63,035 nucleotides of DNA, taken from contig SCQE01000010.1 in assembly GCA_004321915.1 (NCBI GenBank), positions 1 through 63,035 on the forward strand, given 5' to 3'. The DNA comes from Nitrospirota bacterium. GTDB taxonomy: Bacteria; Nitrospirota; Thermodesulfovibrionia; Thermodesulfovibrionales; Dissulfurispiraceae. Numbering within the stretch: position 1 is the stretch's first letter; the number at the start of each line of letters is the position of its first letter. A model generated the notes under the pieces. The model was not told the DNA's origin and searched no databases. It was given only the letters and a program-made list of their open reading frames with translations. The position numbers and the translations under genes were made by a program. Below are positions 1-63,035 of this stretch, piece after piece.

Positions 1-96
1 CGTTTTTGTCATTCTCCGACTTGATCGGGGAATCCAGTATTCTTTAAAAACAATACCTTCTGGATACCCGCCTTCGCGAGTATGACGGCAAAAACG
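1..96. repeat. dispersed palindromic element, copy 1
   Basis: Imperfect inverted repeat: the left end cgtttttgtcat is mirrored by atgacggcaaaaacg at the right end. Inner blocks of the type gtcattc..gggaatccag and ctggatacccgcc..gcgagtatgac recur at 32701-32830, 55163-55239 and 62926-63011. It is noncoding, and the rest of the gap to 161 holds no recognisable gene. Confidence 0.7.
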
Positions 97-161
97 ACCA
101 ATTCAATACTTTTGCAAGAGACTCATAATGATTGTTTTAATGAACTGAAAATCTTGCGGCT

Positions 162-542
162 TCACTTATGGCCAAATCGCTTAAAAACAATTTCCTGTTT
201 TATATAGTCAAGCACGGCTATAAAATCCATTTCCCCCGCGCTGTAAACACCGTCTAAGATATGTTTGTGGAAAGGGAAATTTGCAAGGTTTTTATAATGC
301 GGCGCAGTATCCCAGCGGACTATCAGCTTATTCGATGCGTCCATCCAATGGAATCTGTAATCGTGGTCATTTGTTGAAAATAACTCTCTGAAATCCAGCG
401 CAGAACCGTCTATGAAGATTATCCTTCCTTTCAATATGCCCATATCGGCAGAAACTATTTCAAAGGTTGAAGTGTCGGTTTGGATAAGCGGAGAAATTTC
501 TTTGAGCCTGCTGCGGACCCTGTTGAAATAAGACTGTATCAT
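162..542 (-). CDS. TumE-like (DUF6516) toxin of a type II TA pair
   Basis: A 126-residue protein that resembles the DUF6516/TumE toxin family in length and in its pattern of an N-terminal helix, a central beta-rich part with FHWMDASNKLIVRWD, and a FPFHKHI segment followed by a C-terminal helix. Such proteins are proposed RNA- or translation-targeting toxins paired with a small upstream antitoxin; the exact target is not known to me. Its ATG overlaps the stop codon of the upstream antitoxin gene by one base (TGATG), so the two are translationally coupled. The family call rests on recalled similarity and genetic arrangement, not on a search. Confidence 0.6.
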   Translation of the reverse strand: MIQSYFNRVRSRLKEISPLIQTDTSTFEIVSADMGILKGRIIFIDGSALDFRELFSTNDHDYRFHWMDASNKLIVRWDTAPHYKNLANFPFHKHILDGVYSAGEMDFIAVLDYIKQEIVFKRFGHK

Positions 543-814
543 CAGACTATAGCAGCTATTCGATTCAGCCTTTCCTTGACATGCTCGCAGGCCTTAGATG
601 CAAAAAGCCAATCAAACCATTCGCCGTCGTCTCCCAATGCGCCCGCGTTGAACTTCTGCAGGAACGCCTTAGTAGTCATCTTGTGTTTTTTTTCAAGACC
701 CTTTAGTTTCTTCCTGTATTCCAAAAGGCTGAGCTTCATGATATTCCTGTCAAGCTCAAGACTCTCTTTTACGATCAATGCGTCATCCCTGTCTATCTTT
801 AATGTTGTCGCCAT
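542..814 (-). CDS. TumA-like antitoxin
   Basis: A 90-residue, highly charged helical protein that starts at the ATG at 812-814, preceded by a good Shine-Dalgarno (AGGAGGT, reverse of 821-827). A longer in-frame opening exists upstream, but it runs through a terminator-containing repeat and has no ribosome site, so the short start is preferred. The sequence (opening MATTLKIDRDDALIV, ending in ERLNRIAAIV) fits the antitoxin partner commonly found immediately upstream of DUF6516/TumE toxins. It probably neutralises the 162-542 product and autoregulates the pair (inference from TA biology). Confidence 0.55.
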   Translation of the reverse strand: MATTLKIDRDDALIVKESLELDRNIMKLSLLEYRKKLKGLEKKHKMTTKAFLQKFNAGALGDDGEWFDWLFASKACEHVKERLNRIAAIV

Positions 815-876
815 AGCAAAACCTCCTGCGGTATTTTCCTGAGTCTTATCGTTGTTGTCTGCGGATTTCGCCCTTA

Positions 877-943
877 TTATACCACGACACAAAACTGGAT
901 TAAGCATATCAAAAAAGCCCTGCAGGGCGAATGCAGGGCCTTT
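877..943. repeat. 64-bp direct repeat, left copy
   Basis: Nearly identical to 1631-1697 (differences near 880, 919 and the last few bases). The two copies bracket the HigBA-type module. Each contains a minus-strand stem-loop followed by a T-run. Confidence 0.85.
911..939 (-). terminator. intrinsic terminator of the higBA operon
   Basis: On the minus strand, stem GCCCTGCA, loop TTCGCCC, stem TGCAGGGC, then six T. It sits 30 bases past the antitoxin stop codon. Confidence 0.8.
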
Positions 944-971
944 GTAGAAAGAAGAATGTTTAATGAATATT

Positions 972-1268
972 TCAGCGCGTCTTAGGAACAAGCCTTACCT
1001 GCAAATCGCAGTTCAGAGCATTAGCGACTTTTTTGAGCATCGAGATTGAAGCCTTGCCGTAATTCAGGGATTCAAGTCTTGAAATTGCCGTTGCCTTTGT
1101 TCCGACTTTTTCTGCAAGTTCTGCCTGCGTCAAATGCGCTTTAAGCCGCGCCTTCAGGATTTCTTCAGCTATCTGGAACTCGGCTTTAAGGGCATCGTAT
1201 TCCCTTTTCACCGCAGGGTCTTTAAGCCAGTTGTCCCTTAATCTTTTAAAATCTCTTAATTTAGCCAT
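972..1268 (-). CDS. higA: HigA-type XRE antitoxin
   Basis: A 98-residue protein with an N-terminal charged helix and an XRE/Cro helix-turn-helix at about residues 45-92 (LTQAELAEKVGTKATAISRLE). This is the usual layout of HigA antitoxins in which the toxin gene comes first. Its start overlaps the end of the toxin gene by 8 bases and is preceded by GGAGGTTTT. It is expected to bind the toxin and repress the operon; a perfect 14-bp palindrome just upstream of the toxin start (1600-1613) is a plausible operator. Confidence 0.8.
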   Translation of the reverse strand: MAKLRDFKRLRDNWLKDPAVKREYDALKAEFQIAEEILKARLKAHLTQAELAEKVGTKATAISRLESLNYGKASISMLKKVANALNCDLQVRLVPKTR

Positions 1269-1590
1269 TTAAAACCTCCTGCATCCTTTTTACTGCTATG
1301 CATAGCTCTCTTTTTGGTGTCTTCATTGTTTTCTTTATAAAGCCATGTAAGATAATAATCCGTTCCTCCGATGCCGTAAAATAAAAAACCCGCGCAATGC
1401 CGTCCTTTCCCTTTGCGCGGATTTCAAAAAGCTTTTTGTAACCGCTGACATGCTTTACATAAGGCTCTTTAACATTGAATGGGCCATATAACACAAGCAT
1501 ATCAACAATTCGTACAACCTTTGCCTTAATGTCAACTGGAATATTATTCAGCCACTCCTCAACGCGCTCGTCGTACTGAACTGCCCGCAT
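1261..1590 (-). CDS. higB: HigB-type (RelE superfamily, Gp49-like) toxin
   Basis: Starting at the ATG at 1588-1590, the product is 109 residues (MRAVQYDERVEEWLNN..). It has the phage Gp49-like/HigB pattern: a VEEWLNNIP helix, a VKHVSGYKKLFEIRAK core strand, FYFTASEERIIILHGFIKK, and a basic KTPKRE tail. The family cleaves mRNA on the ribosome. A start 18 codons further upstream is possible but would run across the operator palindrome. It is the first gene of a two-gene operon with the XRE antitoxin and is flanked by the 64-bp repeats. Confidence 0.8.
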   Translation of the reverse strand: MRAVQYDERVEEWLNNIPVDIKAKVVRIVDMLVLYGPFNVKEPYVKHVSGYKKLFEIRAKGKDGIARVFYFTASEERIIILHGFIKKTMKTPKRELCIAVKRMQEVLNG

Positions 1591-1599
1591 GTTAAATAA

Positions 1600-1613
1600 T
1601 AACAAATTTGTTA
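1600..1613. promoter_or_regulatory. palindromic operator candidate for higBA
   Basis: Perfect palindrome TAACAAATTTGTTA located 10 bases upstream of the toxin ATG. The position fits autoregulation by the XRE antitoxin; binding is inferred. Confidence 0.5.
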
Positions 1614-1630
1614 ATATGAATGCAATTAAA

Positions 1631-1697
1631 TTACACCACGACACAAAACTGGATTAAGCATATCAAAAAAGCTCTGCAGGGCGAATGCAGGGCTTTA
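1631..1697. repeat. 64-bp direct repeat, right copy
   Basis: Second copy of the 877-943 repeat. Recombination between the copies would delete 754 bp, exactly the HigBA module plus one repeat. Confidence 0.85.
1665..1693 (-). terminator. terminator of the TPS-linked operon
   Basis: Same stem-loop as at 911-939 with one mismatch in the stem, followed by six T on the minus strand. It lies about 60 bases past the stop of the 1756-2862 gene, the last gene of the leftward operon. Confidence 0.65.
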
Positions 1698-1755
1698 AAA
1701 GAAGCATGAAGGCACCTAAAATGCCTTTGACAAGCAGGAAAGCCTAGATCGCTTC

Positions 1756-2862
1756 TCACTCAAAGACCGGGTCCAACCACTGAAACTTTATTTCCCGGCC
1801 GTTCAACTTGAATTTATACCTGTATCCCCTTTTTTTCATAAGGCCTTTGATCTCTTCCAAGAGCGTGTCCGACTTTAGATTCGACCAATATGAAAGTACG
1901 CTGTCAGCCCCGCCTGATTTGTCTACCGAATGCCTCACGTATCCGCTGAGAGCAAGCAACTCTTCATGGACGGCAGACATGTCCGGGAAATTGATAAAGG
2001 CGAGCGTATATCTGAAGCCCTTGCCCCGGTCCAGCTCCGCCTGCATTTCCCCTACGATGTGCTTTGCAAGATCGGCTGAAGCATGGAAAACAACTTCAGC
2101 CGCCGCTGCGACTGCCGACCGTGCTATAGCAGCATCGTTCGTTCCTATCGAGTTAAACATTATATCCCGCTGGACTTCGCCGAGGAGGAAATTGTCCGAG
2201 ACCCTGACAGCGCTCATGATGAGCCTTGCCGGGCCGTCCTTCCTGATAAGGTTCAACTTTACAGTAACCATAAAATCGGCCTTGAATTTATTGTTGTTCT
2301 GTATGGCCTTTGCACGATCAAGCTTCCCCTGTATGTCTCTGTTTTTTACCCTCATCGTGGGCCAGTCAAGCACGTCGAAGCGGAATTTTTTGCCGAAGAC
2401 TTCGGATACTGTATGCACCAGAGGATCCGACAATTCTCCCCCTGCCTGCACAGACTCAATGTCGTCGTCAATACCGAAGACGAGCACCCTGGGATGGCCT
2501 GCCATCTTCATCAGGATTTCGAGGGTCTGAATATGGTCCAGCACAAGGTCTTTGTTCACATTGGCATCTATCCTGACGGTGAAACTGCCGTCGGGGTTCT
2601 TTGTTTCGCTTAGAATCCTGTAATCGCTTATGTAACCTTTTGCATGAGTGACGACATTGTCTCTTATTAAAACCGCGTTCTCGACAAGGGTGTCTGATCG
2701 CACTGCAACTCCGATGACGGTCTCGACAGCCAGTTGCAGGGAGTTGTTCAGCGCCTGATCACGATTGATGCCTTGTCCCACCGCCACAACAGCGTTGACG
2801 ACTGACGGTATGCCGAATAGCAAGAAAAGTGCAACTGTAAGGACCCTTATCTTATTTGTCAT
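1756..2862 (-). CDS. exported protein with FlgT-N/LPP20-like domain, TPS-operon member
   Basis: A 368-residue protein from the ATG at 2860-2862 (GAGG-type ribosome site upstream). Signal peptide at residues 1-24 (VLTVALFLLFGIPSVVNA). Residues ~25-115 have the pattern AVGQGINRDQALNNSLQLAVE..VENAVLI..GYISDYRILSE, which resembles the N-terminal domain of FlgT and LPP20-type envelope proteins. The C-terminal ~85 residues (RYTLAFINFPDMSAVHEELLALSGY..) are clearly paralogous to the C-terminus of the adjacent gene at 2945-3826. No enzymatic motif is seen. It is the last gene of the operon, so it is probably a periplasmic or envelope protein of the TPS locus; function unknown. Confidence 0.7.
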   Translation of the reverse strand: MTNKIRVLTVALFLLFGIPSVVNAVVAVGQGINRDQALNNSLQLAVETVIGVAVRSDTLVENAVLIRDNVVTHAKGYISDYRILSETKNPDGSFTVRIDANVNKDLVLDHIQTLEILMKMAGHPRVLVFGIDDDIESVQAGGELSDPLVHTVSEVFGKKFRFDVLDWPTMRVKNRDIQGKLDRAKAIQNNNKFKADFMVTVKLNLIRKDGPARLIMSAVRVSDNFLLGEVQRDIMFNSIGTNDAAIARSAVAAAAEVVFHASADLAKHIVGEMQAELDRGKGFRYTLAFINFPDMSAVHEELLALSGYVRHSVDKSGGADSVLSYWSNLKSDTLLEEIKGLMKKRGYRYKFKLNGREIKFQWLDPVFE

Positions 2863-2944
2863 AGCGCCTCGCTGTGCCGTTCGTTCAAGATGTGCGCTTC
2901 GGGCATTGCGCCTTACACGGAAAAATGCCCGAAGCTTTTCCTCA

Positions 2945-3826
2945 TTACCACTCGCTGTTCTGTTGTCTTCTTCGGTCTTTAATCTGGGCCAATTTCTTAA
3001 CAACGAATTCGGCGCCGGAAAAGGAAACATTGCCCTGCATGTTCAGCTTGTCCATGGCCTTGACCAAATTGCTTCTCAGCTTGGCCGAATCTATGCTGGA
3101 CTTGTACCAGAACTCATAATGTGTGCCTGTATTGGTCGCATTGCTTTTAGGGCGGTGGGTATCATACCCCGAAAACATCTTCAGATAATCCTCAACGGAG
3201 GCCATCTCGCTGTCACTGAAGTTATCGAATATAAGAGTGTACTCGACCACCCTTCCGCCTCTTGCGTCATGCAGCGAGGCGAGTCTGCCCTTGAGGTTCA
3301 GGCCTACTTCCGAGGCGACGATCTTGGCGAGCTTGCCCGCGCCTTCAAGTATATCGTCACGGGTATATGGACGATTGAGCGGCTGGGATTTTTGAGGCTC
3401 ATTTTCAAATGTGCCCAGCTTTGACCCTGTATTGACCTCCAGCAGACGGCCCTCTATTCTTACGGCTACCCTCGCCGTCGTGGCGTCTACATCCACACGC
3501 GGATAAATGGAAAAAATCACCAGCACGTCAACCCCGGCATCTTTTGCAATGATGATCAATTCCTCGTCATTACGCCGCACACGGCCCTGCTCATGGGTTT
3601 TGTGGGTCAATGCCGTTTCATCTTTGACATCGAACCCCTCTTCGATAAGCTTGTTGGATATCTCTTCCATCACCCGTTTAAACACCCGGCTTCCCCTCGG
3701 TATCGTGTCTTGGTCAACATCCTCGCCCGCGAGCATTACACGCGGCAGATCGGCAGCTGTGGCATAGTCCGTAAAACAAAAGGCAAAAACTACCAGTACC
3801 GCAAATAAAAGAAACATCTTTTTCAT
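2945..3826 (-). CDS. exported protein, paralogous C-terminal domain with downstream gene
   Basis: A 293-residue protein with a clear signal peptide (MKKMFLLFAVLVVFAFCFTDYATA). Residues ~27-170 resemble CsgG/LpoB-like nucleotide-fold envelope proteins in style (RVMEEISNKLIEEGFDV, then VDVLVIFSIYPRV); this is a weak recall. Residues ~195-280 (YTLIFDNFSDSEMASVEDYLKMFSGYDTH..) match the C-terminal domain of the neighbouring 1756-2862 product. It lies 26 bases after the preceding gene and belongs to the same leftward operon. A role in surface assembly with the TpsA exoprotein is inferred only from position. Confidence 0.7.
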   Translation of the reverse strand: MKKMFLLFAVLVVFAFCFTDYATAADLPRVMLAGEDVDQDTIPRGSRVFKRVMEEISNKLIEEGFDVKDETALTHKTHEQGRVRRNDEELIIIAKDAGVDVLVIFSIYPRVDVDATTARVAVRIEGRLLEVNTGSKLGTFENEPQKSQPLNRPYTRDDILEGAGKLAKIVASEVGLNLKGRLASLHDARGGRVVEYTLIFDNFSDSEMASVEDYLKMFSGYDTHRPKSNATNTGTHYEFWYKSSIDSAKLRSNLVKAMDKLNMQGNVSFSGAEFVVKKLAQIKDRRRQQNSEW

Positions 3827-3852
3827 CTTTACTCCCTCCCTGTGTTTAATGA

Positions 3853-5112
3853 TCAGAATGTTTGCTTCTTAAACAATTTCTCATCCGTAAGGCAATCGAA
3901 ATCCTTGTTAGGCGCGATAACTAAATAGTCGCCTATTTCATCAAACTCGAATTTCATGTCGTACTTGTTCAGATACTCTGCAAGCTCAAATTTGTTGGTA
4001 ATGTTGTTCGATACCAAGACATAGCGCTCAATCTTTCCGACTTTAGGAGTTGCATATCTGCCTGCTGTCCTGTCAAATTTGCTGCCGGCATTCTGCAACT
4101 GCCTAGTAACTTTTCCTGCCCAGCCAAAATCACTCTTGTCATAACAAATGGCAACCTTGAGTTCATTTACACTTTTTTCAGACCATTTTTTAAGGAGGTT
4201 GTCGAGGATGGAATGAAGCACAATTATGCGGCCGGCCGAAGCAATGATTTGTACAGAGAGCTTTTCGGAATCTTTGGCTGCAATCATACCCGAGGGCTCG
4301 GATACCGTAACGAGCGGTTCAAGTTCGCCGCCTTTGATTTTTTTCAATGAGCCTGAAATCGTCGCCTCGCCTTTGAGCCAACCTGTACGATCATTCTTGC
4401 GTATTTTGTATACATCCACGAAGGCCACAAAAACATACTTAACGCTGGGGTTTTCGAGGAGAATGGATTTCCCCTGAAGTCCTGCATCCCTCAGAAGATT
4501 GTCAATGCTTTGATCAATATCCATCTGACTGCTGCCCGGACCGTTTTTTGACAACGTATAAAGCAAATCTTTTAGTTGCTTGTTCTCGCCGATCTGAAAC
4601 CTCAATTCTGTCAGTTCCTTCTCGACCTTAGTGTTTAACTGCATAGCAATCGTTTCATACATATCTGTTGGGAATGATTTGTCAGAACTGTGGACAAAAC
4701 AGGCGACAAATATTTTGGAATTTGTGGTTTTACCGACAGCGTTTCGGACTTGAGCCGAAACAAACTCGAATATGCGGCTGCCGCTGAACTTCATATTGCC
4801 GAAGTACCTGAAGCTGTCGTCTCGCAGCTTGCCCTTTTCAACGCCGTATTCGCTCCCATATTTAAGCGGATGCGTAATGACCTCCTGCCCGACAGCCGAG
4901 TCGGGAGAGATCGAGAGGTCTGTCAATGTTGCTCTTGCAGCGGCATCGTAGAACTTTTTGGCAGCGTCCTCTTTATTCTGTCCACTCCCTTCTATATCCA
5001 TGACAATAATGTCCCTAATGAACGATGACTCAGCAAAAGACCCGGTCGGCATCGCGAATCCCAAGATGAAAACTGTCAAAACACTGAATATAAATCTGAT
5101 TTGCCGATCCAT
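3853..5112 (-). CDS. exported protein of unknown function
   Basis: A 419-residue protein with a signal peptide (FIFSVLTVFILGFAMPTGSFA). Residues ~30-130 carry a repeated alpha/beta pattern beginning IRDIIVMDIEGSGQNKEDAAKKFYDAAARA, the style of LPP20/CsgG-like envelope proteins whose N-terminus counts on AAxKAxxDAAxRA helices. The rest is not recognised. It is 12 bases from the upstream gene stop and 26 from the next start, firmly inside the operon. Function unknown. Confidence 0.65.
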   Translation of the reverse strand: MDRQIRFIFSVLTVFILGFAMPTGSFAESSFIRDIIVMDIEGSGQNKEDAAKKFYDAAARATLTDLSISPDSAVGQEVITHPLKYGSEYGVEKGKLRDDSFRYFGNMKFSGSRIFEFVSAQVRNAVGKTTNSKIFVACFVHSSDKSFPTDMYETIAMQLNTKVEKELTELRFQIGENKQLKDLLYTLSKNGPGSSQMDIDQSIDNLLRDAGLQGKSILLENPSVKYVFVAFVDVYKIRKNDRTGWLKGEATISGSLKKIKGGELEPLVTVSEPSGMIAAKDSEKLSVQIIASAGRIIVLHSILDNLLKKWSEKSVNELKVAICYDKSDFGWAGKVTRQLQNAGSKFDRTAGRYATPKVGKIERYVLVSNNITNKFELAEYLNKYDMKFEFDEIGDYLVIAPNKDFDCLTDEKLFKKQTF

Positions 5113-5124
5113 GAAATCTCCGTC

Positions 5125-6489
5125 TTAGGGGTGCTCCATAATGATAGTAGACGCGATTTTTTGCAGGTCGTATGTGTCTGATAACTTGCCCGGCCCGTCA
5201 ACGATTGCATTTACCACTGTATTCAGTAGAATGACCTCATAGTAATTGCTTTCGCCTGTGCTCTTTTTGTACCCCTCTATTTTTTCCACGGCAATCAGGG
5301 ACAACCCTTTTTTGTTTCTCTCGTCCAAATACTCCTTTTGTACCGGGCTGCTTGTCTTGAGCATGAACTTTATCCCGGCTCCGTAGAGTCTGACGTACTT
5401 GAGTTCGTTTTCAGCGGTCATACTGCTCTCTGTCTTGATAAAGCCTTTGATAACATAGTTGGATTCGGGGACATACATGTAAGGGAACCCATATGTTCCG
5501 TCCCCAAGATCTTTAAGCGCTTTATATTCAGGTTTAAATTCCACGTCTTTGACACAGGGCAATTTAGACCGGTTCTGTTCTAATGATTCGCGCACCGCCT
5601 CTTGGAGCGTAGCTTCGAGCATCTTCTTCGACTCTGCTTTTACGAGCGGCGGCAATATCGGAGCTTCAGAAGCAAACCTGCTTGCGGCCATATACGTCGA
5701 GAGATAAATAAAATCCTCCCTGTTCCGCTCGCTTTTGATGAGGCTGTTGTCATTGGCCTTTGAAAATGCCGTTTCGACTCTGAAGCCACTTTTTAAGTAA
5801 TATTTGTCGTTGTAAATACCGCGGACAAAATTTGGGTCATTCATCACCATGTCGAGGGATTTAAGAAGCGCCTCCTTTAAAGCCCCGCTGTTTGCAGAGG
5901 CCATGTCCCCGTACGCTTTTTCCAGCCTCTGTTTTTTGTTGTCACCCGGCAATATTTCGAGTGACTTTTGCAGCGGGACAATGAAATTGCGGCTGTAGAC
6001 GAGGTTCATGGTGTTAAGCTTCATGCTGTAAAACGAGACGACTACATAAGCCGAAATCTTGTGTACGTTATGCCCAATCTCCCCCTCAAAGCATAAAACA
6101 TCGTCGATACTAAAAAAAGCCATTCGCATGTCTCTCAGGATAACGTCACAATTATTAGTTTCATTGGAAATTACCCTGAGCCGGAAGTCATCGCTTCGAT
6201 TGTTCGTCGGCTTTTTTGTGTCCTCGAATTTGTTGAACCTTTCATCGAGCGTCTGCTCAAGTTGCTTGAATTCCTCGCTGTTTTTATTGACAAGCGCGTT
6301 CATGACTATTGCGCTGTGGCGGTGCTGTTCGTCATCTGGTATCTGCGAGGCGTAAAGCCCGCCGAACATGATCGACCGTTGCGGCTGATCGGCCGATGCC
6401 GTCCCCGACACGACTATAAACATGGAGACAGCCGCCAATAGATACATCAATCGCGCCCTATTGCTCAGCCCGGCATAATACCGTCTCAT
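5125..6489 (-). CDS. exported protein of unknown function
   Basis: A 454-residue protein with a signal peptide following a basic start (MRRYYAGLSNRARLMYLLAAVSM..). No family is recognised; the mature part is mixed alpha/beta with long charged helices (EEFKQLEQTLDERFNKFED). Its ATG overlaps the stop of the upstream lipoprotein gene (ATGA), so the two are co-translated. Probably periplasmic or surface associated. Confidence 0.65.
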   Translation of the reverse strand: MRRYYAGLSNRARLMYLLAAVSMFIVVSGTASADQPQRSIMFGGLYASQIPDDEQHRHSAIVMNALVNKNSEEFKQLEQTLDERFNKFEDTKKPTNNRSDDFRLRVISNETNNCDVILRDMRMAFFSIDDVLCFEGEIGHNVHKISAYVVVSFYSMKLNTMNLVYSRNFIVPLQKSLEILPGDNKKQRLEKAYGDMASANSGALKEALLKSLDMVMNDPNFVRGIYNDKYYLKSGFRVETAFSKANDNSLIKSERNREDFIYLSTYMAASRFASEAPILPPLVKAESKKMLEATLQEAVRESLEQNRSKLPCVKDVEFKPEYKALKDLGDGTYGFPYMYVPESNYVIKGFIKTESSMTAENELKYVRLYGAGIKFMLKTSSPVQKEYLDERNKKGLSLIAVEKIEGYKKSTGESNYYEVILLNTVVNAIVDGPGKLSDTYDLQKIASTIIMEHP

Positions 6490-6839
6490 TTACACCACTC
6501 CCTTTTTGTTAACGCCTTGATTCCTTCCACGCCCTTTTTCAAATCGATTTTTTTATTTTCTTGAAGATCAGTCTTGGAGTTAGTTGCAGAGGCCTCATTT
6601 TTAGGCTCCGTCGTTGTTTTGTCATTACCGACCGCCTTTGCCTTGCTCTCATCAGCGTCAAGCGCGGCCTTTTCCTGTTTGGCTTCGCTCCCGGCCTCGT
6701 TCATCTCTTTTTTTGATTCGGTCGATGCCTTTGACACGTCCCCCATGGTCTCCGACGCCTGTGTTGCCGTTCTCGGCGCACATCCGGCTGCGATAAAGAG
6801 GACCAGAAGCAGTACTGTAAACATGTTTTTCGTATTCAT
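6486..6839 (-). CDS. small lipoprotein with Lys/Glu/Ala-rich body
   Basis: A 117-residue protein with a lipobox (LFIAAGC, Cys at residue 20), so it should be lipidated and anchored in the membrane. The mature part is low complexity, rich in Ala, Lys, Glu and Ser, and looks like an extended or coiled segment rather than an enzyme. It overlaps the next gene by ATGA. It could be a tether or scaffold for the other exported proteins of the operon (inference). Confidence 0.65.
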   Translation of the reverse strand: MNTKNMFTVLLLVLFIAAGCAPRTATQASETMGDVSKASTESKKEMNEAGSEAKQEKAALDADESKAKAVGNDKTTTEPKNEASATNSKTDLQENKKIDLKKGVEGIKALTKREWCK

Positions 6840-6862
6840 CTCTCCCTCCGATATTCAATTGT

Positions 6863-7903
6863 TTAGTCAACCCTGTCGTCTATGCTTGCCATAGAGGCAG
6901 TGAGAATATTTAAGCCCTTCTCTATGGGCTTTGCGGATTCCTTCATCAGATCGGCATGAAGGTTCTTGCGCGTTGTCCCCATCTTGGCGAGGCTTTTAAT
7001 GGTTTTGCCGGTATAGTCACGGCCCTTCTTGATGTTTTTGAGGGTAGCTGTCCCAATAGGGACGATCTCCGTCGATTTTGCATCTATAAAATCGTAGTCG
7101 TCTTTATACGCCGAAAGAACCTTTGTTAGTTGGGTTATATCTTCCCCGACCTGTTTAAGCTTTGGGACAAGTTCGCCTGCCTTAAAAGGATTTTTGCTCA
7201 ATTCCTGAATTTGTTCTTTGAGCGCTTTTCCCTGAAGGGCCAAGGCGGCAACCATCTTGACAGATTCAAGGGCCACATCTTTACCCTGAGATTTAAAAAT
7301 CTTTATGCTGTCGTCAATATTCTTTTTTGCAGTATCGGCACTTTTTTTATTTATATCGTACAAAACAGCGGCGCTCTCAAAGGCATATAGTATCCCGTCG
7401 ATATGCCCTTTGGTCATGTCCTTAGCGTCGAGTTTGCTTTTGGTCAGATTTTCCAGTTCCTCTGTTGACGAAGCAACTATTTCCCGACTGAGTTTGGCCT
7501 TGTCGCTCATAGTGCTCGCCGTGTCGAATTTGGCTTCTTGCAGAGTGCTGATCATGTCGTAGAAGTGTTTTTTTGAATTCTGCGCGCTCGATGCGCATTT
7601 TATAGATTGGCTCTGAAAGTCTACTGCTGCAATGACAAATATATTGGACGTAATGGCCTCGGAGAGGGCCTTGTCCATCTTTTTCCTTAGCGCAAGGCTC
7701 TTCTTCTTCAAGTTTTTTGCCATGTCGATCTGCTTCAAGGCATCGGCAAGCGCTTCTTCGGGTTTCTTTGGAGGTGCGCTGTTCGCTTTTTCCTCCTTCT
7801 TGTCTTTTCCAAACCCCGGAATCGGCAGGTCAAAGGCAAACGAGCATGTGGCCGATAGAAAAACAATCAAGACGGTAATCGCTAAACTTCTTTTTGGACT
7901 CAT
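6863..7903 (-). CDS. exported helical protein, first accessory gene after tpsA
   Basis: A 346-residue protein starting at the ATG at 7901-7903 with GGAGG 6 bases upstream; the opening further upstream overlaps the tpsA coding end and is rejected as the start. Signal peptide (LAITVLIVFLSATCSFA). The mature protein is almost entirely alpha-helical and Lys/Ala rich (for example KKKSLALRKKMDKALSEAI), suggesting a long helical bundle or coiled coil. No family recognised. It lies 52 bases after the tpsA stop, so it is probably cotranscribed with it. Confidence 0.65.
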   Translation of the reverse strand: MSPKRSLAITVLIVFLSATCSFAFDLPIPGFGKDKKEEKANSAPPKKPEEALADALKQIDMAKNLKKKSLALRKKMDKALSEAITSNIFVIAAVDFQSQSIKCASSAQNSKKHFYDMISTLQEAKFDTASTMSDKAKLSREIVASSTEELENLTKSKLDAKDMTKGHIDGILYAFESAAVLYDINKKSADTAKKNIDDSIKIFKSQGKDVALESVKMVAALALQGKALKEQIQELSKNPFKAGELVPKLKQVGEDITQLTKVLSAYKDDYDFIDAKSTEIVPIGTATLKNIKKGRDYTGKTIKSLAKMGTTRKNLHADLMKESAKPIEKGLNILTASMASIDDRVD

Positions 7904-7955
7904 TACGTTCCTCCCTAACAAAGTTTGAATTTTATTTTCGTCCCCTGCTATCCAG

Positions 7956-10900
7956 CTATTGCCTATCTTTCCCCCCCTTCCCTGCGGCCTCGAATTTATA
8001 TCCGGCGGGTTTTGGCGCAAAGAACTCTTCAAACCCGCTGTTCTGTATGCCGCTGCCGATGTTGTTGAGGTTGTTGGCCCCGCTTGCAGCGCCGCCTGTA
8101 TTCTGAATGGTGTTTAAGGTGTTTTTGAAACTGGTCTCTTCGGTCAAAGCTGTTGTTGCCGATGAAGCGGCGGTTATTGTGCCTATACTGCCCGAGGCGG
8201 TCGTGGATGAGAGGCTATAGCCGTAAACAGTCGCAGAGCCGTTTGTCGCGCTTGCAAGCGAAAGGCCGCTCACATTTACAGTCTTGCTTGTGCCTGCGTT
8301 TTTATTGTCATAAGTCCCGGATGCCGGGTTATTGAGGGTAACGGTATCGCTGTCTATCGTCCCGCTGACAGTATAATTCCCTGACGCGAGAACTGCAGTT
8401 GTATTTCCGTCATAGGTCTTGCTTGCCGTTCCTGTAAGACCGGGGGTTATTGACGGAGCAACGCTGTATAAAAAGCCGCTGCCGGAGCCGAGCACTCCGC
8501 TGCCATAGGTTGCATTATATTGTTTAAAGTTGGGACTCAGAGAGCCTCTGGTATCGTTTGCAGGGTTGGTAGAATAAACGCGCCAATAACCGCTGCCTGA
8601 AGTGGAAAACGGCGCAGCCGAGTTGTTGATGAAATTGCCGTTGACAGCGACGAGGTCTGCCGAGCCTGTGCCGATATTCAGCGTAACGCCGTTTGCTATG
8701 GTAATGGCTGGCGTGCCTGCATCGGTATAGGTTGCATTAGCGCCGCTGTCGCCTGCTTTGGCTATCAGATTGCCGTTATCTGTTGTGATGTTCGCGTTGA
8801 AGGCAAGGCTTCTGCCTGCCTGAAGGGTGAGGCTGCCGCCGTTACCGGCGCCGTTGTTGACTGTTATCGCGTTGCTGAGGGTGATGTCGTTGTTTGCCTG
8901 AAGGGTTACATTGGTCCCGGCATTGAGGAGATTTGTGAGGTCTGATATGCGCATATAACTCGATGTCGAAGGACTGTTGGCAAAGGTTGCGTCAGAGGGC
9001 TTGAGTCCGAATATTGCATTATTCAGCCCCTTAAACAAATAGACCGCTCCTCTGTAAATGCTGTCGCCGCTTGCTCCAACTGCGAGCTTGTCCCCGTCCA
9101 ACGATACACTGCCGAACAAGTCATTATCAGCAAGGCTCAAGGTCTGGCCACCGCCCACACTGCTTCCATGCGCAAGCTTGCTCCTCAGATACAGACCACT
9201 GTAGTCGGTCCCTACCCCAGTGAAAAGATAGACCGCTCCCCTGTTGGCACCGCCGGTGTTGTCACCTATTGCTCCGACAGCAAGCCTGTCCCCGTCCAAC
9301 GATACGCTGCGAAACTCGTCACCATCAGCAAGGCTCAAGGTTTGGCCACCGCCCACACTGCTTGCATGCGCAAGCTTGCTCCTCAGATACAGACCACTGT
9401 AGTCGGTCCCTACCCCATTGAAAAGATAGACCGCTCCTCTGTTGGCACCGCCGGTGTCGTTACCAGATGCACCTACCGCGAGCCTGTCCCCATCCAAGGA
9501 TACACTTTGGCCGAACCCGTCACTAGCAGCAAGACTCAAGGTCTGTCCGCCGCCCACGCTGCTTCCATGCGCAATTTTTGTCCTTAAATACAAGCCGCTG
9601 TAGTCGGCACCCACCCCGTTGAATAGATAGACTGCTCCCCTGTTGGCACCGCCGGTGTCGTCGGCATTTGAACCTACTGCGAGCCTGTCCCCATCCAAGG
9701 ATACACTGCCGCCGAAATAGCTAATATCGACAAGGCTTAGTGTCTGACCTCCTCCCACACTGCTTCCATGCGCGAGCTTTGTCCTCAAATACAGGCCACT
9801 GTAATCGATTCCTACGCCATTAAACAAATAGACTGCTCCCTTCTGACTGTTGTCGCCCCTTGAACCTATTGCAAGCCTGTCCCCATCCAATGAAACGCCG
9901 CTGCCGAAATCGTCATAGTCGACTAAACTCAGAGTCTGACCTCCTCCCACATTGCTGCCATGCGCAAGCTTGGTCCTAAGATATAGTCCGCTGTAGTCAG
10001 TGCCTACCCCGTTAAATAGATAGACTGCTCCCCTGTTGGTTCCGCCAGTATTGTCACCATATGCGCCTATTGCGAGCCTGTCTCCGTCCAAGGATACGCT
10101 GGCACCGAGACCGTCACTGCCGAACGGGTCACCATTAGCAAGGCTCAAGGTCTGACCTCCTCCCACGCTGCTTCCGTGCGCAAGTTTTACCATGCTTAGG
10201 CTGTCAGGAAGTGTGTCTACAAGGGTGAGGTTCTTGGGGTCAAAAAGTACACTGCCGCTAAGACCCGCATTTACCCAGCCTTTATACTCAAGCTCGTTCT
10301 TTGACGACACCTCTATCCTTCCTCCGTCAGAGGCGTCCGCCCTGCCGTAAAATCTCGTGGTCTCCTTTGACCATGTTACTATCTCTCCGCCCTTTTGTCC
10401 CTTGGCTGAAATCAATGCGCCGGGGCCTATGAACGCATAATCGGCATGTCTGAGAGTTCCGCTTCCCTGCCAGCCGCCGCCCCAATGAATAATGCCGCCT
10501 TCTGTAAGGCCGTCGGCGTTTACAGTCGCGCCGAGCAATGAGGCATTGTATGCTGTGGCTTCTATAATTCCGCCTTTTGCGTTATAGCCTTTTGCAAGGA
10601 GCGTTGAGGAGAGCATTATCCTGCCGTATTGGCCGCCGTCAATGTAAATGTTGCCGCCTTCTTTGCCGCTTGCGTTTATTTCATGGCTGAATACCGCGTC
10701 TAGGGATGAGGTTGTGTTTATGAATATGTTTCCGCCTCTGCCTTCGGTGTTTTCGACTGTTGTCTTTCCATCGCCGAAATAGGCGCTTTGGGCCTGTATC
10801 TCTATATTGCCGCCCTTTGCGTCAACAGTTCCCTGCTGAAGCACGTAGGCCGCTTCGAGCCTTATTGCACCGTTGTTTTCTGTTATGCCCTTCGCCTCTA

Positions 10901-11696
10901 TCACCCCTATGTTATTGACTATTCCTTTAAGCGCATTGTCCGCCTGCTTTGTTGTCAGCGTTATCATGCCGCCGTCCGCTTTTATGAGCCCGCTGTTGAA
11001 TATGCTGCCGCTTTCAGCAGCTTTATTTACCACAAGGCTTATCAGCTCATTGCCCGCAAAGTTAAGGGCGACTTCTTCGCCTGAAGCAAGATACACCTTG
11101 CCCAAATTCGCCAATATCGCGCCTTCGTTTGTGATTGATGGAGCTATGAGGGCTGCAAAACCTCCGTCCGATGTTGTTATTTTTCCTAAATTACTGATGG
11201 CTGAAAGCTGACCGCTGATAGCTTTAAATATATATTTGCCGGAAAGAAAGTCTTCGTTCGCAATATTCATGGTCGAGCCGATAAAGCCCGCTGTCTCTAT
11301 CCTGCCGGTCGGGCCTATCAAAAGCCCGTTGGGATTCACGACAAAGACCCTGCCGTTGGCTGAAAGCAGGCCGTATATATGCGAAGGGTCTGCTCCTACT
11401 ACGCGGTTTAAGGCAACGGAACTGCTGCTTGGCTGAAAGAACCGCACAGCCTCGTTCTGCGCGATGCTGAACCCCTGCCAGTTGATGACCGCCTTGGCCG
11501 TGGACTGATTGACGTGCATGGTCCGGCTATTGGGCTGAGAAACAGCGGCTGTGCCGGACACAACATTAGAGCCCTGCGGCAGGGCGTAAACAGTCTGCGA
11601 AAAGAGCATGGATAAAACAAGAACTGCGGCGCAGAAACGATTGCCCTTGAAGGGGACAGTCCCCCCGGACGTTAATCTCTTTTTTCGTGGTATCAT
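7956..11696 (-). CDS. TpsA-type filamentous exoprotein with FG-GAP-like repeats
   Basis: A 1246-residue two-partner secretion exoprotein. The start at 11694-11696 is chosen because of GGAGGA five bases upstream. Order: signal peptide ending VYA near residue 39; TPS/haemagglutinin N-terminal domain (~40-300) with the diagnostic NPNGLLIGPTGRI; a beta-helix-like region to ~490; six tandem ~65-residue repeats (~500-890) each with VSLDGDRLAVGA..GAVYLFNGVG, an FG-GAP/integrin-propeller signature; another Gly/Asn-rich helix region; and a YDG-type domain (SKTYDGNTTAVL, ~1080-1165). It should be exported by Sec and secreted across the outer membrane by the TpsB encoded upstream. Likely an adhesin or surface structural protein. 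Confidence 0.85.
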   Translation of the reverse strand: MIPRKKRLTSGGTVPFKGNRFCAAVLVLSMLFSQTVYALPQGSNVVSGTAAVSQPNSRTMHVNQSTAKAVINWQGFSIAQNEAVRFFQPSSSSVALNRVVGADPSHIYGLLSANGRVFVVNPNGLLIGPTGRIETAGFIGSTMNIANEDFLSGKYIFKAISGQLSAISNLGKITTSDGGFAALIAPSITNEGAILANLGKVYLASGEEVALNFAGNELISLVVNKAAESGSIFNSGLIKADGGMITLTTKQADNALKGIVNNIGVIEAKGITENNGAIRLEAAYVLQQGTVDAKGGNIEIQAQSAYFGDGKTTVENTEGRGGNIFINTTSSLDAVFSHEINASGKEGGNIYIDGGQYGRIMLSSTLLAKGYNAKGGIIEATAYNASLLGATVNADGLTEGGIIHWGGGWQGSGTLRHADYAFIGPGALISAKGQKGGEIVTWSKETTRFYGRADASDGGRIEVSSKNELEYKGWVNAGLSGSVLFDPKNLTLVDTLPDSLSMVKLAHGSSVGGGQTLSLANGDPFGSDGLGASVSLDGDRLAIGAYGDNTGGTNRGAVYLFNGVGTDYSGLYLRTKLAHGSNVGGGQTLSLVDYDDFGSGVSLDGDRLAIGSRGDNSQKGAVYLFNGVGIDYSGLYLRTKLAHGSSVGGGQTLSLVDISYFGGSVSLDGDRLAVGSNADDTGGANRGAVYLFNGVGADYSGLYLRTKIAHGSSVGGGQTLSLAASDGFGQSVSLDGDRLAVGASGNDTGGANRGAVYLFNGVGTDYSGLYLRSKLAHASSVGGGQTLSLADGDEFRSVSLDGDRLAVGAIGDNTGGANRGAVYLFTGVGTDYSGLYLRSKLAHGSSVGGGQTLSLADNDLFGSVSLDGDKLAVGASGDSIYRGAVYLFKGLNNAIFGLKPSDATFANSPSTSSYMRISDLTNLLNAGTNVTLQANNDITLSNAITVNNGAGNGGSLTLQAGRSLAFNANITTDNGNLIAKAGDSGANATYTDAGTPAITIANGVTLNIGTGSADLVAVNGNFINNSAAPFSTSGSGYWRVYSTNPANDTRGSLSPNFKQYNATYGSGVLGSGSGFLYSVAPSITPGLTGTASKTYDGNTTAVLASGNYTVSGTIDSDTVTLNNPASGTYDNKNAGTSKTVNVSGLSLASATNGSATVYGYSLSSTTASGSIGTITAASSATTALTEETSFKNTLNTIQNTGGAASGANNLNNIGSGIQNSGFEEFFAPKPAGYKFEAAGKGGKDRQ
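9030..10195 (-). repeat. six tandem ~195-bp coding repeats in tpsA
   Basis: DNA-level direct repeats encoding the unit KLAHGSSVGGGQTLSL + FGxSVSLDGDRLAVGA + GAVYLFNGVGTDYSGLYLR. Units differ by scattered substitutions, and some have small indels between DGDRLA and GAVYLF. Confidence 0.9.
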
Positions 11697-11815
11697 TTTT
11701 TCCTCCATTCCCATGCGCTTCGCGCTATAACGCTAAAAACGCTGTTTCCGTTTGCTTTAAAATGGTATTTATGGTAATTTGTAGTTAAAAGATTGCCTGC
11801 GGAGGTGAAAAATAT

Positions 11816-12040
11816 ATGTCCAGAATAATAGAAGCCGTTTTTGAAAACGGAGTCTTCAAACCGCTGCAAAAAGTTAATATGCCGGAGCATAAAAAACTCA
11901 GGCTTATTCTTGAAAATACGGTTAAACCATCTACGCGAAAAAAATGCTCGCTCAGTGGAATCATTGATATTGCAAGGGATTGCGCCGACACCGACCTCTC
12001 CGTTCATCACGACAAATACCTTTACGGCGTAGAAAACTAA
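11816..12040 (+). CDS. AF2212-like (DUF104) antitoxin
   Basis: A 74-residue protein beginning [20 protein letters not shown], the hallmark of the AF2212/DUF104 antitoxin family that forms small beta-rich dimers and pairs with PIN-domain toxins. A strong Shine-Dalgarno (GGAGGTG) lies 8 bases upstream. The stop codon abuts the TTG start of the PIN gene. The module runs opposite to, and sits between, tpsB and tpsA. Confidence 0.8.
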
Positions 12041-12463
12041 TTGAAGATTTTTATTGACACAAGCGCATTCTGCGCTCTTGCCATACCTCACGATAAGCAT
12101 AACCCGGCAGCAAAAATCATTCATGAGCAAATGCAAAAAAGCAAAGCGCTTATCCATACATCCGACTATGTTCTGGATGAGGCCTATACACTTCTGAAAA
12201 TGAGAGACAGTCATGTTACGGCGGTCAAATTTATGGAGCAGATGGATAAATGCAGCATAAATATTCTCCGGGTTACGGAAGACATCGAAAAACATGCAAA
12301 AGATATTTTCAAACGCTTTGACGATAAAAAACTGAGTTTTACGGACTGCGCCAGTTTTGCCCTGATAAACCAGTTCAGAATAGATGCCGTCTTTGCCTTT
12401 GACGAACATTTCAGATATCATCCTTATGTTCATTCCGTAACGGTCCTTCATACGCATACCTGA
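12041..12463 (+). CDS. vapC: PIN-domain toxin, VapC family
   Basis: A 140-residue PIN-domain ribonuclease starting with TTG directly after the antitoxin stop. Acidic active-site residues are visible in order: Asp in MKIFIDTSAF (residue 5), Glu/Asp in YVLDEAYTLL, Asp in LSFTDCASF, and Asp in FAFDEHF. The family is a Mg-dependent RNase, usually acting on tRNA or rRNA. It is neutralised by the 11816-12040 product. The nearby opposite-strand reading frame is a shadow. Confidence 0.85.
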   Translation: MKIFIDTSAFCALAIPHDKHNPAAKIIHEQMQKSKALIHTSDYVLDEAYTLLKMRDSHVTAVKFMEQMDKCSINILRVTEDIEKHAKDIFKRFDDKKLSFTDCASFALINQFRIDAVFAFDEHFRYHPYVHSVTVLHTHT

Positions 12464-12518
12464 AAGCTGCCGCTCTGCCATTGTCTTTTTCCCCGGCTAT
12501 AACGTTTAACCCACAGCA

Positions 12519-14206
12519 TCAAAACCCCATTATTACCTGAGCGTATGTCTCTGAATTTTTCGAGGTGAACTTCCCGTTGATCTCCGGTATCGCGTAATCG
12601 ACCTTGAACGAGAAATGCTTTCCTGCGTAAAGCCTCACACCCGCGCCCAAGCTTGTAAGGTAGTTGGCCTTGTTCTCGCCGGGCTGCGGGTTGTTTTTAT
12701 AAACTTCGCCGTGGTCCGTAAAAAGGGCGAACTTGATCGTATCGCCGACCTTCTGTCCCGCGACCTTCTTTTCGGAAAAGAAAGGAGAAGCGGCAAGCTC
12801 TGCCGTGAGGGTGTAACCGCGGTCGCCGCTGTGCAGAGCGGGTTTAAATCCCCTGACGCTGCCTGCGCCGCCTATCACGAACTGCTCCGCCGCAAAAAAC
12901 TCGTCCACTGAAAGCTGGCCCGAGCCTTTAAGGATGAGATAGCTGTAACCGGGGAGCTTCTGCACCCTGACAACGTCTATGGTGATCTTATTGAATTGCC
13001 CGTCGGCATTAAGGCGGCTGGTATTGCTGTCGTTTCTGCCTGCGCCGCCTAAAAAGTCTCTTACGCCCCTGCTGTATTCGAGCGCCCAGATGTTCCTTCC
13101 CTGAAGCCCGTCCGTGCAGTCGTAGTTTAAGCTGACGTTGAAGACCCTTATCTTGTCTTTGGTGTTGAGGGCGTCGAGCCTGTATTCGTACACATTCTTA
13201 TACTGGAACCCCGCTTTTACGGCGAGCGTCCGCTCCCTTGTCTTTATAAACGGCCGGCTGACATAGACGCCGTATATCCGCGCCTTTCCTTCTATTCCCA
13301 GAACAGTGAGCTCTTCTCCTGCCTTGTACAGGCTGTTTGCGTGGTAAAGGCCTATCTGCGTGCCGTCTCCGCCCGCAGGTATGAGGTATTCGACCCTGCC
13401 GTAAGAGAGCTTGTTGATGTCTATCCGGTCGAGCGCAGTAGTGCCCCTGAGCATCACGGAATCGCCGCTTGTGATGAGGTTGCCGACATCGAGCGCAGCG
13501 CCGGCGCGGTGTTTGCTCGTTATGTTCGAGCCGAAGTTGTCGTAGCTGAGGCTGCCCGATATGGGGAACTTGTCTGAAACGCTTGCTGTGACATCGGTTG
13601 TTCCGGGTTCTTTTCCCGCCTGCAGCGCGGCTTTGACAGTGAGGGAAGGGTAGTCGTTCAGGATAAGGAGCGACCGCTCGATGGTCTGTTCTTTGAGGGA
13701 CGGGTCTTTCCTTATCGCTTCGAGATGCCTCTGTATAAAGGCCGTGCTGTAACTTTTGTTGCCCTCTACCGCAATACTGCCGAGATTATTTTGATGGTCA
13801 CAACGCCGTCCTTAATATCCTGAGCAGGCACAAAGGCATTGGCAAGTATATATCCCGCTTCCCTGTATTGGGCGGTTATGAGGTCTGCGACCGCCTGTAT
13901 CTCGGCGAATGTCAGCTCTTTGTTTTCGTTGGCGGACAGGATGGAGTTTATGAGGTCTGCACGGAGGAGCGTATTGCCTTCCGGCTTGAACTTTTTGATA
14001 AGGATTTTGGGGCCTGCCGGTCCCTTGACTTCCTTGGGTTTTTCTTCTTTTTTGATCGAAGGCGGCCCTTTGGGTTTTTCTTTCGGGACTATGTCCTTTT
14101 TTTCAAGCTGCTGAAGCACTTCGCCGCTGTGCTCCTGCGCGTAAATGTGATGCGGAAACAGAAAGAAAATAAAAAAGATCAAAAATAGATAAGCGCCTCT
14201 GCCCAT
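12519..14206 (-). pseudogene. TpsB (FhaC/ShlB-like) transporter, split by a -1 frameshift
   Basis: The 5' part (14206 to 13766) encodes a signal peptide, a Pro/Lys-rich linker and most of a POTRA domain (FKPEGNTLLRADLIN..ILANAFVPAQDIKDGVVTIKII), then stops. The -1 frame continues without a break: LGSIAVEGNKSYS.., a second POTRA, then a beta-barrel (SGSLSYDNFGSN to the C-terminal VIMGF), ending at 12519. The join lies near 13770-13790, next to an AAAATAAT tract. Repaired length is about 560 residues, normal for an Omp85-type TpsB. It is the partner of the TpsA at 7956-11696. The lesion may be a sequencing error, a true mutation, phase variation, or recoding. Confidence 0.8.
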
Positions 14207-14243
14207 ATGCCTCCCATAATGTAACAGCCGATTCTTCAGAGAG

Positions 14244-14272
14244 AATATACACTTTTAGCATGGTAAAGTCAA
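14244..14272 (-). promoter_or_regulatory. sigma-70 promoter of tpsB
   Basis: On the minus strand TTGACT (14267-14272), a 17-base spacer, and TATATT (14244-14249), about 38 bases before the tpsB start. A ribosome site GGGAGG precedes the ATG. Confidence 0.75.
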
Positions 14273-14288
14273 TGCAAATCCATGCATT
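14271..14288. promoter_or_regulatory. inverted-repeat operator candidate
   Basis: AATGCA, six bases, TGCATT. It overlaps the -35 of the tpsB promoter by two bases and lies 40 bases upstream of the divergent XRE gene, a placement suited to repression of tpsB by that regulator. Confidence 0.45.
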
Positions 14289-14327
14289 GTAGCAAACAAA
14301 AAGAAACGGTTGTTATAGTGAGGGGTC

Positions 14328-14693
14328 ATGCATAAAAAGCATATAATCACGAGCGGGGAAATCGGCGAACGCATTAAAAAACGAAGGAAAGAACTTAAAA
14401 TATCTCAGGAAGAATTGGCGGAAACCTTAGACGTTACATATCAGCAGGTGCAAAGGTATGAAAACGGCATGAACAAGCTTAATGTCGAGAATATTCAGGT
14501 AATAGCTGCGGCCCTGTCCGTGCCTGCAACCTATTTTTTCGAGCGGGAGAAGGCGCGTTTTGTTGCGGAGGAACTGATGCCTTGCAATACGGCCGACGAA
14601 AGCAGGCTGCTGAGATATTTTAAGAAAATACACGATAAACGCTCAAGGAATATTGTCATCCAACTTGCCGGACTGGCTGCAAAAGCCGGTTAA
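14328..14693 (+). CDS. XRE-family transcriptional regulator
   Basis: A 121-residue protein with an XRE/Cro helix-turn-helix at about residues 11-66 (IGERIKKRRKELKISQEELAETLDVTYQQVQRYENG) and a C-terminal helical tail with FKKIHDKRSRNIVIQLAG. This resembles the SinR-like regulators common in alphaproteobacteria and Nitrospirota. It is transcribed divergently from tpsB across a 121-base gap holding the tpsB promoter and an 18-bp inverted repeat. A GAGGGG ribosome site and an extended -10 (TGTTATAGT) precede it. It is a likely local regulator of the TPS locus (inference). Confidence 0.8.
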   Translation: MHKKHIITSGEIGERIKKRRKELKISQEELAETLDVTYQQVQRYENGMNKLNVENIQVIAAALSVPATYFFEREKARFVAEELMPCNTADESRLLRYFKKIHDKRSRNIVIQLAGLAAKAG

Positions 14694-14862
14694 GCAGCGG
14701 ACAGCCTGCAGCGCCATAAACCGGCTTCTTCTATTTGCCGTGACTACTATCATGAAACTTACCGCTAATGCGTTCGCCTCTCCGCAGCACCTTTTTACTT
14801 TACCGCCATATTGTGATAATCTTTACTTATAGCAAGGCGAACCAAAAACCAAGGAGGATTCT

Positions 14863-15441
14863 ATGGCATACGCGGCAAAAGACTATGCAAAACTTATCGG
14901 TATGGAAGGCTTCAGCGAAACGCTTATTAAAAACCATTTCACTCTCTATCAGGGATATGTAACAAACACCAATAAAGTCCTTGATACTCTCGACCAAATG
15001 CTTAAAGACGGCAAGACCGCAACGCCCGAATTTGCCGAACTGAAAAGAAGGCTTGGCTGGGAGTTCAACGGAATGAGACTGCATGAGCTGTATTTCGAAA
15101 ATCTCGGGGGCAAAGGCGGGATCAACAAAGATAGCAAGCTCGCTAAAAAAATGGCAGACGATTTCGGCAGCTATGAGGCATGGGAAAAGGATTTCAAGGC
15201 AACAGGAACGATGAGAGGCATAGGTTGGGTTGCTTTGTATCAGGATTCTGCAAACGGCAAGCTTATCAACTTTTGGATAGGCGAGCATGACGTATCTCAC
15301 CCTGCAGGCTGCACCCCGCTTTTGATAATGGATGTGTTCGAGCATGCCTTTATGATCGATTACGGGCTTAAACGTCCGGACTACATCGAATCATTTTTCA
15401 AAAATATCGATTGGAACGCGGTAGAGGCGAGGATTAGATAA
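14863..15441 (+). CDS. sodB: Fe/Mn superoxide dismutase
   Basis: A 192-residue cytoplasmic Fe/Mn SOD that dismutates superoxide to O2 and H2O2. The four metal ligands are visible: His25 (KNHFTLY), His74 (RLHELYF), Asp157 and His161 (MDVFEHAFMIDYG). The FENLGG version of the second motif and FEHAF in place of WEHAY mark a less common SOD subgroup, found in anaerobes and archaea in my recollection. A strong ribosome site (AAGGAGG) precedes the ATG. It stands alone; the next plus-strand gene has its own promoter. Metal preference cannot be read with certainty. Confidence 0.9.
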   Translation: MAYAAKDYAKLIGMEGFSETLIKNHFTLYQGYVTNTNKVLDTLDQMLKDGKTATPEFAELKRRLGWEFNGMRLHELYFENLGGKGGINKDSKLAKKMADDFGSYEAWEKDFKATGTMRGIGWVALYQDSANGKLINFWIGEHDVSHPAGCTPLLIMDVFEHAFMIDYGLKRPDYIESFFKNIDWNAVEARIR

Positions 15442-15448
15442 GAAGTTT

Positions 15449-15643
15449 TTATCTGCCGTGCATCTTAAAGAAATTCTCTAAAGAGCGGTTATAGGTGCGC
15501 TCGTATTCTGCATTGAAAAAACAGGCAGGAAGCTCGTTGTTTTTTCTGTGGTAATGCAGGCATTCGCAGCATTTGTGCTTTCTGCTGCATGAGGAGTATG
15601 TGCAGTTGCAGTGCTTTACGTTCTTCTCGAAGGTGCATTCCAT
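15449..15643 (-). CDS. Cys-rich DUF6485-like small protein
   Basis: A 64-residue protein with seven Cys and several His (CTFEKNVKHCNCTYSSCSRKHKCCEC..), matching my memory of the DUF6485 family; the pattern suggests zinc or Fe-S binding. No Shine-Dalgarno is present. An extended -10 (TGATATACT, box at 15651-15656) lies 7 bases before the ATG, implying a leaderless mRNA. It is divergent from ubiX. Confidence 0.7.
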   Translation of the reverse strand: MECTFEKNVKHCNCTYSSCSRKHKCCECLHYHRKNNELPACFFNAEYERTYNRSLENFFKMHGR

Positions 15644-15650
15644 GAGGCTT

Positions 15651-15681
15651 AGTATATCATAAATGGGCTTTGGGCTATAAT
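15651..15681. promoter_or_regulatory. divergent -10 boxes for DUF6485-like gene and ubiX
   Basis: Minus strand TATACT at 15651-15656 is 7 bases from the 15643 start. Plus strand TATAAT at 15676-15681 is 6 bases from the 15688 start. Neither gene has a Shine-Dalgarno, so both are predicted leaderless. Confidence 0.55.
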
Positions 15682-15687
15682 AAACTT

Positions 15688-16278
15688 ATGAAGCGGTTTG
15701 TGGTTGCGATAACAGGCGCGAGCGGTTCTATACTCGGTTTGAGGGTTATTGAAGAACTGTTGAAGTCGTCCGAAGCTTATCTCATAATATCAAAAAATAC
15801 CTTCCCGATAATAAAGGACGAAACAGGTTTTGATTGGGCGGAAGACACCGAAAACAAGATAAGACGTCATTTTAGAACAGACAGTCTCTTTTTTTATGAA
15901 GACGGCAATATGGCGGCTCCACCTGCAAGCGGTTCATTCAAAACAGACGGGATGCTGGTGGTTCCGTGTTCGATGAAGACGCTCTCGGGCATAGCGAACG
16001 GTTATGCAAACAACCTGATAGAGCGGGCCGCCGATGTTACGATTAAGGAAGGACGGACGCTTCTGGTCTCGCCGCGAGAAACGCCGTTCAGCGCCATACA
16101 TCTCGAGAATATGCTGAAGCTTGCGAGGCTTGGCGTCAGGGTTGTCCCTCCGGTAATAGCCTTTTATCACAAGCCTAAAGAGATAGGCGATATCGTCGAT
16201 TTTATCACCGGTAAAATACTCGACAGCATCGGCGTAGAACACAAGCTTTTCGCGAGGTGGGGCGCGGATTCTTTATGA
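15688..16278 (+). CDS. ubiX: UbiX-type flavin prenyltransferase
   Basis: A 196-residue flavoprotein beginning MKRFVVAITGASGSILGLR, the UbiX/Pad1 nucleotide-fold signature. It joins a dimethylallyl group to FMN to make the prenyl-FMN cofactor of UbiD-family decarboxylases. Other family motifs: APPASGSFKTDGMLVVPCSMKTL and the RETPFSAIHLENMLKL segment. The first Met of the signature is chosen over a TTG six codons upstream, because a TATAAT box ends 6 bases before it. No ubiD is in the window. Confidence 0.9.
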   Translation: MKRFVVAITGASGSILGLRVIEELLKSSEAYLIISKNTFPIIKDETGFDWAEDTENKIRRHFRTDSLFFYEDGNMAAPPASGSFKTDGMLVVPCSMKTLSGIANGYANNLIERAADVTIKEGRTLLVSPRETPFSAIHLENMLKLARLGVRVVPPVIAFYHKPKEIGDIVDFITGKILDSIGVEHKLFARWGADSL

Positions 16279-16322
16279 TTTGTGTCATAGCAAGGGTCTA
16301 AAATACCTGATAGACTAAAATT

Positions 16323-16571
16323 ATGAAAGAAAGCTGCCCCGGAAGCAAGGAAATAACAAACCCGTATCCCGACGAACTTGTTTGCGCTTTCTGCACGCAC
16401 AAGAACGAGATCTGGTCCGACGAACCGGACATGAACTGCAAGGGCTGCGGCAAGACGATCACTAGGGACATGGCGCCGTCATGTATTTCGTGGTGCCCTG
16501 CTGCAAAGGAATGCGTTGGTGTTGAGAAATATGAAAGACTTATGAGGAAAATAAAAGAGCAGTCCTCCTAA
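16323..16571 (+). CDS. small Cys-rich putative metal-binding protein
   Basis: An 82-residue protein with CAFC, CKGCG and CISWCP..EC motifs, i.e. at least two CxxC pairs suited to a zinc ribbon or iron-sulfur centre. The family is not recognised. It starts 6 bases after a TAGACT box (extended form TGATAGACT, 16308-16316) and has no Shine-Dalgarno. It sits between ubiX and hemH. Confidence 0.65.
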   Translation: MKESCPGSKEITNPYPDELVCAFCTHKNEIWSDEPDMNCKGCGKTITRDMAPSCISWCPAAKECVGVEKYERLMRKIKEQSS

Positions 16572-16635
16572 AGATAAGGTCCGGTCTCTTCTGTTCAGGG
16601 CTGCGTTTTGTTTGTCATACCTTCGATAAATCCTG

Positions 16636-16641
16636 TATTCT
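16636..16641 (+). promoter_or_regulatory. -10 box of hemH
   Basis: TATTCT exactly 6 bases before the hemH ATG, with TTGTCA at 16612-16617 (18-base spacer). No Shine-Dalgarno; predicted leaderless. Confidence 0.5.
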
Positions 16642-16647
16642 ACCCCT

Positions 16648-17583
16648 ATGATTGGCGTTATTCTTTTGAACATGGGCGGCCCGGATTCTCTCGATGCTGT
16701 CAAGCCTTTTTTGCAGAACCTCTTTGCAGATAGAGACATAATAAGGCTCGGCCCTGCATTTTTACAAAAACCGATAGCGTCTCTAATCATTAATCTGCGT
16801 TTGAAAAAGACGATCGAGCTTTACAGCCTCATCGGCGGTAAGTCGCCGCTTGCAGAGATAACCTCGACTCAGGCAAAGGCGCTTGAAAAGGCGCTTAACA
16901 TCAAGATTTATGTAGGCATGAGATACTGGCATCCGTTTATCTACGACACCCTGAAAGAAATGAAGAGAGACGGCGTGACAAAGGTGCTTGCCCTAAGCCT
17001 CTATCCGCAGTATTCGGTTGCAACTACAGGGTCTACCGTCAAAATGTTCGAAACGGCGATTAAAGGGCAGAAGATGGAATATGCTTGCATAACCTCATGG
17101 TTTGACCATTCGGGATATATTGACGCGCTTGTTGAAAAGATTGAAGAAGGATTAAAAGGCTTTGATGAAAAACCTGTCGTACTCTTCAGCGCCCACAGTC
17201 TTCCGCAGAGATTTATAGACGAGGGCGATCCGTATTGCGAACATATCAACAAAACAATAATAGCGATAAGCAAAAAAATCGATATGGACTGGAGGCTTTC
17301 TTTTCAGAGCAAGACAGGGCCTGTAAAATGGCTTGAGCCTTCAACAGAGGCAATGCTTGAGACGCTTGCAGGGGAAAAGAAAAAAAATGTGCTTGTTGTG
17401 CCGATAAGTTTTGTGTCGGACCATATAGAGACACTATACGAGATAGACATACTATATAAAAACATGGCGAAGGGACTCGGCATAAACCTTAAAAGAACAG
17501 AATCGCTGAATGTTTCGGCTACGTTTATAAACGCTCTTGCGGATATTGTCATCACAAAAACAAAGGAGTTGAACTGGCTATGA
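16648..17583 (+). CDS. hemH: ferrochelatase
   Basis: A 311-residue ferrochelatase that inserts Fe(II) into protoporphyrin IX to give haem. Opening MIGVILLNMGGPDSLDAVKPFLQ is canonical. The catalytic His lies in the FSAHSLPQRFIDEGDPY motif and the conserved Glu in PISFVSDHIETLYEID; the YWHPF motif is at residues 94-98. Length is normal. Its stop overlaps the ATG of the next gene (ATGA), so haem formation and the preceding oxidation step are co-translated. Confidence 0.95.
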   Translation: MIGVILLNMGGPDSLDAVKPFLQNLFADRDIIRLGPAFLQKPIASLIINLRLKKTIELYSLIGGKSPLAEITSTQAKALEKALNIKIYVGMRYWHPFIYDTLKEMKRDGVTKVLALSLYPQYSVATTGSTVKMFETAIKGQKMEYACITSWFDHSGYIDALVEKIEEGLKGFDEKPVVLFSAHSLPQRFIDEGDPYCEHINKTIIAISKKIDMDWRLSFQSKTGPVKWLEPSTEAMLETLAGEKKKNVLVVPISFVSDHIETLYEIDILYKNMAKGLGINLKRTESLNVSATFINALADIVITKTKELNWL

Positions 17584-18944
17584 GAATAACTATCATAGGC
17601 GGAGGGATTTCCGGGCTAAGCCTTGCATACGAACTTCTCCAAAGGGAAGCATCGCTCGAACTGCTTGTGCTTGAGGCTGCGGAACGGGCGGGCGGCAAGA
17701 TATGGACGGTGAGAAAAGAGGGTTTTCTCTGCGAAGCAGGCGTAAACGGATTTTTAGACAATAAACCCGGAACATTGAATTTGGCGTCAAGACTGAACAT
17801 TGCGCCGCTCAGGAGCGATGACAATTCGCGCAAGCGTTTTATTTTCACTGGCGGCAAGCTCAGGCAAATACCGGAAACCCCGCCTGCATTTTTTATGTCT
17901 GACTTCATGAGCCTTAGCGGAAGGCTGCGTATGATAGGGGAGTTTTTCGTGCCGCAACAGAAAAAAGATGACGAAACTCTTGAGGATTTTGCTGTGCGGC
18001 GCGTGGGCAGGGAATTTTTTGAAAAGCTCCTCGATCCAATGGCCTCGGGTGTTTATGCGGGAGACCCTTCGAAACTCAGCATCAGGAGTTGTTTTACAAA
18101 GGTCTACGACCTCGAACACAAGTACGGCGGTCTTATAAAAGGCTTTATGGCAATGGCGAAAGAGAAGAAGAAAACAGGCAAAAAGGTCGAGGCCGGCCCC
18201 GGCGGCGTGCTGCATTCTTTTCCGGGCGGAATGTACAGCCTTATAGATTCGATAAGAAAATCGCTAGGCGACAGGGTTTTGACCGGCAAGAAAGTTAAGG
18301 GGATAGAAAAAACCGGCCCCGGCTATTCTGTTTTTTGTGAGGACGGCAGCAGGTACGAGTCGGACATTGCGGTTATCGCTTCTCCTGCAATAGACACCGC
18401 AGAAATGGTGCGGGACATGGACAAGGAAATAAGCAGCATGCTCAAGGAAATTCCGTATCCGCCGTTATCTGTCGCGTGTTTAGGTTTCAAAAAGGACAAA
18501 CTCCAAGGTCTTGACCTGAACTGTTTCGGTTATCTTGTTCCCGGCAAAGAGAAGAGAAAGATCCTCGGCACTCTTTACGATTCGAGCATCTTTCCTGACC
18601 GCGCGCCTGAAGGATATGCTCTGTTGAGAACTATGATCGGGGGGGCAAGATACCCGGAACTTGCCATGCTCGATGACGAAAAACTTTATGGGGCCGTGCT
18701 TTCGGAGCTAAAGCAGATTATGGGCTTGAACGCAGAGCCTGATTTTATGCAGATATTCCGGTGGGAACGCGCCATCCCGCAGTATGTTATAGGCCATCAC
18801 GAACGGCTGGCAAGGCTCGATGCCGCTGCCGAAAAGCATAAGGGGTTTTATTTGACCGGAAATGCCTACCGGGGGGTTGCCGTAAACGACTGCATAGCCA
18901 ACAGTATCGAACTTGCAGAAAAGATCGCCTCACACGGAGGCTAA
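17580..18944 (+). CDS. hemG: protoporphyrinogen oxidase (HemY/HemG oxygen-dependent type)
   Basis: A 454-residue FAD protein with an N-terminal dinucleotide-binding motif (IIGGGISGLSLAYEL) and the family segments ERAGGKIWT, DPMASGVYAGDP, GPGGVLHSFPGGM and the C-terminal FAD-contact YLTGNAYRGVAVNDCI. It oxidises protoporphyrinogen IX to protoporphyrin IX. It overlaps hemH by 4 bases. This type is usually called HemY in older nomenclature and generally uses O2, which fits with the nearby SOD and suggests an at least microaerobic life (inference). Confidence 0.9.
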   Translation: MRITIIGGGISGLSLAYELLQREASLELLVLEAAERAGGKIWTVRKEGFLCEAGVNGFLDNKPGTLNLASRLNIAPLRSDDNSRKRFIFTGGKLRQIPETPPAFFMSDFMSLSGRLRMIGEFFVPQQKKDDETLEDFAVRRVGREFFEKLLDPMASGVYAGDPSKLSIRSCFTKVYDLEHKYGGLIKGFMAMAKEKKKTGKKVEAGPGGVLHSFPGGMYSLIDSIRKSLGDRVLTGKKVKGIEKTGPGYSVFCEDGSRYESDIAVIASPAIDTAEMVRDMDKEISSMLKEIPYPPLSVACLGFKKDKLQGLDLNCFGYLVPGKEKRKILGTLYDSSIFPDRAPEGYALLRTMIGGARYPELAMLDDEKLYGAVLSELKQIMGLNAEPDFMQIFRWERAIPQYVIGHHERLARLDAAAEKHKGFYLTGNAYRGVAVNDCIANSIELAEKIASHGG

Positions 18945-18952
18945 CAGGTCCG

Positions 18953-19453
18953 TCATAAGCTGCTTGCCACGATGCGCTTGGCATCTTCGGCAACAAGGTG
19001 GCAATCGACCCGTATCGAATGGTTTTTGATCCGGCCTTCGGTCTGTTTTTTTGCGGCATGGCATATTTTCCTAAGCACATCGAACCTTTTTGCATAATAG
19101 AGCCATGGAAACAGATCGGCAACGTCCGCGTTCTTAAAGGGTTCGAGTTCCTGTGTGCCGATACCTGCCTTGGACAAAACAACGAACGAGTCTGCCACCG
19201 AGGGTATGGATTCACGCCAAAGCGATATCATCAAAAGATTTTCCCAAGAAAGCGCCAAATGGATTTTCGAGAGCCTTGATTGGGGCGAACCGTTCATATC
19301 TTCGACAACCCCGGCAACTCTAGAAAAAAGACCGGTGACAGCATCAGGCAGGAGATAAGATTCTTCGCTGAACCGATATAGTTCTTTGTGGGCGCTTCCG
19401 GCGATCAGGCTGTCGCAGATGACCAGTTCAGCGCCGTCTTTAATTTCAGGCAC
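18953..19453 (-). CDS. hypothetical protein downstream of nusB
   Basis: A 166-residue protein, start overlapping the nusB end by 8 bases. No family recognised. It has no signal peptide and no membrane segment; it is mostly helical, with a Cys/His-containing C-terminus (RVDCHLVAEDAKRIVASSL). Overlap with nusB and lack of a competing frame support it being real. It converges on hemG with only 8 bases between stops. Confidence 0.55.
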   Translation of the reverse strand: MPEIKDGAELVICDSLIAGSAHKELYRFSEESYLLPDAVTGLFSRVAGVVEDMNGSPQSRLSKIHLALSWENLLMISLWRESIPSVADSFVVLSKAGIGTQELEPFKNADVADLFPWLYYAKRFDVLRKICHAAKKQTEGRIKNHSIRVDCHLVAEDAKRIVASSL

Positions 19454-19892
19454 AACGCTCCTTGGCTATCTTGTCGAGGATTCCGTTTATGAAGGAGGCC
19501 GACTCCGCTGTAGAATATTTTTTTGCTATTTCGATGGCCTCGTTTATAGTCACGGCGGACGGGATATCTTTCCTGTGCAAAAGCTCATAAACAGCCGCGC
19601 GCAGGATATTCCGGTCGACCGACGCGATTCGGGACAGCTTCCAGTGTTCGGCAACCTCCTGAATCAGTTTGTCTAAGGAAGCAAGATGTTTTATAGTGCC
19701 TTTTATTATGTCTTCGGCAAAGGATTTAATGCCGGGGTCGGTTTCGCCTGTTTCATGCCAGAAGGCGTTGACCGCAGGGGACGTATCTGTTTTTATTCGC
19801 GTGTCCGAAACCGGGTTGTCGGACGCATTTTCCATAAAATCGATTCTGTATAAAAACTGGAGGGCGTACTCCCTTGCTTTCCTGCGCTTCAT
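19446..19892 (-). CDS. nusB: transcription antitermination factor NusB
   Basis: A 148-residue all-helical RNA-binding protein that binds boxA with NusE/S10 in rRNA antitermination. Visible motifs: RRKAREYALQFLYRIDF at the N-terminus, then SRIASVDRNILRAAVYELLH and PSAVTINEAIEIAKKYS..SFINGILDKI, all canonical. It follows ribH by 11 bases, the widespread ribH-nusB pairing. Confidence 0.95.
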   Translation of the reverse strand: MKRRKAREYALQFLYRIDFMENASDNPVSDTRIKTDTSPAVNAFWHETGETDPGIKSFAEDIIKGTIKHLASLDKLIQEVAEHWKLSRIASVDRNILRAAVYELLHRKDIPSAVTINEAIEIAKKYSTAESASFINGILDKIAKERCA

Positions 19893-19903
19893 TCAGGGGA
19901 GCG

Positions 19904-20365
19904 CTAAAGCTGTTTTATTACTTGGGCCATCTCGATGGCCGTAATGGCCGCGTCCCAGCCTTTGTTACCCGCCTTTGTGCCTGCTCTTTCCACAGCCTGC
20001 TCGATAGTGTCCGACGTTATGACCCCGAAGGCTATCGGTATGCCTGTGTCGAGCGATGCCGACGCAACCCCTTTCGAAACTTCTGCCGCAACATAATCGA
20101 AATGGGGCGTTGCCCCTCTTATCACCGTACCTAGACATATCACAGCATTAAGTTTGCCTCTTGATGCCAGTTTTTTTGCGGCAAGCGGGACCTCGAACGC
20201 CCCCGGGACTTTTACCACCTCGATGTCCTTCTCATCCGCGCCGTGTCTCACAAGCGCGTCGAGCGCGCCTTCGAGAAGCCGCGAGGTTATAAAATCGTTG
20301 AACCTGCTCACAACGATACCGAACTTGAGCCCTTTTGCCTGAAGTTCGCCTTCTATTATTTTCAT
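19904..20365 (-). CDS. ribH: 6,7-dimethyl-8-ribityllumazine synthase
   Basis: A 153-residue lumazine synthase, penultimate enzyme of riboflavin synthesis, condensing the ribitylaminopyrimidine with 3,4-dihydroxybutanone phosphate. Start at 20363-20365 chosen for GGAGGG upstream. Motifs: [49 protein letters not shown] (catalytic His) and [22 protein letters not shown]. Length is typical of icosahedral-type RibH. Confidence 0.95.
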
Positions 20366-20418
20366 GGAACCCTCCGAAGTTTGTTTTTTAAATGTATGAA
20401 GGAACATTTTAACATACT

Positions 20419-21546
20419 CTAAGGGTAAAACAATTCGAATCTGCGCGTTCTAACGTTTATTAAAATGCCGGCGGCTATGAAGTTGCTCAAGAGCGATGTG
20501 CCGCCGTAACTCATAAACGGCAGCGGCACGCCGACCACAGGGGTCATGCCGAGCGTCATGCCTATGTTTACGGTAAAATATACAAAGAACATTGCGGTAA
20601 CCCCGGCCGCTAAAAGTCTTCCGTATTCGTCCTTTGCCTTCATCGCAGTGTCGAGTCCGCGCAGGAACAGCGTCAGGTAAATTCCGATAAGGGCAATGCT
20701 TCCGGCAAATCCCCACTCTTCGGCAAACACGGCAAAGATAAAATCCGTATGTTTTTCGGGCAGGAACCTCAGCGGGCCTTGGGTGCCTTTCAGATAGCCT
20801 TTGCCGGCCCACCCGCCAGACCCTATCGAAATCTTCGACTGGTTGATGTGATAGCCTATCCCCGCGGGGTCCACCTCAGGGTCTATAAAAGCGATAAGCC
20901 TGTTTTTTTGATATTCTTTCAACCCCTCCCAAGCTATATTGCCGAAAAAAGGTATGGAAATAAGCCCGATAACCAATATGGCGGTCATTATCCTTCTGCT
21001 TATCCCCTTTGCCAAGGACAGGCTTACAAAAAGCGCCGCCAAGAGAATGGCAGTGCCGAGGTCCGGCTGTTTGATAACAAGGAGCATCGGGAAAAGCGCA
21101 AAAAGAAATATGCCTGATGCGGAAAGTCTGCCTTTAAGTTCCTGCCCCCGGGTGACGAGATATGCGGAAAAGGCGATTATGAATATCATCCTGAAAAATT
21201 CCGAAGGCTGAAAAGACATCGGGCCTATATTCAGCCACCTTCTGGCGCCGAGACTCGTTCTTCCGGCAAAAAGTACAACGGTCAAAAGCACAAGTCCGAC
21301 CCCGTAAAGCGGATACGCAAATCTGTAAAACCAGCGGTAGTCGAAAAAGACCACGGCAAAAAGCACCACAATGCTTATAACAAGCCATAAGATCTGCTTG
21401 AGGTAAAAATCGGAATGTTCTCCGGCGCCGGTGGGCGGCCTTGTGGCGCTGTATATCGTGGATATGCCTATTATGGCTAGCACGAGTATGATTATAAGCG
21501 TGAGCCAGTCGAAGTTTTTTGTAAGCCGCCTGTCAATCGTTATCAT
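20419..21546 (-). CDS. rodA: rod-shape SEDS glycosyltransferase RodA
   Basis: A 375-residue SEDS-family membrane protein with about ten transmembrane segments. It polymerises lipid II into glycan strands for cell elongation together with the PBP2 encoded upstream. Motifs: [31 protein letters not shown], and the C-terminal [21 protein letters not shown]. It overlaps the end of mrdA by 14 bases. Confidence 0.95.
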
Positions 21547-23302
21547 TGGGCCGGATTTCCTGTTCTCTTTTTGTGTCGTCTTTCTTGAAATATGCCTCTA
21601 TCGCCTTTTTTGCGATAGGCGCAGCCACGGCGCCCCCGCCCCCGCCGTGCTCAACAAAAACAGCGACCGCGATTTCGGGGTTTTCGATAGGCGCAAACGC
21701 CACAAACCATGCATGGTCCATAAAGCGTTCGCCGCCCAATCCCTTTCTTTTGCTTACAACCTGTGATGTGCCTGTTTTGCCGCCGGTCAGCGCAATGGAT
21801 GACTTGGCGCCCTTGGCGGTGCCGTTCGGTTCATTAACAACGCCTTGAAGCGCGTCTTTTATCATTCTGACCGTCTCGGGTTTTAGTTTTACCGCGTCTC
21901 TGGGCAGACTGCCGCCCTTGATCAGCGTAGGCTTGCATACATCACCGTTATTTGCAACAGCGGCCATAAGGTTCGCCATCTGAACAGGCGTGGCCGAAAC
22001 AAAACCCTGCCCTATGGCCGAAATAAAAGTGTCTCCCAAAAACCACGAAAGTTTTTTCTTTTCGCGCTTCCATTGGGGATTAGGCACCAAGCCCTTGCTC
22101 TCTTTTACGGGAGGAATATCCACCCCGGTTTCTCTGCCGAGCCCCAAGGCGGTCGCATATTTATAAATTTTGTCCATGCCGAGTCTTTTGCCCACCTCAT
22201 AAAAATAAACATCGCATGACTCTACTATCCCCCGGTGGAAATCAACACTGCCGTGCCCGCCTTTTTTCCAGCAGCCGAAAGTCCATTTTCCAAAACCGAG
22301 TCCTCCGGTGCAGGTGAACTTCGTGTCAGGTTTTACTGCATCCTCTTCCAAGGCCGCGATTGCGGTCACGATCTTGAATGTGGACCCCGGAGGGTATTGG
22401 CTCTGCAGGGCCCTGTTCAAAAGCGGTTTCTTTTTGTTTTCGGTCAGGGCCTTCCAATCATGGTAATCGATCCCCATAGCAAAAACATTGGGGTCGAAAG
22501 AGGGCAGGCTTTCGAGCGCCAGTATTTCTCCAGTGGCAGGCCTGATTGCTACCAAGGCCCCGGCTTTTTCTCCAAAGGCGTTCTCGATCGCCTTATGAAT
22601 GTTTATATCGATACTCAGATGTATGTCGCCGCCTTTTATCGCCTGCTTTTGTTGTATAAGCCTCAATTCCCGCCCTAACGCGTCTATCTCTACGACCCTT
22701 TCTCCGGGCGTTCCTCTGAGCCTTTCATCATGCAAGGCCTCTGCGCCCCACTGCCCTATCAAGGCGTCCGGCGGAAAATGCTTCAGGTCGGGCCGGTTTA
22801 ACTGTGTCTGAGTAATTTTCCCCAAGTAGCCGATTATGTGGCCGCCGGCTTTGCCGAAAAGGTATTCGCGGCCCACTTCTGTTTCAACGAAAAGCCCCGG
22901 GAAATCGGAACGTACCGCTTCTATTCGTGCGATGTCTTTAAAATTCAGGCCGAGTTTGAGTTTTATAGGCACGAACGGACTGTTGTCTTTTTTGTTCAGT
23001 TTTTCTTCGATCTCCTGCAGCGGCATTTCGAGCATTTTTGCCAAGGCGTCGCGATCGAGGTTCCGCAGGTTTTCCGGAATTATCGAAACGCTGAAAGTGG
23101 GTATGTTTTTTACAAGCGGCACCCCGTTTCTGTCATAGATTATGCCGCGCGGAGCAGGATTTTTGATTATCCTGAGCCTGTTGGTTTCCGACAGGGTTTG
23201 GTATTTGTCCCGCTGCAGGATCTGGAGATACCAAAGCCTGCAGGCAAAAAGCGTGATTACGGCCGCTATAATGAGCGAGCCTATTTTAATCCTTGTTATC
23301 AT
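21533..23302 (-). CDS. mrdA: penicillin-binding protein 2 (transpeptidase)
   Basis: A 589-residue class B PBP. N-terminal membrane anchor (~residues 5-25), PBP dimer domain with GIIYDRNGVPLVKN, then the transpeptidase domain with catalytic Ser in PPGSTFKIV, SCD in VESCDVYFYEVG (the SxN equivalent), and KTGTSQ. It cross-links peptidoglycan during elongation with RodA. The start is placed at 23300-23302, where ATG overlaps the mreD stop (ATGA); an earlier in-frame ATG would run far into mreD. Confidence 0.95.
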   Translation of the reverse strand: MITRIKIGSLIIAAVITLFACRLWYLQILQRDKYQTLSETNRLRIIKNPAPRGIIYDRNGVPLVKNIPTFSVSIIPENLRNLDRDALAKMLEMPLQEIEEKLNKKDNSPFVPIKLKLGLNFKDIARIEAVRSDFPGLFVETEVGREYLFGKAGGHIIGYLGKITQTQLNRPDLKHFPPDALIGQWGAEALHDERLRGTPGERVVEIDALGRELRLIQQKQAIKGGDIHLSIDINIHKAIENAFGEKAGALVAIRPATGEILALESLPSFDPNVFAMGIDYHDWKALTENKKKPLLNRALQSQYPPGSTFKIVTAIAALEEDAVKPDTKFTCTGGLGFGKWTFGCWKKGGHGSVDFHRGIVESCDVYFYEVGKRLGMDKIYKYATALGLGRETGVDIPPVKESKGLVPNPQWKREKKKLSWFLGDTFISAIGQGFVSATPVQMANLMAAVANNGDVCKPTLIKGGSLPRDAVKLKPETVRMIKDALQGVVNEPNGTAKGAKSSIALTGGKTGTSQVVSKRKGLGGERFMDHAWFVAFAPIENPEIAVAVFVEHGGGGGAVAAPIAKKAIEAYFKKDDTKREQEIRPNDND

Positions 23303-23799
23303 GCGGAGCGGGCTGACAGGGGTTTTATAAGCAGCGCGAAAGGAAGGCTGACAAGGCACTGGAACGCTACGACCCGCAGGACTTGCGCATTGTTTATCAC
23401 GGTCTCGCTGAAGACGCTCCTTGCACCTGCAATTATCCAGCCGTCGCAGAAGGTAAACAAGACCAAAAGCGCGCCGGCCCAGATAGGCGTCCAGCGGAAC
23501 ACTATTTCGGTATAAACAAAGGGCGTCACAAAGCCTATCAGCCCCCTGCTCAGGATGGCCGGGCCTATAATGCCGCCTGACAGCGCATCTTCAACAAGGC
23601 CTATCGAGGCCCCGAACCCGGCGCTTTCGAGTTCTATTCTCACCGGGAAAAACTTTTTGGAGGAAATCCTGCTTAAACTTTCGACCCCGAAGTAATAGAC
23701 CAGCACAACAGACAGATTAAACAAACCCGCAAAGGACGAAAGCTGTGTATGGACCAGAAAAACACCTGCGGTCAATAAGAGCCATTTTAAAAATATCAT
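23299..23799 (-). CDS. mreD: rod shape-determining protein MreD
   Basis: A 166-residue, very hydrophobic inner-membrane protein with about five membrane segments, overlapping both mreC (4 bases) and mrdA (4 bases). Sequence conservation in MreD is low, so the call rests on size, topology and its fixed place between mreC and mrdA. It links the MreB cytoskeleton to the elongation machinery. Confidence 0.9.
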   Translation of the reverse strand: MIFLKWLLLTAGVFLVHTQLSSFAGLFNLSVVLVYYFGVESLSRISSKKFFPVRIELESAGFGASIGLVEDALSGGIIGPAILSRGLIGFVTPFVYTEIVFRWTPIWAGALLVLFTFCDGWIIAGARSVFSETVINNAQVLRVVAFQCLVSLPFALLIKPLSARSA

Positions 23800-24587
23800 T
23801 TCCGGGCTGCCGCTTTTTTAAGTATCACCACCTCTTCAAGCTTTGCCGCGGATTGAAAAGGCATGACCTCTATATGCTGAAAAAATTCGACCCCTTCTTT
23901 TTTTATGCTCCCGACAACGCCGACAAACAACCCCGGCGGGAACACCCCGTCCAGTCCGGAAGTCACGACCACCTCTCCTGCCTCGACATTTTCTTCGGGC
24001 GGAATATAGTTCAAGGCGCAGAGACTGTGTCCCGTGCCGGAGATGACCCCTTCGGTCCTGCTGTTCTGAAGCCTGACTGCCGCCGAAAAGTTTGCGTCTT
24101 TAAGCAGAAGCAGTTCGGAATAATCTTCTTTTACCGAATAGATTTTGCCGGCCAGCCCCTTGGGAGTAATGGCCGCCATTCCTTTTTCGATGCCGTCTTT
24201 CCGGCCTTTATCGATGATGACCAGATTGAGCAGCCGGTCATACCCTTTGGAGATGACCTTTGCCGCGGTCACAAAAGAGTGTTCCTGCGCCCTGAGCGCA
24301 AGGACCTCTTTCAGTCTTATGTTCTCCTGAATTATTTCGGTGTAATGCTGTCTTTCCGCAAGCAGGACCGCATGTTCGTTTTTCAGTTTGTTGTTTTCGT
24401 CGACGCAGTTCCACGCGTTTTTTGCCGAATCGCCCAAGTTAAAGAAAAATCTGTTTAAGGCATTGAAGGGATATGTGACTGCTGCGGTGAAGGGGTTCGA
24501 GGTTTTCCCGTGCTGCAGGGTCATAAGAGTGAGCGCAAACAGTATGATGCCGAGAAATATTGCAGCTCTCTTTTTTCCCTTGGACAT
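23796..24587 (-). CDS. mreC: rod shape-determining protein MreC
   Basis: A 263-residue periplasmic scaffold protein with one N-terminal membrane helix (~residues 9-26), a coiled-coil region (DENNKLKNEHAVLLAERQHYTEIIQENIRLKEVL) and the beta-barrel-like C-terminal half with VISKGYDRLLNLVIIDKGRKDGIEKGM and VVTSGLDGVFPPGLFVG. These are standard MreC motifs. It starts 3 bases after the mreB stop. Confidence 0.95.
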   Translation of the reverse strand: MSKGKKRAAIFLGIILFALTLMTLQHGKTSNPFTAAVTYPFNALNRFFFNLGDSAKNAWNCVDENNKLKNEHAVLLAERQHYTEIIQENIRLKEVLALRAQEHSFVTAAKVISKGYDRLLNLVIIDKGRKDGIEKGMAAITPKGLAGKIYSVKEDYSELLLLKDANFSAAVRLQNSRTEGVISGTGHSLCALNYIPPEENVEAGEVVVTSGLDGVFPPGLFVGVVGSIKKEGVEFFQHIEVMPFQSAAKLEEVVILKKAAARK

Positions 24588-24590
24588 TAA

Positions 24591-25622
24591 CTAATTGGTG
24601 GTTATGGCAACCTTCCTGAGAAGTTCGAGCTTGTCGAGCATTCTGCCGCATCCCCGGACAACCGCTGTGAGCGGGGCATCGGGCACGATGACCGGCACGC
24701 CTGTGTGCTCGCGTATAAGAATGTCGAGGCCCTTGAGCATGGCGCCTCCGCCCGCAAGCACTATTCCTTTGTCGACGATGTCCGCAGCAAGTTCGGGCGG
24801 CGTGTTTTCTAGGGTCACTTTTATGGTGTCCAGTATGACCTCAATGCTTTCCTGAAGCGCTTCGCGGATCTCATTTTCGGAAACGGTTATCGCTTTAGGT
24901 ATGCCGGAGATAAGGTCCCTGCCTTTTATTTCCGTAGGCTCGCTTCCGTTGGTTTTGTATGCGGACCCGAGTACGATCTTTATCTGCTCTGCAGTACGGT
25001 CGCCTATCATGAGGTTGTATTTGCGTTTTATGTAGGCCATGATCGCCTCGTCCATCTTGTCCCCGCCTACGCGGACGGCCTTACTGTAAACGATGCCGTC
25101 GAGCGAGATGACCGCTACGTCTGTGGTCCCGCCGCCTATGTCAACGATCATATTGCCTGTTGGCTCGCCCACAGGCAAGCCGACGCCTACGGCAGCCGCC
25201 ATGGGTTCTTCGATAAGATAGACCTCTCTTGCGCCTGAGGCATGCGCCGCGTCTTTGACGGCCCGTTGTTCCACCTGAGTGATGCCCGAAGGGACGCCGA
25301 TTATAACGCGCGGCGAGACAAAGCTCTTTCTGTTGTGCGCTTTTGTTATGAAATATTTCAACATCTCTTCTGTAGCGTCGAAGTCCGCTATTACACCGTC
25401 TTTCATCGGGCGGATGGCCACGATATTCGAGGGGGTCTTGCCGAGCATCTCTTTTGCCTCCATGCCCACTGCAACCGGTCTTTTGTTGTCCCTCCGGATG
25501 ACCACCACCGAAGGCTCGTCGCAGATTATGCCTTTGCCGTGCACATAGACCAACGTGTTCGCAGTCCCCAAGTCTATAGCGAGGTCGTTTGAAAACATGC
25601 CTAAAATTTTATCTATAAACAA
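24591..25622 (-). CDS. mreB: actin-like cell-shape protein MreB, TTG start
   Basis: A 343-residue actin homologue that polymerises beneath the inner membrane and directs lateral wall synthesis. Motifs: FSNDLAIDLGTANTLVYVHGKG (phosphate 1), VDIGGGTTDVAVISLDGIV (phosphate 2), GIVLAGGGAMLKGLD (adenosine). The start is taken as TTG at 25620-25622 because GGAGGA lies 4 bases upstream and the resulting N-terminus (M)FIDKILGMFSNDLAID matches the usual membrane-targeting helix; the internal ATG at 25598 would remove that helix. Confidence 0.95.
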   Translation of the reverse strand: MFIDKILGMFSNDLAIDLGTANTLVYVHGKGIICDEPSVVVIRRDNKRPVAVGMEAKEMLGKTPSNIVAIRPMKDGVIADFDATEEMLKYFITKAHNRKSFVSPRVIIGVPSGITQVEQRAVKDAAHASGAREVYLIEEPMAAAVGVGLPVGEPTGNMIVDIGGGTTDVAVISLDGIVYSKAVRVGGDKMDEAIMAYIKRKYNLMIGDRTAEQIKIVLGSAYKTNGSEPTEIKGRDLISGIPKAITVSENEIREALQESIEVILDTIKVTLENTPPELAADIVDKGIVLAGGGAMLKGLDILIREHTGVPVIVPDAPLTAVVRGCGRMLDKLELLRKVAITTN

Positions 25623-25648
25623 TGCGTCCTCCTGATTTTCCGTTTTGT

Positions 25649-26053
25649 TTATGCGTTTATGACCTTTGTGGCCGCAAGATCGTCCCCTAGCCGCATGCCG
25701 TCGCTGTTGCCCAACATAAGCAGAAATTCGAAGACCGCTATGCCGAGCGCCAAGACCCATCCTAAAATCGGTATGGCATAAGCCAAGAGCGCCGCAGCGA
25801 GTATGGCATTTCTGAGAATGGAATCCCTGAAATCCGCAGCCCTTCCGTCTTTTGCCGAAACGACCTTCAAGCGCATAATTTTTTTGCCTAAACTTCTTCC
25901 GTCGAAAAGGCCGTCGCTTATGAGCAGATATATGATTCCGGCAAGGTAACCTGTCTGGTGGACAATACTGACCGCCGCTGCAATAATCACGAAATCGACA
26001 GCTTTCGCGAGTATCCTGAGCAAAAGGCTTGCCTTTCCGCTATCCTCAGGCAT
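25649..26053 (-). CDS. RDD-family membrane protein
   Basis: A 134-residue protein with three hydrophobic segments and the RDD-family hallmarks: Arg-Asp substitutes in LLLRILAKAVDFVII and SDGLFDGRSLGKKIMRLKVV. RDD proteins are poorly understood; some act in Na+/H+ transport. The start at 26051-26053 is preferred: a TAGTAT/TATTAT -10 box (extended TGATAGTAT) lies 2-5 bases upstream with no Shine-Dalgarno. Upstream in-frame openings would overlap the divergent promoter. It is followed 26 bases later by mreB. Confidence 0.75.
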   Translation of the reverse strand: MPEDSGKASLLLRILAKAVDFVIIAAAVSIVHQTGYLAGIIYLLISDGLFDGRSLGKKIMRLKVVSAKDGRAADFRDSILRNAILAAALLAYAIPILGWVLALGIAVFEFLLMLGNSDGMRLGDDLAATKVINA

Positions 26054-26189
26054 CGATAATACTATCAGATGGCCCCCTGATTTTTCAAGAATCCGCAAAT
26101 TTTTGACTTGCAAAAAACTATTAAAGATATTAGCATTATAAGGTATAATATAACTCAACATTGAATCCAAGTTAATGGGAGGACTGCCC

Positions 26190-27779
26190 GTGAAAATATT
26201 CAGGAATTTCTTGTTCGTTTTTGTCGCTGTTATTTTGGGGCTTTTGCCGTCTTTTGCCATGGCCGAGGAAAACATCCTCGAACGCGGTATTGCCGAGTAC
26301 CGGGCCGAAAACTATGAAGAGGCCTTGGAAATGTTCCTGAAGGCCCGGCAGCTCTACCCTACTTCTTCGGCGCCTGCTTTTTTCTTGGGCCTCTCCTATA
26401 AGCAGGCAGGCAAATTCAATGAGGCTGTCAAATACTATAAAGAGGCTGTTACGCTTACGCCGCCTGTGCCTGACGCCTACATCGAACTTATCGAAGTGCT
26501 GATGAACCAGAACGAACTTAAAGAGGCCAAAGCATGGATCGTAAAGGCCGAGGAAGCAAAGATCAAGCCTCCAACGGTCGCCTTTCTTAAAGGGCTTGTT
26601 TTTATGAAGGAAGACAAAACCAAAGAGGCGATAGAGGCCTTTACGAACGCCAAGGATCTGGACAAAGGCTTGGCACAGGTTGCCGAGTTTCAGATAGCGA
26701 TGGCTTATGCTAAAGCGAACAAACTTGCGGATGCTAACAGGGCGTTAAAGGCGGTCATATCGGCAGACCCGAATACGGACATAGCAAAGTTCGCAAAGGA
26801 GTATGAAAAAAATATCGAAGCGACCCTCAAGGCATACAAGCCGTTCAAGTTTACAATCGGGGCCTCATACCAATACGACGACAATGTTATCGGAACACCG
26901 CTATACGGTCCTTCCAATGTTAAAACACCCAAAAAACAGGACTATGGTCTTTTGACTTCTTTTAGCGCGAGCTATAACTCTATGCCGTCAGGCCCGATGT
27001 TTTACAATGTTCAGTACAATTTAAACAGCACTTACTACAATCATTTTCATGCAAGCAATACGGTGGCGAACACTATTTCCCTTATACCCGGATACAACTT
27101 CAGCTTTGGCGGACTCACCGTGCCGTTAAGCTACAGCCATTCATGGCTTGGCAGGACCACGACAATCACAGGTGCGCCCGATGGAGAGATAAAGGCGATG
27201 AGCCCTTATCAGGAAACCTATTCTATAAAACCGGCTTTGAATTTTATGTTTTTGCCGGGCCATCTCGGTCAGGTTTCGGCCGGATATACGCATAAAGAAC
27301 TCTTCAGGAGAAACACCACCGCTGCCGAACCCCCGGACGCCGATGAGGACAGGAGCGGCCACTCTCTAAACTGGTCAGCCGGTTATCTCAAACCTTTTGC
27401 GGGCGGCAAGGGCATGGTCAATGTGAAGTATGAATTTACGAAGGACAATTTAAAAGGCGTAAACTGGATGTCCAAATCGGACAAACTCGGCGTTACGGCA
27501 TTAATCCCCTTAAAAGAGAAAATAGATCTGACCCTTTCTCACGACGTCACCTATCAGAAATACAGGAATGTGAATACGAACCTGCCTATAGGCGCTAACG
27601 CAGCCGGCAATATCCATAGGAAAGACAGGTTGTATAACACTTCGGCAAGCATACTCTGGGAAATCGTTAAAAACATCAACCTCAATATTCAATATGCGCG
27701 CACCTATTCTTATTCCAATCTCGAGGTGTATGAAAACCTTAAACACACATACACAATCGGCTTTGAATACAGGTTTTAG
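26190..27779 (+). CDS. TPR protein with C-terminal outer-membrane beta-barrel
   Basis: A 529-residue protein. GTG at 26190 is chosen as start (GGGAGGA upstream, then a signal peptide MKIFRNFLFVFVAVILG..FAMA). Residues ~28-215 are tetratricopeptide repeats (AEYRAENYEEALEMFLKARQLYP and following units). Residues ~220-529 are a beta-barrel with alternating aromatic strands (FTIGASYQYDDNVIG, GLLTSFSASYN) ending in YTIGFEYRF, the C-terminal aromatic signature for outer-membrane insertion. Related in design to TPR-barrel secretion or polysaccharide export proteins. It precedes the FecR-domain gene by 85 bases and may work with it (inference). Confidence 0.8.
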   Translation: MKIFRNFLFVFVAVILGLLPSFAMAEENILERGIAEYRAENYEEALEMFLKARQLYPTSSAPAFFLGLSYKQAGKFNEAVKYYKEAVTLTPPVPDAYIELIEVLMNQNELKEAKAWIVKAEEAKIKPPTVAFLKGLVFMKEDKTKEAIEAFTNAKDLDKGLAQVAEFQIAMAYAKANKLADANRALKAVISADPNTDIAKFAKEYEKNIEATLKAYKPFKFTIGASYQYDDNVIGTPLYGPSNVKTPKKQDYGLLTSFSASYNSMPSGPMFYNVQYNLNSTYYNHFHASNTVANTISLIPGYNFSFGGLTVPLSYSHSWLGRTTTITGAPDGEIKAMSPYQETYSIKPALNFMFLPGHLGQVSAGYTHKELFRRNTTAAEPPDADEDRSGHSLNWSAGYLKPFAGGKGMVNVKYEFTKDNLKGVNWMSKSDKLGVTALIPLKEKIDLTLSHDVTYQKYRNVNTNLPIGANAAGNIHRKDRLYNTSASILWEIVKNINLNIQYARTYSYSNLEVYENLKHTYTIGFEYRF

Positions 27780-27797
27780 CCGAATGTGAAAAGTACC

Positions 27798-27826
27798 TTG
27801 ACTATTTCCGCTCGAGGTAATAGGAT
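27798..27826 (+). promoter_or_regulatory. sigma-70 promoter before the FecR-domain gene
   Basis: TTGACT (27798-27803), 17-base spacer, TAGGAT (27821-27826), about 39 bases before the start; AGGAGGT ribosome site at 27850-27856. Confidence 0.6.
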
Positions 27827-27864
27827 GAAATCATGAGAGGCCGAGATATCAGGAGGTAAGCCAA

Positions 27865-30800
27865 ATGAGAGAATACGGACATAAGAGATCGTTTTTTGCG
27901 ATGCGCATGGTTTTTAGCGCAGTGCTTCTCGCAATATGCCTTGTCGTATTGCCGCAGAATGCTTGGAGCGCCGAGCAGGTAGGCAAAATAACGAATGTTG
28001 AAGGCAAGGTCGATATTTTGCGCGGAGGACAGCTCCCGGCTGTGGCCGTAAATCTCGATGACGCTATTTATGTAAAGGACGTTCTGAGGACCAAAAGCGG
28101 TGCAAAAGCCGAAATTACCTTTGACGACGGCAATGTTGTAAAGGTCGCTCCGAGCAGCAGGATAGACATAGAAGATTATGTTCCGCACGAAGGAAAGAAC
28201 AAGGCTGTTATCAAGATGCCTAGAGGCAAGGTCCAAGCCATAGTAAATAAGGACATAATTAAAAAACTCTCTCTCTCTTCCAAGGCTTCTGCTTTTGAAG
28301 TGCACACGCCAAACGCGGTTGCAGGCGTTAGAGGCACAGACTTTTTTACTATGCAGACTGTTGTTCAGGGGATAAACATAACGAATATCGTTGTAAAAGA
28401 CGGCATAGTGGAAACGCATAACCCGAAATTTCCTGATCAGGTCGTAAGATTAACTCCCGGAACAGCCACCTCGATTTTAGAAAACAAGCCGCCTGCTGCG
28501 CCGGTCAAAGTTCCTGAGCAGGGGATGAAGAATCTTGAAAAAGACACAACTTTAAAAGAAAAACCTAAACAGAAAACCGAAGCGCAGCCCGCTAAAGATA
28601 CTGCAAAGGCCCCTGAAGCAGGCAAGCCCGGAGACAAGCCTAAACCGGGCGGCCCAGCGCCTGCGCCCGGAACAGCAATGAGACCCGGCGGCCCAGCGCC
28701 TGCGCCCGGAACAGCAATGAGACCCGGCGGTCCTGCGCCTGCACCCGGAACAGCAATGGGACCGGGAGGCCCAGCGCCAGCACCCGGAATGATGGGACCC
28801 GGTGGTCCTATGTCCGGCCCGGCTGGTATGCCTCCGGTAGGTCCGATGGGAAGTCCAACCGGACCAATGGGCGTGCCGACAGGCCCTATTGGAGCGCCGA
28901 TGATGCCGGGAGCAATGGGACCGATGGCAGGGCCTACACCCGGAATGATGGGACCTGATCCTATGATGGGAGGAGCGCCCGGAATGCCGATGGCGCCGGG
29001 GATGCCCGGAATCCCGGGAATGATGCCGGGAGCAATGGGGCCGATGGCAGGGCCTACACCCGGAATGATGGGGCCTGATCCTATGATGGGAGGAGCGCCC
29101 GGAATGCCGATAGCGCCGGGGATGCCCGGAATCCCGGGAATGATGCCGGGAGCAATGGGACCGATGGCAGGGCCCGGAAGCATGGACTTTGGAGTGCCTG
29201 CGGGAATGGTCCCGGGAATGATGCCGGGAGCAATGGGACCGATGGCAGGCCTCGGGGGCATGGACTTTGGAATGCCTGCGGGGATGGCCCCGGGAATGAT
29301 GCCGGGAGCAATGGGGCCGATGGGCAGTCCAATGCCGGGGATGATGCCCGGTGCCATGATACCCGGAATGTATATGGATCCAATAATGACGATGATTCCC
29401 GGATTGATGCCGGGGATGATGCCCGGTACATATCCCCCAACAGTGGGGACATCATATCCGATAGGCGGCGCATATCCACCTATTATCACAACAATATTTA
29501 CCGACTACAATACCAGTGTAATTTACGGCACGACAACTACCAATTTCTACGGCAGCATGTCCAGTAACAGCAATTACGATTTTGTGACGGCCTCTGCATT
29601 TCCGATAAGCGGCACACTCAGCGGTTCGGCAACAACAATAACCACCGGCATAACCAATGAGCTTTCCGGCCCTATAAGCTTCACCATTTCTCCGTACAGC
29701 AATCCCACAGGAAAGAAACTCTGGGCCGCCGACATGACCGGAACTACCGACAGGGGCGGCGCTTTCGTAGGGTTTGTGGGCAGCACCGCCCCTGCGTCGC
29801 CGGGCAAAGGCGGTTATGTTGCATTCTATGCTGAGGGCGGCATGCTCGGTATTATAGAAGGGACCTTCACCGACTATCTCGATGCATCAGGGACTATAGT
29901 CAACGCCGGCGGTACAGGCAGAGTACATCTGATAGGCCCCGGCATCACTTTTTTGCCTACGGTAGCCGGCCTGCAGAGCGCCATGTCGTCGACAAGCAGG
30001 GTTACAACAGGCTCGGATTACGGTTTCAAGATCGGCGCGGCGAATGATTTCCTGATATTATTAGGCGATCCCACTAATTCGAGCAGCGTTTCATTTAAAG
30101 AATTTGAAACTATCCTTGGCACCTATGGTTCAACCGCAGGCATAAGGATGAGGTTTGAAACAGGCACCTTCAGTTTGACTGATTATGTTTCAGGCAGAAA
30201 CGGTGTTATAAATACGAGCGTTTATATGGGTGATAGAACCGCTACGAGATACAGTGTTGGGCTTGCAAGCATCAGCAACGATCCGGTATACGGTCTCCTG
30301 AGCGCAAACTACGACGCCACCAGTATCGAGTTTAACCTAGGCATGGGCTTCTACTCGTTGGGCCGCGAAGGAGTTCGCTTCAATGCCAAGTATAGCGGAG
30401 GCTCTTACAACTCAATTGAATTAGGCGGATTTCAGGGGTCGCCCATGAGCTTTGCAAACTCAGTCAGTGCGACTGCTTATTATAACGGAACGTCAGAGGG
30501 CACTTTGTCGGCCTTCATGGGAGGCACATCCCCGCTTTGGTACGGCCCTAATATGTCCGGCAGCGGTAACATTACCATAATTGGAACCACCACAGGTTTA
30601 ACCCCGGGGGTAGGGGCAATCCCCTCGACGAGAACGGGCCAGATTTGGAAGGCCGGCATTTCGAGTGCGGTAATTAACAGCGGCGCTTACGACGGTTATA
30701 TCAGCGGCATAACCCGATATAATGTTCCGGGCGGCATCACACCCGGTGTGGACGACTACGTAGAGGGATTGATAGCCGCCCTCTATATATCGCCCTACGG

Positions 30801-31935
30801 CGACGCCGGAATAATGACAGGCAGCTTCGGGGTGCCGGGCACAGTAAGCAAAGGGCAACTTTATCCGGATATCGCTATGTTCGAGGCCGACGGCCGGCTC
30901 AACACCGTTCCAATGGCAACTACCGGCAATTCGGCATCGATACTGACTTCGTCACTGATAAAGAGCGCGGATTTTAATTATCAGACGATGGGCGGCGGGT
31001 TCTGGGACCCTTCCTATAATGTGACCGGCTCGTTCACCTCATCATCGAGCGGCACGCACAGCATTAAATGGATATCGGACGGCGCCGGAGGCGCAGTCGG
31101 GAATATGGGAGTATGGAGGACCGATGATTATGGCTCCTATTCCAATCCCGGGGGATACAATTACGGCTGGGTAAGAGACCTGACCGGATGGAATACGGCT
31201 TCCGGCGGTTATGCTATAGGCGCCTTGATGGAAGGCGGTCCTTTTGGATATAAAAGTGCTGTTTCTTATACTGTGTCCGGCCCGGTTTATACCACAATAG
31301 CGACGGGAAACAGGCTTGACGCCCAATTTTACGGCTATTGGGCCGATTCAGGAACAAGGAGCGCTGTTCTGTCAACGCCGATGACGGCCATCATGACAGG
31401 CAATGTTGTCGGCACCTTCGATCCTGTTGCTTACACTTATCAGGCAGCCGTCTCCGGAGCATGGGTTGAGACCACGAAACTGTTGCAGATGGTATGCGGT
31501 GACTCGACATGCAGCGGTTTTGGCACGCCTAATCCCAATGTCGGCACGTTAAATATCCCGTCTTTTATAGTAGGCAAGGTAAATCTTGCAGGCTCAGGCA
31601 CGAATATGCCTACCGTCAACATGAATAATGTAGTGTTTCTTGCGCCTGCAGCCGGCTCAGCGCCAAAGATATGGGCTACAGCGGATGTAAATGGAACATA
31701 TTCTGCAAACCCCGTAGGCCAAACGGCAAATTTAAGCGGCGGCGGGATCAATGTTCAGTTTACGCCTCAGCAATGGACAAGCAATAAATGGCTTGCAACG
31801 GTTGACGGCTCTATACCCGCAAGTACAATGAACAATTCAAGTGCTTTGACCGTGAAAGGCGCGGCTGCGGGAACATATACAGGGGCGGGATCAGGATCAT
31901 TCAATGGCACAGCCGCGGGTACACTAAAGAAATAA
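27865..31935 (+). CDS. giant FecR-domain surface protein with Met/Gly/Pro-rich repeats
   Basis: A 1356-residue exported protein. Signal peptide ~1-36 (..NAWSA); FecR domain ~40-200 (VGKITNVEGKVDILRGGQ, DVLRTKSGAKAEITFDDGNVVKV, HTPNAVAGVRGTDF); Lys/Pro-rich linker; a ~265-residue low-complexity block (~262-528) made of PGGPAPAPG and PGMMGPDPMMGG-type units; then ~830 residues of Gly/Ser/Thr/Tyr-rich beta-strand repeats of unknown type. FecR domains sense or carry signals in the periplasm, but no FecI sigma factor or TonB receptor is adjacent, so classical iron signalling is unlikely. It sits between the TPR barrel and the OmpH/CHASE2 genes. Confidence 0.75.
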   Translation: MREYGHKRSFFAMRMVFSAVLLAICLVVLPQNAWSAEQVGKITNVEGKVDILRGGQLPAVAVNLDDAIYVKDVLRTKSGAKAEITFDDGNVVKVAPSSRIDIEDYVPHEGKNKAVIKMPRGKVQAIVNKDIIKKLSLSSKASAFEVHTPNAVAGVRGTDFFTMQTVVQGINITNIVVKDGIVETHNPKFPDQVVRLTPGTATSILENKPPAAPVKVPEQGMKNLEKDTTLKEKPKQKTEAQPAKDTAKAPEAGKPGDKPKPGGPAPAPGTAMRPGGPAPAPGTAMRPGGPAPAPGTAMGPGGPAPAPGMMGPGGPMSGPAGMPPVGPMGSPTGPMGVPTGPIGAPMMPGAMGPMAGPTPGMMGPDPMMGGAPGMPMAPGMPGIPGMMPGAMGPMAGPTPGMMGPDPMMGGAPGMPIAPGMPGIPGMMPGAMGPMAGPGSMDFGVPAGMVPGMMPGAMGPMAGLGGMDFGMPAGMAPGMMPGAMGPMGSPMPGMMPGAMIPGMYMDPIMTMIPGLMPGMMPGTYPPTVGTSYPIGGAYPPIITTIFTDYNTSVIYGTTTTNFYGSMSSNSNYDFVTASAFPISGTLSGSATTITTGITNELSGPISFTISPYSNPTGKKLWAADMTGTTDRGGAFVGFVGSTAPASPGKGGYVAFYAEGGMLGIIEGTFTDYLDASGTIVNAGGTGRVHLIGPGITFLPTVAGLQSAMSSTSRVTTGSDYGFKIGAANDFLILLGDPTNSSSVSFKEFETILGTYGSTAGIRMRFETGTFSLTDYVSGRNGVINTSVYMGDRTATRYSVGLASISNDPVYGLLSANYDATSIEFNLGMGFYSLGREGVRFNAKYSGGSYNSIELGGFQGSPMSFANSVSATAYYNGTSEGTLSAFMGGTSPLWYGPNMSGSGNITIIGTTTGLTPGVGAIPSTRTGQIWKAGISSAVINSGAYDGYISGITRYNVPGGITPGVDDYVEGLIAALYISPYGDAGIMTGSFGVPGTVSKGQLYPDIAMFEADGRLNTVPMATTGNSASILTSSLIKSADFNYQTMGGGFWDPSYNVTGSFTSSSSGTHSIKWISDGAGGAVGNMGVWRTDDYGSYSNPGGYNYGWVRDLTGWNTASGGYAIGALMEGGPFGYKSAVSYTVSGPVYTTIATGNRLDAQFYGYWADSGTRSAVLSTPMTAIMTGNVVGTFDPVAYTYQAAVSGAWVETTKLLQMVCGDSTCSGFGTPNPNVGTLNIPSFIVGKVNLAGSGTNMPTVNMNNVVFLAPAAGSAPKIWATADVNGTYSANPVGQTANLSGGGINVQFTPQQWTSNKWLATVDGSIPASTMNNSSALTVKGAAAGTYTGAGSGSFNGTAAGTLKK
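28661..29440 (+). repeat. Met/Gly/Pro-coding tandem repeats
   Basis: Short repeats encoding PGGPAPAPGTAM (three units from ~28648), then a 120-bp unit present twice (28900-29019, 29020-29139) with only a few substitutions, then degenerate MMPGAMGPMAG units to 29440. It is coding on the plus strand; the long open frames on the minus strand are mirror artefacts of the composition. Confidence 0.85.
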
Positions 31936-31963
31936 ACACCGGTAGATTTAAACCTTTTCTAAG

Positions 31964-31991
31964 GGCGGGATTTCGCAATCCCGCCTTTTTT
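31964..31991 (+). terminator. intrinsic terminator after the FecR-domain gene
   Basis: GGCGGGATT, loop TCGC, AATCCCGCC, then a run of T. Confidence 0.9.
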
Positions 31992-32032
31992 GTGGTAATA
32001 TTTTGAAAAATCAACCCGGAGGAATAAATATA

Positions 32033-32548
32033 ATGAGAAAGCTTTTTTATCCTGTTCTTTTAAGCGCGATAATATTCTTCTCGACTGCATCGGTTCAGGC
32101 CGAGATGCTGAAGATCGCGATATTCGACACGCAGAGGATCCTTGCGGAATCCAAGGTGGTGAAAAAGTACAGGCAGAAGCTTATGGAAACGACCGACGCT
32201 AAACGCAAGCTGTTTGCGGACAAGCAGGAGGCCATGAGACAGACCGCCGAGAAGCTCAGGACCGAAGGCGGAAAGATGACTTTCTACGAAAGGAAAAACC
32301 TCGAAGAAAAACTTGCATTGGAGGACAAAGAGCTCAGGCGGTTGCGTGAAGATCTCGATTATGAGATACAGAAGATGGACAAGGACCTTACGCAGCAGGC
32401 GCTGTTGGATATTGAAAAAATCATTCGTGAGATTGTGCGCAAAGAAGACTTTACCGTAATATTCGAGCGGAGCTCCGCAGGCATTGTGCATTTCAAAGAG
32501 TCGGTGGACCTGACACCAAGGATCATAAGCCTTTACGACAAGCAGTAA
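32033..32548 (+). CDS. OmpH/Skp-family periplasmic chaperone
   Basis: A 171-residue protein; start at ATG 32033 with GGAGGA upstream. Signal peptide (LFYPVLLSAIIFFSTASVQA), then KIAIFDTQRILAESKVVKKY, a long charged coiled coil, and a C-terminal DFTVIFERSSAGIVHFKESVDLTPRIISLYDKQ, the normal OmpH architecture. Skp-like chaperones form trimers that hold unfolded outer-membrane proteins in the periplasm. Its place after two surface-protein genes suggests a dedicated chaperone (inference). Confidence 0.85.
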   Translation: MRKLFYPVLLSAIIFFSTASVQAEMLKIAIFDTQRILAESKVVKKYRQKLMETTDAKRKLFADKQEAMRQTAEKLRTEGGKMTFYERKNLEEKLALEDKELRRLREDLDYEIQKMDKDLTQQALLDIEKIIREIVRKEDFTVIFERSSAGIVHFKESVDLTPRIISLYDKQ

Positions 32549-32700
32549 AACCCGAAAGACATTCCCCACAGAGGGCACAGAGAGAAGATAATGCTGTTTA
32601 AACGAAACAAAGATCACAGAGGAATCCCGATGTCTTTTATCATTTACACGAGTTACGCACTTTGCAGGGGAACGCATGAAGAGCAATGAGTTGCAAAAAG

Positions 32701-32830
32701 CAGTCATTCCCGCAATCCGTAAGCGGGAATCCAGCTCTTTTGTCTGGTTCCCCGTCTTCACGGGGACGACGTCTGGATACCCGCCGGAGCCTGCCCTCGA
32801 ATGTCGTAGTCGGGGGCGAGTATGACAAAA
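32701..32830. repeat. dispersed palindromic element, copy 2
   Basis: Contains gtcattcccgc..gcgggaatccag and ctggatacccgcc..gcgagtatgac blocks shared with copies 1, 3 and 4. It occupies most of the 328-base gap between the OmpH-like gene and the first cyclase. The remaining flanks (32549-32640 and 32831-32876) hold partly inverted cacagag/ctctgtg remnants and no gene. Confidence 0.75.
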
Positions 32831-32876
32831 TGCTATTTAGTATGTTCTCTGTGGTTTAGCTTCTTCTTTTAATTCC

Positions 32877-35800
32877 ATGCCGGAACAGGACAAACACAAA
32901 GGGACCCGTAGAGGCCTTATTCGCAAGGCCATGCAGGGGGTGTTTGTGGGCGCTGCCGCAGGCCTGCTGGCTGTTTCCGCCGGCTTTTTGGAAATCAGCG
33001 AACACCTTGAACTGATGGCGCTCGACTTGCGGTTTAAGTTAAGGCCCTCAATAGAGATGCTGTCTGACGTGGGCTACATAGAATTTGACGACTCATCGCT
33101 CGAACGTTTCGGGAAATGGCCGTGGTCGCGCTCCCGGCAGGTGGCGCTCGTCAATACTTTGGGGCTTTACGGCGCAAGGGCGGCAGGCTATGACGTTTTT
33201 TTTATCGAAAGAGAGAATACGGTTTTTCATTCCGGAGAGGTGCGGCAGTATTTCTCGGGACAAAGAGGTCCCGGAGCCGATTACCAAACCCTGCTTCAAG
33301 AGTCGTTCAGGGATTATGACAGAGAGTTCGAAAAGGGCCTGAGAAAGGCGGGGAACATATATCTGGCATACTTTTCAGAGGACCCCAAAACTTCCGAAAA
33401 AACGCTCGCCGGAATATTGAAAGAGACAAAGGAAAACATAAAGAGTTATCCGTCGGAAAAAAGAGAATCGGTCGGCGAACTCGAAAAAACTTTTTTGAAG
33501 GCCAACAAGACCGCGGAACAGAACGCTTACAAGATCGTCAAAATCGATGCGCCCCTGCCTGAATTCATACGGGCGGCAAAAGGCATAGGTTTTGCACAGC
33601 CCGGATACAACAAGGACGCCATAGTCAGGAACTATATTTTTTACAGATACTATGACGGCAAACTGCTTTACCCTATTACCATAAAAATATTGTCGGACAT
33701 CATGGATTTTAAAATTTCGGATATAGAGGCTGTGCCGGACCGGCATCTTATAATTAAAAACGCAAAAGATTACAAAACAGGACAAAGGACTGATCTCAAG
33801 ATACCCATCGATGACCACTTCCAGACGCTGCTGAACTGGGCAGGCCCTTTTAATAGGACCTTTCTACGGGTCCCTTTTGAATATATCAACTATCATTATT
33901 CCTACAATCTGGCCAAAGAGATAGCAAGAAAATCCATGTCTTCCAAGACCGATATAAACGAAAAGGCCTTTATCAGGGCCGCCGCCCGTATACGTACCCG
34001 TCTTGAAACAGAAGGCATTGCGATCGGCAGCGAAGCGGACAAGGTTGCCAAGGAAGTTGCAGGCGCTCAACTGATAAGCCTCGGGCTCGATAAAAACATG
34101 TCCGAAAAACAGATGACGGCCGTTCTCGGAAAGCATATGGAGGAGAAGCAGGCCCAGCGTATTTTCGATTCGGTTTTCACCGGACATAGCGCTTCAAAGG
34201 CGATAAAGAACAATCCGGAGTTGTCTCCACAGGAGTTTTTTGCAACCGGACAGTGGCGGGGAGACAGACAGCTGCGGGAAGAGGCCTTCAAGAACATCCG
34301 ATTTTTTGCGCTTGCAGGAAAGCTCGAAGAGATAAGGCCTTTTTATTTTCCGCCGCTCATCCAAGTAAAGAGAAACGATAAGGATATTATGCTGTCGCCG
34401 CTCGATCTCTACGGGAAAATATTCATGATAGGGCTTACAGGCACCCAAACCATCGATCTGAAACCGATGCCGTTCGATGAGTCGGCGCCTATGGTGGCAT
34501 ATCACGTCAATGCGCTTAACATGGTCCTTACTAAAAATTTTCTTTCATTTCCTCCGCAATACTTTAAATATGCCGCGACTTTAGGTTTGGCTGTGGTCAT
34601 AGGCCTGCTGGGAGGGGTTTTCAGCATACCTGTATTTTCGGGCATAACGGCGGCGATTACCGCCTGTTATCTTTTTGTGACCTATCATATCTGGGCGTCC
34701 AAAGGCGTCTGGCTCGAATGGGCCGTACCGCTAACGGCCATTTTGCTCGCCTTTCTTGCGAGCGCGGTGATACAGCTTATCAGGGAATTCCGTGAAAAGA
34801 AAAAGGTGAGAGGTATTTTTTCGACGATGGTTTCTCCCGCAGTGCTCAAGGTGATGGAAGAGAACCCCGATAAATTCTCGCTTACAGGGGAGCGTAAGCC
34901 TGCCACTATGCTGTTTTCAAAAATAGACGGGATAGGCGATGTGATAAAGACCATCGCGCCGGACGAGCTTACCCAGCTGTTGAGTATATATCTCACACCA
35001 AACAGCGAAATTATCATGGAGTATGACGGATACATAGACAAGTATGAAGGCCATGTTATAATGGCCGATTTCGGCGTGCCTCTCGACGATCCGGACAATC
35101 CTTGGAAATGCGCCTTTTCGACGGTTGAGCAGAGACTCGATATAGAGGCGTTCAAATATTTCGTAAATGTGAGATACGGCCTGAATGTAGGCGTTTCGAT
35201 GGGTTTCAACTACGGATACGTTTCTGCCGGCAACATGGGCTCCGAACGAAAATTCCAGTATACGGTCATGGGAGACCCGGTCAACGTGTCCGCCCGCTTT
35301 ATGGCCGCCAATTATATTTATAATTCCCCCTACTCCATAACCGGCGAAGAGTCGGTGGCGGCCCTCGAAGATTTTGTTCATCTGCGCCTGCTGGACAAGC
35401 TTTTGCTGAAAGGCAAAACCAGACCTACCGAGATCTCGGACATTTTAGGCTGGAAATCGGACGCTTATTTAAAGATGCGGGGCAAAAGCCCTGTCCCTGA
35501 GTTTTTGCGCACTGTATGGGCCAAATGCCCCCCGGAAAAAATTTTCGGGTACCATGCCTTGTGGGAGGCCCGGCAAAAGCGCTTAAACAGCGGGCTTGCA
35601 AAGGACATAGCTAAATTTTTCGAGGACTCTCTCCCCGCTGCCACAGACATGATGACCGCCGAATGGAAGGGATATCTGCTTGCCTGCGTAAAGCGCATCG
35701 GGAATATCGAGCTTAATGCAAAGATATTGTTGGGCCACACTGCGGAGCGCCGCCCCGTATCCGGCAGCGTAGAGGTCCTCGGCCAATGGCATGAAAGGAT

Positions 35801-36377
35801 TGCCGATATATCTGGAAAGGCCGCCGATGCCCTTAAAAAAGGGACGGACAGCGGGGACAACCTCGCCGGTCTGGTCCGCGAGTGCGGGATAGTGCAGGCC
35901 CGGATAGGGCTGTTCATGAACAGGCTTGGCCTCGATGCTGCAGGGGCGCAGGAAGAAAGGGTTTTAGAGGTGTTCGGCCGCATTAAGGCATTTATACCTT
36001 CAGTCTCTTCTATTCAAAACAGCGATGAGGCCTTCGGAAAAATCGAAACCGAACTGAACGGGTTCCGCAAAAGCTATTCCGCGTCCGCCGACAGCTTCTT
36101 CAATGCCGTTAAAACGAGAAAAGAGGAGTATCATGAGCTTATGGCCGTTATCGGGGCCCCGGATGAGGAGACGCTGAAGGCAAGCGCGTTTTTTGATAAG
36201 GGGTTAAGGCTGTATTGGGAACGGAGATGGGACCCTGCACTGGAAGAATTCAAAAAAGCGGCAACGGCAGGCGCGGACGGAGGCCCTGCCCGATCTTTTA
36301 TAGAAAGGACCGAGACCTATAAAAATTCGCCTCCCGGAGACAAATGGCAGGGAGAATTCGTGCAGACAAAGAAATGA
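32877..36377 (+). CDS. CHASE2 class III cyclase homologue lacking metal-binding Asp (C2-like)
   Basis: A 1166-residue membrane protein: one N-terminal membrane helix (~20-42), a large extracytoplasmic CHASE2-type domain (~46-560; starts IEFDDSSLERFGKWPWSRSR), three membrane helices (~562-640), a class III cyclase domain (~670-840), and a helical/TPR-like tail. The two metal-binding Asp positions are Lys682 (LFSKIDGIG) and His726 (KYEGHVIMAD). The transition-state pair is intact: Asn803 and Arg807 (GDPVNVSARF). The conserved Arg before the GxNxG turn is Ser774. On its own it should be catalytically dead; it resembles the C2 half of mammalian adenylyl cyclase. Its stop overlaps the next gene by ATGA. 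No Shine-Dalgarno is obvious. Confidence 0.85.
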   Translation: MPEQDKHKGTRRGLIRKAMQGVFVGAAAGLLAVSAGFLEISEHLELMALDLRFKLRPSIEMLSDVGYIEFDDSSLERFGKWPWSRSRQVALVNTLGLYGARAAGYDVFFIERENTVFHSGEVRQYFSGQRGPGADYQTLLQESFRDYDREFEKGLRKAGNIYLAYFSEDPKTSEKTLAGILKETKENIKSYPSEKRESVGELEKTFLKANKTAEQNAYKIVKIDAPLPEFIRAAKGIGFAQPGYNKDAIVRNYIFYRYYDGKLLYPITIKILSDIMDFKISDIEAVPDRHLIIKNAKDYKTGQRTDLKIPIDDHFQTLLNWAGPFNRTFLRVPFEYINYHYSYNLAKEIARKSMSSKTDINEKAFIRAAARIRTRLETEGIAIGSEADKVAKEVAGAQLISLGLDKNMSEKQMTAVLGKHMEEKQAQRIFDSVFTGHSASKAIKNNPELSPQEFFATGQWRGDRQLREEAFKNIRFFALAGKLEEIRPFYFPPLIQVKRNDKDIMLSPLDLYGKIFMIGLTGTQTIDLKPMPFDESAPMVAYHVNALNMVLTKNFLSFPPQYFKYAATLGLAVVIGLLGGVFSIPVFSGITAAITACYLFVTYHIWASKGVWLEWAVPLTAILLAFLASAVIQLIREFREKKKVRGIFSTMVSPAVLKVMEENPDKFSLTGERKPATMLFSKIDGIGDVIKTIAPDELTQLLSIYLTPNSEIIMEYDGYIDKYEGHVIMADFGVPLDDPDNPWKCAFSTVEQRLDIEAFKYFVNVRYGLNVGVSMGFNYGYVSAGNMGSERKFQYTVMGDPVNVSARFMAANYIYNSPYSITGEESVAALEDFVHLRLLDKLLLKGKTRPTEISDILGWKSDAYLKMRGKSPVPEFLRTVWAKCPPEKIFGYHALWEARQKRLNSGLAKDIAKFFEDSLPAATDMMTAEWKGYLLACVKRIGNIELNAKILLGHTAERRPVSGSVEVLGQWHERIADISGKAADALKKGTDSGDNLAGLVRECGIVQARIGLFMNRLGLDAAGAQEERVLEVFGRIKAFIPSVSSIQNSDEAFGKIETELNGFRKSYSASADSFFNAVKTRKEEYHELMAVIGAPDEETLKASAFFDKGLRLYWERRWDPALEEFKKAATAGADGGPARSFIERTETYKNSPPGDKWQGEFVQTKK

Positions 36378-39300
36378 TAAAGAATATCGAACGGAAAGCT
36401 GCTGTTTTTTTTAAAGTGCATCTGAGAACAGGACTGGTTATAGGCTGCGCATTGTCGGTCCTGCTGTCGCTGACGATTTATCTCAGGGCCTTTGAGGCGC
36501 TCGAGTTCAATCTTTTGAACAAGGCCTTCTTGAAGAAAAACGCGCCCGCCCAAAATCAGGAGATCGTAACGCTCGATATTGACGATCCATCGTTGGCCTA
36601 TGTAGGCAGGTGGCCGTGGTCTTGGAATATACATGCCATGACGCTGGACTTTCTCTCGATGCACGGGGCCCGCAGCACGGTTTTGGTGGACATGGATTTT
36701 TCGAGAGAGGAGCCGGAGCGTCTAAGCAACGATTCCGCCGTACAGCTGAGGAAATCGCTGCAGGCCTCCGCAGGGAAGCGCGGTCCGGCAGCCTCTTTAA
36801 TGCCTGATGCCGGAATGAACTTTTACAAAAGCGTCGAAAAAAGCGGCAATGCCGTTTTTTCGTACGCCCTTAAACAACCGCTCCCCGGCGCTTCAGCGGC
36901 TGAGGTGAAGGAGGCCGCAACACAGAAAGAGAAATTGTTTCTTCCGGACAAGGTTGCCGCGATAGAATTTCTCAAGAAGCAATCCGGGATTAAAGGCGCG
37001 CCCAAGGAAATTTCGGCCGCAATCGACATGGACCCTCCGGTGATCAGGATAATGCGGTCTGCGAAGAAAACCGGCTTTAACGCTATCGACCTGGACCCCG
37101 ACGGCTTTGCAAGAAGATATCCGCTGTTCGCGGAATATCAGGGGACGGTCTATCCTTCGGTAGCGCTTAATGTCGCGACGGACCTTTTAAATGCGGAGCG
37201 GACGGTTTTCGGCAAAAGGCATATAGAACTGGGGGGCAAAACCAAGGTCCCTGTGGACAGCGAAGGCCGGATGCTTATAAATTGGGCGGGCGCATACGCC
37301 GACTCGTTTACTCACGTGCCTTTCAACCTCCTCTCCTCCTTTATCGCTCTTCAGGCGGCAAAAGAAGAGGCTTCAAAACACTCCCTTCAGGACATGCCGG
37401 ACCCCATGGCGCTGCAGGAGATCATACTTAACAGGCTTTCAGCGCTTCACATGCTGCCTGACGAGCAGTGCAAATATATCTCGACCGTTGTTTTTGTTTC
37501 GACGCTTATCGAATTTTATCTCCGGAATACGCCGAACACAATCGAAGAAGTATTGGATTCCCTCGGCGTCGACGCCAAAGACGAGCAATGGCTGGCCCTC
37601 GGCAAACAGATTCAGGTGAACAACTTTCTTGTGGGGGCCTACAAAAAGTCCAAGAAGGTACTTCCTTTCGGCGAACTGCTCGAAAAGTCGCGCGCAGGCA
37701 AAATAAGCAAAAACATAGAAGGGCAGCTTAAAGACGCTTATGCGCAGGCGGTCTTTTATCTCGAAAACGGAAATATCGAGAAGGTAAGGCCGCTTTTTTT
37801 CGACGGCCCTAAAAAACTTACGCTCGGCAAAAGGGTAATAAGCGTAAGTCCGGCATTTTTCAAGAACAAGACTGTGTTTTACGGGCTTACGGCGACCGGG
37901 CTTACGGCACAGCACGCAACGCCTTTCCTCGAACGGCATCCCATGCTCGACGTTGTGCCTAATGTGGTTAACACCATTGTTACCGGCAGCTTCATCTCGG
38001 AGGCGCCTCCTTGGGCCAAATATGCGATGAGCGCTTTTTATCTCTTCGGTGTTCTTTTTCTTGCGCTCGTTCTGTCGCCCTTTAAAGGTCTTTTGTTTGC
38101 AAGTCTTGCGGCGGTTTTTCATTGTTCCCTTTCATGGTCTTTATTTATAAATCAGGGGTATCTGCTGCCTGTGGTCCCGCCCCTCTCGGCAGTTGTCGTC
38201 TCATACGGCGCGGCCCTGTTTTACCGCTATCTGCAGGAGCAGAAAGAAAAAAGAAAGGTGAGGGGCATGTTCTCGACCATGGTCTCTCCCGAGGTTTTGA
38301 GGATGATGGAAGAAAACCCTGCGGCATTCAGGCTTGCCGGCGAGCAGCGCGAGGCCACGATGTTTTCATCCGACGTTTCCGGCTTCACCACAATTTCCGA
38401 GGGCGTTACCGCGCGGGAACTGGCAAACATACTTAATATCTATCTTACGCCGATGAGCAATATCATAATGTCCTATAACGGCTATATAGACAAATACGAA
38501 GGCGATGCTATAAAGGCCGAGTTCGGGGTGCCGCTTTACGATCCGGACCACAGCTGGAAGGCCTGTTTCTCCGCCCTTTACCAGCAGGAAGAGCTCAAGG
38601 TCATACAGAGAATGATCTTTCTGAAATACGGCGTCAGCATAACCGCAAGGATGGGTGTAAATACGGGCATCGTGACTGCGGGGAATATGGGATCGGAAAA
38701 ACGCATGCAGTATACGGTCATGGGCGATGCGGTGACCATCGCCGAAGAACTGGAACCTGCCAACAAGCTGTTCGAGACATGGATTGCCATCGGACCTGCC
38801 ACGCATGCGCAAGCCGGGGAGTTCATAGATACACGCTATTTGAACAATCTTATTATGGGCCATGCGCACCAATCTCTGCCCGTATACGAGTTGACCGGCT
38901 GGAACAAGGAAAAATATATCGAATACTGGAGCGGGAAGCCTGTTCCGGAGCTCTATCTCGAAGCCTTCAAGAAAATGATTCCCGAAAAAGTGATAGCCTA
39001 CGACGATTTTTTTGCTTCCAAACAGCTGCCAGATTCAAAGATGCTTAACGACATCAAAGCCCTGTTTGCGGGGCTCCGGCCCCGGGCCGTTGAATATATG
39101 ACCGCGAACAACATCCTGAGCGTTCTCTTCGTCAGGCAGGAACTCGAAGGTCTGTCCGCATCTATCAGGAAGAATGAAAATTTGTATTCCGGCATTGCGC
39201 TGCCCGGCCTTTACGCAAACGATATCTCCATGCTGAAAGAAAAAAGCTCTGCTGCAAGCGAGGAGTGGGGCCGTGTGCTGTTGGGGTGGAGGGCGCAACT

Positions 39301-39853
39301 CAGGGAATGTGCGGGATTGCATTTTGTCCTGAAAGAAAAAATATCCAAGGACGAGGCGGACCGCTACTACGGCACTATCGATATTCTTGAAAAAAGCGTC
39401 GAATGCATAAATAAGCGGATAGTCTTTCCAAAGCCTGAAGATGAAATCGCGATAAAGATGGCGGACCATCTTAAAGAGCTTGTCGGCGACAAGGACGCCT
39501 CTTTGCTTTCACATAAAACCTCAGAGCTTTCCGAAACAGGCCGGCGACTCGAAAAAGAGATACATGAAAAGCTCACCGCTTTTGCGGAAGCGCTGAGAAC
39601 ACGCGCTGACGAGTACCACGAATTCCTGTCGGACTTCTGCGTTGTTTCGGACAGGCAGAAAGAAGCTCCATCTCTATATGCGCAAGGGCACAAGCATTAT
39701 CTGAAGAGGGAATGGAACGAAGCTAGGGACCTATTCAAAAAGGTGCTTGCTGTTCTGCCGGATGACGGGCCTTCCGGGAAAATGCTCGAAAAAATAGAGC
39801 AGCTCGAAAAGGCCGCGCTGCCCCGAGATTGGGACGGCGCATGGGAAGAATAA
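36374..39853 (+). CDS. CHASE2 class III cyclase lacking transition-state Asn/Arg (C1-like)
   Basis: A 1159-residue paralogue of the upstream gene with the same order: membrane helix (~18-38), CHASE2-type sensor (VTLDIDDPSLAYVGRWPWSW), three membrane helices (~545-625), cyclase domain (~655-825), helical/TPR-like tail ending DWDGAWEE. Metal-binding Asp667 (SSDVSGFTTIS) and Asp711 (KYEGDAIKAEFG) are intact, as is Arg759 (TARMGVNTG). The Asn/Arg transition-state pair is replaced by Thr788 and Glu792 (GDAVTIAEELE). This mirrors the C1 half of mammalian adenylyl cyclase, which also has Thr at the Asn position. Start at 36374 (ATGA overlap) fits translational coupling. Predicted to form an active heterodimer with the upstream product; the choice of ATP over GTP is not certain. 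Confidence 0.85.
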   Translation: MIKNIERKAAVFFKVHLRTGLVIGCALSVLLSLTIYLRAFEALEFNLLNKAFLKKNAPAQNQEIVTLDIDDPSLAYVGRWPWSWNIHAMTLDFLSMHGARSTVLVDMDFSREEPERLSNDSAVQLRKSLQASAGKRGPAASLMPDAGMNFYKSVEKSGNAVFSYALKQPLPGASAAEVKEAATQKEKLFLPDKVAAIEFLKKQSGIKGAPKEISAAIDMDPPVIRIMRSAKKTGFNAIDLDPDGFARRYPLFAEYQGTVYPSVALNVATDLLNAERTVFGKRHIELGGKTKVPVDSEGRMLINWAGAYADSFTHVPFNLLSSFIALQAAKEEASKHSLQDMPDPMALQEIILNRLSALHMLPDEQCKYISTVVFVSTLIEFYLRNTPNTIEEVLDSLGVDAKDEQWLALGKQIQVNNFLVGAYKKSKKVLPFGELLEKSRAGKISKNIEGQLKDAYAQAVFYLENGNIEKVRPLFFDGPKKLTLGKRVISVSPAFFKNKTVFYGLTATGLTAQHATPFLERHPMLDVVPNVVNTIVTGSFISEAPPWAKYAMSAFYLFGVLFLALVLSPFKGLLFASLAAVFHCSLSWSLFINQGYLLPVVPPLSAVVVSYGAALFYRYLQEQKEKRKVRGMFSTMVSPEVLRMMEENPAAFRLAGEQREATMFSSDVSGFTTISEGVTARELANILNIYLTPMSNIIMSYNGYIDKYEGDAIKAEFGVPLYDPDHSWKACFSALYQQEELKVIQRMIFLKYGVSITARMGVNTGIVTAGNMGSEKRMQYTVMGDAVTIAEELEPANKLFETWIAIGPATHAQAGEFIDTRYLNNLIMGHAHQSLPVYELTGWNKEKYIEYWSGKPVPELYLEAFKKMIPEKVIAYDDFFASKQLPDSKMLNDIKALFAGLRPRAVEYMTANNILSVLFVRQELEGLSASIRKNENLYSGIALPGLYANDISMLKEKSSAASEEWGRVLLGWRAQLRECAGLHFVLKEKISKDEADRYYGTIDILEKSVECINKRIVFPKPEDEIAIKMADHLKELVGDKDASLLSHKTSELSETGRRLEKEIHEKLTAFAEALRTRADEYHEFLSDFCVVSDRQKEAPSLYAQGHKHYLKREWNEARDLFKKVLAVLPDDGPSGKMLEKIEQLEKAALPRDWDGAWEE

Positions 39854-39857
39854 AAGT

Positions 39858-41600
39858 TTAAGTATCTGCCAGCGTATTTTCTACAACTTGGTCCAACGTT
39901 ATGATGCCTTTTTTGGCTTTGTCAATCGCCTCCTGCCGCAGGGTCATCATTCCGCTTGCAATGGCACAGCGACGCAGCTCTTCGGTGGTCGCCTCTTTGA
40001 TCAGGAGCTGGCGGAATTCTTTGTTGACCAGCAGCACTTCATATATGCCTGTCCGGCCTTTTTCGCCGCTTCCGTCGCATGCGTCGCAGCCTTTGCCCCT
40101 GTAAAGGGTTGTGCCGGCCTTTATATCGCCTTTTGACAGGGCTTCGTCGTCTGCGGTCGCCTCGTAAGATTCCTTGCATTTGGAGCAGATCCTCCGGGCG
40201 AGCCTCTGCGCGCATACGAGGACTATCGCGTCTGCTATAAGATACGGCTCGATGCCCATTTCAACAAGACGGGTGATGGTCCCGACCGCATCGTTCGTAT
40301 GCAGCGTGGAAAAGACCATATGGCCGGTAAGCGATGCCTCAACCGCCGACTTTGCGGTTTCGAGGTCTCTTATTTCACCAATCAGTATTATGTCCGGGTC
40401 GTGGCGCATAAAGGCCTTAAGCGCTTTTGCGAAGGTGTAACCGGTGGCCGGGTTAACACTGCTCTGTATTATCTGTCCTCCGAGCGTTGTTTCGACAGGG
40501 TCTTCAGCTGTACAGATCTTCATGTCCGGCGTGTCGAGCGTTTTCAGCGCTGCAAAGAGACCGGTCGATTTGCCGCTTCCGGTGGGGCCCACATGAAGCA
40601 TGATGCCGTAAGGCGTTTGTATTGCTTCTTTGTAAAGCTTCATACAATGGTCGTTAAAGCCCAGCATGTCCAAGGTAAGCACATTGCCCGACTTGTCGAG
40701 AAGCCTCATTACTATGTCCTCGCCGAACGGTGTGGGAACGGTCGATACGCGCAAGTCAAGGAGGTATGTGGGATTGTATTTCGTGAAGTCTATCCTGCCG
40801 TCCTGAGGCACGCGCTTTTCGTCTATTCTCAAATCGGCCATTATCTTGAACCTTGTGATGATGGCGTCCTGCGCATATTTGGGCACGCGCATGACCTCTT
40901 CGAGATTGCCGTCGATCCTGTATCTGACCCTGAGATAGTCTATGGCCGGCTCGAGGTGTATGTCGCTGGTCCTCTTTTTGACCGCTTCTTCTACGATCCT
41001 GCTGGCGAGCATTACGATGGGCGCGCTGTCTTCGGAAGCCTCTTCCGCTCCGACATCGGCAACTTGGACCGCGGGTTTAAAGCTTTCCGCCACCTGATCG
41101 AGTATGCTGCTCATACCGACCGCTTTCTTTTCCTCTTTGGGGATCGCAAAGAACTTTTCCACCGCTGCAAAAAGCATCTTGGCTGCGGTCATTACGACAT
41201 TGGTCTCTTTTATTCTGTACCGTGCGTCCCTGTACAGCCTCACGACTTCATCGAGCGCCATAAAATCGCGCGGTTCGACCATGGCGACCGTCAGCACCTC
41301 GCCCTCGTAGCTTAGCGGGAGCACCTTATAGTTTTTCGCATAGGCTGGCTTGATATGCTTTAAAAGTTCGGACGAGAGCGGTGTTGCAGAAATATCGACG
41401 AACGGATAGCCCAAGAACTCGGCCTTTACCACTGCGATCTTTTCTTCTGCCATGCCCGATTCGAGCAGGAGCATTTCGAGGTTCTTCTTTTCTTTAGAGA
41501 CCCTGAGCGTAAGCTCCTGCAGTTTCTCTTTTGTAAGAATGCCCTGCTCTATTAAGAGTTCTTCAAAGCTTTTTCCTGAGGTTTTTCTTACAGGTGGCAT
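39858..41600 (-). CDS. pilB: PilB/GspE-type secretion or pilus assembly ATPase
   Basis: A 580-residue hexameric ATPase of type IV pilus or type II secretion systems. N-terminal MshEN/T2SSE-N region (~8-150; FEELLIEQGILTKEKL), then the ATPase core with Walker A GPTGSGKST, Asp box, Walker B ILIGEIRDLETA, His box STLHTNDAVG, and a tetracysteine zinc motif (CSKC..CDACDGSG). The terminal part ITLDQVVENTLAD is canonical. No pilC, pilT or pilin genes are nearby. The ATG overlaps the TAA of the upstream GAF gene by one base, so expression is coupled to that sensor. Confidence 0.9.
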   Translation of the reverse strand: MPPVRKTSGKSFEELLIEQGILTKEKLQELTLRVSKEKKNLEMLLLESGMAEEKIAVVKAEFLGYPFVDISATPLSSELLKHIKPAYAKNYKVLPLSYEGEVLTVAMVEPRDFMALDEVVRLYRDARYRIKETNVVMTAAKMLFAAVEKFFAIPKEEKKAVGMSSILDQVAESFKPAVQVADVGAEEASEDSAPIVMLASRIVEEAVKKRTSDIHLEPAIDYLRVRYRIDGNLEEVMRVPKYAQDAIITRFKIMADLRIDEKRVPQDGRIDFTKYNPTYLLDLRVSTVPTPFGEDIVMRLLDKSGNVLTLDMLGFNDHCMKLYKEAIQTPYGIMLHVGPTGSGKSTGLFAALKTLDTPDMKICTAEDPVETTLGGQIIQSSVNPATGYTFAKALKAFMRHDPDIILIGEIRDLETAKSAVEASLTGHMVFSTLHTNDAVGTITRLVEMGIEPYLIADAIVLVCAQRLARRICSKCKESYEATADDEALSKGDIKAGTTLYRGKGCDACDGSGEKGRTGIYEVLLVNKEFRQLLIKEATTEELRRCAIASGMMTLRQEAIDKAKKGIITLDQVVENTLADT

Positions 41601-42463
41601 TATATCCTCGAAAAGATTAGAATCAGTTTTCGGGTTATACCCTTATCGTCAAGGTATGGAATGACCTTGATTTCCAGTATCTCGAGCTGCGCGATCTTTT
41701 TAAAACCGTGTTCGAACACATCGTTTATCTTTTCTTCGAGCTGCGTTCCCTGAAAGGACGGGAAAAGTTCGTAGAAGTTTTCGCCCACCATCATGTCAAC
41801 GGTATAGCGCATGCCGCTCATCACTTCGAGGAACCTGTTTGCGGATATTATCTGCCTCTTCGAGTTCAGGATGCATATGCCTTCGTCTATGTCGTCCATG
41901 ATATAGCCCCTGAGCAGACGCTCTTCGTCCGCAGTCTGGTAGAGCAGGGCGTTGTTGACGGCTATGCCTATCAGGATTGCGAGCTGCTGCATGATCTCAA
42001 CGTCCTTCTTTGTAAACCCCCCCGGCTTGTTCAATGCCTGAAAGACCCCGATGGTCGGGCCGTCCGTTTTGAACGGGATCGGGATGACCAGCACGCTCTG
42101 AGTTCTGTATCCGCTTTTCATGTCCCAGCTTTTGTCAAAGGCGAGTTCCGGATCGGCCGCTTTGAGTTCCGCGTCATCGTAAGCGTCTTTGATGTTCAGA
42201 TAGTTGGCTGTTTCGGCGGAATATCCGGCAAGGCTCGATTTTTTAATCGGGACCCTTATCTCTACGAGGTTTTCTGCCTGAAGGACTTTGGAGTACATCT
42301 CGTAATTTTCCCTGTCGAGGATATAAAGGGTACAGCGGTCTGCTTTTAGTATTGTCCGGACCTGTTCGACCACAGAAGTCAGTATCTCGTCGATGTCCAG
42401 AGACGTAAGTATCGTCTCTAAAATAGTAAAGAAATTGTCTATGCTTTGCGTGAGTTCTTTCAA
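41600..42463 (-). CDS. GAF-PAS sensor protein coupled to pilB
   Basis: A 287-residue cytoplasmic protein. Residues ~20-165 form a GAF domain (DEILTSVVEQVRTILKADRCTLYILDRE, then ETANYLNIKDAYDDAEL, SVLVIPI), followed by a PAS-like domain (~175-287; DIDEGICILNSKRQIISANRFLEVMSG). No output domain is present, so it probably acts by protein contact. The start is TTG at 42461-42463 with GAGG upstream. It overlaps pilB by one base. A role as a ligand-responsive regulator of the ATPase is inference. Confidence 0.8.
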   Translation of the reverse strand: MKELTQSIDNFFTILETILTSLDIDEILTSVVEQVRTILKADRCTLYILDRENYEMYSKVLQAENLVEIRVPIKKSSLAGYSAETANYLNIKDAYDDAELKAADPELAFDKSWDMKSGYRTQSVLVIPIPFKTDGPTIGVFQALNKPGGFTKKDVEIMQQLAILIGIAVNNALLYQTADEERLLRGYIMDDIDEGICILNSKRQIISANRFLEVMSGMRYTVDMMVGENFYELFPSFQGTQLEEKINDVFEHGFKKIAQLEILEIKVIPYLDDKGITRKLILIFSRI

Positions 42464-42616
42464 GTCAACCTCTGCCCCGGAGAAATAGAAACTATTATAT
42501 CACATAAGCAAAGAACTTTTTCGCGGCATACTGGACAGACAAAATAAAGAGGGGTTAAACTAACCCCGGTTCTTTAGGGCAATATTTATCACACACAGGT
42601 GCGGGGTGGAAAAACG

Positions 42617-43489
42617 ATGAAAGGCATTATTCTAGCGGGCGGCAGCGGCACAAGGCTCTATCCTATAACCAAATCCGTATGCAAGCAACTGCTGCCGATT
42701 TATGACAAACCGATGGTCTACTATCCGCTGTCGGTTTTGATGCTTGCAGGCATAAAAGAGATTCTGATAATTTCCACCCCCGCTGATCTGCCGCGCTTTA
42801 AAGAGATATTCGGGGACGGGAAAGAGTTCGGGCTTGAATTTTCGTATAAGGAGCAGCCCAAGCCCAACGGGCTTGCAGAGGCATTTATAATCGGCGAAGA
42901 GTTTATAGGCGAAAGCGATGTCTGCCTTATATTGGGCGACAATATTTTCTACGGACACGGTCTTACTAAACTCTTGGTGAAGGCGGCGGAAGACGTCAAA
43001 TCAGAAAGAGGCGCGACAATATTCGGGTACTATGTCAACGACCCGCAGCGTTACGGCATTGTCGAGTTCGACCGGAGCGGAAGCGTTCTTTCGATCGAAG
43101 AAAAACCCGCTTCGCCGAAATCGAATTATGCTGTAACAGGCCTCTATTTTTACGATAACGATGTAATCAAGATAGCCAAAGCGGTCAAGCCTTCGACGAG
43201 AGGCGAACTCGAGATAACCGACGTAAACAACGAGTACCTCAAAAAAGGGAATTTGCGGGTCGAGCTTTTGGGCAGAGGGTACGCATGGCTCGACACAGGC
43301 ACGCACGACAGCCTGCTGGATGCAGGGGAGTTCATCGCGACTATAGAAAAAAGGCAGGGCCTGAAGGTCGCCTGCATAGAAGAGATAGCCTACAAATCAG
43401 GGTATATCGACATGGAACAGGTCAAGAAACTTGCAGGACAGTACAAGAATAACGGATATGGACAGTATCTGTTGAATCTGGTGAAGTAG
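42617..43489 (+). CDS. rfbA: glucose-1-phosphate thymidylyltransferase
   Basis: A 290-residue nucleotidyltransferase making dTDP-glucose from dTTP and glucose-1-phosphate, first step of dTDP-L-rhamnose synthesis. Signature [19 protein letters not shown] followed by [16 protein letters not shown]; also [13 protein letters not shown] and [16 protein letters not shown]. Start placed at 42617 where the family N-terminus begins, GGGGTGG upstream. First gene of rfbACDB; the next starts 3 bases after its stop. Confidence 0.95.
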
Positions 43490-43492
43490 TCC

Positions 43493-44050
43493 ATGCCGTT
43501 TATTTTTAAACCACTCGCCTTGTCCGAAGTCGTGCTTATCGAGCCGAAGATTATAGGGGATTCCAGAGGCTTTTTTACAGAGACGTATAAGCTGTCCGAT
43601 TTTGCCGCTGCAGGCATTGAAGCCCGTTTTGTGCAGGACAATCTGTCGCGGTCTTCAAAGGGAGTTCTGCGCGGACTGCATTATCAGAAGAGACCGAAGG
43701 CCCAAGGGAAACTTATCTGTTGTCCCAGAGGCCGCATCTTCGATGTTGCCGTCGACATAAGAAAAGGCTCTCCCACTTATTCCAAATGGGTAGGCGTCGA
43801 GCTTTCCGAAGAGAACAGGCGGATGCTTTATGTGCCTGAGGGCTTTGCCCACGGCTTTGTAGTGTTAAGCGATTATGCGGACCTCTCATACAAATGCACG
43901 GGGGAATATTCTCCTGAAAACGACGCCGGGATCATCTGGAACGATCCTGCGATCGATATTTTGTGGCCTGTTGAAACGCCGCTTCTTTCTCCAAAGGACA
44001 GCCGCCTGCCGCTGCTTGCGGAGGCGGACAACAATTTTGAATCCGGTTAG
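43493..44050 (+). CDS. rfbC: dTDP-4-dehydrorhamnose 3,5-epimerase
   Basis: A 185-residue cupin-fold epimerase, third step in dTDP-rhamnose synthesis. Motifs: GDSRGFFTETYK, QDNLSRSSKGVLRGLHYQ (catalytic His) and YVPEGFAHGFVVLSDYADLSYK (catalytic Tyr region). Length is typical. It is 12 bases before rfbD. Confidence 0.95.
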   Translation: MPFIFKPLALSEVVLIEPKIIGDSRGFFTETYKLSDFAAAGIEARFVQDNLSRSSKGVLRGLHYQKRPKAQGKLICCPRGRIFDVAVDIRKGSPTYSKWVGVELSEENRRMLYVPEGFAHGFVVLSDYADLSYKCTGEYSPENDAGIIWNDPAIDILWPVETPLLSPKDSRLPLLAEADNNFESG

Positions 44051-44062
44051 AAAGGAGCTGCT

Positions 44063-44914
44063 GTGAAATTCCTGATAACAGGCGCAAACGGGCAGCTCGC
44101 AACTGAATTCAGAAGGGCCTTGGAACGGGAGGGACAGGAATATGCGGCGCTGACAAGGGCGCAGCTCGACATGTCCGATGCCGGCGCCGTCCGGGAAGCC
44201 GTGGCCCAGTACAAGCCCGATGTGGCGCTGAATTGCGCTGCTTACAACAATGTGGACGCTGCAGAAAAAGATTTCGACGCGGCTTTTGCCGTCAACGCCA
44301 CTGCCGTTAGAAACCTTGCCGCAGCATGCGCCGGGAACAAGACGCTTATAGTTCATTACAGCACCGACTATGTTTTCGACGGCACAAAAGACGACTTCTA
44401 CACGGAAGAGGACGCGCCCAATCCGATCAGCAGCTATGGCAGGACCAAACTTGCCGGCGAAAAATTGCTGAGCGAAGAAACGGACAATTTTCTGCTTTTA
44501 AGGACCAGTTGGTTGTTCGGCAGGGGGAAGCAGAATTTTCTATATAAAATATCGGAATGGGCGCGAAAGAACAGAACGCTGAAAATAGTCTGCGATCAGG
44601 TTTCGATACCCACATACACCGAAGACATTGTAGTGGGAACAATGCTTGCCATAAAGAACAGCTTGCGCGGAATGTATCATCTTACTAACAGCGGGTACGC
44701 ATCGAGATATGAGGTGGCGCATTACTTTATTGAGCGCATGGGTCTGGACAATGTGCTTTTGCCCGAAACCTCCGATTATTTCAAAACGCCTGCAAAAAGG
44801 CCCGCTTTTTCCGCAATGTCCAATGCTAAACTTTCGAGGCAGTTGGGCATAAATTTTCCTCACTGGCAAGACGGCGTTGACAGGTATATAAAGGCTGTAA
44901 GGGAGGATTCATGA
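44063..44914 (+). CDS. rfbD: dTDP-4-dehydrorhamnose reductase
   Basis: A 283-residue short-chain dehydrogenase/reductase, last step to dTDP-L-rhamnose. NAD(P)-binding motif LITGANGQLATEF, YSTDYVFDGTK and the catalytic YGRTKLAGE. AGGAGCTG-type ribosome site upstream. Overlaps rfbB by 4 bases (ATGA). Confidence 0.95.
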   Translation: MKFLITGANGQLATEFRRALEREGQEYAALTRAQLDMSDAGAVREAVAQYKPDVALNCAAYNNVDAAEKDFDAAFAVNATAVRNLAAACAGNKTLIVHYSTDYVFDGTKDDFYTEEDAPNPISSYGRTKLAGEKLLSEETDNFLLLRTSWLFGRGKQNFLYKISEWARKNRTLKIVCDQVSIPTYTEDIVVGTMLAIKNSLRGMYHLTNSGYASRYEVAHYFIERMGLDNVLLPETSDYFKTPAKRPAFSAMSNAKLSRQLGINFPHWQDGVDRYIKAVREDS

Positions 44915-45903
44915 AGAGGCTTTTGGTCACGGGCGGCGCAGGATTTATCGGCAGCGAATTTGTAAGACAGGGTGTCCGAAAGGGTTACAGTATCATTCTT
45001 GCGGACAGCCTCACCTATGCGGGTGATCTATTGAGGATAAAGGAATTTGAAAAAGAGATCTCATTGCACCGGGTGTCCGTAACGGACAAGGCGGGCGTTG
45101 AAAAGATATTCGACGCCGAAAAACCGGACGCCGTTATACATTGGGCTGCGGAAAGCCATGTTGACCGGAGCATTATGGACGCCGGACCGTTTTTGAACAC
45201 CAATGTTTTAGGGACGCAAACCCTGCTCGATGCAGCGAGAAAATTCGGGGTCGAGCGTTTTATAAATATTTCCACGGATGAAGTTTACGGAGATCTCGAC
45301 GGATCCGGCAGTTTCTTTGAAACTACTCCGCTGAGCCCGAATTCGCCTTACTCCGTAAGCAAGGCCTCTGCGGACATGCTCGGCAGGGCCTACCATCGCA
45401 CGTACGGGCTGCCGGTCATAACGGTCAGGCCCTCCAACAATTACGGTCCGTGGCAGTACCCGGAAAAACTGGTCCCGGTCGTTATCGTAAAGGCCCTGAA
45501 CAACGAAGAGGTCCCTGTTTATGCTCAGGGACTGAATGTCAGGGAATGGCTTTATGTTTCGGACTGCGCGGATGCGGTATTCCGCATTCTCGAAAAAGGA
45601 AAGGCCGGAGATATTTATAACATCGGCAGCGGCGAGGAAAGAAAAAACATAGAGGTCGTAAAAAGCATACTTAAAATGCTCGGCAAGCCTGAAGATTTGG
45701 TCCGGTTTACAAAGGACAGACCCGGTCATGATTTCCGTTATTCGCTGGACTCCGGGAAATTGAGGGGAGAGCTTTCATGGCGTCCTGCGGTAGATTTCGA
45801 TTCGGGGTTGAACAGGACCGTAGAATGGTTCTTGTCCAACATGTCTTGGGTGGACGCCAAAATCACTTATCTTAAAGAGTACTGGGAAAAAGCCTACTCC
45901 TGA
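44911..45903 (+). CDS. rfbB: dTDP-glucose 4,6-dehydratase
   Basis: A 330-residue extended SDR enzyme that converts dTDP-glucose to dTDP-4-keto-6-deoxyglucose. Motifs: LLVTGGAGFIGSEFVRQ, AAESHVDRSI, STDEVYGDL, catalytic YSVSKASAD, RPSNNYGPWQYPEKL. Gene order A-C-D-B completes the rhamnose donor pathway. Its 3' end overlaps the convergent LysM gene by 10 bases. Confidence 0.95.
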   Translation: MKRLLVTGGAGFIGSEFVRQGVRKGYSIILADSLTYAGDLLRIKEFEKEISLHRVSVTDKAGVEKIFDAEKPDAVIHWAAESHVDRSIMDAGPFLNTNVLGTQTLLDAARKFGVERFINISTDEVYGDLDGSGSFFETTPLSPNSPYSVSKASADMLGRAYHRTYGLPVITVRPSNNYGPWQYPEKLVPVVIVKALNNEEVPVYAQGLNVREWLYVSDCADAVFRILEKGKAGDIYNIGSGEERKNIEVVKSILKMLGKPEDLVRFTKDRPGHDFRYSLDSGKLRGELSWRPAVDFDSGLNRTVEWFLSNMSWVDAKITYLKEYWEKAYS

Positions 45904-46913
45904 GCAGCTGCCAGTTTGTCCCCCACGCTTACAGTCTGTTCGGCCTTGAGTATAAGCGCTACAGAGGTGTTCTCTCCCACATTGATGACCCTCAGCTGGG
46001 CGATCGGCATATACGGCTCCTGCTGAGAAAGCACCTTGAAGACATCGCCTATCTCGATCCCGTGCATGGACCCTCTGTCCAAGTAGACGGTTTGCGCGCC
46101 CCCTGCCATGATCCTTTTTCCGGAAATCTTTATTATTATCCCGCCCTCGGCCCCTGCCCGTTTTTCGGCCTTTGCATCGAACGGCGGCTCTATTTCGGAA
46201 TGTCTTTTAAGTATGTCCTCATCCGTGATCTCCTCGTAGGATTCGGTTATCAAAGCCGTTGTCTTGGAGCCTTCTTTGGCGGCAAGCTCAAGCACGCCTT
46301 TTACTCTCATGAGTTTTCCGACAGGCTCCTCGGTTTTAGGGTGGAGCACTTCTTCGGGCTTGCTCATCACAAAAAACTTTTTGATCGAAGGGATGGAGGC
46401 GTCTGTTTCGACATAAGCATAATCGCCCTTGCCCATAATAAGTTTGCCTGCCCTTGAAGCCAAAACTCTTCCGTCCTGCTTGAAATCCTGATAGATATAT
46501 CCGCTTTGAAGAAGCATATCGAGAGGAACGAAATACTGTTTTTTCTGCGCGCTCACCCTTTTTGTTACGACCTTTTCCGCAGAGACGATCTGTTTTTTAG
46601 GACGCTCTATTATGGTTTCCGTGACCGCATGTTTTTTGCCCTTCCCTTCCTGTGCTGCCTCGTCGGATAGATTTAATTTTTGTCCGGGGTATATCATGTG
46701 GGGGTTTTTCAGTTTGGGGTTGGCCTTCCAGAGTTCAGGCCAAAGAAAAGGGTCTTTGAGCTTGCCGGACGAAATGGTCCAGAGCGTGTCTCCCTTTTGT
46801 ACCGTGTATTCGCCCTCCTCCCCTGCATCGAGCGCGCGTGAGTTTGCCGGTATAAGCAGCAGTGCGAAGAACAACGCCAAAATCAATTTATCTAAAAGCA
46901 GGCTTTTTATCAT
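45894..46913 (-). CDS. exported LysM-domain protein
   Basis: A 339-residue protein; start at 46911-46913 with GGGAGGGG upstream. Signal peptide (LLLDKLILALFFALLLIPANSRA), then a LysM peptidoglycan-binding domain (~37-85; EYTVQKGDTLWTISSGKLKDP..PELWKANPKLKNPHMIYPGQKLNL), the variant with DPFLWPELW seen in envelope proteins with one LysM. The remaining ~250 residues (VETDASIPSIKKFFVMSKPEEV, VYLDRGSMHGIEIGDVFKVL) resemble a flagellar-L-ring/SH3-like periplasmic module. Probably binds the cell wall; function otherwise unknown. Confidence 0.8.
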   Translation of the reverse strand: MIKSLLLDKLILALFFALLLIPANSRALDAGEEGEYTVQKGDTLWTISSGKLKDPFLWPELWKANPKLKNPHMIYPGQKLNLSDEAAQEGKGKKHAVTETIIERPKKQIVSAEKVVTKRVSAQKKQYFVPLDMLLQSGYIYQDFKQDGRVLASRAGKLIMGKGDYAYVETDASIPSIKKFFVMSKPEEVLHPKTEEPVGKLMRVKGVLELAAKEGSKTTALITESYEEITDEDILKRHSEIEPPFDAKAEKRAGAEGGIIIKISGKRIMAGGAQTVYLDRGSMHGIEIGDVFKVLSQQEPYMPIAQLRVINVGENTSVALILKAEQTVSVGDKLAAAQE

Positions 46914-46942
46914 GTCCCCTCCCGAATTTTGTTTGGCCGGAA

Positions 46943-48310
46943 TCAAACCGTTACAGAGATTATAGATTTTTTTATCGTATCCATCAAGTAGCTTAGGTTG
47001 TCGGCGCTTATCGAGAGGGGCGGCATAACCACAAGCACATTGCCGAGCGGCCGCATCAAGACCCCTTTTTCTCTCGCTTTTCCGGCGACTTTCCAGCCCA
47101 TTTTGTCTTCCCAAGGGTAAGGCGTTTTGGATTTCTTGTCTTTGACAAGCTCTATTCCTGCCATCATCCCTTTGTTTCTGACATTCCCGATTGCCTGAAG
47201 TTCCGATATTTCCGAGAGTTTTTCTTCAAGCAGTTTGATTTTAGGCTGCAGCTCTTCGAGCGTGTTCTCTTTTTCGAAAATGTCTATGCATGCCCCGGCA
47301 GCTGCGCAGGCCAAGGGGTTTCCTGTGTAGGAGTGGCCGTGGAAAAAGGTCTTAAGTTCGGCGTATTCGCCTAAAAAGGCATCGTATATCCCGTCCGTGG
47401 AGAGCGTTACAGCCAACGGCATATAGCCGTTGGTTATCCCTTTCGACAGGCACATAATGTCGGGAACAACGGATTCGTGCTCGCATGCGAACATCTTCCC
47501 GGTCCTTCCGAAACCGGTAGCAACTTCGTCCGCTATTAAGAGGACATCGTAGCGGTCGCATAATTCGCGGATGCCTTTCAGATAGCCTTCAGGCCATACA
47601 AGCATTCCGCCTGCCGCCTGCACCAGAGGCTCGACGATTACTGCGGCGATTTCGTTTTTATGTTCTTTAAGTATTTCGCCTGCAGTATTCAGGCAGGCGA
47701 GCGAACAGACTGAAGGCCCTTTTCCGAGTTCGCAACGGTAACAGAAAGGGGCCGGGGCCTTAAAAGTTTTAAAGAGCAGCGGTTTGAATGTATCATGAAA
47801 AATATCTATGCCTCCCACGCTGACAGCGCCCAACGTGTCGCCGTGGTAGCCGTTTTTCAGCGAAAGAAAGGAATGCCTCTTTTTTTCGCCTTTATGTGTC
47901 CAGTATTGGAAAGCCATCTTCAACGCCACTTCGACCGCTGTGGAGCCGTTGTCCGAATAGAACACCTTTGACAGTCTTGGGGCGAGTCCGTAAAAAGACC
48001 TGCTGGTCAGTTGTATGAGTTTTTCCGCATAAACAATGGCCGGTCCGTTTGAGAGTCCCAGCAGTGTGGAGTGGGCTATGCTGCCGAGTTGGGCGATAAT
48101 AGCATCGTCGATCTCTTTTTTCCTGTGGCCATGTATGTTGACCCAGAGCGACGAAACAGCATCGAGGTACCATCTCCCGGAACTCTCTTTTAAAAAACAT
48201 CCCCTGCCTTCTTTTATAATTATCGGTTTTTCTTCGGCCCATCCCTTCATCTGGGTGAAGGGATGCCAGATGAATTTTTTGTCGGAATCCGCTAAAACCG
48301 AATCGTTCAT
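46943..48310 (-). CDS. bioA: adenosylmethionine-8-amino-7-oxononanoate aminotransferase
   Basis: A 455-residue PLP aminotransferase of biotin synthesis, using SAM as amino donor to convert KAPA to DAPA. Motifs: FIWHPFTQMKGW at the N-terminus (diagnostic of BioA), YSDNGSTAVEVALKMA, PLVQAAGGMLVWP, DEVATGFGRTGKMFACE, and PLP-Lys in CLSKGITNGYMPLA. No other bio genes are in the window. A TAAAAT box lies exactly 6 bases before the ATG with no Shine-Dalgarno. Confidence 0.95.
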   Translation of the reverse strand: MNDSVLADSDKKFIWHPFTQMKGWAEEKPIIIKEGRGCFLKESSGRWYLDAVSSLWVNIHGHRKKEIDDAIIAQLGSIAHSTLLGLSNGPAIVYAEKLIQLTSRSFYGLAPRLSKVFYSDNGSTAVEVALKMAFQYWTHKGEKKRHSFLSLKNGYHGDTLGAVSVGGIDIFHDTFKPLLFKTFKAPAPFCYRCELGKGPSVCSLACLNTAGEILKEHKNEIAAVIVEPLVQAAGGMLVWPEGYLKGIRELCDRYDVLLIADEVATGFGRTGKMFACEHESVVPDIMCLSKGITNGYMPLAVTLSTDGIYDAFLGEYAELKTFFHGHSYTGNPLACAAAGACIDIFEKENTLEELQPKIKLLEEKLSEISELQAIGNVRNKGMMAGIELVKDKKSKTPYPWEDKMGWKVAGKAREKGVLMRPLGNVLVVMPPLSISADNLSYLMDTIKKSIISVTV

Positions 48311-48316
48311 TCAGTT

Positions 48317-48322
48317 ATTTTA
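48317..48322 (-). promoter_or_regulatory. -10 box of bioA
   Basis: TAAAAT on the minus strand, 6 bases upstream of the bioA ATG; predicted leaderless start. A perfect 15-bp palindrome GCTACACTATGTAGC at 48379-48393 lies further upstream and could be an operator. Confidence 0.5.
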
Positions 48323-48604
48323 GCCCATGCCACTCTGCAATTCATAGGCCTGTCTGGTGTTACCTTTTTACCCACAATGCTACACTATGTAGCGGAAAGG
48401 AGTTTCTGTTGTAATGCAAGAAGTTGCGACCAGAAAAGCACGCGGGGGAAATTGCTTTTAATAAATTAACCTTTTAATTCAATGCGATTTGCGGGTTAAA
48501 AAATATTTTGTTCCGGATATCGGTCTATTGATTTCCAATTTTTGTTCTGTCAGAAACAGCCCGATGCCTACGGGCACGGTATTTGCAAAATCTTTACACC
48601 GTAT

Positions 48605-50515
48605 ATGTTACTTGAAGACACAATAAACTTTTTAAAAGAGATCCCGCCGTTTCAGTTTCTCGAGCCTGCGGCGCTTAAGTCTCTTGCAGGTAAGATGTCG
48701 CTCGAGTTTTTTCCGCAAAACACCATAATCCTCAAGCAGGACGGGCCTCCGAGCGAGACCCTTCTTGTGATCAAAAAAGGCGGGGTCAAGGTATTCATCC
48801 GGTCCGGCGACGGGGAGGAAGTTTTAACGGATTATAGGGGCGAAGGCGACCTTATCGGATATCTCTCACTTTTCAGCGGCGACAAATCGAGGGCGAATGT
48901 AGCGACAGTCGAAGACACCATCTGTTATGTGATAAGCAAAGAAACGATACAGGCGCTCTACGACTCCGAGCCTATAATCAGGGAATTCTTCCATAAATCG
49001 TTCGTCAACAAGTATGTGGACAAGACCTTCAAAGAGATGCACAGCAAGACGCTCATGATAGGCGGCGGCACCGACACCCTGATGTTTACCACAACGGTCG
49101 GAGAACTGGCCACAAAAGGCGTCGCAACGGTTTCGAAGGACGTTTCCATACAAGAGGCCGCAGGCATAATGTCGACAAACAAGATCAGCAGCATAGTCCT
49201 CGTAGACGACAACGCTGTGCCGGCCGGCATAGTCACGGACAGGGACCTGAGGGACAAGGTTGTTGCAAAAGGCCGCGACACGAACGAAAAGGCGAGCAAT
49301 ATAATGAGCCCCTCTTTGATAAAGGCCGAGGCAAGGGAATACTGCTTCGAGGCGTTGCTTAAAATGCTCCGGTACAACATCCACCACCTGCTAGTGGTCG
49401 ACGACGGCAAACTCAAAGGCATAATAACCAACCACGATTTGATGATGCTGCAGGGCAAATCGCCGCTCTCCTTTGCAAAAGACATAGAAAGCCAGTTCAC
49501 CATCGAGGGGCTGATACCGGTCTCCCTTAAAGTCAATACAGTGGTGAACCTGCTCCTGAAAGAAGGGGTAAAGGCAAGCAACATATCGAAGATAATCTCT
49601 GAGCTTAACGACAGGGTCGTCAGAAAGATCATCGAAATGGCGGAAAAGAAGTTCGGCCGGCCGCCGCTCCCCTATTGCTGGATAGTGTTCGGAAGCGAAG
49701 GCAGGAAAGAGCAGACCTTCAAGACAGACCAAGACAACGCGATCATTTTTGACAATCCTTCATCAGCCGGGGAAAAAGAAAAGGCAAAAGAGTATTTCCG
49801 CGCCTTTGCGGAGTTCATTAGGGACGGGCTTATAAAATGCGGTTTTCCTCCATGTCCAGCCGACAACATGGCGAGCAATCCCGAATGGTGCCAGCCGCTT
49901 CAGGTATGGAAGGGATATTTCGGCGATTGGATTTCGAGGCCTACTCCCGAGGCCGTATTGAAATCCCTTATATTCTTCGATTTCAGGCCGCTGCACGGCG
50001 ACTTCAACCTTGCAGAAGACCTGAGAACGCACCTTATAAAAATTTTGAAAGACCAGAATGTATTTATGGCGAAGATGGCCTCCGTCATAACCAAGAACAG
50101 GCCGCCGCTCGGTTTCTTCAAGACCTTTATAGTAGAAAAGAGCGGGGAGCATAAAGACGAAGTCAATTTAAAGATAAACGGCACAGGGCCCCTCGTGGAC
50201 GTTGTAAGGTTCATGGCGTTGGAGGCGGGCATTCCCGAGACCTCTACCCTCGAAAGGATAGAGAAGCTGAAGGACATACACCCTACGGTCAGGGACTTGG
50301 GCGAGGAACTCGCGAACGGGTTCGAATTCATTACGCTTCTCAGGATCCACCATCAGGTAGAGAGCATAGAGAAGTCAGGATCGCCAGACAACTTCCTGAA
50401 CCCCAACAAGCTGAGCAATCTCGAAAAGAAGACGCTCAAGGAATCTTTTCAGATCATCTCGAAGGCTCAGGACGCGATTGCGGAGCAGTACGGTCCGGGG
50501 ATGGTTGGCGGATAA
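48605..50515 (+). CDS. cNMP-binding/CBS/DUF294 nucleotidyltransferase-like protein
   Basis: A 636-residue cytoplasmic protein: cyclic-nucleotide-binding domain (~5-130), paired CBS domains (~155-285; VATVSKDVSIQEAAGIMSTNKIS, GIVTDRDLRDKVV, GIITNHDLMM), DUF294 nucleotidyltransferase-like domain (~340-480) with FGSEGRKEQTFKTDQDNA (the GS..DxD pattern), and a C-terminal helical DUF294-C domain. It is related to GlnD-like regulators, often found beside acetate symporters. In the cNMP domain the Glu that usually contacts ribose is Tyr (IGYLSLF), while Arg is kept (KSRANVAT), so cAMP binding is doubtful. Start at 48605 gives the domain-consistent N-terminus; a TTG 21 codons upstream is possible. 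Confidence 0.85.
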   Translation: MLLEDTINFLKEIPPFQFLEPAALKSLAGKMSLEFFPQNTIILKQDGPPSETLLVIKKGGVKVFIRSGDGEEVLTDYRGEGDLIGYLSLFSGDKSRANVATVEDTICYVISKETIQALYDSEPIIREFFHKSFVNKYVDKTFKEMHSKTLMIGGGTDTLMFTTTVGELATKGVATVSKDVSIQEAAGIMSTNKISSIVLVDDNAVPAGIVTDRDLRDKVVAKGRDTNEKASNIMSPSLIKAEAREYCFEALLKMLRYNIHHLLVVDDGKLKGIITNHDLMMLQGKSPLSFAKDIESQFTIEGLIPVSLKVNTVVNLLLKEGVKASNISKIISELNDRVVRKIIEMAEKKFGRPPLPYCWIVFGSEGRKEQTFKTDQDNAIIFDNPSSAGEKEKAKEYFRAFAEFIRDGLIKCGFPPCPADNMASNPEWCQPLQVWKGYFGDWISRPTPEAVLKSLIFFDFRPLHGDFNLAEDLRTHLIKILKDQNVFMAKMASVITKNRPPLGFFKTFIVEKSGEHKDEVNLKINGTGPLVDVVRFMALEAGIPETSTLERIEKLKDIHPTVRDLGEELANGFEFITLLRIHHQVESIEKSGSPDNFLNPNKLSNLEKKTLKESFQIISKAQDAIAEQYGPGMVGG

Positions 50516-50523
50516 GGGCCGCA

Positions 50524-51195
50524 ATGGCCGGGTTATTGGAAAGGCTGCTGGGCCTTGCAGCAGCGGAAACCCTTGGGCCGGACACGACGGTCCCCATAGA
50601 AAAAGGCAGGTACTTGGTAGTTGACACGGAGTTGACGGGCTTTGACAGGAAAAAAGATTCGATAGTTTCGATAGGGGCGATAAGGATGGACGGAAAAAGC
50701 ATAGCGATGAGCGACAGTTTTTATCAGGTGGTCAGTCCGCGCACGGAACTGACCGCAGAGAGTGTTGTCGTGCATGGTATCATGCCCTCCGAGACAGAGT
50801 CCAAGCCCTTGATAGACAAGGTGCTGCATGAATTCCTCGAATACGCCAAGGGGTATGTGATCGTCGGACATTATATTTCCCTCGACCTTTCTTTTATAGG
50901 CAGGGAGGTAAAAAGGGTATGCGGTAAAACGCTTAAAACGCCTGCTGTCGATACTATGACGATATACGAATGGATGAAGGAGCAGACGAGCGGCCCCCGG
51001 GGCCATCACGGGGCTGTTGTTCAGGATATGGACCTGTTTTCGCTCGCAAGGAAATATAGGATACCGGTAAGCGGGGCGCACAATGCCTTGATGGACTCGT
51101 TCGTGACCGCTCAATTATTCCAGAGATTTTTGTGTTCGCTGCCGGAATTAGGAGTAAAAACAGTTAAAGACCTTCTAAAGATCGGAAGGCCGTAA
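50524..51195 (+). CDS. DEDDh 3'-5' exonuclease (DnaQ-like)
   Basis: A 223-residue exonuclease of the DNA polymerase III epsilon type: ExoI DTELTGFDR, ExoII GHYISLDLSFI, ExoIII HNALMDSFVTAQ with the conserved His. It starts 8 bases after the DUF294 gene, and this DUF294-exonuclease pairing next to DUF4212/symporter genes is common in proteobacteria. Substrate unknown; probably not the replicative proofreader. Confidence 0.85.
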   Translation: MAGLLERLLGLAAAETLGPDTTVPIEKGRYLVVDTELTGFDRKKDSIVSIGAIRMDGKSIAMSDSFYQVVSPRTELTAESVVVHGIMPSETESKPLIDKVLHEFLEYAKGYVIVGHYISLDLSFIGREVKRVCGKTLKTPAVDTMTIYEWMKEQTSGPRGHHGAVVQDMDLFSLARKYRIPVSGAHNALMDSFVTAQLFQRFLCSLPELGVKTVKDLLKIGRP

Positions 51196-51292
51196 AAAAG
51201 GGGGTGATGAAGGGGGAGAAGGAACAGGGCGGTTTCAGGGTTGGTAACGCCTTAAGTTAATTAAGGCAAAAAAAGCAAAGAAGGAGGAAGTA

Positions 51293-51571
51293 ATGGCAGA
51301 AGAGTTAAAAGGACTCGATAAGCAGAAGCTTCAGGATTACTGGAAGTACAATGTCAGGCTGACCACATTTACGCTTGCGATATGGTTCGTGGTCACATAT
51401 GTTTGTTCCGCGCTGTCGCCCCAGCTCAATGAAATAGTAATATTGGGCTTCCCGATGGGGTATTACATGGGCGCGCAGGGATCCCTGATCATTTTTGTTT
51501 GGCTCATCTTCAACTATGCCTTTAAGATGAACAAGGCAGACAAAGACTACGGCGTAGAGGAGGAGGAATAA
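51293..51571 (+). CDS. DUF4212 small subunit of a sodium/solute symporter
   Basis: A 92-residue membrane protein with two transmembrane helices (TFTLAIWFVVTYVCSALS; MGAQGSLIIFVWLIFNYAF) and the family YWKYNVRLT start. DUF4212 proteins are encoded directly before VC_2705-type symporters and are proposed accessory subunits. The stop is immediately followed by the symporter ATG. AAGGAGGAAG ribosome site. Confidence 0.9.
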   Translation: MAEELKGLDKQKLQDYWKYNVRLTTFTLAIWFVVTYVCSALSPQLNEIVILGFPMGYYMGAQGSLIIFVWLIFNYAFKMNKADKDYGVEEEE

Positions 51572-53581
51572 ATGGCATCAGTCGGAGGCAAATCATTTCT
51601 CGACAACTTAGGTAAGATTTACGCGATATACACCCTCGGCTTCATCTTTTTCGTTATCGCGCTCGGCATAGGCGAGCAGATGGGCATGTCCAATGCCGCA
51701 ATAGGCTACACCTACATGGGCATAACCATCGGCCTTTATGCTGTCATAGGCATCTCTTCAAGAACAGCAAAGGCGTCTGAGTATTATGTTGCAGGCCGTT
51801 CAGTCCCTGCTCTATTTAACGGTATGGCGACAGGCTCGGACTGGATGTCTGCGGCATCCTTTATCGGTATGGCAGGCACGATCTTCGGTCTCGGTTATGA
51901 CGGGCTCGCTTATATTATGGGTTGGACCGGCGGCTATGTTCTCTTGGCCGTCTTCCTCGGCCCCTACCTCAGAAAGTTCGGCCAGTTCACGATCCCCGAC
52001 TTTCTCGGCGCGCGTTTTGGCGGCCATGCAGCAAGGACCGTCGGCATAATCGCAGCAATCACCGCGTCCTTCACCTACCTGATAGCTCAGGTTACGGGTG
52101 TCGGTATCATCATGTCCCGGTTCTTGGGCCTCGACTTTACGGTCGGGGTCTTTGTCGGACTTCTCGGCATCCTCGTCTGTTCGATGCTGGGCGGAATGAA
52201 GGCGGTCACATGGACACAGGTTGCGCAGTATATCATCCTTATCATCGCCTACCTTATCCCGCCTACGGTCATGTCTTATAAGACCACAGGCGTTCCTGTA
52301 TCCGAGATAATGTACGGCCAGATACTCCAGAAGATAGATGCAAAGGAAAAGCAGATAAACGCCGATGCTAAAGAAGCTGAGGTCCGAGAGTTATGGAAGC
52401 AGGCGGCCGCAAAGCTGGATGCTGACATAAAGGGACTGCCTAGCAGCCTCGACGCAAAAAAGGCTGACCTTACAGCCAAGATAGCGGCGCTTACACCAGA
52501 AACCCCTGCTGCTGAAAAAGAGAAGCTCGAAAAAGAATTAAAGGGCCTTCCGAAGGATGCAGAAGAGGCGAAAGAGAAATGGACAGCAGCTAAAACAGCT
52601 GCAGCAGGCAAATCCAAGCCGATCAAGCCTTACATTGAACCTTTTGCAAGGCTTGATATGAAGAACATGCTGGCGCTCACCTTCTGTCTGATGGTCGGAA
52701 CGGCAGGCCTCCCGCACATCCTTATGAGGTACTACACGGTCCCTTCAGTTAAGGATGCGCGTATTTCGTGCGGCTGGTCGCTCTTTTTCATATTCCTGCT
52801 CTACTTCACAGCTCCTGCATATGCGGCGTTTGCGAGGGACACAGTTCTGAGCAATATTGTCGGACTTCCTATCGCTTCTCTCCCGGCATGGATGGCCAAC
52901 TGGGCAAAGGTCGGCTTGGTATCTTTCAAAGATATCAACGGTGACGGCATACTCCAGTTCTACGAATTAACAATAATGCCTGATGCTATCGTTCTTGCGA
53001 TGCCTGAGATGGCAGGACTCCCTTATGTCATATCAGGCCTTGTTGCAGCGGGCGGTCTTGCAGCAGCGCTCTCAACAGCTGACGGTCTGCTCCTGACCAT
53101 ATCCAATGCGCTTTCGCACGACCTTTATTACAAGATGATCAACCCGAACGCCTCTATTCTCAAGAGGCTGACCGTTTCCAGAATCCTGCTTGTCATAACA
53201 GCGATTGTTTCTGCATGGGTCGCGACCTTCAAGCTGACGATTATCGTCGAGCTCGTTGCTTGGGCCTTCTCGATAGCCGCAGCCTCCTTCTTCCCTGCGC
53301 TCGTTATGGGCATCTGGGACAAGAGGTCTAACAAGGCCGGCGCTCTCGCAGGCATGTGGGTGGGCTTCCTTTCCTGCGTTATCTACATGGTAGGCAGCCG
53401 TTTCTACGGCCTTGACATCTGGGGCATCAGGACCATATCATCAGGTCTGTTCGGTATTCCGTTAGGGTTTATCGTATGCTATGTCGTATCGAGAATGACT
53501 GCGCCCCCTTCGCAGGAGCTGCAGGACTTTGTCGAGTCCGTCAGGATCCCGAAAGGCGCGGCACAAGCGCACGAAGATTAA
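51572..53581 (+). CDS. VC_2705-type sodium:solute symporter, likely acetate permease
   Basis: A 669-residue SSS-family transporter with about 13 membrane segments. Family motifs: SEYYVAGRSVPALFNGMATGSDWMSAASFIGMAG and VMVGTAGLPHILMRYYTVPS. ActP-like members import acetate, pyruvate or related acids with Na+. Acs downstream supports acetate. A highly charged, Lys/Ala/Glu-rich helical insert of about 100 residues (~253-352) lies between membrane segments, probably a soluble loop. The next gene, yggT, starts 55 bases later beyond a 14-bp-stem inverted repeat. Confidence 0.9.
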   Translation: MASVGGKSFLDNLGKIYAIYTLGFIFFVIALGIGEQMGMSNAAIGYTYMGITIGLYAVIGISSRTAKASEYYVAGRSVPALFNGMATGSDWMSAASFIGMAGTIFGLGYDGLAYIMGWTGGYVLLAVFLGPYLRKFGQFTIPDFLGARFGGHAARTVGIIAAITASFTYLIAQVTGVGIIMSRFLGLDFTVGVFVGLLGILVCSMLGGMKAVTWTQVAQYIILIIAYLIPPTVMSYKTTGVPVSEIMYGQILQKIDAKEKQINADAKEAEVRELWKQAAAKLDADIKGLPSSLDAKKADLTAKIAALTPETPAAEKEKLEKELKGLPKDAEEAKEKWTAAKTAAAGKSKPIKPYIEPFARLDMKNMLALTFCLMVGTAGLPHILMRYYTVPSVKDARISCGWSLFFIFLLYFTAPAYAAFARDTVLSNIVGLPIASLPAWMANWAKVGLVSFKDINGDGILQFYELTIMPDAIVLAMPEMAGLPYVISGLVAAGGLAAALSTADGLLLTISNALSHDLYYKMINPNASILKRLTVSRILLVITAIVSAWVATFKLTIIVELVAWAFSIAAASFFPALVMGIWDKRSNKAGALAGMWVGFLSCVIYMVGSRFYGLDIWGIRTISSGLFGIPLGFIVCYVVSRMTAPPSQELQDFVESVRIPKGAAQAHED

Positions 53582-53590
53582 TGTTTTTAT

Positions 53591-53620
53591 ACAGGCAACG
53601 GGCATCTGCCCGTTGCCTGT
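53591..53620. terminator. strong inverted repeat after the symporter gene
   Basis: Perfect 14-bp stem ACAGGCAACGGGCA with a 2-base loop. No T-run follows it on either strand, so it may be a stabilising 3' hairpin or weak terminator rather than a classical one. Confidence 0.5.
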
Positions 53621-53624
53621 ATCC

Positions 53625-53630
53625 TAAACT
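53625..53630 (+). promoter_or_regulatory. -10 box of yggT
   Basis: TAAACT, 6 bases before the yggT ATG. The 12 bases ACTAAAATTATG are identical to those at the start of the 16323 gene. No Shine-Dalgarno. Confidence 0.45.
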
Positions 53631-53636
53631 AAAATT

Positions 53637-53906
53637 ATGAACATCTGGATAATACAGATAATAAACTACACCCTCGCTTTTCTTATGTGGTCTATCGTGG
53701 GAAGGGGAATGTTACGTCTTATCACAGGTAACAGACAGAGCATCTTCATGAACGCTTTTATGAAACTGACAGAGCCTGTTTACAACATTACGAGAAAACT
53801 GGTGCCTTTCGCAAAAGGCGGATGGGTACCTGTGCTTTCGTTTGTTTTGATAGCAGCCGTTCGTCTTGCAATAATAATAATTTTCCCGCCGGGCGCCAAT
53901 CGTTAG
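53637..53906 (+). CDS. yggT: YggT-family membrane protein
   Basis: An 89-residue protein with two membrane helices and the YggT core (MKLTEPVYNITRKLVPFAKGGW..PVLSFVLIAAVRL, the TEPhhxPhRxhhP type motif). YggT proteins are implicated in cell division or osmotic stress in some bacteria and chloroplasts; the exact role is unknown. It is followed 9 bases later by the antiporter. Confidence 0.8.
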   Translation: MNIWIIQIINYTLAFLMWSIVGRGMLRLITGNRQSIFMNAFMKLTEPVYNITRKLVPFAKGGWVPVLSFVLIAAVRLAIIIIFPPGANR

Positions 53907-53915
53907 GAGACCTCG

Positions 53916-55151
53916 ATGGAATCCCCCGCAGCCATAGAAACAGCCAAGAGTGTTCTCTACACCTTCGGGGTGATACTAGCTTCAGGCTCTTTTTCAGGGC
54001 TTCTGGCACAGAAGCTCAAGATACCCGACATAGTTGTGTTCCTTCTTGTCGGTATGCTGCTAGGCCCTGAGTTGACCGGGATAGTTACCATAACCCAGCA
54101 ATCAACGCTTAACCAGCTTATACTTATATTCGGCTCCTGCTATATCCTCTTTGACGGCGGGGCTTCTCTAAGGTTCAATGTATTGAAAGAGGTCTGGATT
54201 ACTATTACGATAATTGCGACTATCGGCGTAGTTATTATGACCTTTATTACCGGCATCGCGGCCTATTACATAATCGGCGTGCCCTTTATAATCGCGCTTC
54301 TTTTGGGCGCGACCATAGCATCCACAGACCCGGCAACGCTTGTGCCTATTTTCAAGCAGGTGAAGATAAAGGACAGGGTCTCGCAGACCGTTATGAGCGA
54401 ATCGGCGTTCAACGATGCTATGGGCGCGATAGTGACCTTTGCGGTGCTTGCAGTGGCAATGGGGGCGGGTGAATTTTCGGCCTCTGAATCCCTTGTAAAG
54501 CTGCTTAAGGAATCGCTCGTCGGGATAATAGTCGGCGCTGTTGCAGGCTATCTCGCTGCCCTTTTGATAGCGCATGAAAAATACGACTTCCTTGCCGAAT
54601 ATGCGCCGGTCGTGACCCTTATGGCTGTAATGGGCGCTTACTTGGGCGCGGACAATCTGCATGCGAGCGGGTTTATGGCTGTGTTCGTGTTCGGTATAAT
54701 GCTCGGCAATAAAGAAGCCTTCGGGTTCAAGGCAGAGCACGGCGAAAACGAGAAACTCGAAGAGTATGTGCTCACCACCTCTTTTATAATGCGGATGTTC
54801 ATATTCATCCTGCTCGGGGCGCAGGTCAATTTCGGCCTTATGAACAAATATCTTTTTGGAGGCGTTGCTGTTGTTACGATCTTCATGCTGATAGCAAGGC
54901 CTTTAACCGTCTTTTTGTGCGCCCTGCCTGACAGACGGGCTAAATGGAGCATGAACGAACTGCTATTTATGTGCTGGACAAGGGAGACCGGGGTCATCCC
55001 TGCCGCGCTTGCTGGCCTGCTTGTGGGCATGAATGCGCCGGGAAGCCAGATGATCTCGTCCGTCACCTTTATAGCCATTTTGATGACCATAATAATACAG
55101 GCTACGACTACCAAATGGCTGGCCGCCAAGCTCGGCCTGCTCGTGGAATAA
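53916..55151 (+). CDS. CPA1-type Na+/H+ antiporter
   Basis: A 411-residue cation/proton antiporter with about 12 membrane helices. Family motifs: LKIPDIVVFLLVGMLLGPEL, TIASTDPATLVPIFKQVKI and SESAFNDAMGAIVTF, in which the NDA/Asp motif carries the ion-binding Asp. CPA1 members are generally electroneutral. It may recycle the Na+ entering with acetate through the upstream symporter (inference from context). Confidence 0.9.
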   Translation: MESPAAIETAKSVLYTFGVILASGSFSGLLAQKLKIPDIVVFLLVGMLLGPELTGIVTITQQSTLNQLILIFGSCYILFDGGASLRFNVLKEVWITITIIATIGVVIMTFITGIAAYYIIGVPFIIALLLGATIASTDPATLVPIFKQVKIKDRVSQTVMSESAFNDAMGAIVTFAVLAVAMGAGEFSASESLVKLLKESLVGIIVGAVAGYLAALLIAHEKYDFLAEYAPVVTLMAVMGAYLGADNLHASGFMAVFVFGIMLGNKEAFGFKAEHGENEKLEEYVLTTSFIMRMFIFILLGAQVNFGLMNKYLFGGVAVVTIFMLIARPLTVFLCALPDRRAKWSMNELLFMCWTRETGVIPAALAGLLVGMNAPGSQMISSVTFIAILMTIIIQATTTKWLAAKLGLLVE

Positions 55152-55162
55152 ATGCCTAGTGT

Positions 55163-55239
55163 GCAGTCATTCCCGCGAAGGCGGGAATCCAGTGTTTTCA
55201 AGATGTTCTGGATTGCCCGATCAAGTCGGGCAATGACGG
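55163..55239. repeat. dispersed palindromic element, copy 3
   Basis: gcagtcattcccgcg..gcgggaatccag and ctggattgcccgatc..gggcaatgac. It sits between the antiporter and acs. Confidence 0.75.
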
Positions 55240-55287
55240 TAGATAGTGAACGTGGTTTTTATAAAGTTTTTAGTAGGTTTCAGGCCG

Positions 55288-55293
55288 TATAAT
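55288..55293 (+). promoter_or_regulatory. -10 box of acs
   Basis: TATAAT 27 bases upstream of the acs ATG; no good -35 is seen. AAGGAGGAG ribosome site follows at 55309-55317. Confidence 0.5.
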
Positions 55294-55320
55294 TTCATAT
55301 AAAAAGACAAGGAGGAGAGG

Positions 55321-57297
55321 ATGGCAGATGCAAACAAGATCGAGGTATTGATGGAGGAGAAGAGGACATTTCCGCCGTCAAAGGAGTTCAGCGCCAAGGC
55401 CCATATAAAGAGCATGGCGGAATACGAGGCATTGTACAAAAGGTCTGTCGAAGACCCGGACGGGTTCTGGGCAGAGATGGCGGAGAAGAACCTCACATGG
55501 TTCAAAAAGTGGGACAAAGTCCTCGAGTATGATTTTAACAAGCCCTCTATCAAATGGTTTCAGGGCGGCAAGCTGAATGTTTCTTACAACTGTCTCGACA
55601 GGTACATAAATACAGCCACAAGGAACAAGGCCGCGATAATCTGGGAAGCTGACAGCGGGTATTACAAGACCTACACCTATCAGCAGCTCTATTATGAAGT
55701 GAACAGATTCGCCAATGTCTTGAAGAAACACGGCGTAAAAAAAGGCGACAGAGTAACTTTATACCTGCCGATGATACCCGAACTCGCAATAGCGATGCTC
55801 GCCTGCACAAGGATCGGAGCGATCCACAGCATAGTGTTCGGCGGATTCAGCTCCACAGCCTTGAGGGACAGGATACAGGACTGTCAGGCAAAGCTTGTAG
55901 TAACGGCAGACAAAGGTATGAGAGGGGGCAAACAGGTTCCACTTAAAACCAACTGCGACATGGCCTTAAACGAATGCCCGACGGTTGAGAAGATGATAGT
56001 GGTACAGAGAGTTGATGACAAAACAAACCTCGAGCCCGGCCGTGACCTCTGGTGGCATGACGAAATGGAGGCTGCAGACATATCCAACTACTGCGAACCC
56101 GAGCAGATGGATGCGGAAGACCCGCTCTTCATACTCTACACCTCAGGTTCAACAGGAAAGCCCAAGGGCGTTCTCCACACAACAGGCGGCTACCTCCTTT
56201 ACACCAACATGACTTTCAAATGGATATTCGATTATCACGACGAAGACATACACTTCTGCACAGCCGACATAGGCTGGGTAACGGGACACAGTTACATAGT
56301 ATACGGCCCGCTCTCGGCAGGAGCTACAAGCCTTATGTTCGAAGGCATACCGTCGTATCCTGACGCAGGAAGATTCTGGGCGATATGCGCCAAACACAAG
56401 GTAAACATATTCTACACAGCGCCCACAGCAATAAGGGCGTTGATGAGAGAAGGCGAAACATGGCCTGCAAAACATGACCTTTCATCCCTTAGAGTGCTCG
56501 GCTCAGTCGGAGAGCCCATCAACCCCGAGGCATGGATGTGGTACCACAAGAACATAGGCAAAGAGAAACTGCCGATAGTAGACACATGGTGGCAGACCGA
56601 GACCGGCGGCATACTCATAACGCCGCTTCCGGGCGCAATGACCCTCAAACCGGGATCAGCCACAAGACCGTTCCCGGGAGTAGAGCCCAAGGTGCTCAAG
56701 GACGACGGGACGCCTGCAGGCGCTAACGAAGGCGGGAAGCTTGTAATAGAAAAGCCTTGGCCGGGCATGTTGCGGGGCACATACGGAGACCCTGAAAACA
56801 AGAGGATGAAAGAGGTCTATTTCTCGACATACGCAGGCAAATACTTCACAGGCGACGGCGCGAGGGTGGACGAAGACGGCGACTACTGGCTGATGGGAAG
56901 GATAGACGACGTTATAAACGTGTCCGGCCACAGGCTCGGAACAGCGGAAGTCGAATCCGCGCTCGTAAGCCACGAATCGGTAGCAGAGGCGGCGGTAGTC
57001 GGATATCCGCACGACATCAAGGGCGAAGGCATATATGTTTATGTCACCCTGAAAGATGGCGTAGAGGCGACAGACGCGCTCAAGAAGATACTGGTCGGGC
57101 ATGTAAGGACAGTGATAGGGCCTATCGCGACACCGGACAAGCTGCAGTTTGCGCCGGGCCTGCCGAAGACGAGGAGCGGCAAGATAATGAGGAGGATATT
57201 GAGGAAGATAGCGCACAACCAGATAGATGAGCTGGGCGACACATCGACGCTCGCCGACCCTTCGGTTGTTGACAGTCTTGTAAAGGGTAAGCAGTAG
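55321..57297 (+). CDS. acs: acetyl-CoA synthetase (AMP-forming)
   Basis: A 658-residue Acs converting acetate, ATP and CoA to acetyl-CoA, AMP and PPi. Motifs in order: ACAS-N region ([18 protein letters not shown]), P-loop [48 protein letters not shown], and the C-terminal [14 protein letters not shown] with the catalytic Lys that is a known acetylation site. Full length. Together with the symporter and DUF294 gene it forms an acetate uptake and activation cluster. Confidence 0.95.
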
Positions 57298-57315
57298 AGA
57301 CATAAGACTTTTGAC

Positions 57316-57348
57316 AGAAAGAGGGCAGAAAAATTCTGCCCTCTTTCT
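57316..57348 (+). terminator. terminator after acs
   Basis: 15-bp perfect stem AGAAAGAGGGCAGAA with an AAA loop, 3' arm T/C rich, 18 bases after the acs stop. The remaining gap to 57562 contains no recognisable gene. Confidence 0.85.
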
Positions 57349-57562
57349 TGCATTTTGAAATTCATAATGTTATAACTAAGCACAGGGAAGGGGGGGATAA
57401 CAAGCGTGAATCTTGATGTTTCATCGATCGCCCGTCATCGCAAGAATAAGATAAGCGATAAATTTCTTCATTGGTTTTTCCCCCGGCATTCAGGTATCTC
57501 GCCTCCGGCAGTGTTTATCTTGACTGCGGCGCAATAAATCAAATACACGCAAGGAGGTTCGT

Positions 57563-58003
57563 ATGGGTTTTTTCAGCAAGCTGTTTGGCGGTGGAGCGGA
57601 AAAGGAATATCCTGCGCTCGACGCTGCTTCATCCGCAGCGCAGGACATAGAAAAGTTCCGCCCACAGCTGGAGACATTGATCAAAAAGATCGACGACAAG
57701 TACGAGGTGGTGCCTTCGGGTAAGGCGCTTTATACCTTCCTCGGCAATCCGCCGGGCATGTTCGGCATGGTCTGGTTTTTAGAAAATGATCCTGCAGAGC
57801 ATAACATGAAAAGCCTGATGGCCAAAAAGGGGCTCGGGCAAAAGAAGATAGATAGCATTATGATCAAGCTCAGGACCGCTTATACGGAAGCAGAGGCAGA
57901 GGCCCGGTTTTCAACGCAGGTTGCAGGCAAGAAAATCATCGTGATCCCTTCAGAAACACTGGCAGAAAAGCTTTACAAGATCCTGCATACTATGGACGAA
58001 TAA
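57563..58003 (+). CDS. hypothetical cytoplasmic protein
   Basis: A 146-residue soluble protein starting MGFFSKLFGGG with AAGGAGG upstream. It is largely helical with a compact C-terminal alpha/beta segment (GKKIIVIPSETLAEKLYKILH). Family not recognised. The upstream and downstream terminators indicate its own transcription unit. Confidence 0.65.
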   Translation: MGFFSKLFGGGAEKEYPALDAASSAAQDIEKFRPQLETLIKKIDDKYEVVPSGKALYTFLGNPPGMFGMVWFLENDPAEHNMKSLMAKKGLGQKKIDSIMIKLRTAYTEAEAEARFSTQVAGKKIIVIPSETLAEKLYKILHTMDE

Positions 58004-58024
58004 GCGAAAAGATTGTTAGCATAA

Positions 58025-58071
58025 TGTTTCCAAAAAAGAAGCGGCGCTGCGCCGCTTCTTTTTTGGAAACA
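58025..58071. terminator. bidirectional-capable strong terminator
   Basis: 22-bp perfect stem with loop CTG; A6 in the left arm and T6 in the right arm. It lies between the 57563 and 58100 genes. Confidence 0.9.
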
Positions 58072-58099
58072 CAAGTTGTAATCAAGGAGGTTTTTTTTA

Positions 58100-58672
58100 A
58101 TGGGGCGGGTAAAACATTTTGCGAAGAAGATCCTAAGCAGAGAATACAGGCAGCTCTGCAGGCAGGTCGAAGGACTTAAGGCATTGCCTGTTGAAGATGC
58201 TTACGAAAAGGCCGGTGATATGCTGCATCAGCTCTGCATAAGAAAGGCGGCCGAATTCGTTAAAGACGCTCAGGCGCGCGACGAATCGCCTTTTAAGGAC
58301 CTGCATGAGCATGACTTTTTTCATGAGATGCTGATAGTCGATCTATGGATGGCGGACAAGGTGTTTTCCGGTAAGAGAAAGGCGGTTGCGGAAAGCCTGC
58401 ATAAACAGTATGAGCGGGTCTTTTATCTTTCGGGACATGCGGACAAATCGCTCGATGAAATGCGCAGGAAGTTCGAAATGTATACTGACACGTGGTGCGA
58501 TATTACAGGCCATCAGGATGAGTTCGGGCTTGCCGTCTCGAAAAACCTCTTTGGCAGCCGCGAGTTTAAGGCCCCTTACACCTCGTTCTGGATAGTCTGG
58601 CATGCCGATGAAATGAGGAAGAATTTTGTCGAGATCCGGAAGCTTATGAAGGGGCTGTCCGCCAAACACTGA
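58100..58672 (+). CDS. hypothetical cytoplasmic protein
   Basis: A 190-residue helical protein with no signal peptide or membrane segment; AAGGAGG upstream. It has scattered His, Asp and Glu residues (LHEHDFFHEML, WHADEMRKNF) that could bind metal, but no known motif. Not recognised. Confidence 0.65.
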   Translation: MGRVKHFAKKILSREYRQLCRQVEGLKALPVEDAYEKAGDMLHQLCIRKAAEFVKDAQARDESPFKDLHEHDFFHEMLIVDLWMADKVFSGKRKAVAESLHKQYERVFYLSGHADKSLDEMRRKFEMYTDTWCDITGHQDEFGLAVSKNLFGSREFKAPYTSFWIVWHADEMRKNFVEIRKLMKGLSAKH

Positions 58673-58719
58673 CATTTTAAAAAACGCGCTGATTTTAATG
58701 GGTTTAACGCATATTTTTG

Positions 58720-58749
58720 TTGACATTAATACCGCTATTAAAATAAAAT
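58720..58749 (+). promoter_or_regulatory. sigma-70 promoter of the 58812 lipoprotein gene
   Basis: TTGACA (58720-58725), 18-base spacer, TAAAAT (58744-58749). Confidence 0.75.
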
Positions 58750-58811
58750 ATAACGTTTGCGAATCAATAAATTAATCCCAAGTTAAGAAGTGGAGAAAAG
58801 AGGTGAAAAAA

Positions 58812-59156
58812 ATGAGAAAAGATGTGAAGGTGTTTTCCCTTATAGCGTGTGTATGTCTGTTTGCATTCATATTCGTTGGCTGCTCCTCGAAACCTGCGGG
58901 GCCGGACCAGACCGAAATCATAAAGGCCATTCAGACAACGATCGAGGGTAGTGCGGCAGGTCTGAAACTCAAGTCTCCGATAGTGCTTGTCGAGCCTGCC
59001 AAACCGGTGGGAGACGGCAAAGAATACTCGGTCAAGGCCGAATATACGGTTGTTGACAAAGAGGGCAAAGAGAAGAAAGAAACGCTGGCCTATAAGCTTT
59101 CGTCCTCCATAAATGACATGGGTGTTCCTGTTTGGACTGCAATGGAGATGAAATAA
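58812..59156 (+). CDS. small lipoprotein
   Basis: A 114-residue lipoprotein. Start at the ATG at 58812, with GAGGTG as ribosome site; the GTG nine bases earlier lies in that site. Lipobox IFVGCSS with the lipidated Cys near residue 24. The mature part is a small alpha/beta domain (EYSVKAEYTVVDKEGKEKKETLAYKL) of unknown function. It has its own promoter and terminator. Confidence 0.75.
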   Translation: MRKDVKVFSLIACVCLFAFIFVGCSSKPAGPDQTEIIKAIQTTIEGSAAGLKLKSPIVLVEPAKPVGDGKEYSVKAEYTVVDKEGKEKKETLAYKLSSSINDMGVPVWTAMEMK

Positions 59157-59183
59157 GTTTTTTGTAAGGGTCCGAAGTTTTTT

Positions 59184-59218
59184 GAAAAAGAGGGCGATTG
59201 AATCGCCCTCTTTTTTTA
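59184..59218 (+). terminator. terminator after the small lipoprotein gene
   Basis: GAGGGCGAT/ATCGCCCTC stem, A-run on the 5' side and seven T on the 3' side. Confidence 0.9.
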
Positions 59219-59253
59219 CGCTTTCGGGCGCTAAATGTTAGAATGAAATTGAA

Positions 59254-59679
59254 ATGATCGGAACGAAAATATACATTAAAAAAACTCAGGCGTATTTCTT
59301 TCTCGCCATGTATGCGCTGTTGGCTGTTATAGGCGGGACCCTCAGCATAAAACCGGTTTTGAACGAACAAAGCCCGAACAATGCGGCCGGGTTTATGCTG
59401 GTTTTCGGAACAGGCATGTTCATCCTGACGCTCATAAAAATAAGGAAACCGCAGCTCTCTTTTTTTACGGACTTTATCGAGCTCTCGCAGAAGCGGACAA
59501 AACAGCTTGTGCGTTACCGGAATATTACGGCGGTAAACAGGCCAAATCCCAACTCCATAGTTATCACCCTCAGGGAAGACGGCCAAAGAACAGAAGTCAC
59601 GATCTGGCTTAATGAATTGGAGAGGTCCGATATCGAAAAAATCTATGCTTTTCTGTCCGACAAGGGCTGGAAGAAATGA
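59254..59679 (+). CDS. small inner-membrane protein
   Basis: A 141-residue protein with two membrane helices (AYFFLAMYALLAVIGGTLS; AAGFMLVFGTGMFILTLI) and a C-terminal soluble beta-rich domain (~75-141; YRNITAVNRPNPNSIVITLRED) that resembles a small PH-like domain. Family not recognised. TAGAAT lies 9 bases upstream and no clear Shine-Dalgarno is seen. Confidence 0.6.
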   Translation: MIGTKIYIKKTQAYFFLAMYALLAVIGGTLSIKPVLNEQSPNNAAGFMLVFGTGMFILTLIKIRKPQLSFFTDFIELSQKRTKQLVRYRNITAVNRPNPNSIVITLREDGQRTEVTIWLNELERSDIEKIYAFLSDKGWKK

Positions 59680-59712
59680 ACTGAAGGGGCCGGGAAAACC
59701 GGCCCCTTCAGT
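59680..59712. terminator. bidirectional terminator between 59254 gene and glnB
   Basis: 14-bp perfect stem ACTGAAGGGGCCGG with a GAAAA loop; it serves the two convergent genes. Confidence 0.9.
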
Positions 59713-59713
59713 T

Positions 59714-61455
<1,742 letters not shown>

Positions 61456-61476
61456 AATATCCTCCTTTTTAAATGC

Positions 61477-62499
61477 CTAAAAGCTTAATGTTGCGGTCAG
61501 GCCGTAGACCACTGTCGGGTCGAGATGACCGTTCGGGTTATACTCGAATTTATAGTACGAGTCGCCTGTGCTTACAGGCGTGCCGTTGGAATCGGACACC
61601 AGCTTCTTCGCGTTATTGGAAAGCGGGAACCAGTACTGCACGCTCGGCTGTATCGTGAACTTGCCCACAGGTATGTTAACCGCTGCCTTCAACATACCGT
61701 CATGAAGACCCTGATACTTTTTGCCGTTGTAGTTCGTTGCTATCCCGTTTATCAGCGGAATGGCCTGCCCTGCCGGAGTAGCGTTGTAAGTCCGCCAGTA
61801 TTCGTCGCTCATTGCGAAATAGCCGCCTGCTGCAGCGCCGAGGTCGAGTGTTACGGTTTTTGTAAGATTAACGGTGTGCGCAAACGACAGGTTTGCGTAT
61901 GTGCCTGCATAATGTCCTATGTCGCGGTAAACCGAAAGGGTCGGTTTCGATAATACGTCGAGGGACGCTGTAACGAACACCTCTTCGGTCTGTCTTACAT
62001 AGCCCGTTCCATAATAAATCCATCCTGCTGTAAGCGCCAGTTTGTCTATGGTGTATGTGTAGCTCAGAGTGATGTCGGTCTCGTTCAGGTTTTTGGACCC
62101 GCCGAGTTTGCCGGGGTCGCCCTGCGTGCCGCCGTTGCCTGTATAGGACTTCCAGTCGGAGGTCATGGAAGACTGCGTCCACCGCTCCTTGGTGTCGAGG
62201 TTGCTCCACATGCCCATGGAAAACCCGGAATAACTGACCGTGACCGAAGGCTGGACGACCATACTGCCCCTGCTTATTTCATAACCCCTGAATATATACT
62301 TGTTGAATGCGCCTACAGACGCACTGCCTGAAACTGGAGAGGTCTCAGGCTTCACCGTATGAACAAGGGGCGCCCCTTTCTCGGTGCCTACAGTATGGAC
62401 CTCTTTCCCGTCTACTTTTTTAATATCTTCTGCATAGCTTCTGCCGAACAACGCCGCCGTCAAAACTACTGTTAATGCCAAAATCCTTAAGCCCTTCAT
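61477..62499 (-). CDS. TorF-like outer-membrane protein
   Basis: A 340-residue protein with a signal peptide (MKGLRILALTVVLTAALFGRSYA) and a beta-barrel body (SASVGAFNKYIFRGYEISRGSMVVQPSVTVSY; ends VVYGLTATLSF). This matches the TIGR02001/TorF style, often found next to amtB, and may form an outer-membrane pore for ammonium or another small solute (inference). AGGAGGGT ribosome site; 28 bases after the HTH gene. Confidence 0.8.
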   Translation of the reverse strand: MKGLRILALTVVLTAALFGRSYAEDIKKVDGKEVHTVGTEKGAPLVHTVKPETSPVSGSASVGAFNKYIFRGYEISRGSMVVQPSVTVSYSGFSMGMWSNLDTKERWTQSSMTSDWKSYTGNGGTQGDPGKLGGSKNLNETDITLSYTYTIDKLALTAGWIYYGTGYVRQTEEVFVTASLDVLSKPTLSVYRDIGHYAGTYANLSFAHTVNLTKTVTLDLGAAAGGYFAMSDEYWRTYNATPAGQAIPLINGIATNYNGKKYQGLHDGMLKAAVNIPVGKFTIQPSVQYWFPLSNNAKKLVSDSNGTPVSTGDSYYKFEYNPNGHLDPTVVYGLTATLSF

Positions 62500-62526
62500 C
62501 TTTCTACCCTCCTGTTTGATTTTTAT

Positions 62527-62751
62527 TCAGGCCGATCGCCTGTGTTCCATGGATTCTTTTGTTGCGCTTAAATCTGCTATCTCCCCCGCCCCCTCCTTTC
62601 TTATCCCGTATTTTTTGATCTTGTATCCGATCATCCTTTCCGTTATGCCCAATCTCCGCGCCGCTTGCGCCATGATCCAGTTGCACTCTATGAGCGCGGC
62701 GGTTATTTCGTCTTTCTCGATCTCCCGGATCCTGTCTTTTAGTGTGCCCAT
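62527..62751 (-). CDS. stand-alone Fis/NifA-type helix-turn-helix protein
   Basis: A 74-residue protein that is essentially only a Fis-family HTH_8 domain (EITAALIECNWIMAQAARRLGITERMIGYKIKKYGI), very like the DNA-binding C-terminus of NifA/NtrC activators but without receiver, GAF or AAA+ domains. It is first in the operon with the outer-membrane protein, amtB and glnK. Without the AAA+ domain it cannot open a sigma-54 promoter itself, so it could modulate another activator at the tandem sites upstream. Confidence 0.75.
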   Translation of the reverse strand: MGTLKDRIREIEKDEITAALIECNWIMAQAARRLGITERMIGYKIKKYGIRKEGAGEIADLSATKESMEHRRSA

Positions 62752-62774
62752 AGATGATTCCTGTTAATCTTTAA

Positions 62775-62791
62775 AGCATTTCCCGTGCCAG
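62775..62791 (-). promoter_or_regulatory. sigma-54 promoter of the amtB operon
   Basis: Minus strand CTGGCACGGGAAATGCT, matching the -24/-12 consensus YTGGCACGrNNNTTGCW at all specified positions except one. GG and GC are spaced by 12. The start codon of the HTH gene is 24 bases downstream. Confidence 0.85.
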
Positions 62792-62836
62792 AAGGTAACA
62801 CATTGATTTTCAAGTAAACTGCTAAAGGTGGTTGCG

Positions 62837-62878
62837 ACAAAAATGTAGAGCGGATAGGTCTGTGCTACATTTTTGTAG
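62837..62878 (-). promoter_or_regulatory. tandem dyads, candidate enhancer for sigma-54 activator
   Basis: ACAAAAATGTAGAG (from 62837) and ACATTTTTGTAGAG (from 62867) are near-palindromes repeated in the same direction 30 bp apart, i.e. about three helical turns. They lie roughly 75-110 bp upstream of the predicted start, the usual enhancer distance. Confidence 0.5.
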
Positions 62879-62908
62879 AGACGAAATTGTCGGGGACGCT
62901 ATCTAGAG

Positions 62909-63035
62909 TCTGTCTATAAAGTAAGCAGTCGTCATCCTCGGGCTTGACCCGGGGATCCAGAACATATTGGAAACACTGGATTCCCGATTAAGAACTTCGG
63001 GAATGACAGACAAAAGAACATAGTTTATGGACAGA
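62909..63035. repeat. dispersed palindromic element, copy 4, with terminal inverted repeats
   Basis: The inner region 62926-63011 shares the gtcatcc..gggatccag / ctggattcccg..cgggaatgac blocks of the other copies. It is flanked by 12-bp inverted ends (tctgtctataaa / tttatggacaga, one mismatch), a MITE-like layout. The right end coincides with the window edge. Confidence 0.65.

Follow-up and report, generated by a model that had tools for sequence, protein, structure and literature searches.

Genes A and B, two overlapping genes of a Nitrospirota bacterium, are predicted to encode an obligate membrane heterodimer of class III cyclase domains that has a single composite ATP site, the second site being dead, a reading to which we assign a probability of roughly 0.86. 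The genes are located in a stretch of 63,035 nucleotides (contig SCQE01000010.1), referred to below as the window (Table 1). In the class III active site, as known from guanylate and adenylate cyclases, the metal-binding Asp pair and the triphosphate Arg are supplied by one chain, and Asn, the transition-state Arg and the triphosphate Lys by the opposite chain (PMC2576301); A has retained the second set and lost the first, and the reverse applies to B. The residues named in the preliminary description (Lys682, His726, Asn803 and Arg807 of A; Asp667, Asp711, Arg759, Thr788 and Glu792 of B) all proved to be correctly numbered, and alignment to Pseudomonas CyaB places the metal-Asp and Asn/Arg positions. 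In addition, A is devoid of the triphosphate Arg (Ser774) and B of the triphosphate Lys (Gly829), which A keeps as Lys845, and the split is thus complete on six positions rather than on the four named earlier, the triphosphate Arg being the weakest of the six, since this column holds Gly in 22 of the 31 background cyclases. Neither protein carries both metal Asp and the Asn/Arg residues on one chain, as a canonical homodimer does, and the complementary losses leave one complete composite site, as in the C1/C2 type. Exact motif matches, together with two PDB alignments made independently, rule out an alignment error at the key columns; only in the Lys845/Gly829 loop of B is the alignment less certain.

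Table 1. Features of the gene pair and its upstream neighbours in the window.
Feature	Position	Strand	Basis or remark
TPR protein, FecR-domain protein and OmpH/Skp-like protein, upstream of pair	26175..32548	+	conserved beside the pair in several genomes
Gene A	32877..36377	+	1166 aa; N-terminal TM, CHASE2, three-TM block, C2-like class III cyclase domain, ~310-aa helical C-terminal extension
A cyclase domain	34887..35432	+	residues 671-852
A Lys682, metal-Asp 1 position (lost)	34920..34922	+	alignment to Pseudomonas CyaB, orthologue comparison
A Lys722, adenine-binding Lys (kept 20/20)	35040..35042	+	orthologue comparison
A His726, metal-Asp 2 position (lost)	35052..35054	+	alignment to Pseudomonas CyaB, orthologue comparison
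A Ser774, triphosphate-Arg position, AC5 Arg484 equivalent (lost)	35196..35198	+	role from PMC2576301
A Thr796, second base-binding residue, class IIIb type (kept 20/20)	35262..35264	+	
A Asn803 and Arg807, ribose and transition-state residues (kept 20/20)	35283..35297	+	
A Lys845, triphosphate Lys (kept 20/20)	35409..35411	+	
ATGA overlap, A stop/B start	36374..36377	+	putative translational coupling
Gene B	36374..39853	+	1159 aa; same architecture as A, C1-like class III cyclase domain
B cyclase domain	38339..38881	+	residues 656-836
B Asp667, metal-Asp 1 (kept 19/19)	38372..38374	+	alignment to Pseudomonas CyaB
B Asp711, metal-Asp 2 (kept 19/19)	38504..38506	+	alignment to Pseudomonas CyaB
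B Arg759, triphosphate Arg (kept 19/19)	38648..38650	+	
B Thr788 and Glu792, Asn and Arg positions (lost)	38735..38749	+	
B Gly829, triphosphate-Lys position (lost)	38858..38860	+	loop alignment less sure

The two open reading frames, their ATGA overlap and the common architecture claimed at the outset were all recovered, as were the CHASE2 and Guanylate_cyc domains. PF00211 (class III cyclase) matches at 33.8 bits in A and 44.7 bits in B against a curated Pfam cut-off of 21.9 bits, while the CHASE2 scores of 103.3 and 116.3 bits, respectively, also exceed the Pfam cut-off, and CHASE2 precedes the TM segments (pattern by hydropathy) and the cyclase domain in both proteins. A second possible start of gene B is the in-frame ATG at 36344, upstream of the ATG at 36374. 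At ~1160 aa, as against ~700 aa for the CHASE2 cyclase typical of the phylum, the full-length architecture was common to A and B alone among the searched genomes, and the Pfam scores of both lie below those of the other cyclases encoded in the same genome. NCBIfam returned no name for the pair, and Rfam no match within the window.

A search of 176 genomes of the source organism's order (Nitrospirota) identified A in 20 genomes belonging to two families, the pair being absent from the other families, and a phylum-wide sample of 396 genomes yielded no further full-length relative outside the order. Scanning contigs with patterns derived from A gave matches in Nitrospirota only, the nearest relatives by gene A being Nitrospirae MAGs and Candidatus Magnetomicrobium. 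Complementarity was observed in all 20 A and all 19 B sequences, the twentieth B being missing where a contig (genome G095) ends just past A. The Lys, Thr, Asn, Arg and Lys contributed by A are invariant in 20/20 sequences and the Asp, Asp and Arg contributed by B in 19/19. The lost positions, in turn, vary: the first metal Asp of A is replaced by Lys, Met, Leu, Ala or Ser and the second by His, Ala, Asn or Val, while the Asn position of B is occupied by Thr, Ala, His, Arg or Glu and its transition-state Arg position by Glu (18/19) or Lys (1/19). The composite site accordingly has eight invariant positions and the other site six positions that are all lost and variable (Fisher p=0.0003 with kinship ignored, a value that is only a guide since the sequences are related); for the same reason the 20 genomes do not amount to 20 independent tests. 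The preliminary description had named homologous pairs with non-complementary substitutions as the observation that would speak against it; these were looked for in the 20 genomes and no exception was found.

Other cyclases of the phylum served as controls, the count leaving out a few weak PF00211 matches in G092 and other genomes. Both Asp and the Arg are kept in 31/31 of those from the phylum and in 17/17 of those from the same genomes as the pair, and Asn is kept in 47 of the 48, with Ser in the remaining one. Set against these 48 cyclases, the split seen in 20/20 A and 19/19 B sequences is not attributable to chance, and degeneration by chance as a common event in the phylum was ruled out on the same grounds.

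Phylogenetic analysis of 69 proteins places the A sequences in one clade and the B sequences in another, the two clades being sisters (support 100 each); the canonical CHASE2 cyclases branch outside A+B, and a long-branch warning applies to the outgroup. One duplication followed by complementary loss would be the simplest reading. Pairwise distances among A and among B sequences correlate over 19 genomes (mirror-tree r=0.93; 0 of 5000 permutations), as expected of genes that are inherited together, and the stop of A and start of B are spaced by -1 or +4 bases in most linked pairs. No case of B without A was encountered among genomes with intact contigs. Between the window and its sister genome, dN/dS is 0.086 for the full gene A and 0.072 for the full gene B, and falls to 0.016 and 0.019 in the respective cyclase domains, the lowest values of any region, which indicates that constraint is strongest in the two degenerate domains. 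The latter values, together with the occurrence of the pair in 20 genomes, rule out an assembly artefact or pseudogenes. In the sister genome (L055, MYbin3), gene B has an in-frame TAA at codon 514, which lies between the CHASE2 domain and the TM helices and reads CAC (His) in the window; the two base changes reflect an error of the draft assembly or else a broken gene.

Two genomes represent natural tests of the arrangement. In G092, A lies on a contig of 76 kb (at 41-44 kb) and B on one of 127 kb (at 108-112 kb); since these contigs differ and each gene lies far from the contig ends, the two are not adjacent, and the unlinked A and B are still complementary. G092 (6 Mb, second family) also holds an unusually large number of class III cyclase matches (19), with closely spaced pairs on C73 and C27/C59/C64. 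Two cyclases, L124 (G093:C87) and L110 (G092:C59), have Glu/Gly at the base-binding positions, indicative of guanylate-type or altered specificity, and one of them has Ser for the catalytic Asn. In G016, a MAG that is 97% complete and may hide further cyclases, PF00211 matches nothing besides A and B and no class I cyclase was found, while eight cNMP-binding proteins or domains are present. The search there covered classes I and III; if cAMP is made by an enzyme of either class in this organism, it is the pair that makes it.

The likeness of the two domains to the halves of eukaryotic tandem cyclases follows the same division. The PDB sequence matches of A among these enzymes are the C2 halves of AC5 and soluble AC, and those of B are C1 of AC5, AC8, AC9 and soluble AC, together with the soluble guanylyl cyclase alpha chain. 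Predicted structures of both proteins show the cyclase fold, though model confidence is low in parts: the B model aligns with CyaB (3r5g) at Z 18.8 (189 aligned residues, rmsd 3.6) and with bacterial and eukaryotic cyclases at Z 16-19, while a Foldseek search with the A model recovered class III cyclases, 8buz_A being the best match (E 1.8e-5). Both full-length models are of poor confidence (pLDDT 65.5 for A and 70.1 for B) and unfit for active-site geometry.

The heterodimer proposed here would pair A and B through their CHASE2, TM and cyclase domains, with the cyclase domains arranged head-to-tail. In the complete site, Asp667 and Asp711 of B would hold the two metals, Arg759 of B and Lys845 of A would bind the triphosphate, and A would provide Lys722 and Thr796 for the adenine, Asn803 for the ribose and Arg807 for the transition state. 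The other site, formed by Lys682, His726 and Ser774 of A and Thr788, Glu792 and Gly829 of B, would be without catalysis and serve a structural or regulatory role. Neither homodimer should work, as AA would be without both metal Asp and BB without Asn and Arg. Adenylate-type base residues (Lys with Asp, Thr or Ser) are present in A as Lys722 and Thr796 in 20/20 sequences, and on the basis of this Lys/Thr pair the product is probably cAMP rather than cGMP. It would be made in response to a signal at the paired periplasmic CHASE2 domains and would then be read by cNMP-binding proteins. The dead site may still hold a nucleotide or other ligand, since B keeps the base-binding Lys (19/19) and Thr (18/19) on its own side; forskolin binds the degenerate site of the mammalian enzymes (PMC8815786). 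The obligate heterodimer put forward in the preliminary description is supported, as a prediction with which one duplication, parallel divergence, strong purifying selection on both cyclase domains, putative translational coupling in most pairs and the situation in G016 all fit.

It is conceivable that both proteins are pseudocyclases and that the pair constitutes a membrane signalling scaffold which binds a nucleotide or a partner but makes no cyclic nucleotide. Each domain is indeed degenerate when taken alone, and the comparatively low Pfam scores would agree with such a role, yet a scaffold offers no reason for eight residues of one site to be invariant and six of the other to be lost, the cyclase domains display the lowest dN/dS, and G016 would be left without a further cyclase of class I or III to feed its cNMP-binding proteins. 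We therefore regard this explanation as improbable.

Still less probable is a B homodimer that is active alone at a reduced rate, with A as an inhibitory or tuning subunit. Loss of the Asn is tolerated by some class III cyclases, and B retains both metal Asp, the triphosphate Arg and the base-binding Lys and Thr; in B, however, the Asn and the transition-state Arg are both lost, the latter with a charge reversal to Glu in 18 of 19 sequences, while the Asn, Arg, Lys and Thr of A are invariant, which would be needless in a non-catalytic tuner, and B never occurs without A among genomes with intact contigs. That both A and B have some other cyclase of the cell as partner, and not one another, appears the most doubtful of the three proposals: two further class III cyclases in the window's genome, and more in others, could act as partners, but the unusual full-length architecture is shared by A and B only in the searched genomes, the A and B trees are parallel, and no other class III partner was found in G016.

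The TPR, FecR and OmpH/Skp genes upstream recur beside the pair in G000, G008, G016 and G032, and in G001 the FecR and OmpH/Skp genes are seen before the contig ends; their products may deliver a periplasmic signal to the pair. The FecR-domain protein of the window (27865-31935, 1356 aa) contains a Pro/Gly/Met-rich repetitive stretch, and FecR proteins beside the pair in relatives reach 2222 aa. A PilB/GspE-type ATPase and a GAF/PAS protein (39858-42463, minus strand) face the pair and adjoin it in G001, G016 and G024 also. Some 9 kb downstream (48542-50515) is encoded a protein with cNMP-binding, CBS and DUF294 nucleotidyltransferase domains, a possible cyclic-nucleotide reader.

Class III cyclases of bacteria are described as homodimers that have two equal sites, and the C1/C2 split is traced to a gene duplicated and fused in an early eukaryote (PMC9552081). 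A targeted literature search of partial coverage revealed no natural bacterial heterodimeric class III cyclase, in keeping with the earlier remark that no characterised bacterial pair of this kind was known; given this coverage, the novelty of a natural, unfused heterodimeric class III cyclase in bacteria is probable rather than proven. We lean, by a modest degree, towards viewing the pair as an unfused natural bacterial counterpart of C1/C2, which would have arisen by duplication of a CHASE2 cyclase and complementary loss, the dead site having been retained as a regulatory pocket through which two different periplasmic sensors are coupled. Bacteria would then have arrived independently, before fusion or without it, at a division of labour otherwise on record for the cyclases of animals and other eukaryotes. 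To annotate A and B as one adenylate cyclase each would be wrong, as only the pair would count.

Among known systems, the homodimers Rv1625c/Cya of Mycobacterium tuberculosis and the canonical bacterial CHASE2 adenylate cyclases (such as S. meliloti CyaD1, CyaD2 and CyaK) share the class III fold with A and B, and the latter group also the CHASE2 sensor, the phylum's own members being the closest outgroup to the pair; these enzymes differ in having two equal sites, both Asp and the Asn/Arg residues on each chain and a length of ~700 aa. Soluble guanylyl cyclase alpha/beta likewise consists of two separate homologous subunits with a heterodimeric catalytic unit (for A and B as read from sequence), but is soluble, heme-regulated, GTP-specific and eukaryotic. 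The chytrid NeoR/RGC proteins are two separate membrane sensor-cyclases that are functional only together (PMC8815786), a joint function that is predicted for A and B; unlike the pair, RGC1 and RGC2 are fungal light sensors which keep all catalytic residues, the need for a heterodimer lying elsewhere. Mammalian AC1-9 have one domain with two Asp and the triphosphate Arg and another with Asn, Arg and the triphosphate Lys, and so, as predicted for A/B, possess one catalytic and one degenerate site, derived from a duplicated homodimeric ancestor. They are, however, one fused chain with two six-TM blocks, whereas A and B are encoded by two separate, putatively translationally coupled bacterial genes, each product having one N-terminal TM, CHASE2 and three TM segments, together with class IIIb-type Lys/Thr base residues and C-terminal helical extensions. 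The pair represents a tractable system in which to ask what purpose a retained degenerate cyclase site serves and how one cyclase integrates two different sensor inputs.
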